From: Desulforhopalus sp.
Lineage (GTDB): Bacteria > Desulfobacterota > Desulfobulbia > Desulfobulbales > Desulfocapsaceae
Assembly: GCA_024710585.1 (NCBI GenBank)
Contig: JANJUM010000275.1
Coordinates: 1 to 33,542, forward strand
DNA length: 33,542 bases
Direction: 5' to 3'
Below the pieces are notes generated by a model. It had not been told where the DNA came from, searched no databases, and saw only the letters and a program-made list of their open reading frames with translations. The translations under genes and the position numbers were made by a program. How positions within the stretch are numbered: the stretch's first letter is position 1; every line of letters starts with the position of its first letter. Below are positions 1-33,542 of the stretch, in pieces.

Positions 1-68
1 GCCTGCCGCCGGGGCGCCCTGTTCCTGCCCGGCGACCAGCAAGCGCACACATTTTCAGGGAGGTTGGC

Positions 69-1010
69 ATGGGCATGTACCACAAGATCAAAGTCGGCGA
101 GAGGACGATCAGCCCCATCGACTGGGCGATGACTCCGGACATGTCGTTCGGCACCTTCGAATCCTGGGGCGGGCGCGAGCGGGTACGCAACAACAAGGAG
201 ATGGTCTACTATTTCTTCATCGACAACTGGGGCGAGGAGCCCAAGCTCTGCCTGATGGAGCGGGCGGTCAAGCATGCCCGGGTCGTCGCCGAGATCAAGG
301 CGCCGCCCGAGCTGGTCAAGAACTGCGTCGTCCAGCAGGGTACCTCGTCCAACTACGAGAAGAGCTACGCCATCAACGAGGAAGTGAGGGAATGGCTCAT
401 CGCCACGGTTCTCGACGAGCAGGGCGATTCCCGCCTGGTGGTGCCGCGCCGCGAGGAGGTGCGCAGCGAGGACATGGGGGCGCCGCTCCCCGACGACGAC
501 TTGCTCGTCGAGGTGAAGACGGTGGCCCTGCCCGCCGCGGAGGCCATCGTCAACGACGAGGACATCGCCGGCATCCTCGAGCGCTGGAACTTCTTCGAGG
601 CCGAGCTCAACCCCTCCGGGCGCTTCGACAACTTCCTCGTCGATGTCGGCGTTCCCGAGGTGGTGGTCGACCGCCGCACCAGCCTGATGTGGCAGAGTGG
701 CGGCATCGACATCGGCTCCATCCGCCATATCCGCGCCGCCATAACCCGGGCCAACGAGACCGGCTTCGCCGGCTACGGCGACTGGCGGCTGCCGAGCCTG
801 GAGGAGGCCCTGTCCCTTCTCGAGCCGGTGCGCAACGGCAAGGGACTGTACCTGCACATGGCCTTCTCCCGCGAGCAGCCCTTCATCTTCGTCGCCGCGC
901 AGCGCAAGCCGGGCGGCTACTGGTTCGTCGATTTCAAACAGGGCCGTGCCTTCTGGTCCTCGGGCACCATCCCCGGCGGCTTTGGCCGCCTCGTGCGCAG
1001 TCTGCGCTGA
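69..1010 (+). CDS. DUF1566 (Lcl C-terminal-like) domain protein
   Basis: A 313-residue protein without signal peptide or membrane segment, so probably cytoplasmic. The C-terminal part (about residues 195-313) looks like a DUF1566/Lcl domain: 'VVDRRTSLMW', then 'GYGDWRLPSLEEAL', then a YWFVDF strand and a final G-rich 'GGFGRLVRSLR'. The first ~130 residues, rich in aromatics and charge, match nothing I recognise; a short acidic stretch links the two parts. ATG 69 is chosen because GGGAGG lies 5 bases upstream; ATG 75 is equally in reach, and the frame is open to the window edge. Biochemical function is unknown. DUF1566 is often a secreted or sulfatase-modifying-like fold, but here nothing points to export. 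A hairpin with a T-run follows 80 bases after the stop, so it is probably the last gene of its transcript. Confidence 0.8.
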   Translation: MGMYHKIKVGERTISPIDWAMTPDMSFGTFESWGGRERVRNNKEMVYYFFIDNWGEEPKLCLMERAVKHARVVAEIKAPPELVKNCVVQQGTSSNYEKSYAINEEVREWLIATVLDEQGDSRLVVPRREEVRSEDMGAPLPDDDLLVEVKTVALPAAEAIVNDEDIAGILERWNFFEAELNPSGRFDNFLVDVGVPEVVVDRRTSLMWQSGGIDIGSIRHIRAAITRANETGFAGYGDWRLPSLEEALSLLEPVRNGKGLYLHMAFSREQPFIFVAAQRKPGGYWFVDFKQGRAFWSSGTIPGGFGRLVRSLR

Positions 1011-1090
1011 ACCCTTCTCCAACTCTTTTCGTCGCAAAGGGGGGGTGCTGCCGCCCTTGCCGCGCCCCCAACGCCTGACCCGCCGCCCCA

Positions 1091-1136
1091 GCGCCTTGTG
1101 CGCGGCAGGCGCGGAAGGCCCGTTTTCTCTTTTTTT
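1091..1136 (+). terminator. possible intrinsic terminator after the DUF1566 gene
   Basis: GCGCCT (1091-1096) pairs perfectly with AGGCGC (1107-1112). A pyrimidine stretch ending in seven T follows about 17 bases later. The distance between stem and T-run is longer than in a classic terminator, so the call is tentative. Confidence 0.35.
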
Positions 1137-1265
1137 ATGGTGTTCCCGGCGGTCGAGGGGTAAAAGAGGCGGAGGTGACGGCGGTGCCTGCCGGACGCCT
1201 GGTCCCGACGGGGGCCAGGGGCGGCGGGCCGGGAGGCGCGGAGAGATGTTACGGGGAGGAGGGGG

Positions 1266-3215
1266 ATGGGCAGGCGGCAGGGAATGGCGGAGGTCCTGGT
1301 GACGGGAGATGGGCCGGCAGGCCGGCGCGGGGCGCCAGGATGGTGGCGTCTCGGCCGGGCGATGAGCCTGGCGGCGGTGGCGACCCTGGTCGTGCTGTTG
1401 CTGGCTGCCGGGCCGGCCGTGGCGCGGCAGGTCACCCTGCCGCTGACCCTCGATTTCAAGCTGCTTACCTCGCTGCTGGTGCGCGAGGCCTTTCCCGGCA
1501 AGAACCAGAGCGCCGCCATCGTCGGCCGACCCGGCGAGTGCACCTATCTCGGCATCGCAGAGCCGAAGTTTTCCTCCGCCGGCAAGTACGTGCGCCTCGA
1601 CATGCGCCTCACCATCCGCCTCGGCACCGAGCTCGCCGGCGAGTGCCTGGTGCCGGTGGAATGGCAGGGCTATCTCACCCTGGTGCAGCAGCCGGTCTTC
1701 GACGGTCGTTCCTTCGCCCTCGCCTTCCGCACCGTCGATTCCACCCTCACCACCCTGTCGCGGCAGCCGGCCACCGTCGCCGGGGTGCTGTGGGAATTCG
1801 CCAAGCCGCGCGTCGCCGACTATCTCAACCGGGTCCGCTTCGACCTGGCTCCGCCGGTGCGCGACATGCGCGAGTTCCTCGCCCCGCTCTTCCACCCCGA
1901 GGTGCGCCAGGCCACCCAGGCCATGCTCGACAGCCTGCACGGCAGCCGCTTCGTTGTCACCAGGGACGGTCTCGAAGTGGAATTGCAGGCCGAGGTCGAA
2001 GACGTTTTCACCACACAGCACGAGAAGAAGACCCTCGACCCCGCCGAGCGACGGCAAGTGATCCGTCTCTGGGAGACCTGGGACGTCTTCCTCGTCCGCC
2101 TCATCTCCCTCATCGCCGCCGAGCCCCTGACCCCGGAGGACCAGCGCCTGCTCGCCGACGTCCTCCTCGACACCCGCTACGCCTTCGCCGCCGCCCTCGA
2201 GGAGCAGGACCTCGAGAGGGACTTCGTGCGCCAGCAGTTCCTGCGGGTGTGGCGCACCCTGGCCCCCCTCTTCCGGCGTCAGCTCTATGCCAGGGAATCT
2301 CCTAATACCTTAGGTTTCCTGGCCTTTTTCACCGCAGCCGACGCCCTGCTGGTCCTCGACCAGATGGGGCCGACCCTGGGCATCGAGATCAGCGAACAGG
2401 GGCTGAAGCAGCTGGCGGCGATGCTCACCGGCCAGGAGACGGCGCTGCCCTACGGCATGGAGATCGACCCCAGGCTGCGGCAGCTGCTGCAGCTGCCGCC
2501 GGTGGAGGCGGCGCCGCCGGAGAGTGCCGAGGAGGAGATCCTCGAGATCGATCTGCCGCCGGAAGAAGAGGAGCCAGACCCCTTCTCGAGCCTTGGCCGC
2601 TTTTTCCTCGGCCGGGCCTACGCCGCCGAAGTGCCGGCGGCGGCCGAGCTCCTCGAGTGGCGGGTACCGGCCGGCGACCTTGACGACTATCTGCAGCGGG
2701 TGCGGGCGGTGCTCGCCGAGGCCGCCGCCGGGGTGCTCGCCAAGGAGCCGCTGGCCGAGCCGCTGCAGGACATGTTCCGTACGATGATTGTCGCCATCGC
2801 CTGGCAGGAAAGCTGCTTCCGCCAGTTCATCGAGAAAAACCGCAAACTGACCTTCATCCTCTCCTCCAATCAGACCTCGGTGGGGCTGATGCAGGTCAAC
2901 GAGCGGGTGTGGCGCGGCATCTACGACCGCAATCGCCTGCGCTGGGACATCCGCTACAACGCCCGCGCCGGCTGCGAGATCGCCGACCTCTATCTGCGCC
3001 GCCACGCCCTGCAGAACGGGGCGGCGGCCAAGATCGGCCAGGTCCCCGGCATGGTCTATGCCATGTACAGCGGCGGGCCCGGCCAGCTCGACAACTACCT
3101 GGCGCGGCGCAAGGCCGACAGGCTCCTCCCCAGCGACCGCGGCTTTGCCGAGAAGTGGAAGTGGGTCGATCAGCGCGACTGGGAGAAGCTCTCCCGTTGC
3201 CTCGGGGGCGATTGA
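1266..3215 (+). CDS. exported lytic transglycosylase (SLT domain) with large N-terminal region
   Basis: A 649-residue protein predicted to cleave the MurNAc-GlcNAc bond of peptidoglycan in the periplasm. A hydrophobic signal segment ('LAAVATLVVLLLAAGPAVA', about residues 35-53) follows a basic N-terminal region. The C-terminal ~140 residues are an SLT/lysozyme-like domain: 'AIAWQESCF' with catalytic Glu515, 'SVGLMQVNERVW', and 'YAMYSGGPGQLDNY', equivalent to the family AYNAGPG motif. Residues 60-480 are unrecognised, mostly helical-looking, with an acidic low-complexity stretch near 420. ATG 1266 has GGAGGA 5 bases upstream; ATG 1362, just before the hydrophobic core, is an alternative. A terminator-like hairpin with atypical codons lies inside the gene at 2289-2329. 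The last bases before the stop are followed within 60 bp by the lexA promoter. Confidence 0.85.
   Translation: MGRRQGMAEVLVTGDGPAGRRGAPGWWRLGRAMSLAAVATLVVLLLAAGPAVARQVTLPLTLDFKLLTSLLVREAFPGKNQSAAIVGRPGECTYLGIAEPKFSSAGKYVRLDMRLTIRLGTELAGECLVPVEWQGYLTLVQQPVFDGRSFALAFRTVDSTLTTLSRQPATVAGVLWEFAKPRVADYLNRVRFDLAPPVRDMREFLAPLFHPEVRQATQAMLDSLHGSRFVVTRDGLEVELQAEVEDVFTTQHEKKTLDPAERRQVIRLWETWDVFLVRLISLIAAEPLTPEDQRLLADVLLDTRYAFAAALEEQDLERDFVRQQFLRVWRTLAPLFRRQLYARESPNTLGFLAFFTAADALLVLDQMGPTLGIEISEQGLKQLAAMLTGQETALPYGMEIDPRLRQLLQLPPVEAAPPESAEEEILEIDLPPEEEEPDPFSSLGRFFLGRAYAAEVPAAAELLEWRVPAGDLDDYLQRVRAVLAEAAAGVLAKEPLAEPLQDMFRTMIVAIAWQESCFRQFIEKNRKLTFILSSNQTSVGLMQVNERVWRGIYDRNRLRWDIRYNARAGCEIADLYLRRHALQNGAAAKIGQVPGMVYAMYSGGPGQLDNYLARRKADRLLPSDRGFAEKWKWVDQRDWEKLSRCLGGD
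2289..2329 (+). other. intrinsic-terminator-like hairpin inside the transglycosylase gene
   Basis: Bases 2289-2297 pair with 2315-2323 (one G-T pair) and 2301-2305 pair with 2310-2314, leaving a 3-base bulge and a TACC loop. A C and five T (2325-2329) follow directly. The stretch is AT-rich within a GC-rich gene and uses codons such as TCT, CCT, AAT and TTA that are rare nearby. The reading frame is intact through it. Confidence 0.6.
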
Positions 3216-3269
3216 CGGCAGGCCCCTTTCCCTCGCCACACGATGTTTTCAAGGCCCCATGGAAGTATA

Positions 3270-3297
3270 TTGACATATGGCAATGTATATGTATAAT
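3270..3297 (+). promoter_or_regulatory. sigma-70 promoter of the lexA-imuB-dnaE2 cassette
   Basis: A perfect -35 TTGACA (3270-3275) and a perfect -10 TATAAT (3292-3297) are separated by 16 bp, in an AT-rich island 40 bp before the lexA start. The expected transcription start is near 3304. A consensus promoter this strong would need tight repression, which fits the overlapping dyad. Confidence 0.85.
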
Positions 3298-3325
3298 GAC
3301 CGTAAACGGACAATGTACATATACA
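3284..3325 (+). promoter_or_regulatory. putative LexA operator: 42-bp dyad
   Basis: TGTATATGTA (3284-3293) and TACATATACA (3316-3325) are exact reverse complements. The midpoint, 3304.5, coincides with the centre of a second dyad, CCGTAAACGG (3300-3309). Counting the partial matches between them, 17 of 21 positions are symmetric. The left arm overlaps the -10 box and the centre falls at the expected +1. It resembles neither the E. coli LexA box nor the Geobacter-type box. That LexA binds it is inferred from position and symmetry. Confidence 0.65.
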
Positions 3326-3335
3326 AAGAGCCATC

Positions 3336-3977
3336 ATGGAACTGACCGCACGACAACAGCAGTTGTTCTCCTATCTCCGTCAGCGGCTGGAAGGGGAGGG
3401 GCGCGTCCCCAGCCTGCGCCAGGCCGCCGCCGACCTTGGCGTCAGCCATACCGCGGTGGCCCAGCTGATGCAGCAGCTGGAGAAGAAGGGCATGGTCGCC
3501 CGCCAGGGCCGCTATGGCCGCAGCATCCGCCTGTTGCCGGGCGGGGGGGAGCCGATGCCCTGCCGGACGGGGCGCGAGGTGCCGTTGGTCGGCCGCATCG
3601 CCGCCGGGCTGCCGATGTACGCCCAGCAGGAGTGGCAGGAGACCATCGTCGTCGACCCGTTGATGTTTCCCGGCGACAACCTCTTCGCCCTGCGCGTCAA
3701 GGGGCAGTCGATGCGCGACGCCGGCATTCTCGACGGCGACGTGGTGCTCTGCGAGCCTCGGCAGTACGCGGAAAACGGCGAGATCGTCGTCGCCCTGGTG
3801 AAAAACGAGGAGGCGACGGTGAAGCGTTTCTTTCTCTACAGCGACCATATCGAGCTGCGCCCGGCCAACGAGGCCTACGAGGTGATGTGCTACCCCTTCG
3901 GCGAGGTGCTGGTGCAGGGCAAGGTGGTCGGGGTTCTCCGGGGGCGCCATGCCGAGTTCGACGGCAAGCGGCTGTGA
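3336..3977 (+). CDS. lexA: LexA-type self-cleaving repressor
   Basis: A 213-residue cytoplasmic repressor of the SOS response. Residues 1-65 form a winged helix: 'LTARQQQLFSYLRQRL', then 'VPSLRQAAADLGVSHTAVAQLMQQLEKKG', the LexA DNA-binding helices. The rest is an S24 peptidase domain with the Ala90-Gly91 cleavage site in 'GRIAAGLP', nucleophile Ser125 in 'VKGQSM' and general-base Lys163 in 'ATVKRF', so RecA-stimulated self-cleavage should be intact. Length is normal for LexA. The recognition helix reads SHTAVAQLMQQLEK rather than the E. coli type, in line with a different operator. It is the first gene of a cassette with an ImuB-like protein and DnaE2, so it probably represses that cassette and itself; whether it is also the genome-wide LexA or a second copy cannot be told here. 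Confidence 0.92.
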   Translation: MELTARQQQLFSYLRQRLEGEGRVPSLRQAAADLGVSHTAVAQLMQQLEKKGMVARQGRYGRSIRLLPGGGEPMPCRTGREVPLVGRIAAGLPMYAQQEWQETIVVDPLMFPGDNLFALRVKGQSMRDAGILDGDVVLCEPRQYAENGEIVVALVKNEEATVKRFFLYSDHIELRPANEAYEVMCYPFGEVLVQGKVVGVLRGRHAEFDGKRL

Positions 3978-4836
3978 GCCCGCCGCGCCGGCGCGGGTCG
4001 AGGTGCGGAGCGGGGCGGCAGGTGGCCGCCCCGCCGCCCTGTGCCCGGTCATGGTCGGCACCTGCGGCTACTCCTACAGCGAGTGGATCGACGGTGGCTT
4101 CTACCCGCCGGGGACGAAGAGTGCCGCCATGCTCGGCCTCTACGGGCGCGCCTTCTCGGTGGTCGAGCTCAACTACACCTGGTACCAGATGGCGCGGGCC
4201 GAGTCCCTGGCGCGCATGGTCGCCGCCGCGCCCTCCCATCTGCGTTTCGCCGCCAAGCTGACCCGCACCATGACCCATGAGCGGGACGAGCGCTGGCAGC
4301 AGCAGCTGGCCCTCTATCGCCAGGGCATCGCCCCTCTCGGGGAGCGGCTGGTGGCGGTGCTGGTGCAGCTGCCGCCGGAGTTCGAGCGCAGCGTCGCCAA
4401 CCGCACCTACCTCGCCGCCCTGCTCGACGGTCTCGAGGGGTTGCCGACGGCGGTGGAGTTCCGGCACCGTTCCTGGGCGGTGGACCCGGTGTTCGCCGAG
4501 CTCTCGCGCCGCCGCGTCACCCTGGTGACGGTGGATGCGCCGGCCCTGCCCAGCCTCTTCCCGCCCCTCGACGTGGTCACCAACCCCGACCTCTTCTATG
4601 CCCGCTTCCATGGCCGCAACCTCGAGGGCTGGCGTTCCGGCAACATGCAGAAAAAGTTCAACTACGACTACAGCGCCGAGGAACTCGATGCCTGGTGTGC
4701 CGCCCACATGCCGGCCTTGAGCCGTGGCGCCGCCTCGGGGATCATCGTCTTCAACAACCACGTGCGCGCCCAGGCGCCGCGCAACGGGGCGCAGATGGCC
4801 CTCTGCCTGGCCCGCTACTCGGGAGCCGGGCGATGA
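3949..4836 (+). CDS. DUF72 (YecE-like) family protein
   Basis: A 295-residue DUF72 protein; the family has a TIM-barrel fold and no settled biochemical role. Signature segments are 'VGTCGYSYSEWIDGGFYPPG' (residues 35-54), 'FSVVELNYTWYQM', 'FAAKLTRTMTH', 'AVEFRHRSW', 'YARFHGRNLEGW' and the C-terminal 'IIVFNNHVRAQAPRNGAQM'. ATG 3949 overlaps the lexA end by 29 bases behind a GGGGG stretch. The conserved domain begins near Met 4051, so the first ~34 residues may not be translated. Its TGA overlaps the next start codon (ATGA, 4833-4836), indicating translational coupling to the ImuB-like gene. It occupies the place where imuA lies in canonical cassettes, which suggests, without proof, a role in damage tolerance. 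Confidence 0.87.
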   Translation: MPSSTASGCEPAAPARVEVRSGAAGGRPAALCPVMVGTCGYSYSEWIDGGFYPPGTKSAAMLGLYGRAFSVVELNYTWYQMARAESLARMVAAAPSHLRFAAKLTRTMTHERDERWQQQLALYRQGIAPLGERLVAVLVQLPPEFERSVANRTYLAALLDGLEGLPTAVEFRHRSWAVDPVFAELSRRRVTLVTVDAPALPSLFPPLDVVTNPDLFYARFHGRNLEGWRSGNMQKKFNYDYSAEELDAWCAAHMPALSRGAASGIIVFNNHVRAQAPRNGAQMALCLARYSGAGR

Positions 4837-6038
4837 GCGCGCTCTTTCCCGGCACCCGGGAGCGGGCGGTGCTGCACTTCAACGTCGCCGACTTCGCGGT
4901 TGCCGTCGAGCGGGTGGCCGACAGCTCCCTGCGCCGCCGGCCGCTGCTTGTCGCCCCCCTGGGAGCGGCGCGGGCGGTGGTCTACGACATGAGTGAGGAG
5001 GCTTATGGCGAGGGGGTGCGCAAGGGCATGCCCCTGCGCCGGGCGACGCGGCTCTGCCCAGGGGCGGCGCTGCTGCCGCCGCGCCCCGAGCTCTACGCCC
5101 GGGCGATGCGCTCCTTCTTCCGCGAGTTGCAGGGCTACTCGCCGCTGATCGAGGCGGGGCGGGTCGACGGACATTTCTTCGTCGACGTCACCGGCACCCA
5201 CCGTCTGCACGGGCCGGCGGTGGATATCGGCTGGCGGGTACGGCGCCGCACCCGCGCCGCCCTCGGCATCGACCCCATCTGGACCCTGGGCAGCGGCAAA
5301 GTGGTGGCCAAGGTGGCGTCGCGGCTGGTCAAGCCGGTAGGCGAGTATATCGTTGCCCCGGGGGAGGAGGAGGCCTTCCTCGCCCCCCTGCCGGTCGCCC
5401 TGCTGCCCGGCCTGGCGACGCGGGAGCGGCAGCTGCTCGAGGCCTACTCGCTGACCACCGTCGGCGCCCTGGCCAGGTTGTCGAGGCAGCAGCTGCTGGT
5501 AGCCTTCGGTCCGCGCTGCCACTATCTCCACGCGGTCAGCCGCGGCATCGACGACGAGCCCTTGCGCCCCGCCGGAAAGGGGCCGGAGACCCTCTCGTTC
5601 CAGCATCTCTTTGCCGACGACAGCAATGACCGCGACGAGGTGCGCACGCGGCTCTTCGCCCTCGCCGACGAGGCCGGGGCGGCCCTGCGCGGCCGCAAAC
5701 TGGTCTGTCGCCGCCTCACCTTGCGCCTTGGCTACGCCGACGGCAGCGAGGCGAGCCGGCAGGCCCTGTGCCGCACCGGCGCCGCCGGCGATCTCCACCT
5801 GCGCCAGCTGGCCGTGGAGGCCCTGGAGCGTGCCTGGACACGGCGCACCCGGCTGCGCGCCTGCACCCTCCTCTGCGACCGACTCCAGCCCCGCTCGCCG
5901 CAGCTGCCGCTCTTTCCCGAGTGCGCCGAAGGGCCGCGGCGCGCGCAGCGGCTGCAGGGGGCCATCGACACCCTGCGCCAGCGCTATCGCCAGGGACTGG
6001 TGGGGATCGGCCGCCAGGGGCTGGCCGGCGGGGGGTGA
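4833..6038 (+). CDS. ImuB-like Y-family DNA polymerase homologue, catalytic acids lost
   Basis: A 401-residue Y-family (DinB/UmuC/ImuB) protein. The N-terminal catalytic strand, HxDxDxFFAxVE in active enzymes, reads 'HFNVADFAVAVE' (15-26), so the metal-binding Asp is Asn17. The second acidic motif (SIDEAYLD in DinB) reads 'VDGHFFVD' (111-118), without the Asp-Glu pair. Palm, fingers and little-finger regions are otherwise recognisable ('YGEGVRKGMPLRRATRLCP', 'LGSGKVVAKVASRLVKP', 'LTTVGALARLSRQQLLVAFG'). 'QLPLF' at 357-361 matches the beta-clamp-binding pentapeptide QL(S/D)LF. Such features are typical of ImuB, a non-catalytic adaptor that brings DnaE2 to the clamp. It is shorter than classical ImuB and lacks a long C-terminal tail. 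The start is fixed by the ATGA overlap with the DUF72 gene, and dnaE2 begins 4 bases after the stop. Confidence 0.85.
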   Translation: MSALFPGTRERAVLHFNVADFAVAVERVADSSLRRRPLLVAPLGAARAVVYDMSEEAYGEGVRKGMPLRRATRLCPGAALLPPRPELYARAMRSFFRELQGYSPLIEAGRVDGHFFVDVTGTHRLHGPAVDIGWRVRRRTRAALGIDPIWTLGSGKVVAKVASRLVKPVGEYIVAPGEEEAFLAPLPVALLPGLATRERQLLEAYSLTTVGALARLSRQQLLVAFGPRCHYLHAVSRGIDDEPLRPAGKGPETLSFQHLFADDSNDRDEVRTRLFALADEAGAALRGRKLVCRRLTLRLGYADGSEASRQALCRTGAAGDLHLRQLAVEALERAWTRRTRLRACTLLCDRLQPRSPQLPLFPECAEGPRRAQRLQGAIDTLRQRYRQGLVGIGRQGLAGGG

Positions 6039-6041
6039 AGG

Positions 6042-9026
6042 GTGTTCCCCCTGCGCGTCCGCTCCCATTACTCGTTGCTCCAGGGGACCGCCTCGCCCCG
6101 CCAGCTCTGCCGGCGGGCGCGGCAACTCGGCTACCCCGGGCTGGCCCTGACCGACCGCGACAACCTCTGCGGCCTGTGGGCCTTTCTGCGCGCCTGCGGC
6201 GAGGAGGGGCTGCGGCCGGTGGTCGGGGCGGAGGTGTCGCAGCCGGGCTGTGAGCGGGTGGTGGCCTGCCTGGTGCGCGACGACGAGGGCTATGCCAACC
6301 TCTGCCGCCTCCTCACCCGCCGCCACTGCCATCCCGGCTTCGACCTGGCGGCCGAGGTGCCGCCCCTCGCCGCCGGGCTCTTCCTTCTCTGCCGCGATCA
6401 CGAACTCCTCGCCCACTATCGCCGTCTGGGCCTCTCGGTGGCCGCCGACCTCGGCCCCCTGCCCGGCGCCGCCGCCCGCCAGCTGCGCCTCTTCGCGCAG
6501 CGCCACGACATCGCCGTGGTCGCCACCGCCGACAGCGACCTCGCCGAGGAGGGCGAGGCCCCGCTGGCCGCGCTGCTGGCCGCAATCCGCCACCGTCTGA
6601 CCATCGGCGAGGCGCGGCGTCGCCTCGCGCCGCAGGCCCTGGCCGACGCGACCAGCTACCGTCGCAGCCTCGCCATCTGGCCTGAGGCGGTGGCGGAGAC
6701 GGAGAAGATCGCCGCCCTGTGCCCCTTCGCCGGCCCCGGCTTCGGCGTGGTCATGCCGCCGTGGAGGGGCGGCGACAGCGCCCAGGCCACCCCGGCCCTG
6801 CGCCACGCCGCCTATGCCGGGGCGCGGCGGCGTTATGGCGACGACCTCGGCGAGCCGGTGGTGGAGCGGCTCGAGCACGAGCTGCGCACCATCGCCGCCA
6901 TGGGCTTTTCCTCCTACTTCCTGGTGGTGCGCGATATCGTCCATCGCCTGGCGCCGGACGGCAGCCGCCGCCGCCGGCCGGTGTGCGGGCGCGGCTCCGG
7001 GGCGGCCTCGCTGGTCGCCTACTGCCTGGAGATCACCAACGTCTGCCCGATCAAATACAACCTCTACTTCGAGCGTTTCCTCAATCCTGGTCGCACCGAC
7101 CCGCCGGATATCGACATCGACTTCGCCTGGGACGAGCGCGACGAGGTGCTGGCCGAGGTCTTCGCCGACTTCCCTGGCCATGCCGCCATGGTCTGCAATC
7201 ATGTCTTCTTCCAGCCGCGCATGGCCATCCGCGAGACCGCCAAGGCCTATGGCCTGCCCGGGCACGAGATCGGCGAGCTGACCCGGCGCATCCCCTGGAT
7301 GCACGGTGGCAGGGGGCTCGGCGAGAGCCTCGCCGCCCTGCCGACTTTCAGGGATCAGGACCTCTCGCCGCCCTGGCCGGAGGTGCTCCTCCTGGCCGAG
7401 AAGCTGCTCGGCGTGCCGCGCCACCTCTCGGTGCATCCCGGCGGGGTGGTGATCACCCCGCGGCCGATCGACGCCTACGCGCCGCTGCAGCGGGCCGCCA
7501 AGGGGGTGCCGGTCCTGCAGTGGGAAAAGGACGGCGTCGAGGAGGCCGGGCTGGTCAAGATCGACCTCCTCGGTAACCGCAGCCTCGGGGTGATCCGCGA
7601 CGCCATCGCCGCCATCGCCCCGCAGCGGCGCCGCTTCGCCGTCGACACCTGGCAGCCCGAGGACGACGCCGCCACCCGCCTCACCGTCGCCCGGGGGGAG
7701 ACCATGGGCTGCTTCTATATCGAGAGCCCGGCGATGCGCCTGCTGGAGAAGAAGGCGGGCAGCGGCGACTTCGAGCAGCTGGTCATCCAGTCGTCGATCA
7801 TCCGCCCGGCGGCCAACGAGTTCGTGCGCGAGTACGTGCGCCGCCTGCGCGGCGGCGCCTGGCAGCCCTTCTGCCCGCAGCAGGGCGATATCCTCGACGA
7901 GACCTTCGGCCTCATGGTCTACCAGGAGGACGTCACCAAGGTGGCGGTGGCGCTGGCCGGCTTCACCCCGGCTGAGGGCGACGGCCTGCGCAAGGTCATG
8001 GCCAAGAAGGACAAGGCGCGCCGGCTGGCGCAGTACCGGGAAATGTTCTTTGCCGGCTGCGCCAGGCGCCAGGTGGCGGAGACAGCCGCCGCCGAGATGT
8101 GGCGGATGATCGAGAGCTTCGACGGCTACTCCTTCTGCAAGCCGCACTCGGCTTCCTACGCCCGGGTGTCGTTCCAGGCGGCCTATCTCAAGCGGCACTA
8201 CCCGGCGGAGTTCATGGCGGCGGTGATCGCCAACGGCGGCGGCTACTACTCCACCTTCGCCTACGTCTCCGAGGCGCGGCGGCTCGGTCTGGCCATCCTC
8301 CCCCCGGATGTCCGTCGCAGCGGCCGCGCCTGGTCGGCGGAGGAGAGGGCGCTGCGCGTCGGGTTGAGCGCGGTCGGCGGGCTCTCCGCGGCCTTCGTCG
8401 ACGGCCTCCTCGCCGCCCGTGGGGAGCGCCCCTTCGCCGATGTGGCCGACTTCCTGCACCGCACACGGCCGGCGGAAAACGAGGCCGAGGCGCTCATCCA
8501 CTGCGGCGCCCTCGACGGCCTTGCCGCCGGCGCCAACCGCGCCATGCAGCTCTGGCAGTGGGCGAGCTACCGGCGGCAGTGTGACGACGGCCGCCGCCCG
8601 GCCCTTTTTGCCCCGCGCCTGCCGCCGCCCCCGCCGCTGCCCGCGCCCGACCCGCTCGCGGTGGCGCGGCGCGAGTTCGCCGTGCTCGGCTTTCTCTGCG
8701 ACGGCCACCCCCTGCGCTTCCTCGAGTGGCCGCGGGGTGGGCTGGAGACGGTGGCCGAGCTGCCGGCCCATGTCGGGCGGCGGGTTCGTCTCGCCGTATG
8801 GCTGCTCACCGGCAAGCTGGTGTCGACGCGGGGCGGCGAGACCATGGAGTTCCTCACCTTCGAGGACGAGAGCGGCCAGGTCGAGACGACCTTCTTCCCC
8901 GAGACCTACCGTCGCCATGCCCATCTCCTCCGATCAGGGCGCGGCTACCTCCTCACTGGCCTGGTGGAGGAGGACTACGGCGCCCTCACCGTTACCGTCG
9001 ATGCCCTGCGACCGCTGGGGCGATGA
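6042..9026 (+). CDS. dnaE2: DnaE2-type error-prone DNA polymerase III alpha subunit
   Basis: A 994-residue C-family polymerase, shorter than replicative DnaE (about 1160). The order is a PHP domain (1-~70 onward), the catalytic palm with 'PDIDIDF' at 355-361 (Asp358, Asp360) and 'KIDLLGN' (Asp508), fingers and helix-hairpin-helix, and an OB fold near 915-985 ('VRLAVWLLTGKLV', 'FLTFEDESGQVETTFFP'). The polymerase acids are present. The PHP start reads 'RVRSHYSLLQGTAS', keeping one of the two His of the HxHS metal motif, so PHP metal chemistry is doubtful. The start is GTG 6042, 4 bases after the ImuB-like stop. Members of this group carry out translesion synthesis with ImuB; the cassette position supports induction by DNA damage through LexA. 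Confidence 0.92.
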   Translation: MFPLRVRSHYSLLQGTASPRQLCRRARQLGYPGLALTDRDNLCGLWAFLRACGEEGLRPVVGAEVSQPGCERVVACLVRDDEGYANLCRLLTRRHCHPGFDLAAEVPPLAAGLFLLCRDHELLAHYRRLGLSVAADLGPLPGAAARQLRLFAQRHDIAVVATADSDLAEEGEAPLAALLAAIRHRLTIGEARRRLAPQALADATSYRRSLAIWPEAVAETEKIAALCPFAGPGFGVVMPPWRGGDSAQATPALRHAAYAGARRRYGDDLGEPVVERLEHELRTIAAMGFSSYFLVVRDIVHRLAPDGSRRRRPVCGRGSGAASLVAYCLEITNVCPIKYNLYFERFLNPGRTDPPDIDIDFAWDERDEVLAEVFADFPGHAAMVCNHVFFQPRMAIRETAKAYGLPGHEIGELTRRIPWMHGGRGLGESLAALPTFRDQDLSPPWPEVLLLAEKLLGVPRHLSVHPGGVVITPRPIDAYAPLQRAAKGVPVLQWEKDGVEEAGLVKIDLLGNRSLGVIRDAIAAIAPQRRRFAVDTWQPEDDAATRLTVARGETMGCFYIESPAMRLLEKKAGSGDFEQLVIQSSIIRPAANEFVREYVRRLRGGAWQPFCPQQGDILDETFGLMVYQEDVTKVAVALAGFTPAEGDGLRKVMAKKDKARRLAQYREMFFAGCARRQVAETAAAEMWRMIESFDGYSFCKPHSASYARVSFQAAYLKRHYPAEFMAAVIANGGGYYSTFAYVSEARRLGLAILPPDVRRSGRAWSAEERALRVGLSAVGGLSAAFVDGLLAARGERPFADVADFLHRTRPAENEAEALIHCGALDGLAAGANRAMQLWQWASYRRQCDDGRRPALFAPRLPPPPPLPAPDPLAVARREFAVLGFLCDGHPLRFLEWPRGGLETVAELPAHVGRRVRLAVWLLTGKLVSTRGGETMEFLTFEDESGQVETTFFPETYRRHAHLLRSGRGYLLTGLVEEDYGALTVTVDALRPLGR

Positions 9027-9034
9027 AATCTTGT

Positions 9035-9062
9035 TTGAAAATGTCACGAAACAGCGTATAAA
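9035..9062 (+). promoter_or_regulatory. sigma-70-like promoter of the receiver gene
   Basis: -35 TTGAAA (9035-9040) and -10 TATAAA (9057-9062) with 16 bp spacing, beginning 9 bases after the dnaE2 stop in an AT-rich pocket. Transcription would start near 9069, giving a leader of about 30 nt. This suggests the receiver gene is not solely dependent on the LexA cassette. Confidence 0.6.
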
Positions 9063-9099
9063 GCAAGCTGCCGAGTCTCGGCCGGTAGAACGACAGCGG

Positions 9100-9498
9100 A
9101 TGCAGAAATCACAGCGGATTCTCATAATCGATGACGAACCTTCGGCCCTCGATCTGCTGCGGCGGATCTTCGAGGGCGAGGGCTATGAGGTGCTCCTCGC
9201 CAGCAATGGCGTCGAGGGGGTCGGCCTGTTCCGGCAGGACCCCTGCGACCTGGTGATCACCGATATCGTCATGCCGGGCAAGGATGGCCTGCAGACCATC
9301 CTCGACCTGCGCGAGGATTTTCCCGACCTCCCCTTCGTCGCCATTTCCGGCGGCGGAGCCATCTCCAAGGAGCGCTATCTCACTGTTGCCGGCTATCTCG
9401 ACAGGGTGGTCACCCTGGCCAAACCCTTCACCGTTGACGAAATCGTCGATGCGGTGGAGAACCTGCTCGCCGAGGGGGCGGAGGGGCGCGACCGATAA
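9100..9498 (+). CDS. single-domain response regulator (receiver only)
   Basis: A 132-residue CheY-like receiver with no output domain. It shows the acidic pair in 'ILIIDDEPSA' (Asp11-Asp12), phosphoacceptor Asp55 in 'LVITDIVMPGKDG', Ser83 in 'VAISGGG' at the switch position, and 'LAKPF' with Lys108. It should be phosphorylated by a histidine kinase that is not encoded next to it; partner and output are unknown. ATG 9100 is the first start in frame after the preceding gene; the ribosome site is weak. The acyl-CoA synthetase gene follows after 44 bases, probably on the same transcript. Confidence 0.88.
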   Translation: MQKSQRILIIDDEPSALDLLRRIFEGEGYEVLLASNGVEGVGLFRQDPCDLVITDIVMPGKDGLQTILDLREDFPDLPFVAISGGGAISKERYLTVAGYLDRVVTLAKPFTVDEIVDAVENLLAEGAEGRDR

Positions 9499-9542
9499 CG
9501 GCAAGGTCATCCCGGGCAACCGGTGCAGATGAGAGGTGGAGA

Positions 9543-11240
9543 ATGGATGCGGTCGCCAAGGTCGCCATGACCCTGAACTATGTCCTTGACGCCAGTTGCT
9601 CCAAGTATCGCGATACCCCGGCGATCGGCATGGCTATGGAGACGCCGCTCTCCTACGGTGAGTTCCGCGAGCGCGTCCTCGCCCTGGCCGCCCGTTTTCT
9701 CTCCGAGGGCATCGTCAAGGGTGACCGCGTCGCCCTACTCGGGGAAAATTCCCCCAACTGGGGCACCGCCTACCTGGCCATCGTGCGCATTGGCGCGATC
9801 GCCGTGCCCATCCTCCCCGACCTGCCGGAGAGCGATGTGCACCACATTCTCGGCGAGATGAAGGTCAAGGCCCTGTTCGTCACCCAGAAACAGATCGAGA
9901 AGATCTACGAGCTGCGCGCCGAGATGTATGGCCGCATCGTCACCCTCGACGACGCCGCCGCCGACCACGCCGGGCCGGAGGTGGTCCCCATGTCGCGCTA
10001 TGCCGCCGAGGCCCTCGAGCGCTTCCGGCAGGACGCCGAGCCCGCGATCCTTCCCGAGGTGGCCGAGGACGACCCGGCCTCGATCCTCTACACCTCCGGC
10101 ACCTCGGGCTTCTCCAAGGCGGTGGTGCTCTCCCACAAGAATCTCACCGCCAACGCCTACGCCGCCTCGAGCCTGATGGACATCAGGCCTGGCACGACAT
10201 GGTTGTCGATTCTCCCCATGTCGCATACCTACGAGTTCACCTGCGGCTTCATCCTGCCGCTGCTCCTCGGCGGGCGCATCGCCTACGCTGGCAAGAGCCC
10301 GACCCCGGCCATCCTGCAGAAGCTCTGCGAGCATGAAAAGCCGAAGGTCATCTTCGCCGTGCCCCTGGTGCTGGAGAAGATCTACAAGAAGCGCGTCCTG
10401 CCGCAGCTCGAGAAGAGCCGGGTGCTGGGCATGCTGTGCAAGTTCGGGCCGACCAGGAAGCTCATCTTCCGCAAGATCGGCGCCAAGCTGATCGCCTTCT
10501 TCGGTGGCCAGCTGCAGCTCATGGGTGTGGGCGGCGCCGCCCTCAACCCGGAGGTGGAGCGCTTTCTCCACGAAGCACGCTTTCCCTACCTCATCGGCTA
10601 CGGCATGACCGAGTCCGCGCCGCTCATCGCCGGCGGGCCGTTCGGCGACCGCACCATCGCCATCGGCTCCACCGGCAAACCGATCCCCGGGATGCAGGTG
10701 AAGATCGTCGACCCCGACCCGGCCACCGGCATCGGCGAGATCACCGTCTGCGGCGCCAACGTCATGCGCGGCTACCATAACGACCCGGAGGCCACCGCGG
10801 CGGTGCTCTCCGCCGACGGCTGGCTGTCCACCGGCGACCTCGGCATTTTCGACAAGGCCGGCAACCTCCATGTGCGCGGGCGCTCCAAGAACGTCATCGT
10901 CCTTCCCAGCGGCGAGAACGTCTACCCCGAGGCCATCGAACACAGGATCAACACCTACCCGTGGGTCACCGAGAGCCTGGTGCTGGAGAACCATGGCCAG
11001 GTGGAGGCCTGGGTCTACCCCGACTACGAGTTCGTCGACGAGCAGACCGCCGGCGGCTCGCGCATAGACCGCCGCACCTATATCGAAGGCCTGTTGGAAA
11101 CCCTGCGCAGCGAGGTCAACGAGCAGTTGCCCAAGGCCTCGCGGCTGGCCCGCGTCTTCGAGCGCCGCGACCCCTTCATCAAGACCGCCACCCACAAGAT
11201 CAAGCGCTATCTCTATCACGGCACCGCCATGGTTGGCTAG
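9543..11240 (+). CDS. AMP-dependent synthetase/ligase (long-chain acyl-CoA synthetase-like)
   Basis: A 565-residue adenylate-forming enzyme, predicted to activate a carboxylic acid (probably a fatty acid) with ATP and then CoA in the cytoplasm. The core motifs are in order: the P-loop 'ILYTSGTSGFSKAVVLSHKN' near 180-200, 'GYGMTESAPL' (A5), 'DGWLSTGDLG' (A7), 'GRSKNVIVLPSGENVYP' (A8) and a C-terminal 'TATHKIKRYLY' with the A10 lysine. A long helical insert with 'RKLIFRKIGAKLIAFFGGQL' is typical of the bacterial long-chain (FadD15-like) group. An AGGTGG ribosome site precedes ATG 9543. Substrate chain length cannot be read from the sequence. A molybdopterin oxidoreductase starts 80 bases downstream. 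Confidence 0.88.
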   Translation: MDAVAKVAMTLNYVLDASCSKYRDTPAIGMAMETPLSYGEFRERVLALAARFLSEGIVKGDRVALLGENSPNWGTAYLAIVRIGAIAVPILPDLPESDVHHILGEMKVKALFVTQKQIEKIYELRAEMYGRIVTLDDAAADHAGPEVVPMSRYAAEALERFRQDAEPAILPEVAEDDPASILYTSGTSGFSKAVVLSHKNLTANAYAASSLMDIRPGTTWLSILPMSHTYEFTCGFILPLLLGGRIAYAGKSPTPAILQKLCEHEKPKVIFAVPLVLEKIYKKRVLPQLEKSRVLGMLCKFGPTRKLIFRKIGAKLIAFFGGQLQLMGVGGAALNPEVERFLHEARFPYLIGYGMTESAPLIAGGPFGDRTIAIGSTGKPIPGMQVKIVDPDPATGIGEITVCGANVMRGYHNDPEATAAVLSADGWLSTGDLGIFDKAGNLHVRGRSKNVIVLPSGENVYPEAIEHRINTYPWVTESLVLENHGQVEAWVYPDYEFVDEQTAGGSRIDRRTYIEGLLETLRSEVNEQLPKASRLARVFERRDPFIKTATHKIKRYLYHGTAMVG

Positions 11241-11320
11241 AGGGCGGGCCTTTCCTCGATAGAGCAGGCAGTTCCCTTACCCTTCCCCGGTTTCCGGGGG
11301 AGTATCGCGGAGGTTCGTCC

Positions 11321-13348
11321 ATGTTAAGCCTGCATAAGACCATCTGCCCCCTCGATTGCCCCGATAGCTGCGGCCTGATCGCCGTGGTCGAAGACGGGCG
11401 GGTCACCGAGCTGCGCGGCGACCGCGAGCATCCGGTGACCCGGGGCGTCATCTGCCGCAAGATGCGGCGCTATCCGGAGCGGCTCTACGGCCCGGAGCGG
11501 GTCCTCCACCCGCAGCTGCGCGTTGGCAAAAAGGGCGAGGGCCTGTTCCGCCGCATCTCCTGGGAGGAGGCCTATGACGTCATCGCCAAGCGATTCGGCG
11601 AGATCATTGACCGCCACGGCAGCGAGGCCATCCTTCCCTATGCCTACGCCGGCAACATGGGCATGGCCAACCGCTTCGCCGGCTTCCCCTTCTTTCACCG
11701 TTTGGGCGCCTCGCGCCTCGACCAGACCATCTGCTCCGCCGCCGCCAGCGCCGGCTGGGGGCTGCAGTGCGGTGACATTCCCGGTTGCCCGCCGGAAAAC
11801 GCCGCCCAGGCGGAGCTGATTGTCGCCTGGGGCATCAACATCAAGGTCAGCAACTGCCATTTCTGGCCCCATGTGGCGGCGGCCCGCCGCAACGGCGGCC
11901 GGCTGCTGGTCATCGATCCCTACCGCAACGACACGGCGCGCTCCGCCGACCACCATGTGGCGGTGCTGCCGGGCGGTGACCCGGCCCTGGCCCTGGGGGT
12001 GCTCAAGGTGCTCGTCGACGAGGGGCTGGTCGATCAGGATACCCTGAAGCGAGAAACCGAGGGCTTCGCGGCCATGGCAGAGGTGCTCGCCGACCTGCAG
12101 TGGTCGCAGCTCGAAAGGGAGAGCGGGGTGAGCAGGCAGGCGATCAGCGAGCTGGCAGCCCTGCTGGCCGCCGCCCCGCGCACCTTCGTGCGCATCGGCA
12201 TCGGCCTCAGCCGTCACAGCCGCGGCGGTATGGCGGTGCGGCTCATCGCTGCCCTGGCCGGCGCCCTCGGCCTCTTCGACGGCGGGCCCGGCCGTGGCGT
12301 GCTCCTCTCTTCCGGGGCCTTTCCGGGCGGCCGCGACAGGCTCAGCTGGCCATCGCTGGCGGCGCGGCCGACCCGCCTCATCAACATGATTCATCTCGGC
12401 CATGCCCTGACCACCCTAGACCCGCCGCTCAAGGGCCTCTTCGTCTTCAACGCCAACCCGGCCAGCGCCAATCCCGACGGCAGCGCGGTGCGCCGCGGCC
12501 TGTGCCGCGACGACCTCTTCACCGTTGTGCACGAGCAGGTGATGAGCGCCACCGCCCGCTACGCCGACCTGCTGCTGCCGGCCACCACCTTCCTGGAAAA
12601 CCTCGATCTCTACACCGCCTACGGCCATTTCTACATGGGTGTGGCCAGGCCGGTCATCCCGCCCCTCGGCGAGGCGAAGAGCAACTTCCAGCTTTTCGCC
12701 GAGCTGGCGGCGCGCATGGGCTTCGACGACCCGCCCTTTCGCCACAGCTGCGAGGAGCGTATCGTCGATTTTCTCCGCAACCTTGGTGGCCTGCCGCCGG
12801 GCATCGACCTGGGGCGGGTGTTGGCCGGGGAACTGGTCCACTCCACCCGCAGCCATGGCGATGGCCGGGTGCTGCGCGAGAGCGGCGGTGGCGGGTTCTC
12901 CTTCGTCGCCAGCGGTGGGGCGGGCCCTTCCGTGCCCTGCCTGACGCCTGCCGGCGAAGCGGCGGACCCCGACCTTCTGGCGCGCTATCCCCTGCGCCTC
13001 ATCGCCCCGCCGCACCCCGACCTGCTCAACAGCACCTTCGGTGAACGCTATGCGGGGCGCTGCGGCGAGGTCTTCGTCCATCCCGACGACGCCCGGCGCT
13101 GGCAGGTGGCGGAGGGGGAACAGGTCGAACTCGTCAACCACCGCGGGAGAGCGAGCCGGGTGGTGCGGATCAGCGACGCCACTCGCCCCGGGGTACTCGT
13201 CGCCGAGGGTATTTATTGGCCGACGGAACAGTCGCCGGGAATCAACGATCTGACCTCGCAGAAGGCTGCCGACCTCGGTGGCGGCGCCACTTTCCACGAG
13301 ACCCTGGTGGCCTTTGCCGGGCGTGACGCCCTGGCGGCAATTGGCTGA
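11321..13348 (+). CDS. molybdopterin (Mo/W-bisPGD) oxidoreductase, cytoplasmic type
   Basis: A 675-residue member of the DMSO-reductase/formate-dehydrogenase superfamily. Cys9, Cys13, Cys17 and Cys45 ('CPLDCPDSCG' and 'VICRK') should bind one [4Fe-4S] cluster. Cys138 in 'QTICSAAASAGW' is the candidate metal ligand. A C-terminal Molydop_binding domain ('RLIAPPHPDLLNSTF', 'VFVHPDDARRWQVAEGEQV') closes the protein. There is no twin-arginine signal, so it should work in the cytoplasm. No electron-transfer or membrane subunit is encoded beside it, and the substrate is unknown. ATG 11321 follows a GGAGG and a small CCCCGG-TTT-CCGGGG hairpin (11285-11299). fdhD and mobB elsewhere in the window are cofactor-maturation genes such an enzyme could need. 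Confidence 0.87.
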   Translation: MLSLHKTICPLDCPDSCGLIAVVEDGRVTELRGDREHPVTRGVICRKMRRYPERLYGPERVLHPQLRVGKKGEGLFRRISWEEAYDVIAKRFGEIIDRHGSEAILPYAYAGNMGMANRFAGFPFFHRLGASRLDQTICSAAASAGWGLQCGDIPGCPPENAAQAELIVAWGINIKVSNCHFWPHVAAARRNGGRLLVIDPYRNDTARSADHHVAVLPGGDPALALGVLKVLVDEGLVDQDTLKRETEGFAAMAEVLADLQWSQLERESGVSRQAISELAALLAAAPRTFVRIGIGLSRHSRGGMAVRLIAALAGALGLFDGGPGRGVLLSSGAFPGGRDRLSWPSLAARPTRLINMIHLGHALTTLDPPLKGLFVFNANPASANPDGSAVRRGLCRDDLFTVVHEQVMSATARYADLLLPATTFLENLDLYTAYGHFYMGVARPVIPPLGEAKSNFQLFAELAARMGFDDPPFRHSCEERIVDFLRNLGGLPPGIDLGRVLAGELVHSTRSHGDGRVLRESGGGGFSFVASGGAGPSVPCLTPAGEAADPDLLARYPLRLIAPPHPDLLNSTFGERYAGRCGEVFVHPDDARRWQVAEGEQVELVNHRGRASRVVRISDATRPGVLVAEGIYWPTEQSPGINDLTSQKAADLGGGATFHETLVAFAGRDALAAIG

Positions 13349-13387
13349 AGGCGGTTCTTTTTTCGGGGAGGGGATCGCAAACCGCCT
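13349..13387. terminator. inverted repeat between convergent genes
   Basis: AGGCGGTT (13349-13356) and AACCGCCT (13380-13387) are exact complements with a 23-base loop. They lie just past the oxidoreductase stop and ahead of the convergent protease end. No T-run follows the stem, so termination is only a possibility. Confidence 0.25.
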
Positions 13388-13408
13388 GGGACCGGCCGCG
13401 CCCTGCCC

Positions 13409-14035
13409 TTAGAGGAGCAGGCTGTTGGCGAAGTGGACGATGGGCACGATGGTCTGCGAGATGATGCCGGTGAAGGAGAGCAGCAGGACGAGGACGAAGC
13501 CGTAGGGCTCGACGCGGCGCAGGCCGCGGGCCATCCCCTCGGGCAGCAGCCCGGCCAGGATGCGCCCGCCGTCGAGGGGCGGGACGGGCAGGAAGTTGAA
13601 CACCGCCAGCACCAGGTTGATCCATACCGAGGCCACCAGCATCGCTGCCAGCGGCAGCACTATCGCCTGCGTCAGCGCGCCGGGTGCGAATTGCAGCAGT
13701 GGCTGCAGAAGCTTGACGAGCAGCGCGCTGACCAAGGCGAGGAGGAGGTTGCTGACTGGACCGGCCAGGGCCACCCAGAGCATGTCCTGCCGGGGGCGGC
13801 GGAAATAGGCAGGGTTGACCGGCACCGGCTTGGCCCAGCCGAACTTGATGAGGAAGAAGGCCAGGGTACCGAGGGGGTCGAGGTGCTTCAAAGGGTTGAG
13901 GGTGAGGCGCCCGGCGAGCCTGGCGGTGGGGTCGCCCAGGGAGGTGGCGACCAGGCCGTGGGCCAGCTCGTGGATGGTCAGCGCGAAGAGCAGCGGCGGG
14001 GCGAGGAGAAGAATTTCGGTGACGAAGTTGGTCAT
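13409..14035 (-). CDS. site-2 protease family (M50) membrane metalloprotease
   Basis: A 208-residue multi-pass membrane protein of the short (YwhC-like) M50 group. The zinc site is 'HELAH' (His22, Glu23, His26) in the first hydrophobic segment; the third ligand lies in 'NFLPVPPLDGGRIL' near residue 140. 'GRLTLNPLKHLDPLGTL' and 'GWAKPVPVNP' are family signatures. It is expected to cut transmembrane or membrane-proximal segments within the inner membrane; the substrate is unknown. It is the last gene visible of a minus-strand string behind the tRNA nucleotidyltransferase fusion (77-base gap). The ribosome site is weak. Confidence 0.9.
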   Translation of the reverse strand: MTNFVTEILLLAPPLLFALTIHELAHGLVATSLGDPTARLAGRLTLNPLKHLDPLGTLAFFLIKFGWAKPVPVNPAYFRRPRQDMLWVALAGPVSNLLLALVSALLVKLLQPLLQFAPGALTQAIVLPLAAMLVASVWINLVLAVFNFLPVPPLDGGRILAGLLPEGMARGLRRVEPYGFVLVLLLSFTGIISQTIVPIVHFANSLLL

Positions 14036-14112
14036 GGGGTTCTGCGGTGGAGGGGGCGCGGCGCCGCCTGCCGGCGCCTTTCACACCACTGTAAGCACTG
14101 CCGCCGGCGGGG

Positions 14113-16785
14113 TCAGCCGCCCTGCACCGGAAAATTGCGGCGCAGGAGGGCGATTTCCTCCTTCTTGTCGCACACCTGGCCGTCGAGGCGCGCCGCCTTG
14201 AGAGTCGTGAGAATCTTCTTGAACTGCGGGCCGGGGGCATAGCCCATCTTGATGAGGTCGTTGCCGCTCAGGGCCGGCTCCACCTGGCGCAAGGTGGTGA
14301 GATAGAGGGAGACAGCTTTCTTGACATGAGTGCGCCGGGCCGCCGCCATGAGGTAGAGCAGGCCCTCGATGCGGATGTCGGCGAGCAGCTGGACGATGCG
14401 GCTGTTGGCGTGGCGGCCCTCGCGGGCCAGCCGATGGCCGGCCTCCTCGGCGAGATCGCGCTGCTCGAGGAGGTATTCGGTGGTCCGTGGCGTCTCCTCG
14501 AAGCGGCGGCAGAAGCCGGCCAGCACCTCGCGATCCGAGCGCGACATGATCGCCAGCAAATAGACCATCCAGTTCTGGCAGCTCTCGTCGAGGTAGAGGA
14601 GTTTGAACCAGGAGATGGCGTCGCGCGCCTGGCTGATGAGGTGGTGGAGGCGGCGGTCGAACTTGCAGTGCGGCTGCAGGTCGGGCCAGAGGAACTGGAA
14701 GAGGTCGAACTCGGCGAGACGCTCCAGGGCCGGCAGGGGGTTCTCCTCGGAGAGGATGCTCTTTAACTCGCCGAAGAAACGGGTGTCGTTGACCTTGCCG
14801 AAGAGCTTCATGTTGACCGCGTTGGCGATCAACCGCCGGGTATGCGGGGCGATTTCGAAGCCCATGCGCTTTTCGAAGCGTACCGCGCGGAAGATGCGGC
14901 TCGGGTCCTCGACGAAGCTGAGGTTGTGCATCACCTTGATGGTCTTCTGCTTGAGGTCGTTCTGGCTGTTGAAGAAGTCGATCAGGGTGCCAAAGTGCTC
15001 GGGGTTGAGGTGGATGGCCATGGCGTTGATGGTGAAGTCGCGCCGCCACAGGTCGAGCTTGATCGACGACAGCTCCACCGTCGGCATGGCCGCCGGGTAC
15101 TCGTAGTATTCCAGCCGTGCCGTGGCGATGTCGATCTTGAAGCCGTCCGGCATCAGCACCATGGCCGTCTTGAAGCGCTCGTGGGTGCGGTAGCGGCCGC
15201 CGAGGTGCTGGGCGAGGTGTTTGGCGAAGAGGATGCCATCGCCCTCGACGACGATGTCGAGGTCGAGGTTGCTCTTCTTGAGCAGCAGGTCGCGCACGAA
15301 GCCGCCGACGGCGAAGGCGTTGTAGCCCTGGCGCTTGGCCACCAGGCCGATATCCTGGAGGAGGCGGATGATGTCGCGGCCGAGGCACTCCGCGAGGAGA
15401 TGGCTGAGGTTGCGGGTGCGCGCCAGCGAGGGGTGTTCGGCCTCGTGCAACAGGTCCTTGGGGAGGTGGGCCGGGTCGTTAACGAGGCGGTTGAGCAGGT
15501 CGGTGCGGGTGATCACCCCGATGAGGGCGTCGCCCTCGACGATGGGGATGAGTCGCTGGCGGTTTTCGATGATCAGCTGCTGGATGTCGGCCAGCGTGGC
15601 GTTCGGCGGCAGCGTGCACACCTCGGTGGTCATGTACTCGCTGACCGGACGGTCGCCGAGGTGGTGATGGGCCGCTTTTTCGAGGATCTGCCGGGTGATG
15701 ATGCCGAGGATGGCATGGCCTTCGGCCGGGTCGGGGCGGAGCCGCGCGCGCACCGGCGCCGAGGTGATATTGTAGCGGGTGAGGGTCCCCTGGGCTTCGG
15801 CGATGGTCGCCTCGGGGGCGATGGTGATCGCCGGCTTGGACATCATCTCGCTGGCGATGGGCTGTGGGCTGATATGGCGGTGCAGGGAGAGGATGAGCTT
15901 CTCCTCGGCCTCGAGCAGGGTGAGGTCCTTGAGTGTCGCCGAGGCGGCGGTGGCGTGGCCGCCGCCGTCGAAGTCACGGGCGATGGCGCCGACGTTGACA
16001 TCGGCGATGCGGCTGCGGGCGATGAGGTAGATGCGCCCGGCCATGGAAATCAGGGCGAAGAGCACGTTGAGGTTTTCCATGGCCATGAAGCGGCGTACGA
16101 TCAGGGCGAACTCGTCGACGTAGTGGGGCAGCGAGTGGGTGACCACGGCGATGGGGATGTCCTGGATGGTGTACTGCTTGGCGTTCTTCATCAGCTCATG
16201 GAGGAGCTCGATCTGGCCGGCGGTGAGCTCGTGGGTGAGAAACTGTGCCACCTGGTCGAGCTTGGCCCCCTGCTGCAGCAGCCAGGCGGCGGCCATGAGG
16301 TCTTCGGGGGTGGTGGTGAGGTGGGTGAGCGAGCCGGTGTCTTCGTAGATGCCGAGGGCGAAGATGGTCGCCTCGCCCTTGCTGATGGCGATGTTCTTTT
16401 CCCTGAGCAGGTCGACGAGGATGGTGGTGGTAGAGCCGTAGTCCCTGATCACCTCGAGGTCGCCCCTGAGGTCGCCGGGGTTGTAGAGGTGGTGATCGTA
16501 GATATGCAGGCTCAGACCCGGCCTGCCGAGACAGGCGGCGAAGGGGCCGATGCGCTCCGAGGAGCGGGTGTCGACGAGGATGAGGGTGTCGACGGCGGCC
16601 AGGTCGATGTCCTTGACCTTGTGGAAGTCGTAGTTGTAGAGCAGGCTCTGCGAGGTGAACTCGCGCACGTTGCGCTCCTGGGAGCCGGAGAAGACCAGCA
16701 CCGCGTCGGGATAGAGCTTGTGGGCGGCGATCATCGCCGCCAGGCCGTCGAAATCGGCGTTGTGGTGGGTGGTTATGACGCGCAT
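14113..16785 (-). CDS. DHH phosphoesterase - CBS - CBS - tRNA nucleotidyltransferase fusion
   Basis: An 890-residue four-part protein. Residues 1-~310 are a DHH/DHHA1 phosphoesterase: 'HHNADFDG' (Asp11, Asp13), 'YDHH' (97-99) and 'FDGGGHATAAS'. Two CBS domains follow (~322-450; 'ASEMMSKPAITIAP', 'VSEYMTTEVCTLPP'). The C-terminal half is a class II nucleotidyltransferase with 'AVGGFVRDLLL', 'LDLDIVVEGDG', 'RRDFTINAMAIHL' and 'EDPSRIFRAVRFEKRMGF'. The family finishes or repairs tRNA 3' CCA ends, in some bacteria adding only the final A; polyadenylation is the alternative. The DHH part could remove nucleotides from RNA ends, and the CBS pair could sense adenylates, both inferred. ATG 16785 begins right at the DHH fold; an upstream extension in frame has no domain support. 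It lies between xerD and the site-2 protease. Confidence 0.9.
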   Translation of the reverse strand: MRVITTHHNADFDGLAAMIAAHKLYPDAVLVFSGSQERNVREFTSQSLLYNYDFHKVKDIDLAAVDTLILVDTRSSERIGPFAACLGRPGLSLHIYDHHLYNPGDLRGDLEVIRDYGSTTTILVDLLREKNIAISKGEATIFALGIYEDTGSLTHLTTTPEDLMAAAWLLQQGAKLDQVAQFLTHELTAGQIELLHELMKNAKQYTIQDIPIAVVTHSLPHYVDEFALIVRRFMAMENLNVLFALISMAGRIYLIARSRIADVNVGAIARDFDGGGHATAASATLKDLTLLEAEEKLILSLHRHISPQPIASEMMSKPAITIAPEATIAEAQGTLTRYNITSAPVRARLRPDPAEGHAILGIITRQILEKAAHHHLGDRPVSEYMTTEVCTLPPNATLADIQQLIIENRQRLIPIVEGDALIGVITRTDLLNRLVNDPAHLPKDLLHEAEHPSLARTRNLSHLLAECLGRDIIRLLQDIGLVAKRQGYNAFAVGGFVRDLLLKKSNLDLDIVVEGDGILFAKHLAQHLGGRYRTHERFKTAMVLMPDGFKIDIATARLEYYEYPAAMPTVELSSIKLDLWRRDFTINAMAIHLNPEHFGTLIDFFNSQNDLKQKTIKVMHNLSFVEDPSRIFRAVRFEKRMGFEIAPHTRRLIANAVNMKLFGKVNDTRFFGELKSILSEENPLPALERLAEFDLFQFLWPDLQPHCKFDRRLHHLISQARDAISWFKLLYLDESCQNWMVYLLAIMSRSDREVLAGFCRRFEETPRTTEYLLEQRDLAEEAGHRLAREGRHANSRIVQLLADIRIEGLLYLMAAARRTHVKKAVSLYLTTLRQVEPALSGNDLIKMGYAPGPQFKKILTTLKAARLDGQVCDKKEEIALLRRNFPVQGG

Positions 16786-16888
16786 GGGCAGTCCTCTCGA
16801 GCGGGAATCATTGCCGGCCCATTGTAGGCCATTGCGACGGGAATTGCCATAGCGGCGGGAAGCTTTTCCCGGACGTCGCCGGGCCCGC

Positions 16889-17818
16889 TCAGTTGCGGGG
16901 GTGAAACTTGCGGTGGGTCGACTTGAGCCGTTCCTGGTCGATATGGGTATAGATCTGTGTAGTGGCGATGTCGGCATGGCCGAGCATCATCTGCACCGCA
17001 CGCAGATCGGCGCCGTGGCTCAGCAGGTGGCTGGCAAAGGAGTGGCGCAGCATGTGCGGCGAGATGTCTTTGGCGATGCCCGCGGCCAGGGCGGTGGCGC
17101 GGACGATCTGCCAGAAGCGCAGCCGGGTCATGGGTCCGCCGAGGCGGGTGACGAAGAGGTACGCACTGCGCTTCTTCTTGAGGATGAGCGGGCGGGCCTG
17201 GTGGAGGTAGTCGTCGAGGCGCAGACGCGCCTGCTCGCCGAAGGGGATGAGGCGTTCCTTGTCGCCCTTGCCGAGGACACGGACGAAACCGGCGGAGAGG
17301 TTGCATGCGGCCAGTGGCAGATTGACCAGCTCGGAGACGCGCAGCCCGGTGGCATAGAGGAGGTAGAGCATGGCGTTGTCGCGCCTGCCGATGGGGTCGA
17401 GTTCGCCCTGCGGAGTGAGCAGGGCCATGACCTCCCGGGGCGAGAGGGCCTTGGGCAGGGTTCGGCCGTGGCGCGGCAGGTCGAGAAGGTCAACCGGGTT
17501 GGCGGCGGCGAGGTCTTCGCGGAGCAGAAAGGCAAAGAAGGCCTTGAGTGCGGAGAGGCGGCGGGCGTTGCTGCGGCTGCTTTTATGGGCGGCACTCTCG
17601 GCGGCGAGGTAGAGGCGCAGCGGCTCGGGCCCGGATGGGATGGCGCTTTCGCCCTGGGCGATGAGAAAGCGCAGGAAAGCGAGGACGTCGGCGCCGTAGG
17701 CGGCGATGGTGTTTTCCGCCAGGCGTCGTTCCGAGATGAGGTAGTGCAGAAAGCGTTCGTAAACTGCTAAGAAGTGCGGGCTGGGGAGAATGACCTCGGT
17801 GGTGTCTGTAGCCACCAT
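16889..17818 (-). CDS. xerD: tyrosine recombinase XerC/XerD
   Basis: A 309-residue site-specific recombinase of the Xer type, which resolves chromosome dimers at dif with FtsK. An N-terminal core-binding SAM-like domain (about 15-105) precedes the catalytic domain. All active-site residues are present: Arg160 ('TGLRVSEL'), Lys184 ('GKGDKE'), His255-x-x-Arg258 ('HMLRHSFASH'), His281 ('LGHADI') and Tyr290 ('TQIYTH'). Length and motifs fit XerD better than a phage integrase, and it sits in a housekeeping string. XerC versus XerD cannot be settled from one sequence. It begins 67 bases after rpsU, across a strong hairpin. Confidence 0.88.
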   Translation of the reverse strand: MVATDTTEVILPSPHFLAVYERFLHYLISERRLAENTIAAYGADVLAFLRFLIAQGESAIPSGPEPLRLYLAAESAAHKSSRSNARRLSALKAFFAFLLREDLAAANPVDLLDLPRHGRTLPKALSPREVMALLTPQGELDPIGRRDNAMLYLLYATGLRVSELVNLPLAACNLSAGFVRVLGKGDKERLIPFGEQARLRLDDYLHQARPLILKKKRSAYLFVTRLGGPMTRLRFWQIVRATALAAGIAKDISPHMLRHSFASHLLSHGADLRAVQMMLGHADIATTQIYTHIDQERLKSTHRKFHPRN

Positions 17819-17841
17819 GGAATTCTCGGAAGGGGCAGGGG

Positions 17842-17880
17842 GTTCGGCAGGGCGCGGACGATTCCCGGGCCCTGCCGAAC
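17842..17880 (-). terminator. strong hairpin between rpsU and xerD
   Basis: Two perfect 12-base arms (17842-17853 and 17869-17880) enclose a 15-base loop, starting 5 bases past the rpsU stop. No T-run follows on the minus strand. It may act as a partial terminator or as a 3' stabiliser that keeps rpsU mRNA more abundant than xerD. Confidence 0.55.
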
Positions 17881-17885
17881 GAACC

Positions 17886-18080
17886 TCACACCGCTTTCTT
17901 CATGCGGTTGAACTTACGGAGTTTGCGCCGGGCCTCGGCCTGCTTGCGGCGCTTCTTGACGCTCGGTTTCTCGTAGTACTCGCGACGTTTCAACTCTCTT
18001 TTGATGCCGTCTATCTGCAGCTTTTTCTTCAGCTGGCGGATTGCGTACTCAAGATCTCCTCGAACTTCCACATCAATCAT
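17886..18080 (-). CDS. rpsU: 30S ribosomal protein S21
   Basis: A 64-residue, very basic small-subunit ribosomal protein. 'GDLEYAIRQLKKKL', 'GIKRELKRREYYEKPSVKKRRK' and the arginine/lysine-rich tail are the S21 pattern. The start is taken at ATG 18080 ('MIDVEVRGD'), where the family begins and where GGAG lies 7 bases upstream; an in-frame ATG 19 codons earlier has no family support. It has its own strong promoter and a hairpin in the leader, and heads the string rpsU-xerD-nucleotidyltransferase-protease. Confidence 0.95.
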   Translation of the reverse strand: MIDVEVRGDLEYAIRQLKKKLQIDGIKRELKRREYYEKPSVKKRRKQAEARRKLRKFNRMKKAV

Positions 18081-18124
18081 GTGCGACTCCGTTTTGGCGA
18101 ATTGGTCAATTGTGTTTTGAATTG

Positions 18125-18155
18125 AAGGGGTTAGCAACTGCTGATATAACCCCTT
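18125..18155 (-). promoter_or_regulatory. hairpin in the rpsU 5' leader
   Basis: Nine-base perfect arms (18125-18133 and 18147-18155) enclose a 13-base loop containing a further AGCA/TGCT mini-stem. It lies between the rpsU promoter and start codon, 45 bases before the ATG. No T-run follows on either strand, so it is not an ordinary terminator. Autogenous control by S21 is one possibility, not shown. Confidence 0.55.
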
Positions 18156-18180
18156 AGGATTTCATGACAACAATCTTGTT

Positions 18181-18210
18181 TATATACTAAAAGAGAAGAG
18201 GCTTTGTCAA
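18181..18210 (-). promoter_or_regulatory. sigma-70 promoter of rpsU
   Basis: Read on the minus strand: a perfect -35 TTGACA (18205-18210) and -10 TATATA (18181-18186) with 18 bp spacing. Transcription would start near 18174, giving a leader of about 95 nt. Confidence 0.7.
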
Positions 18211-18425
18211 TCGATTTCTCTGGGCACTGGCGGTCGGTGGTCGTCGTCGGGAAACCGTTGGGAGCATTCCCCGAAGCGCATGGAAAAAGGCTGGCAGCGA
18301 GACGCCCTTTCATGGAAAGATGAGCTGTCTCCGTTATTCTTGTCAGGGCGGCAGCAGGTCATTTCATGCAGATGCGGAGACATGCCAGTCAACCGTTCAC
18401 AGACTATTGGGAGGTAAGATGAGCC

Positions 18426-19382
18426 ATGAGTCACCAGAAACTGCATATCGCCCTGTTGGCTGGGGGAACCTCGGGGGAGAGGCAAGTGTCCCTCAACGGC
18501 GCCGCCGAGGTGGAAAAGGCACTCGACCCGAAGAAATTCATCGTCAGACGCTACGACCCGGCCTGTGACCTGCCGCGGCTGGCCGCCGATGCCGCAGCCA
18601 TCGACTTCGCCTTCATACTCCTCCACGGCCGGCACGGCGAGGACGGCACGGTGCAGGGCTTTCTCGACCTTCTCGGCATCCCCTACCAGGGTTCGGGGGT
18701 GCTCGGCAGCGCCATCGCCATGGACAAGGGTCTCACCAAGCAGCTGTACCGGCTGCATGGTCTGCCGGTGGCCGACTGGGTCATCGTCGAGAGGGGGGAT
18801 GAGGTCGATGCGGAGGCGCTGATCGGACGCTTCGGGCTGCCGCTGGTGGTCAAGCCGGTGCACGAGGGCTCGAGCCTCGGCCTCAGCCTGGCGAGGACCG
18901 CGGATGCCGTGACAGCGGGCATTGCCAGGGCCCTGGAGCATGACCGCGAGGTGATGGTGGAGCAATATCTCAAAGGGCGCGAACTCACCGTCGGCGTATT
19001 CGGCAACCGGCAGCTCACCGCCCTGCCGGTGATCGAGATCGTGCCTGGACCGGGCTACGAGTTCTTCGACTACCAGGCCAAGTACCAGGCAGGGGCGACG
19101 CGGGAGATCTGTCCGGCGGAGATTGACGCGGCCGCCACATCACGGGCCCAGGAACTGGGCCTGGCTGCCCATCGTGCCCTGCGGCTGCGCGGTTATTCGC
19201 GCACCGACATGATCCTCACCGCTTCCGGCGAGTGCTGCCTGCTGGAGACCAACACCATTCCGGGGATGACCGCCACCAGCCTGATGCCCCAGGCGGCGGC
19301 GGTGCATGGCCTGCCTTTCGCCGCCTTTCTCGAGACGCTCGTCGAACTCGGTCTCGAGGAGCGTGGCCCCGCGCCGGCCTAG
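18426..19382 (+). CDS. ddl: D-alanine--D-alanine ligase
   Basis: A 318-residue ATP-grasp enzyme that joins two D-Ala for peptidoglycan precursor synthesis in the cytoplasm. Family signatures are 'LLAGGTSGERQVSLNGA' (11-27), 'ILLHGRHGEDGTVQGFLDLLGIPYQGS' (63-89), 'AMDKGLTKQ', 'PLVVKPVHEGSSLGL' (ATP-binding), 'GRELTVGVFG', 'SRTDMIL' and 'CLLETNTIPGMTATSLMPQAA' (metal ligands). Length is normal. It stands alone, away from any mur/fts cluster. ATG 18426 has GGGAGG upstream. Its stop codon lies one base from the stop of the convergent fdhD. Confidence 0.94.
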   Translation: MSHQKLHIALLAGGTSGERQVSLNGAAEVEKALDPKKFIVRRYDPACDLPRLAADAAAIDFAFILLHGRHGEDGTVQGFLDLLGIPYQGSGVLGSAIAMDKGLTKQLYRLHGLPVADWVIVERGDEVDAEALIGRFGLPLVVKPVHEGSSLGLSLARTADAVTAGIARALEHDREVMVEQYLKGRELTVGVFGNRQLTALPVIEIVPGPGYEFFDYQAKYQAGATREICPAEIDAAATSRAQELGLAAHRALRLRGYSRTDMILTASGECCLLETNTIPGMTATSLMPQAAAVHGLPFAAFLETLVELGLEERGPAPA

Positions 19383-19383
19383 A

Positions 19384-20169
19384 TCAGCAGACGATGCGCT
19401 CCGGGCAGTTGAAGACGTTGAGGCGGTTCGGCCTGGCGTAGGCCACCAGGGTGGCCCCGGCGCGGCGGGCGATGGCCAGGCCGAGGGTGGAGGGGGCGGT
19501 GCGCGACATGATGATGGGGATGCCGATGCGGGCGCACTTGAGCACCATGTCCGAGGTCAGCCGGCCGGTGGTGTAAATGGCCGAGCGGGCGCTGGCCCGC
19601 CGCAGGAGGATGGCGCCAAGCACCTTGTCGACGGCGTTGTGGCGGCCGACGTCCTCGAAGAAGACCTGCAGCCGGCCATCTTGCCACAGGCCGCAGCCGT
19701 GCACGCAGTGGGTCTGCGGGCCGAGCGGCGAGGCCTGCAGGGACTGGCGGATGAACTCGGCGATCTCGGCGAAGGTGATGGTGCACTCCTGCAGGGGGTC
19801 GAAGGCCCCCTCGAGCATTTCCTTGGAGATCCTTCCGGTGCCGCCGCAGCCCGAGGTGATGATCACCTCCTTGGGCTTTTCGTGGTCGACGTCGGCATAG
19901 ACGGCGATACGCCCCTCGGGGCAGACGAGGATCTCGCGGATTTCTTCGGGCCGTTTGATATAGCCCTGCCCGAAGAGGAAGCCGGCGCCAAACTCTTCCA
20001 GGCCGATCGGCAGCACCATGGAACTGCCGATGGTCTCGTCGTTGAGGGCGATGCTGTACGGGGTCTCGATGGCCAGTTGCTCTTCTTCTTCCCGCGACCC
20101 TTCCGGGGTGATGACGGTGGTGGTCTGGCTGAGGGTCAGGGCGGTGCTGGTGGGGGAGGCGGTGGTCAT
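19384..20169 (-). CDS. fdhD: formate dehydrogenase accessory sulfurtransferase FdhD
   Basis: A 261-residue cytoplasmic protein that in E. coli passes sulfur from IscS to the Mo-bisPGD cofactor of formate dehydrogenase. 'LAIETPYSIALND', 'EFGAGFLFGQGYI', 'FFEDVGRHNAVDKVLGA', 'TTGRLTSDMVLKCARIGIPIIMSRTAPSTLGL' and the C-terminal 'RIVC' fit the family. The loop that carries CxxC in E. coli reads 'SGCGGTG' here, so Cys108 remains and the second Cys is Thr111. Other Cys occur in 'THCVHGCGLW'. Sulfur transfer through a single persulfide Cys is plausible but inferred. It has its own promoter about 205 bases upstream and therefore a long leader. Confidence 0.92.
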   Translation of the reverse strand: MTTASPTSTALTLSQTTTVITPEGSREEEEQLAIETPYSIALNDETIGSSMVLPIGLEEFGAGFLFGQGYIKRPEEIREILVCPEGRIAVYADVDHEKPKEVIITSGCGGTGRISKEMLEGAFDPLQECTITFAEIAEFIRQSLQASPLGPQTHCVHGCGLWQDGRLQVFFEDVGRHNAVDKVLGAILLRRASARSAIYTTGRLTSDMVLKCARIGIPIIMSRTAPSTLGLAIARRAGATLVAYARPNRLNVFNCPERIVC

Positions 20170-20374
20170 TGCAGTTTGTGGGGATAAACGTTACGGTTGC
20201 ATTGCCGCCCCTTTCGGGCGGCGCGGTGTGGCCATGGCCGGTTGACCGGCGTCCGGCTGCCATGGGGCGGATGTGGGTGTTCCGCTGCCAGGGGACATGT
20301 GCCGGGCGTGGTCGCTCCGCGGGTCCGCTGCGGCGAGCCGATTGACCGGCAGGGCCGGCCAGGGGCGGGCAGAC
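20170..20374 (-). promoter_or_regulatory. long GC-rich leader of fdhD
   Basis: About 205 nt of untranslated leader is predicted from the promoter position. It contains a perfect 7-bp stem (GCCGCCC/GGGCGGC, 20204-20222) and two near-identical 13-mers, CCG(G/A)TTGACCGGC, at 20238-20250 and 20338-20350, spaced exactly 100 bases. I looked for the known Moco riboswitch pattern and could not recognise it. No coding region is supported in 20170-20505. Confidence 0.4.
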
Positions 20375-20380
20375 CGCCCA

Positions 20381-20409
20381 GTTATAGCAGGTTCGCCGCG
20401 GCCTCTCAA
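20381..20409 (-). promoter_or_regulatory. sigma-70 promoter of fdhD
   Basis: On the minus strand: -35 TTGAGA (20404-20409), 17 bp spacer and -10 TATAAC (20381-20386), preceded by TGC (extended -10). It points towards fdhD. Confidence 0.65.
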
Positions 20410-20505
20410 CAGCGAAGTCCGCGGCGCGGCAAAAGACGCCGTATTGTGAATAGGGCAAAGAGTCGTCATGGCGGTGGTCGACAAAACCGCGGGGAGTGGG
20501 GGAAA

Positions 20506-21654
20506 ATGGTTGTGCGCATCCGCTGTATGACGCTGCTCATCCTTGGCTTGTGCCTGGCACGCCCGGAAAGCTGCCATGCCGAGCCCCCGCCACTGTACCT
20601 CGGTCAATCGGCGGTGCTCAGCGGTCCGGCCCAAAACCTCGGCCTGGAGATGCGCGCCGGCCTGCTGGCGGCCTTGTCGCTGATCAACGACCAGGGCGGC
20701 ATCAAGGGGCAGGAAGTGGTGCTGATCAGCCGCGACGATGGCTACGAGCCAGACAAGGCGGTACGCAACACCAAAGACCTCATCTCCGAAGACAAGGTGT
20801 TCGCCCTCATCGGCGCGGTGGGTACCCCCACCGCCAAGGCGGTCATCCCGTTGATCAACGATGCGCGCATCCCCTTCGTCGGCCCCTTCACCGGCGCAGA
20901 GGTGTTGCGCGCGCCATTCCAGGCCTATGTCATCAATGTCCGCGCCAGCTACTACCAGGAACTGGAAAAGCTCGCCTCCTTCCTCGTCGATGGCAAGAAG
21001 TATCGCCGCATCGCCTGCTTCTACCAGAACGACAGCTATGGCTACGACGGCCTGCGCGGCATCGAGATCGCCCTGGCCAGGCGCGGCATGGCCCTCGTCT
21101 CCCAGGGCAGCTACGAGCGCAATACCGTGGCGGTGATGGGCGCCTTGCAGGATATCTACGAGGCCCGGCCGGAAGTGGTGGTCATGGTGGGGGCCTACGC
21201 CGCCTGCGCCGAGTTCATCAAGCTGAGCAAGATCAAGGTCGGCGGCAAGGTGAAGTTCTGCAACATCAGCTTCGTCGGCACCGAGAGTCTGCGCCAGGTG
21301 CTGGGCGGGTACGGCGAGGACGTGGTGGTATCCCAGGTGGTGCCCTATCCCGTGGAGACCGACATCGAACTGGTAAGGGAATACAAGGGGGCCATGGCCA
21401 AGTACCAGCACGATTCGCCGATCAGCTTCATCTCCCTCGAAGGCTACATGAGCGGCAAGCTCTTCGGTGCCATCGCCCAGCGCGTCGAGGGGGAACTGAC
21501 CCGCGAAAAATTCATCGCCGCCATGGAGTACAGCGGCCGCTTCGATTTGGGTGGCGTGGTCCTGCAGTTCGGACCCGGCGATCACCAGGGGCTGGACGAG
21601 GTCTACCTGACCTCCATCTACCCGACGGTCCGCACCCTCGAGCCGGGAGAGTGA
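20506..21654 (+). CDS. periplasmic ABC-type substrate-binding protein (branched-chain amino acid/urea type)
   Basis: A 382-residue Peripla_BP_6-type binding protein. A signal peptide (MVVRIRCMTLLILGLCLA...) is probably cut after 'SCHA' (Ala25). The two-lobed fold shows 'LGQSAVLSGPAQNLGLEMRAG', 'INDQGGIKGQEVVLISRDDGYEPDKAV', 'FALIGAVGTPTAKAVIP', 'FVGPFTGAEVLR' and 'ISFISLEGYMSGKLF'. ATG 20506 is chosen for the GGAG about 9 bases upstream and the signal peptide that follows. No permease or ATPase gene lies nearby; instead a sensor kinase starts 29 bases downstream, then its regulator. This suggests the protein delivers a ligand signal to the kinase rather than feeding a transporter. The ligand is unknown. 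Confidence 0.87.
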   Translation: MVVRIRCMTLLILGLCLARPESCHAEPPPLYLGQSAVLSGPAQNLGLEMRAGLLAALSLINDQGGIKGQEVVLISRDDGYEPDKAVRNTKDLISEDKVFALIGAVGTPTAKAVIPLINDARIPFVGPFTGAEVLRAPFQAYVINVRASYYQELEKLASFLVDGKKYRRIACFYQNDSYGYDGLRGIEIALARRGMALVSQGSYERNTVAVMGALQDIYEARPEVVVMVGAYAACAEFIKLSKIKVGGKVKFCNISFVGTESLRQVLGGYGEDVVVSQVVPYPVETDIELVREYKGAMAKYQHDSPISFISLEGYMSGKLFGAIAQRVEGELTREKFIAAMEYSGRFDLGGVVLQFGPGDHQGLDEVYLTSIYPTVRTLEPGE

Positions 21655-21683
21655 CGGTGTCCGGCGGTCGCAGGAAATCGACG

Positions 21684-24095
21684 ATGTTCAGCAAGATCAC
21701 CTTATCCGCGGCGCCATTCTATGCCTCGCTGGTAGTCATCACCTCGCTCACCACCTTTATCGGCAGTTTCTGGGCGATGAACGAATACCAGGCCTACCAG
21801 GAGAGCGTCGAGGTCATCAAGACCAACTACAAGCACCAGTACGAGAGCCGCCTCAAAGAGGAGTCGGACAAGGTGGTCGAGCTCATCGTCCACCTCCAGG
21901 AGCAGAACGATCTGCGCGTCGAGCACGATATCCGCGACCGCGTCCAGGCCGCCTACACCATCGCCTCCCACAACTACCGGCTCTATAAGGACGACAAGAG
22001 CCCCGAGGAGCTGCGCTCCATGGTTGGCGAGCTGTTGCGGCCGATGCGCTGGAACAATGGGCGCGGCTATTATTTCCTTGGCCGCGTCGACGGTGGCATC
22101 GTCGATCTCTTCGCCGACGAGCCGCTTTTCGAGGGCAAGACCGCGGTGCAGCTCGAACGGCTCATCGGCCGTGACCTGGTCGGCGTTATCCAGAGTATCG
22201 TCCGCGACAAGGAGGCCGGGCTGTTACGCTATAAGCTCACCAAGCCGATGTTTCCCGGCGAAGAGCTCTCCAATATCGCTTTTGTCAAGCACTTCCAGCC
22301 CCTCGACTGGTTCATCGGCGCCGCCATCTACAGTAACGAGCTCGAGGAAAACCTGCAGCGAGAGGTGCTGGCGCGCATTCAGGGGATCCGCTTCGCCGCC
22401 GATGGCGAGGTGTTCTGCCTGCGCGCCGACGGCACCATCATCGGCCACCAGGACGAGCGCCTCATCGGGCGGTCGGTGCGCGACCTCATCGACAGCAACG
22501 GCTTCGAATACGGCCGGGCCTTTCTCGAGGCGGGGGTGAAGAAGCCGGGCTACGTCCACTACACCGCCACCGGCGCCGCCACCGTCCACCAGAAGCTGGC
22601 CTATGTCACCGGCTTCGCGCCCTGGGGCTGGGTGGTCGGCACCTCGATGAACATGGACGGCATGGAGCAGGCCATCCTCTACGAGACCGAGACCTACCAG
22701 CGCATCGCGTTCAAGAACGTCCTCACCTTCATCGTTCTCTTTGCCGTCGCCGTCATCTTCCTGCTCGCCTCGACCCTCTATTACTCGTACAAGATCAAGC
22801 AGGGCATCACCCTGTTCACCAATTTCTTCCAGAAGGCCGCCGACTCCAACGTCAAGATCGACAACACCAACCTCACCTTCCGTGAGTTCGAGGATCTCGG
22901 GCGGCTGGCCAATCGCATGGTCGAATATCGCATCAACAACGAGACGCTGCTGCACCGCGACGAGCTGCGCCTCGACTCGCTGGTGCAGCTGGGCATGATC
23001 GAGAAGAACAGTCTGCCCGACAAGTACCGCTTCATCCTCGAGCGCATCATCCGCATCACCCGCAGCGAGGAGGGCTATCTCGCCCTGGTCGATGGTGCCC
23101 AGAGCCATATCACCCTGTGTGCGCATATGGACAAGGATGGCAACGAGTTGGGCGAGGACGGGCTTGTGGAACTGTCGATCCCGGTTTCCCGTGCCGGCCT
23201 GCCTGGCCGGGCGGTGAGCGCCAGGCGCGCGGTCATCGTCAACTCCCTGCCCGCGAGAGAGGAATACGATTGCTACCCCTATCTCCGCGAGGTGCGGCGT
23301 CACCTCGACGTGCCGCTCTTCAACGATGGCCGGATCTCCGCCATGGCCGGGGTCTGCAACAACCACGAGCGCTACGACAACGGCGATGTGCGCCAGGTGA
23401 CCATGCTCCTCGAGGGCCTGTGGGGGCATGTTGTCAAGAAGAGCGCCGAAGAGGAACTGGCGCGGCTCGAGCGGCAGATCATCGCCGTCAGCGAGGAGGA
23501 GCGCAGCAAGATCGGCCGCGACCTGCATGACGACCTCGGCTCGCACCTCACCGGGGTCGAGCTGCTCAGCAAAGCCCTGCAGCAGCATCTCTGGGAGGAG
23601 GCGCCGGAGCGGGCCGAGCAGTTGGGCACCATCCGCAACCTCATCCGCGACGCCATCGACAAGACGAGGCGGCTCTCCCAGGGCCTCTATCCGGTGCATG
23701 TGGTGGAGTATGGCCTCGAAGCGGCCATTGAGGAACTGGTTGCCGAGGCTAAAAAAATGTTTAAGGTGAACTTCGATTTGTCATGGCAGGACAATGGCTA
23801 TAGCCTGGGCAGGAACACCGCCACCCATCTCCACTACATCATCCGCGAGGCGGTGTTCAATGCCGCGCGGCATGGCAAGCCCAACAACATCGGCATCTAT
23901 ATGGTTCAGGACGAGAACGGATTTTCGGTCAAAATAGTCGACGACGGAAAGGGCTTCGCCGGGACGCCGGCGGCCACGGGCATGGGCTTTCACACTATGA
24001 AATACCGGGCCAAGGCCATCGGCGCTACGCTGACCATCAACTCTGGCGAGAAGAGCGGCACGATCATTGCCGTTAACGGCGAGGGACGGGAATGA
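21684..24095 (+). CDS. membrane sensor histidine kinase (Cache, GAF, NarX-type)
   Basis: An 803-residue kinase. TM1 (about 7-29) and TM2 (about 345-367) bracket a periplasmic region of ~310 residues with two Cache-like parts: 'MRWNNGRGYYFLGRVDGGIVDLF...DWFIGAAIY' and 'CLRADGTIIGHQDERLIGRSV...APWGWVVGTSM'. The cytoplasm holds a HAMP-like linker, a GAF domain (~430-590) and a HisKA_3 dimerisation domain with His615 in 'KIGRDLHDDLGSHL'. A HATPase_c follows: 'REAVFNAARHG' (N box), 'IVDDGKGF' and 'MGFHTMKYRAKAIGA'. ATG 21684 has AGGA 8 bases upstream; GTG starts at 21651 or 21657 are possible. The stop overlaps the regulator start (ATGA). It probably reads the upstream binding protein or its ligand. 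Confidence 0.9.
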   Translation: MFSKITLSAAPFYASLVVITSLTTFIGSFWAMNEYQAYQESVEVIKTNYKHQYESRLKEESDKVVELIVHLQEQNDLRVEHDIRDRVQAAYTIASHNYRLYKDDKSPEELRSMVGELLRPMRWNNGRGYYFLGRVDGGIVDLFADEPLFEGKTAVQLERLIGRDLVGVIQSIVRDKEAGLLRYKLTKPMFPGEELSNIAFVKHFQPLDWFIGAAIYSNELEENLQREVLARIQGIRFAADGEVFCLRADGTIIGHQDERLIGRSVRDLIDSNGFEYGRAFLEAGVKKPGYVHYTATGAATVHQKLAYVTGFAPWGWVVGTSMNMDGMEQAILYETETYQRIAFKNVLTFIVLFAVAVIFLLASTLYYSYKIKQGITLFTNFFQKAADSNVKIDNTNLTFREFEDLGRLANRMVEYRINNETLLHRDELRLDSLVQLGMIEKNSLPDKYRFILERIIRITRSEEGYLALVDGAQSHITLCAHMDKDGNELGEDGLVELSIPVSRAGLPGRAVSARRAVIVNSLPAREEYDCYPYLREVRRHLDVPLFNDGRISAMAGVCNNHERYDNGDVRQVTMLLEGLWGHVVKKSAEEELARLERQIIAVSEEERSKIGRDLHDDLGSHLTGVELLSKALQQHLWEEAPERAEQLGTIRNLIRDAIDKTRRLSQGLYPVHVVEYGLEAAIEELVAEAKKMFKVNFDLSWQDNGYSLGRNTATHLHYIIREAVFNAARHGKPNNIGIYMVQDENGFSVKIVDDGKGFAGTPAATGMGFHTMKYRAKAIGATLTINSGEKSGTIIAVNGEGRE

Positions 24096-24766
24096 AGGCA
24101 CGGGTCATCATCGTCGACGATCACCCCATTTTTCGCATGGGGATGGCGGAACTGCTCAACCAGGAAGACGATTTCACCGTCTGCGGCATGGCCGAGGACA
24201 TCGCCGGGGCGCGCCGCCTCATCCAGCAGCATGGCCCCGATCTGGCCATCATCGATATCACCCTGGCCGGGGAGAACGGCCTTGATCTGGTCAAGGAGTT
24301 GTCCGGCGAGAAGAACAGCCCGCCGATTCTCGTCCTCTCCATGCACGACGAGCAGGTCTGGGCGGAACGGGCGATCCGCGCCGGGGCGCGCGGCTATATC
24401 ATGAAAAAGGAGGCCAGCGAGAAGGTCATCGTCGCCCTGCGCAACATCCTCGGCGGCAAGATCCACGTCAGCGCCAACATCATGGAGCGGCTCCTCGACC
24501 GCTTCCACTGGAAGCAGGACGACATCGCCGTGCCCACCGTCGACCTGCTCACCGACCGCGAGCTGGAGGTCTTCCGGCTGGTTGGCGCCGGGCTTTCCAC
24601 TCGCGAAATCGCCGAGCGCATGAACCTCGGCGTCAAGACCATCGGCACCTACCGTGACCGGGTCAAGCAGAAGATGGGCATCAAGACCGCCGCCGAGCTC
24701 ATCCGCCGCGCCGTTCTGTGGACCGAACAGGAGTTTTTCGATCCGGACGGTAAGGACGTCTCGTAG
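24092..24766 (+). CDS. NarL/FixJ-type response regulator
   Basis: A 224-residue two-domain regulator. The receiver has Asp9-Asp10 ('IIVDDHPIF'), phosphoacceptor Asp55 ('LAIIDITLAG'), Ser83 and Lys105 ('GYIMKKEAS'). The C-terminal LuxR-type helix-turn-helix (~153-215) reads 'LTDRELEVFRLVGAGLSTREIAERMNLGVKTIGTYRDRVKQKMG', given here as motif blocks: LTDRELEVF, GLSTREIAERM, VKTIGTYRDRV. The start overlaps the kinase stop by four bases, so the two are translationally coupled and almost certainly partners. Target genes are unknown; none nearby has an obvious shared site. Confidence 0.94.
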   Translation: MKARVIIVDDHPIFRMGMAELLNQEDDFTVCGMAEDIAGARRLIQQHGPDLAIIDITLAGENGLDLVKELSGEKNSPPILVLSMHDEQVWAERAIRAGARGYIMKKEASEKVIVALRNILGGKIHVSANIMERLLDRFHWKQDDIAVPTVDLLTDRELEVFRLVGAGLSTREIAERMNLGVKTIGTYRDRVKQKMGIKTAAELIRRAVLWTEQEFFDPDGKDVS

Positions 24767-25516
24767 GTTCCCGTCCTACCTTTGCTGTCGTCAAGGACTT
24801 ACACAACAAAAGGGTCGTGCCCGATTCCCATCACCATGGCGATCCTCTATACTGCCTAGCACGTTAGGGTTCCCGTCTGCTGTCAGGCGAAACTCCCGGG
24901 AGCGAATTTCCAGAGGGGGTGGCCGGCCGCCTGCGGCCGTTGCCGCGGGAAGGCCTTCCAGGTCGGACCGTCGCCGGGCTGGTGCGTCCGATTGATGTTC
25001 GGGCGGCGGGTCGAAGCGTTTTGTTGGCGGCAGGGGTGGATTTGGCAGGGCTGTGGAATGAAGATGGGAAAACGCTGCATCCCTTGTGCCGTGGGTCCGT
25101 CGACCCGGGGGATTCCCTCCGGGTCAGTGTCTGTCGAGGTCAACCTCCATCCCCGGGGGTGGCTGTTCCCTTGAGCAAGGACATCGTGCCTCTCCGGGGT
25201 CTGTCCTCATCGTGTCGGAAAATGAATCCCCCCTGTCGCCAACAGTCTTCCCCCGCTCGATGAGCGGGGCCGGCCACCGCCTTCGTCACCATGGCCGACC
25301 TTTTCCGCGGGGAAGGATTATTCCACTGCCCGAACAGACAATTCGGTGTGCAAGGTCCTTCGCGTATGCTACCTTGGTGGCGGCGTTGCGCCGGGTCTTT
25401 TCGCCGGCTGCAGGGCCTGTGCTGAGTGTATCCGTGTATCTGTGTATCCGCCCGCTGCCGCGGGCGCGCAAGACCCCTGGCAACATCGGCCTCCGGCGAG
25501 GGGGCGAGAGGAGTGT
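24767..25516. other. 750-bp stretch without a convincing gene, rich in hairpins
   Basis: Open frames here are short, overlap on both strands and show no family motif. The stretch holds several strong stems: GACCCGG/CCGGGTC at 25102-25125 with an inner GGGA/TCCC, CCCCGCTC/GAGCGGGG at 25251-25269 with a 3-base loop, and CGCCCGC/GCGGGCG at 25449-25466. A weak promoter pair on + (TTCCCA 24825-24830, TATACT 24848-24853, 17 bp apart) would transcribe it toward mobB; another weak pair is TTCGGT 25342-25347 and TATGCT 25365-25370. It may be a long mobB leader, an unnamed small RNA, or decayed sequence. Confidence 0.5.
25426..25449 (+). repeat. three tandem 8-bp repeats upstream of mobB
   Basis: GTGTATCC, GTGTATCT and GTGTATCC lie head to tail, 68 bases before the mobB start and directly against a strong GC hairpin. 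The 8-bp period is not a helical turn. It may be a protein-binding run or a simple slippage product. Confidence 0.6.
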
Positions 25517-26170
25517 ATGGCACCAATCATTACCTTTATCGGCTGGCACGACAGCGGCAAGACCACCCTGGCCAGTCGGGTCGTTTCCTGCCTCACCGGG
25601 CTCGGCTATCGCGTTGCGGTGATCAAGTCGACCAGCGACGAGGGCATTCCCTTCGATACGCCGGGCACCGATACCCATAAGCACCGCCAGGCAGGGGCGG
25701 TCGGCGTGATGCTCGTCGCGCCTGACCAAATGGTGCTGCAGACAGCCAATCCCCGTCTCTCCCTGCGGACACTGGCGCACCGCTTCTTCGCCGATGTCGA
25801 CCTGGTTGTCGGGGAAGGCTTCAAGACAGCCAGGAAAGTACCGAAAATCGAGGTGCTGCGCAATCTCGAGCAGTCACTGCGCGAGGAGGTCCAGGGCATT
25901 GTCGCCGTTGCCACCGACCTCGACAATGTCCCTGGCGACAACGTCTTCGCCCTTGATGCGGTCAGCGAGATCGCCCATTTCATCGAAAAGCGCTACCTGC
26001 GCGACAAGGGGCGCAGGGAGATGGCCACCCTGCTCGTCAATGGCGACCGCGTCCCGATCAAGAGCTTCGTCCAGGAGGCTTTGTCGGGCAGCGTGCAGGG
26101 TTTCGTCTCCTCCCTCAAGCTGAGTGACGAGGTGCGTGAGATCGAACTGCGCATCAAGATCGGCGACTGA
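25517..26170 (+). CDS. mobB: molybdopterin-guanine dinucleotide biosynthesis protein MobB with C-terminal extension
   Basis: A 217-residue P-loop protein assisting MobA in attaching GMP to molybdopterin. The Walker A 'GWHDSGKTT' spans residues 9-17; 'DTHKHRQAGA' and 'DLVVGEGFKTARKVPKIEV' are the MobB signatures. Standard MobB is about 165-175 residues. Here a further ~50 residues ('MATLLVNGDRVPIKSFVQEAL', then 'VQGFVSSLKL' and 'EIELRIKI') form a short alternating hydrophobic domain of unknown role. ATG 25517 follows GAGAGGAG. No mobA or moa gene is adjacent. Together with fdhD and the Mo oxidoreductase it points to active Mo/W enzymes in the cell. Confidence 0.9.
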   Translation: MAPIITFIGWHDSGKTTLASRVVSCLTGLGYRVAVIKSTSDEGIPFDTPGTDTHKHRQAGAVGVMLVAPDQMVLQTANPRLSLRTLAHRFFADVDLVVGEGFKTARKVPKIEVLRNLEQSLREEVQGIVAVATDLDNVPGDNVFALDAVSEIAHFIEKRYLRDKGRREMATLLVNGDRVPIKSFVQEALSGSVQGFVSSLKLSDEVREIELRIKIGD

Positions 26171-26215
26171 CGGCCGTCATCTCCCTTCCCGGCAGTTTTC
26201 CTCGACAGGCGGCGC

Positions 26216-27808
26216 TCAGCGCAGCTGCATGTACTTCTCGCGATAGGCCTCCAGCTCCTGCGGCGGGAGATAGAGGAAAAGCTGGAAGTTCTCGTCGCCG
26301 AGAGAGGTGTTGAACTCCGCCAGTTTGATGGTTTTCTGCTTGAAGCGCTCTATTTCGTTGAAGGTGAAGACACCGCGGTAGATGGTGCCGAACGATCTGC
26401 CCTCGGTGACGTCGAAGTAGCCGAGGGCGATGACGATCGGCACGTGGTAGCGCTCGTTGAGTTCTTCCGCCGCCTCGAGGATTTGCTTTAAGTCTTCCGG
26501 ACGTTCGTACTCCTTGGCAAAACGCACGAAATTATGCAGGGTTCCTTCCTGCACCAGGTAGAGCCTGTTTTTGGCGTAGAAGGCGATCGGCTCGATGGCG
26601 TATTCCGGAGAGCCGATGATGATGGCCTCGTGCAGCTGGGCGTTGGTGGTCAGGTATTTGCCGATGGCCTGTGCGGAGCTCTTTTCCACTGTCGCCTCCT
26701 CGCGGACGATGAGGGCGTTGATATGGATCTGCTTGAGTAGGAAGGGCAGGAGAAAGAACAGCATCACGCCGAGAAAGACCGTCCTGGCGTGACGGAAGAG
26801 GCCGGTGCGGGACCCGGTGCGGAGGCCGTCCCAGGCCATCCACAACAGGGCCATGGTAAAGCCGATGATCACCCCCTGGTGCCTGGTCTGCGGGTAGATG
26901 ATGGCCAGGCCGACGACATTGAAAATGAAGAAGGCGACGAAGAGGGTCGCCCCCAAGTATGGGCGGACGCAGAGCAGAGCGGCGATCAGCGCAACGACGA
27001 AGAGGTCGCGGTAGCCGGTCTTGACGTGCATGATGTAGAGCAGCAGTTCCCCGGGATGGCGCAAGGCCCGCGACAGGACTGCCGGCCAGTTGACCTTGGC
27101 GAAGTGGTCGGCGGAGACGAACACCGATTCGGCATCGACCCTGGTGCTGTAGTAGGAGACGGCAATGCCCGCCAGGGCGATGGCGGCGGCCAGCAGGTAT
27201 CTCCTTTCCTTGAGCACGGCGAAGCCGGAGTCGGCCAGCCAGCCGGCGAGAAAGAGCCCGGAGAGGTACATGCCGTACTGGTTGCTGTTGGCCTGGAGGA
27301 AGAGGAGGGCACCGATGGTCAGCGGCCGTGGCTCTTTCTTCCCGGCGAGGATGGCCATGGCGAAAAAGAGCAGCATGCTGATGCCATAGTCCCGGGCGTC
27401 GACGGCGTTGACCGAGAAGGGGATGACGCCGAAAATGAACAGCACCTTGATCGCCAGAGGGAAGGGCGAGTGCTTGACGAAGAGGTGCACGGCCGCATAG
27501 CCGATCACCAGGCTGGCCATCTGCAGCGAGACCTGGTGCGGAATCAAGGCATACATGGCCATGAGGATGGTGCGCCACAGCAGGGGGTGGCCGTCGTACT
27601 TGGCGAGGGCGAAGTACTCGGAAAAACTGCTGGTGCCGGTGGCCATGAGGAATTGCCGTGTTTCGTCGCGCCACAGTTCGTGGGTCAGGGTGGAGGCGAC
27701 AACGGCGAAGATCCACAGGGCGAGGGCGGCGTTTTCGACGGCCGCCGCCGTCTTTGGCTGCGGGCTTGCCAGGGCGCGGAGGAAAGTCGGGCGGACGCTT
27801 GCGTTCAT
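26216..27808 (-). CDS. polytopic membrane protein, GT-C glycosyltransferase-like
   Basis: A 530-residue protein with about ten hydrophobic segments over the first ~370 residues and a soluble C-terminal ~150 residues. 'ELWRDETRQFLMA' after the first membrane segment resembles the acidic first-loop motif of GT-C (PMT/ArnT-type) glycosyltransferases that use polyprenyl-linked sugars. 'KYDGHPLLWRTILM' and 'NQYGMYLSGLF' are further conserved-looking loops. No enzyme assignment is possible from sequence alone; O-antigen or exopolysaccharide polymerase-like roles are alternatives. It is a single gene, convergent with mobB, with a possible promoter at 27944-27972. Start ATG 27808 lacks a clear ribosome site. 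Confidence 0.75.
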   Translation of the reverse strand: MNASVRPTFLRALASPQPKTAAAVENAALALWIFAVVASTLTHELWRDETRQFLMATGTSSFSEYFALAKYDGHPLLWRTILMAMYALIPHQVSLQMASLVIGYAAVHLFVKHSPFPLAIKVLFIFGVIPFSVNAVDARDYGISMLLFFAMAILAGKKEPRPLTIGALLFLQANSNQYGMYLSGLFLAGWLADSGFAVLKERRYLLAAAIALAGIAVSYYSTRVDAESVFVSADHFAKVNWPAVLSRALRHPGELLLYIMHVKTGYRDLFVVALIAALLCVRPYLGATLFVAFFIFNVVGLAIIYPQTRHQGVIIGFTMALLWMAWDGLRTGSRTGLFRHARTVFLGVMLFFLLPFLLKQIHINALIVREEATVEKSSAQAIGKYLTTNAQLHEAIIIGSPEYAIEPIAFYAKNRLYLVQEGTLHNFVRFAKEYERPEDLKQILEAAEELNERYHVPIVIALGYFDVTEGRSFGTIYRGVFTFNEIERFKQKTIKLAEFNTSLGDENFQLFLYLPPQELEAYREKYMQLR

Positions 27809-27943
27809 GGCGGATGGTGACCGGGGCGGAGGCCGTCGCTGCGGGGACGGCGGTGTGGGCTGTAAAGTGCGTGTCGGGGTACCGACCGGGGCGGCCGGGA
27901 GAGGTCAGCTGGATGAGGAGGCGCAAAAAGAGGATCGAGGAAT

Positions 27944-27972
27944 CATATACAGAGCCGGGGGGCGTTTTGCAA
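27944..27972 (-). promoter_or_regulatory. possible promoter of the membrane protein gene
   Basis: On the minus strand: -35 TTGCAA (27967-27972), 17 bp and -10 TATATG (27944-27949), about 135 bases before the start codon. The rest of the 304-base gap 27809-28112 shows no gene, no tRNA and no clear serS terminator. Confidence 0.4.
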
Positions 27973-28112
27973 CACCCATTTTCGCGGGTTCACGCTGCAG
28001 GCAGACGCTGGTGCTCGCCAGGCAGATCTGTGCGAGACCGCTTCTTGAAAGCTCGGGTTGTGAGAGCCCTGCCACCCGGGGGGCGGGGGCAAGGCGAAGG
28101 GAGGTGCATGGC

Positions 28113-29390
28113 TCAGAAGCGCCGGCTCATGTAGGGCAAGAGCGCTGCGGGGATGTCGATGCCGCCGTCTTCGCGCTGAAAGTTCTCCATGATCGCCACC
28201 AGGGTTCTGCCCACCGCCAGGCCGGAGCCGTTGAGGGTATGCACCAGCCTGCTCTTTTTCTGCCCCTCGGGGCGATACCTGATGCCGCCTCGCCTCGCCT
28301 GGAAGTCGAGGAAGTTGGAGCAGGAAGAGATCTCGCGATAGGCGTTCTGGCCGGGCAGCCACACCTCGATATCGTAGGTCTTGGCCGAGGAGAAGCCGAT
28401 GTCGCCGGTGCACAGTGCCACGACGCGGTAGTGGAGGCCGAGTAGCTGCAATACCGTCTCGGCGTCGGCAAGGAGTCGCTCGAGTTCGTCGTCGGAGGTC
28501 TCGGGGACGACGAACTTGACCAACTCGACCTTGTCGAACTGGTGCTGGCGGATGAGGCCGCGGGTGTCGCGGCCGTGGCTGCCGGCCTCGGAGCGGAAGC
28601 AGGGGGTGTAGGCGGTATATTTGATGGGCAGATCGGCTTCGTTCAGGGTCTCGTCGCGGTGGATGTTGGTTACCGGGACCTCGGCGGTGGGGATGAGATA
28701 GAGGTCCCAGCCCTCGATCTTGAACAAATCATCAGCGAACTTGGGCAGCTGGCCGGTGGCGGTCATGGTCGGCGTATTGACCATGAAAGGCGGCAGCACC
28801 TCGCTGTAGCCGTGACGCTCGGTATGGAGGTCGAGCATGAAGTTGATCAGGGCCCGCTCGAGCTTGGCGGCCAGCCCCCTGAGCACCGAGAAGCGGGCGC
28901 CGGAGAGCTTCGCGGCCCTTTCGAAGTCGAGGATGCCGAGCGCTTCACCCAGCTCCCAGTGCGGCTTGGGGGTGAAGGAGAACTGCGGTTTTTCTCCCCA
29001 GGTCTTCACCTCGACGTTATCGGCCTCGCTGCTGCCCAGGGGCACCGAGTCATGGTGCAGGTTGGGGATGGTCATCACCAAGGCTTCGAGCCTCGCCTCG
29101 ACCGTGGCCAGCTCGGCATCGAGCTCCTTGATGCGCCCGTTGGCGTTGCGCATCTCGACGATCAGGGCGTCGGCGCTTTCCTGCTGTCCGCCGCCATCCC
29201 GCTTGAGGCGGGCGATCTGGTCGGAGACGCTGTTGCGCCTGCTCTTCAATTGTTCGACTTCGGCGAGGAGGTTGCGCCGCTGTCCGTCGACGGCGGCGAA
29301 CTCATCGAGCAAAGCCGGCGCCAGGCCACGATGCTGACATTTTTCCTTCACCAGTTCGAGGTTTTCCCGTATGTAACGTAGTTCGAGCAT
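28113..29390 (-). CDS. serS: seryl-tRNA synthetase
   Basis: A 425-residue class II synthetase charging tRNA-Ser (and tRNA-Sec where present). The N-terminal coiled-coil tRNA-binding arm spans about 25-105 ('[23 protein letters not shown]'). Class II motif 2 is '[24 protein letters not shown]', shown by its key blocks CFRSEAG and RGLIRQHQF. Motif 3 is '[20 protein letters not shown]'. '[11 protein letters not shown]' and '[26 protein letters not shown]', by its blocks EVWLPGQ and [13 protein letters not shown], form the serine pocket. Length is normal. ATG 29390 begins the family's usual '[10 protein letters not shown]'. Confidence 0.96.
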
Positions 29391-29614
29391 GATCGGTCAT
29401 CCCGTTGATTTATGAGGTCAAACGCCCAGGAGCTCTGTTTATCACGAGGCTTGCCGGAAAGCAACCGCTATCGAATTGCATTTTCCCCGGCGGTCTGCTA
29501 CCCTTGTCGGCCAGTCGTCGGCGACGGCGGCCGGGTGTCGGTCCGTGGTCACCGCAGCCCTTCGCCCCTGGCCGTCCGGGCCCTCCCGACCCCTCCCCAG
29601 CAGAATTGCCGCCC

Positions 29615-30343
29615 ATGGCCGATCGACCGAAACTCGTCACCTTCATCATCCTTCTGCGCCGTTCGCTGCGCAATCTCATCTTTGCCGTCGGACTGGTGAC
29701 CTTCGCCGTATTTCTGCTGTCGCCGCAGCTCCTGGCGCTGATTCAGGGGCATCTCGACACCAAGCTTTATTTCTTCACCGTGGCCGGGCCGTTTCTCGCC
29801 CATGTCACCCTGGCCTTCTTTGTCGCGCTGTACGTCCTTGCCCCCTGGGCGACCGTGGTGCTGTGGCGAGCCGCCGGGCGGGTCTTCGCGGTGTCGGCGA
29901 AACAGGTGTTCTTCTTTGTCCTCTGCACCTGCCTGCTCTTTTATGCCGGCACCGCCTTCTGCTACTTCGTCACCCTGCCGTTCGGGATCAGTTTTCTGCT
30001 CGGTTTCGGTTCGGAAGAACTGCGCCCGGTGATTTCGGTCAACCAGTTCGTCACCTTCGTCGCCGTCTTCCTGCTCGCCTTCGGGGGGATCTTTCAGCTG
30101 CCCATTGTCATGGTTTTTCTCGCCAGGGTTGGCGTGATTACCCGCCGCTTTTTCGAAAAGAACCGGCGCTTCGCGATGCTCGGCATGGCCATCGTTTCGG
30201 CGATCCTCACTCCTACCCCGGACGTCGTCAACATGGCCCTCATGGGCGGGCCGCTCTACCTGCTCTACGAAGCGGGCATTGTCATCCTCCGTATCCTCGG
30301 TATCGGAGGGGAAAAGTCGCCCTCAGAACTCGAACAGGGGTAG
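29615..30343 (+). CDS. tatC: divergent twin-arginine translocase subunit TatC
   Basis: A 242-residue six-TM inner-membrane protein of the TatC family, which recognises twin-arginine signal peptides. 'LLFYAGTAFCYFVTLP' (107-122), 'LLAFGGIFQLPIVMVFL' (153-169) and 'ILTPTPDVVNMALMGGPLYLLYE' (197-219, key parts TPTPDV and PLYLLYE) align without gaps to E. coli TatC. Three glutamates important in E. coli are replaced: Glu15 by Leu13, Glu103 by Ser94, Glu170 by Gln161. No tatA or tatB is adjacent. ATG 29615 is chosen by alignment; the ribosome site is weak. A weak promoter pair (TTGCAT 29476-29481, TACCCT 29499-29504) lies upstream. The end overlaps the convergent DUF523 gene by 21 bases. Confidence 0.85.
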   Translation: MADRPKLVTFIILLRRSLRNLIFAVGLVTFAVFLLSPQLLALIQGHLDTKLYFFTVAGPFLAHVTLAFFVALYVLAPWATVVLWRAAGRVFAVSAKQVFFFVLCTCLLFYAGTAFCYFVTLPFGISFLLGFGSEELRPVISVNQFVTFVAVFLLAFGGIFQLPIVMVFLARVGVITRRFFEKNRRFAMLGMAIVSAILTPTPDVVNMALMGGPLYLLYEAGIVILRILGIGGEKSPSELEQG

Positions 30344-30763
30344 GCCGGAAGCGCGCAGCAGGGCGGCGGTGACGCCGATGGTGCCGTTGACGGCGCAGGA
30401 AGGGCTGCGTGCCTTGAGGCAGGCATAGCTCACTTCCTGGCTGCGGGCCAGCTGCAGCACCTGGCGGGCGCCGTGGATGAAGGCCGCGGTGTAGTCGGCC
30501 CCTGATTTACCGAGCACCCTGGCGCGTCCGGCAAGGACGTCGTCGCCGTCGCCACCGACGATATCGGCGGCCTCGCGCGGCGTCGCCAGGCCGCCGAGCT
30601 GTTCCGGACACACCGGAATCCACTGGCTGCCGGCGAGTTGTTCAAGACAGGCCGGGTTGTCGACGATTCTGCCGTCGTAGCGGGTGCAGAGGCCGACGAG
30701 GCAGGCGCTGACCAGAACCAGGGGACGCGAGGTGGGGGGAGGAGGCGTAGTGGTATTTTTCAT
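30323..30763 (-). CDS. DUF523 family protein
   Basis: A 146-residue small Cys-containing cytoplasmic protein of the DUF523 (YbbK-like) family, function unsettled. Signatures are 'VSACLVGLCTRYDGRI' (18-33), 'PVCPEQLGGLATPREAADI' and 'ARSPSCAVNGTIG'. The N-terminal 'TTTPPPP' tract is unusual for the family. Its start codon lies only 17 bases from the start of the divergent ftsB-like gene, so at least one promoter must sit inside the neighbour. Confidence 0.87.
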   Translation of the reverse strand: MKNTTTPPPPTSRPLVLVSACLVGLCTRYDGRIVDNPACLEQLAGSQWIPVCPEQLGGLATPREAADIVGGDGDDVLAGRARVLGKSGADYTAAFIHGARQVLQLARSQEVSYACLKARSPSCAVNGTIGVTAALLRASGLPLFEF

Positions 30764-30780
30764 GGGATATAGTGTCGGGT

Positions 30781-31119
30781 ATGAAGAAACGAGGACAACC
30801 GAAACGGAAGATGTCGCCTCTGCAGCAGGCGCGGCTGTTGAAGATCTGCGCCATTCTCCTCGTCTGTTTTCTTCTCTGGGTGGTGTTCGCCCCCGGTTCG
30901 GGGCTCCTGGCGATATGGAGAAAACGATCGGAGCTGCGCAGCCTGACGGAGCAGAACACCCAACTGGAGGCGACCAATACGCACCTCCAGCAGGAAATTG
31001 ATAAGCTGCAGAACGATCCTGGCTATCTTGAAGAGGTTGCCCGGCGCGAGCACAACCTCCTCAAGAAGAACGAGAGGGTTTTCGAGTTCGCGCCGAGGAA
31101 ATCGGCCAAGGAAGAGTGA
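30781..31119 (+). CDS. FtsB/DivIC-like septum formation initiator
   Basis: A 112-residue bitopic membrane protein. A basic N-terminus precedes one TM segment (about 20-40, 'LLKICAILLVCFLLWVVFA'), then a periplasmic coiled coil ('ELRSLTEQNTQLEATNTHLQQEIDKLQ') and the family's 'DPGYLEEVARREHNLLKKNERVFEF'. FtsB/DivIC links FtsL and FtsQ in the divisome. ATG 30781 is preferred; an in-frame GTG at 30772 is possible. No fts or eno gene is adjacent. A hairpin lies just past the stop. Confidence 0.85.
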   Translation: MKKRGQPKRKMSPLQQARLLKICAILLVCFLLWVVFAPGSGLLAIWRKRSELRSLTEQNTQLEATNTHLQQEIDKLQNDPGYLEEVARREHNLLKKNERVFEFAPRKSAKEE

Positions 31120-31128
31120 ATGGGACGG

Positions 31129-31147
31129 CCGGCTCGCCCGGAGCCGG
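31129..31147. terminator. hairpin between convergent ftsB-like and fmdB-like genes
   Basis: CCGGCTC (31129-31135) and GAGCCGG (31141-31147) pair perfectly over a 5-base loop, 9 bases after the ftsB-like stop. There is no T-run on either side, so it could be a weak bidirectional terminator. Confidence 0.35.
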
Positions 31148-31158
31148 GGTCAGGCCGC

Positions 31159-31368
31159 TCAGGTGAAGCCGGATCGCCCGGCGCAGCCGCCGGACATGGG
31201 CAGCGGAGAGGGGTTGCTGCCTTTCTTCACCGTTCCGGCGGAGAGCAGCTTGACGACGCTGGCGCTGTTGCATTTCTCGCAGCGAACCATGTTGTCGCGG
31301 TGTTCCGAGGTGGTTAATATCTCGAAAACGGCGCCACAGTCTGAACACTTGTACTCGTAGATCGGCAT
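31159..31368 (-). CDS. FmdB-family zinc ribbon protein
   Basis: A 69-residue protein that starts with the family signature 'MPIYEYKCSDCGAVFE'. Cys8, Cys11, Cys30 and Cys33 form a single zinc ribbon. The tail, rich in Gly, Ser and Pro ('GGCAGRSGFT'), is also typical. The family is named for a putative regulator next to formamide/amide-degradation genes, but no such genes are here and its role is unknown. ATG 31368 has AAGGAG 8 bases upstream. Confidence 0.92.
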   Translation of the reverse strand: MPIYEYKCSDCGAVFEILTTSEHRDNMVRCEKCNSASVVKLLSAGTVKKGSNPSPLPMSGGCAGRSGFT

Positions 31369-31512
31369 GGGATGTTCTCCTTGCTCCAGGTTTGCGGGAT
31401 GCGGTGCCATGGCGGGGCGGTGACCTCTGTTGAACACCTCTTGCGGCGGCACCACGTCTATCGCCACCTACCATAAGAACGGTTATGGAAAAACTCCAAG
31501 GAGAAATTCGCT

Positions 31513-32106
31513 ATGGAACGTGAATCGCGTCTCTCACAAGTGGTCCCCGGCAACAGAGAAAAAGGGTGTCGGCGAAATGGATGCGAAAGCGGGCAGGGGG
31601 CACGGCGCGCTGCGCCGGGGCTGGCCGTGGCGGCGATCTTTGCCGCTCTGCTCCTGCTTGGCGGGTGCGCCGGCTTTCTGCGGCCCGAACAGGGGATGAA
31701 CTCGACCGGCGAGAGCCGCATCGCCTTGGCCGAGACGAAGGGGCGGGCGGTCTGGGAGACAGGCGAAGTCCGTGTCCAGTACAGCCTGCAGCTGCGTGAC
31801 GGGCTCTGCACCCTGGACGGCGAGCTTCGTCTGGCCGACCGCATCGTCAACAGCTTTCCGGTGGTCGACCGGCTGTTCTTCTACGCCACCTTCGTCGATG
31901 GCCAGGGGCGGGTGCTGGAGACCGTCGACATCGGGCCGGTCGTCCCCGCCTACGGCTCCATCCCCGAGAGGTTGCCGCTGAAGATGGCGCGGCGGCCGCC
32001 TGCCGAGGCGAAGTCCTTCGTCTTCCACTATTTCGGGACGTTCCGCGCCAACCCTCTCGACGAGGGCGGCAGCTGGGATATCGGCCATTTCCCCTTTGCG
32101 CGATGA
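31513..32106 (+). CDS. predicted lipoprotein of unknown function
   Basis: A 197-residue protein with a long basic N-region, a hydrophobic stretch ('LAVAAIFAALLLLG') and a lipobox 'LGGC' with Cys52 as the lipidated residue. The mature part has beta-rich alternation ('VRVQYSLQLRDGLCTLDGELRLAD', blocks VQYSLQL and LDGELRL) ending 'SWDIGHFPFAR'; I recognise no named domain. ATG 31513 is supported by AAGGAG 9 bases upstream even though the signal N-region is then unusually long; no better start exists closer to the hydrophobic core. The stop overlaps the next start (ATGA), so it is coupled to the UDG-like gene, although the two should act in different compartments. Confidence 0.75.
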   Translation: MERESRLSQVVPGNREKGCRRNGCESGQGARRAAPGLAVAAIFAALLLLGGCAGFLRPEQGMNSTGESRIALAETKGRAVWETGEVRVQYSLQLRDGLCTLDGELRLADRIVNSFPVVDRLFFYATFVDGQGRVLETVDIGPVVPAYGSIPERLPLKMARRPPAEAKSFVFHYFGTFRANPLDEGGSWDIGHFPFAR

Positions 32107-32915
32107 GCGATTCTTCCACACAGGACGGGGCCGGCAGCCGCAGCGTGCTTTGCGGACTGCGCGCCCTGCTCCGCTACCATAGCCATATCGGCATAGAAGG
32201 CTACCCCGGCAGAGGGGTGGGCGATGCCCTCTTCAAGTGGCGGGAGGACGCCGCAAAGCCGCTGGCTGCGCCTCCGGCAAAGCCGACGCGGGCCACCGCT
32301 CCTGGAGCCGTGGGGAAGAGGGGGGCGGAGGCGCGGACTACGGTCAGCCTCGACGAGATTGCCGAGGAAGTTCGCGGCTGCCGGGCCTGCGGCCTGCATC
32401 TTCAGCGGCTCTACCCGGTGCCCGGCCGGGGGCTGGCGAAGATGCGCCTCTTTCTCGTCGGCGATTGGTTGATGGCTGCCGAGGGCGATGGTCTGCCGCC
32501 GGGACTGGTCTTCGGGGTCGAACAGGAGGCGATGCTGGCGAGGATGTTCGCCGCCATCGGGTTGCCGGCGGAGGAGGTGTTCGTCACCAACGTGGTGAAG
32601 TGCGCCCTGCCTGGCGGCTTCGCGGCGGAGGAGGAGCACATCGAGCGCTGCCGTTCCTATCTCTTGCGGCAGATCGCCGCCGCCTCGCCGCAGGCGGTGT
32701 GCACCATGGGGCCGGTGGCCGCACGCGCCGTTCTCGGGCCGGCCACGACCCTGCTGCGGGCCCGCGGCAGGGTCCATACCATGCAGGAGCATGGCGGCAA
32801 GCCGGTGGCGGTGATCGCCACCTATCATCCGACCTTTCTTCTCCAGAATGCCGAGATGAAGCAGGCGACCTGGGCCGATCTGCAGTTGCTGGCCCGTGAG
32901 CTTGGTCTGCGTTGA
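32103..32915 (+). CDS. family-4-like uracil-DNA glycosylase homologue
   Basis: A 270-residue member of the UDG superfamily. Four cysteines, Cys93 and Cys96 ('GCRACGLH'), Cys167 ('VTNVVKCALPGG') and Cys183 ('ERCRSYLL'), have the spacing of the [4Fe-4S] cluster of family 4/5 enzymes. Motif B is 'ATYHPTFLL' (His242). Motif A, GE(A/P)PG in active enzymes, reads 'LVGDWLMAAEG' (118-128), so the usual water-activating/uracil-contact residues are changed. The first ~85 residues carry an uncharacterised segment and an Ala/Pro-rich linker. Activity on uracil is therefore uncertain; another base lesion or a binding role is possible. It is translationally coupled to the preceding lipoprotein gene. Confidence 0.82.
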   Translation: MSDSSTQDGAGSRSVLCGLRALLRYHSHIGIEGYPGRGVGDALFKWREDAAKPLAAPPAKPTRATAPGAVGKRGAEARTTVSLDEIAEEVRGCRACGLHLQRLYPVPGRGLAKMRLFLVGDWLMAAEGDGLPPGLVFGVEQEAMLARMFAAIGLPAEEVFVTNVVKCALPGGFAAEEEHIERCRSYLLRQIAAASPQAVCTMGPVAARAVLGPATTLLRARGRVHTMQEHGGKPVAVIATYHPTFLLQNAEMKQATWADLQLLARELGLR

Positions 32916-32998
32916 GACGTCGGCAGCCGGAAGGCGGCACTCCGCCGTCGCGGCCATGGTCGGTGGACGGGAGAGGAAAACGATGGCGCGGCTGTCGC

Positions 32999-33542
32999 TC
33001 AGAAGCTCATGGTCAACTGGTTGCTGACCATGATGATGCTCTCGACGTTGGTATAGCTGCTTCGATCGGTAAAGAGAGTGCCGGTGTCCATATAGCCGAA
33101 GTGCAGCTCGTAGGAAAGGTAATCGAGCAGCTTGTAGATCACACCAAGGTTGGCCTCCCAGCTGGCCTCGTTCTCGAAGTTGAGGGTATCCGGCGACCAG
33201 TGGTTGCGGGTGACGCCGAAGGCGCCCTGCAGGGAGATTTTGTGCGTGGCGTCGAAGGTGGCCGAGAGGGCGATGCCTTCGGTGGCCGAATCGGGGCGGG
33301 TCTTACCGAGGGAGACGTTGCTGAAGTGTTCGCTGCCGAGGATGTCGGCGACATTGGAAGTGATGAGGAGAGGCTTGAAATCGACGAAATACCGAGGTGT
33401 TGCGTCGCTGCTGGCGGAGAACAGACTGCTCAGGTCGTAGGAAGTCACCTTGTATGCCCTGTGGCCGCCCAAAACCTCGGCGCGGCCACTGCTGGCTAGC
33501 AGCAACAGGGAGGCAGTTAGTGTTGCGACAAATGCTCTGTTC
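32999..33542 (-). CDS. outer-membrane beta-barrel protein, truncated by the window edge
   Basis: The frame is open to the end of the window, so the start codon lies beyond base 33542. The visible N-terminus, 'NRAFVATLTASLLLLASSGRA', is the end of a Sec signal peptide, probably cut before 'EVLGG'. The mature ~160 residues alternate polar and hydrophobic residues in strand-sized runs ('ISLQGAFGVTRNHW', 'EASWEANLGVIYKLLDYLSYELHFGYMDTGT', seen as several strands) and end in 'NQLTMSF', the terminal Phe typical of barrels inserted by BamA. An internal TTG at 33505 is not a likely start because it would split the signal peptide. Function is unknown. It is convergent with the UDG-like gene across 83 bases. 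Confidence 0.8.
   Translation of the reverse strand, partial: NRAFVATLTASLLLLASSGRAEVLGGHRAYKVTSYDLSSLFSASSDATPRYFVDFKPLLITSNVADILGSEHFSNVSLGKTRPDSATEGIALSATFDATHKISLQGAFGVTRNHWSPDTLNFENEASWEANLGVIYKLLDYLSYELHFGYMDTGTLFTDRSSYTNVESIIMVSNQLTMSF

What the first reader, a model, noticed from the sequence alone, without database searches (positions are those of the whole stretch)
3336..9026. LexA-DUF72-ImuB-like-DnaE2 cassette with no ImuA
Known damage-induced mutagenesis cassettes are lexA-imuA-imuB-dnaE2 or split variants. Here the genes overlap or nearly touch (29-base overlap, ATGA, 4-base gap) and a DUF72 protein replaces the RecA-like ImuA. Its translational coupling to the ImuB-like gene suggests that DUF72, a family without settled function, could belong to translesion synthesis.
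Basis: partly seen in the sequence, partly recalled or inferred. Interest (0 to 1): 0.68.

Follow-up and report, generated by a model that had tools for sequence, protein, structure and literature searches.

The report
Unknown-function protein in DNA-damage mutagenesis operon
In a group of sulfate-reducing-type bacteria, an operon that probably makes an error-prone DNA polymerase after DNA damage has a conserved extra gene for a protein of unknown function (DUF72), which gives that common protein family a concrete pathway in which its role can be tested.

Summary
In detail: lexA-DUF72-inactive Y-family polymerase-dnaE2 at 3336-9026, tightly coupled. It is not peculiar to this genome: all 34 genome-contig loci found with the DUF72 protein have lexA directly upstream. 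Of 146 genomes sampled from the order, at least 33 show the cassette: 25 with DUF72, 1 with a deleted DUF72, 4 without, 3 cut by contig ends. A Desulfosarcina plasmid carries it. The 50 cassette DUF72 form one clade against 24 others. That DUF72 replaces ImuA is not supported: no ImuA candidate turned up in the 146 genomes, and cassettes without DUF72 lack ImuA too. ImuA-less DnaE2B-iPolY-RecA systems are described (PMC6511836, PMC12926913), and the Y-family protein fits them. New, as far as searched, is DUF72 as a member. It is a TIM barrel; outside DUF72 its fold neighbours include sugar isomerases, UVDE and endonuclease IV. Best reading: a LexA-controlled, RecA-linked mutasome with a DNA-lesion-binding or -processing accessory. 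That role of DUF72 is inferred, and three of seven proposed DNA-contact residues of TM1631 are not kept.

The parts
3270..3297 (+). sigma-70-type promoter read by eye: TTGACA 3270-3275, TATAAT 3292-3297, spacer 16
   Evidence: sequence; not tested for expression
3282..3297 (+). LexA operator-like site 1 (AATGTATATGTATAAT), overlapping the -10 box
   Evidence: 2 mismatches to AATGTAYATRTACATT; similar sites in relatives
3312..3327 (+). LexA operator-like site 2 (AATGTACATATACAAA), just before lexA
3336..3977 (+). lexA: A90-G91, S125 and K163 (cleavage site and catalytic pair, assignment recalled) invariant in 19 sequences, the window's included; the only LexA found in the draft genome
3949..4836 (+). 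DUF72 protein, 295 aa, predicted TIM barrel
4833..6038 (+). inactive Y-family polymerase (iPolY; ImuB-like), 401 aa
5901..5915 (+). beta-clamp-binding-type motif QLPLF (residues 357-361)
   Evidence: that this is a clamp motif is recalled
5949..6011 (+). RecA-NT-like stretch (residues 373-393), degenerate in this genome (RYRQG where relatives have RFGxG)
   Evidence: read by eye; RecA N-terminus of the same genome
6042..9026 (+). dnaE2-type C-family polymerase, 994 aa, PDIDIDF present (catalytic role recalled), ends after the OB domain

Best explanation
This is a LexA-controlled translesion-synthesis operon of the ImuA-less DnaE2B-iPolY-RecA type, with DUF72 as a lineage-specific extra component. 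Damage activates RecA, LexA cuts itself and the operon is expressed (inferred). The catalytically dead Y-family protein acts as hub: its QLPLF motif binds the sliding clamp, its RecA-NT-like tail binds RecA in place of ImuA, and it brings in the active DnaE2 polymerase (inferred from described systems). DUF72, made in step with the hub by overlapping genes, is most likely a DNA-lesion-binding or lesion-processing TIM-barrel protein that works on the same damaged template (inferred). It is a useful but dispensable addition, most simply gained once and lost several times (tree).
For: Gene order and coupling. Inactive Y-family: the first catalytic Asp is Asn and the Asp-Glu pair Gly-His in the alignment with two intact Y-family proteins; N17, G113, H114 invariant in 18. 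Clamp-type motif and RecA-NT-like tail, no ImuB-C (by eye). Only RecA-like match to the ImuA profile in the genome reads as RecA. One LexA with intact cleavage residues; upstream of 50 lexA genes the best match to AATGTACATGTACATT is at least 13 of 16 in 35, below 12 in 11, and 29 have two separate sites of at least 12. DUF72 under purifying selection in 7 close pairs, dN/dS 0.08-0.22; median identity to the window 66% against 64% LexA, 63% DnaE2, 56% iPolY, in loci chosen by DUF72 similarity. Cassette DUF72 one clade, 50 of 50, quick tree. 12 of the 15 residues of the binding site proposed in TM1631 (PMC3828134) are identical and invariant in 20 cassette DUF72. Fold: 1vpq Z 28.3; UVDE 4gle Z 13.6, endonuclease IV 5zhz Z 12.4. 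DUF72 also reported enriched near polB2 operons, another TLS system with lexA (PMC11791011, section read).
Against: DUF72 is lost or deleted in some cassettes that otherwise stay: of 33 order genomes 4 lack it and 1 has a 109-aa in-frame remnant (L048); 6 of 15 phylum genomes with a Y-family match over 400 bits lack it. Of seven residues that the TM1631-DNA simulation of PMC3828134 puts in contact with DNA, four are kept (S10, Y48, H79, Q114) and three are not: Q50 is Met, W53 mostly Ala, R54 Glu or Asp, a change of charge. Many sugar-isomerase-type TIM barrels score like UVDE, so the fold does not point to DNA alone; TM1631 has no metals (PMC3828134). In this genome the RecA-NT-like stretch is degenerate. 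Of 20 non-cassette DUF72 neighbourhoods examined, several of them short, 19 show no LexA, Y-family or DnaE2 match, and no listed DUF72 place lay near a listed B-family polymerase in this phylum (compared by eye), so the polB2 link was not reproduced here.
Confidence: 0.53

Rival explanations
1. DUF72 takes over the structural role of ImuA: it binds the iPolY tail and supports DnaE2.
For: It sits where imuA sits in lexA-imuA-imuB-dnaE2 cassettes and is translationally coupled to the Y-family gene; no ImuA found in the genome.
Against: ImuA is equally absent where DUF72 is absent (L039-L042). DUF72 is a TIM barrel, ImuA RecA-like. A RecA-NT-like tail is seen in iPolY with and without DUF72. Described ImuA-less systems are thought to use RecA (PMC6511836, PMC12926913).
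Confidence: 0.08
2. DUF72 is a metabolic or nucleotide-pool enzyme (phosphate-ester or damaged-nucleotide hydrolase or isomerase) co-expressed with the polymerase, without physical contact.
For: The fold neighbours are mostly sugar isomerases and epimerases; the conserved Arg/Lys/Glu pocket was read as a phosphate site in TM1631 (PMC3828134) and is kept here, while three of seven proposed DNA contacts are not.
Against: The same pocket has been modelled on DNA; linkage to two unrelated TLS systems (here, and polB2 in PMC11791011) fits DNA damage better.
Confidence: 0.27
3. DUF72 is a passenger kept in the operon by linkage, with an unrelated function.
For: Repeated absence, and the non-cassette DUF72 genes looked at sit among unrelated genes.
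Against: Conserved through much of an order with purifying selection, on a plasmid as part of the same cassette, and all 9 DUF72 of 370 bits or more in the phylum sample lie beside iPolY.
Confidence: 0.12

Closest known systems
DnaE2B-iPolY-RecA modules (gbDinB2-like; PMC12926913, section 20 and passages read; PMC6511836, section 17 and passages read)
   Same: Inactive Y-family protein with RecA-NT-like tail beside a DnaE2; operons of this kind often with lexA; no ImuA in the genome
   Different: The sections read name no DUF72, and neither paper is among the 10 that hold the word DUF72
Canonical lexA-imuA-imuB-dnaE2 mutasome
   Same: LexA control, dead Y-family hub with clamp-type motif, DnaE2-type polymerase
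   Different: No ImuA found, no ImuB-C region, DnaE2 apart from four ImuA-linked ones in a quick tree
PolB2 operons with lexA, SRAP and DUF72 in the neighbourhood (PMC11791011, one section read)
   Same: DUF72 and lexA near a TLS polymerase
   Different: B-family polymerase with iRadA and PPB2; there DUF72 is 'enriched to some degree', here it is a regular gene of the operon
DUF72 protein TM1631 (1vpq; PMC3828134, passages read; PMC4939058, listing with abstract start seen)
   Same: Same family and fold; 12 of 15 predicted site residues identical
   Different: TM1631 has no shown function; its Y47 is Trp, Q50 Met, W53 mostly Ala and R54 acidic in the cassette proteins

Membership tests
DnaE2B-iPolY-RecA module | Y-family protein with disrupted active site | tested here: met
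   (Asp to Asn, Asp-Glu to Gly-His against L121 and L137). The D112 before Gly-His could be paired with the Asp in another alignment; it is not conserved (N or Q in L033, L034, L036), and the Glu is lost either way
DnaE2B-iPolY-RecA module | RecA-NT motif in the Y-family protein | tested here: inconclusive
   clear by eye in most relatives, degenerate in the window's own protein; no profile test
DnaE2B-iPolY-RecA module | no ImuA in the genome | tested here: met
   only a RecA and one weak unidentified match; genome 95.8% complete
DnaE2B-iPolY-RecA module | DnaE2 outside the ImuA-linked DnaE2A group | tested here: met
   the 4 ImuA-linked rows are one side of a branch (SH-aLRT 100); quick tree, few ImuA rows, one long branch (L121)
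DnaE2B-iPolY-RecA module | physical complex with RecA | not testable with these tools
   no complex prediction offered
ImuA-ImuB-DnaE2 mutasome | ImuA encoded | tested here: not met
ImuA-ImuB-DnaE2 mutasome | ImuB-C region after the RecA-NT motif | tested here: not met
   45 residues from the start of the clamp motif to the end in the window, 142 in the L120 ImuB candidate; the model ends in a helix and a short tail
DUF72 (PF01904) | score over the curated cut-off, DUF72 fold | tested here: met
   (189.4 against 25.3 bits)
UV-damage endonuclease / endonuclease IV | sequence family match | tested here: not met
   only DUF72 at E up to 0.001
UV-damage endonuclease / endonuclease IV | catalytic metal site | not tested
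   PMC3828134 says that the TM1631 structure lacks metals
LexA regulon member | operator bound by LexA and damage induction | tested here: inconclusive
   operator-like sites; no binding or expression data

The most novel reading that the evidence does not exclude
DUF72 is a fourth, catalytic mutasome subunit: a UVDE/endonuclease-IV-like lesion-processing enzyme that recognises or cuts damaged DNA and hands the site to the clamp-bound iPolY-DnaE2 polymerase; DUF72 proteins in general would then be DNA-damage enzymes recruited at least twice by unrelated translesion systems.
Probability: 0.22. Interest if true: 0.8.

Novelty: new variant of a known kind. Interest (0 to 1): 0.58.

Why it matters
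DUF72 is a widespread family with solved structures and no settled function. A conserved place inside a LexA-linked polymerase operon turns that open question into simple genetics and biochemistry: delete the gene, measure damage-induced mutation, test DNA binding. Together with the report of DUF72 near polB2 operons it would tie the family to DNA-damage tolerance from two directions. It also shows which part of the first idea to drop: on the simplest reading of the tree, DUF72 joined a cassette that already had no ImuA.

Tried and rejected
ImuA hidden elsewhere: NF033429 gives only sub-cut-off matches in the own genome and 2 of 394 phylum genomes at 1e-20; at that threshold it rang in none of the 14 controls, Caulobacter included, which has an imuA as I recall, so it misses some ImuA types. 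A 4-sequence ImuA profile (A5) matched 136 of 146 order genomes, one place each but for G040 and G054, whose second matches are weak or fragments; 10 genomes had no match at all. I saw no candidate ImuA. RecA was recognised by eye only in the own genome, elsewhere by frame length; the tool scored at most 17 candidates a genome.

DUF72 beside B-family polymerases in this phylum: DUF72 places (listing cut off near 104 bits) and PF00136 places (365 genomes) share no close pair; PF00136 is not PolB2-specific.

DUF72 in viral contigs: 4 loci at 27-28% identity, no cassette genes recognised beside them. Plasmids: 155 records match DUF72; I looked at 5. Rhodanobacter, Ensifer, Paraburkholderia and Rhizobium show no TLS genes in the stretch, Desulfosarcina has the cassette.

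The third operator-like site in the genome (C248:997) lies before an ORF that I read by eye as sulfate adenylyltransferase; the reversed control pattern gave 7 hits against 3, so the pattern is not enriched genome-wide and this site was taken as chance.

Site mapping first came out one column off and was redone. Rows dropped: L007 left out of A4 (stop in my coordinates); A1 used 20 of 35 cassette DUF72; both trees left out L057 (copy of L024) and L108, L110, L111 (copies of the window), the DUF72 tree also L048 (deleted); the own genome's second DUF72 (L002) was meant for that tree but was not picked up, and the weaker DUF72 of the order were not fetched. L048 counts as DUF72-bearing in the DnaE2 tree. 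The operator count left out L057, L061, L071. The and 76 trees are quick ones and both printed long-branch warnings.
Full report
Check of the observation. The lexA/DUF72 overlap is 29 bases, DUF72/Y-family share ATGA, and the last gap is 3 bases, not 4. Pfam and NCBIfam agree on the families. The genome is a draft of 276 contigs, 95.8% complete; relatives named in genome contigs are mostly Desulfobulbaceae and kin.

How widespread. A scan of genome contigs with the DUF72 protein gave 34 loci; 34 have LexA directly upstream, 33 the Y-family gene, 30 the dnaE2 (the misses are contig ends). This search favours close relatives. In 146 genomes sampled from the order I count at least 33 with the cassette, by eye from the listings (the dnaE2 listing is capped, so fragments may be missed) and the stretches: 25 with DUF72 (24 shown next to the Y-family or dnaE2 gene; 1, G030, only behind lexA at a contig end), 1 with an in-frame deleted DUF72 of 109 aa (G104), 4 without (G144, G083, G065, G088), 3 cut by contig ends (G034, G035, G103). 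In two of the four without DUF72 (L039, L041) no LexA was found in the stretch either. In 394 genomes of the phylum, 15 have a Y-family match over 400 bits; 9 of these have DUF72 beside it, and these are the only 9 DUF72 of 370 bits or more. The 6 without are five of one family code (f26) and G267; in G433 the contig starts inside the Y-family gene, on its dnaE2 side. Four of the nine lie outside the order (G240, G427, G371, G291). A mobilizable plasmid of Desulfosarcina ovata carries lexA-DUF72-Y-family-dnaE2.

What the Y-family protein is. Aligned with two intact Y-family proteins, the first catalytic Asp is Asn and the Asp-Glu pair is Gly-His; in 18 cassette proteins N17, G113 and H114 are invariant. 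Most keep a QxxLF clamp-type motif (variants in L049, L052, L089, L093, L094, L095) and then a stretch like the RecA N-terminus (L005: AMDTLRSRFGHGVIGVG; the RecA of this genome: NAINQIQRQFGKGSIMRLG), and end there or soon after, without the longer ImuB-C region. In the window's own protein the FG of that stretch is YR. This matches the inactive PolY of the DnaE2B-iPolY-RecA modules of PMC12926913 (section 20 read) and the ImuA-less operons of PMC6511836 (section 17 read).

ImuA. An ImuA profile from four plasmid genes hits one place in the own genome, a 366-aa protein that reads as RecA. Over the order sample, 136 of 146 genomes have a match, one each but for two genomes with weak second matches. 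So no ImuA was seen with or without DUF72. Of ten more distant loci fetched (L079, L099-L107), nine have LexA upstream of the Y-family gene, eight a dnaE2 match after it and none DUF72; I saw no RecA-like ORF between lexA and the Y-family gene, by eye, although L100 and L102 have another ORF there. These genomes were checked for ImuA only with NF033429. In the DnaE2 tree (67 rows, quick method) the label DUF72 against none needs at least 5 changes, contig-cut and ImuA-linked rows not counted; all 42 DUF72 rows lie in one branch of 54 rows (SH-aLRT 90), which also holds 8 rows without it and 4 cut ones. One gain and about four losses is the simplest reading; the count itself cannot tell gain from loss. 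On that reading DUF72 was added to a cassette that already had no ImuA.

Regulation. The genome has one LexA over the family cut-off. Upstream of 50 lexA genes of the cassette type the best match to the palindrome AATGTACATGTACATT is at least 13 of 16 in 35, 12 in 4 and lower in 11 (L033, L034, L035, L040, L042, L047, L050, L058, L091, L092, L097); 29 have two separate sites of at least 12 (some upstream ends were set from the alignment, not a checked start codon). In the window the two sites are 3282-3297, across the -10 box, and 3312-3327. With up to 3 mismatches the whole genome has one more site, judged chance; the reversed control pattern gave 7. LexA's cleavage site and catalytic residues are invariant. 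No site fell on the recA contig at this stringency.

DUF72. It matches PF01904 and, in the PDB, TM1631 and EF0366. The model (mean pLDDT 86.5) aligns with 1vpq at Z 28.3; outside the family come MbnB (Z 15.8), sugar epimerases and isomerases, UVDE (Z 13.6) and endonuclease IV (Z 12.4). Of 15 site residues listed for TM1631 in PMC3828134 (passages read), 12 are identical and invariant in 20 cassette proteins; S7 is C or S, E205 is Q or R, R207 is K or Q. Of seven residues that the same paper's simulation puts on DNA, S10, Y48, H79 and Q114 are kept, Q50, W53 and R54 are not. In 7 close pairs dN/dS is 0.08-0.22. The 50 cassette DUF72 fall on one side of a branch (SH-aLRT 100, quick tree) against 24 others, 20 from the phylum and 4 from plasmids. 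Of 20 neighbourhoods of other DUF72 genes in the phylum, 19 show no cassette gene; L137 has a lexA-Y-family pair 1.7 kb upstream with other genes between.

Literature. Ten papers in the library hold the whole word DUF72; with LexA only PMC11791011, which reports DUF72 enriched to some degree near polB2 in archaea and bacteria (section read). Searches for DUF72 with ImuB or DnaE2 by word start returned one paper, on Rv0004, which is not in the whole-word list. I found no report of DUF72 in a dnaE2 operon in these searches; subscription papers are not covered, and PMC1326238 on the cassette's dispersal is not held.

Verdict. The operon and the DUF72 link are real and conserved; ImuA-less dnaE2 operons are known; DUF72 as a member is, as far as searched, unreported. 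Shown: order, conservation, dead Y-family site, no ImuA found, clade, operator-like sites. Inferred: induction, RecA binding, lesion handling by DUF72.

Noticed in passing
L112 (NZ_AP021877.1), 6292-12091: The whole cassette sits on a mobilizable (MOBQ) plasmid of Desulfosarcina ovata, a few kb from traA and an IS200/IS605 transposase, which suggests transfer.
   Followed up: partly
L048, 3040-3369: DUF72 is cut down in frame to 109 aa (its two ends) while the tight junctions on both sides stay; either a real loss or a draft-assembly error.
   Followed up: no
window 5949-6011: The RecA-NT-like stretch of this genome's iPolY has YR where most relatives have FG.
   Followed up: no
L137, 1618-5979: A lexA-Y-family pair with intact catalytic residues lies 1.7 kb from a non-cassette DUF72, with other genes between.
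   Followed up: no
L033 and L036: 492 and 370 bases lie between DUF72 and the Y-family gene in one sub-lineage; content not examined.
   Followed up: no
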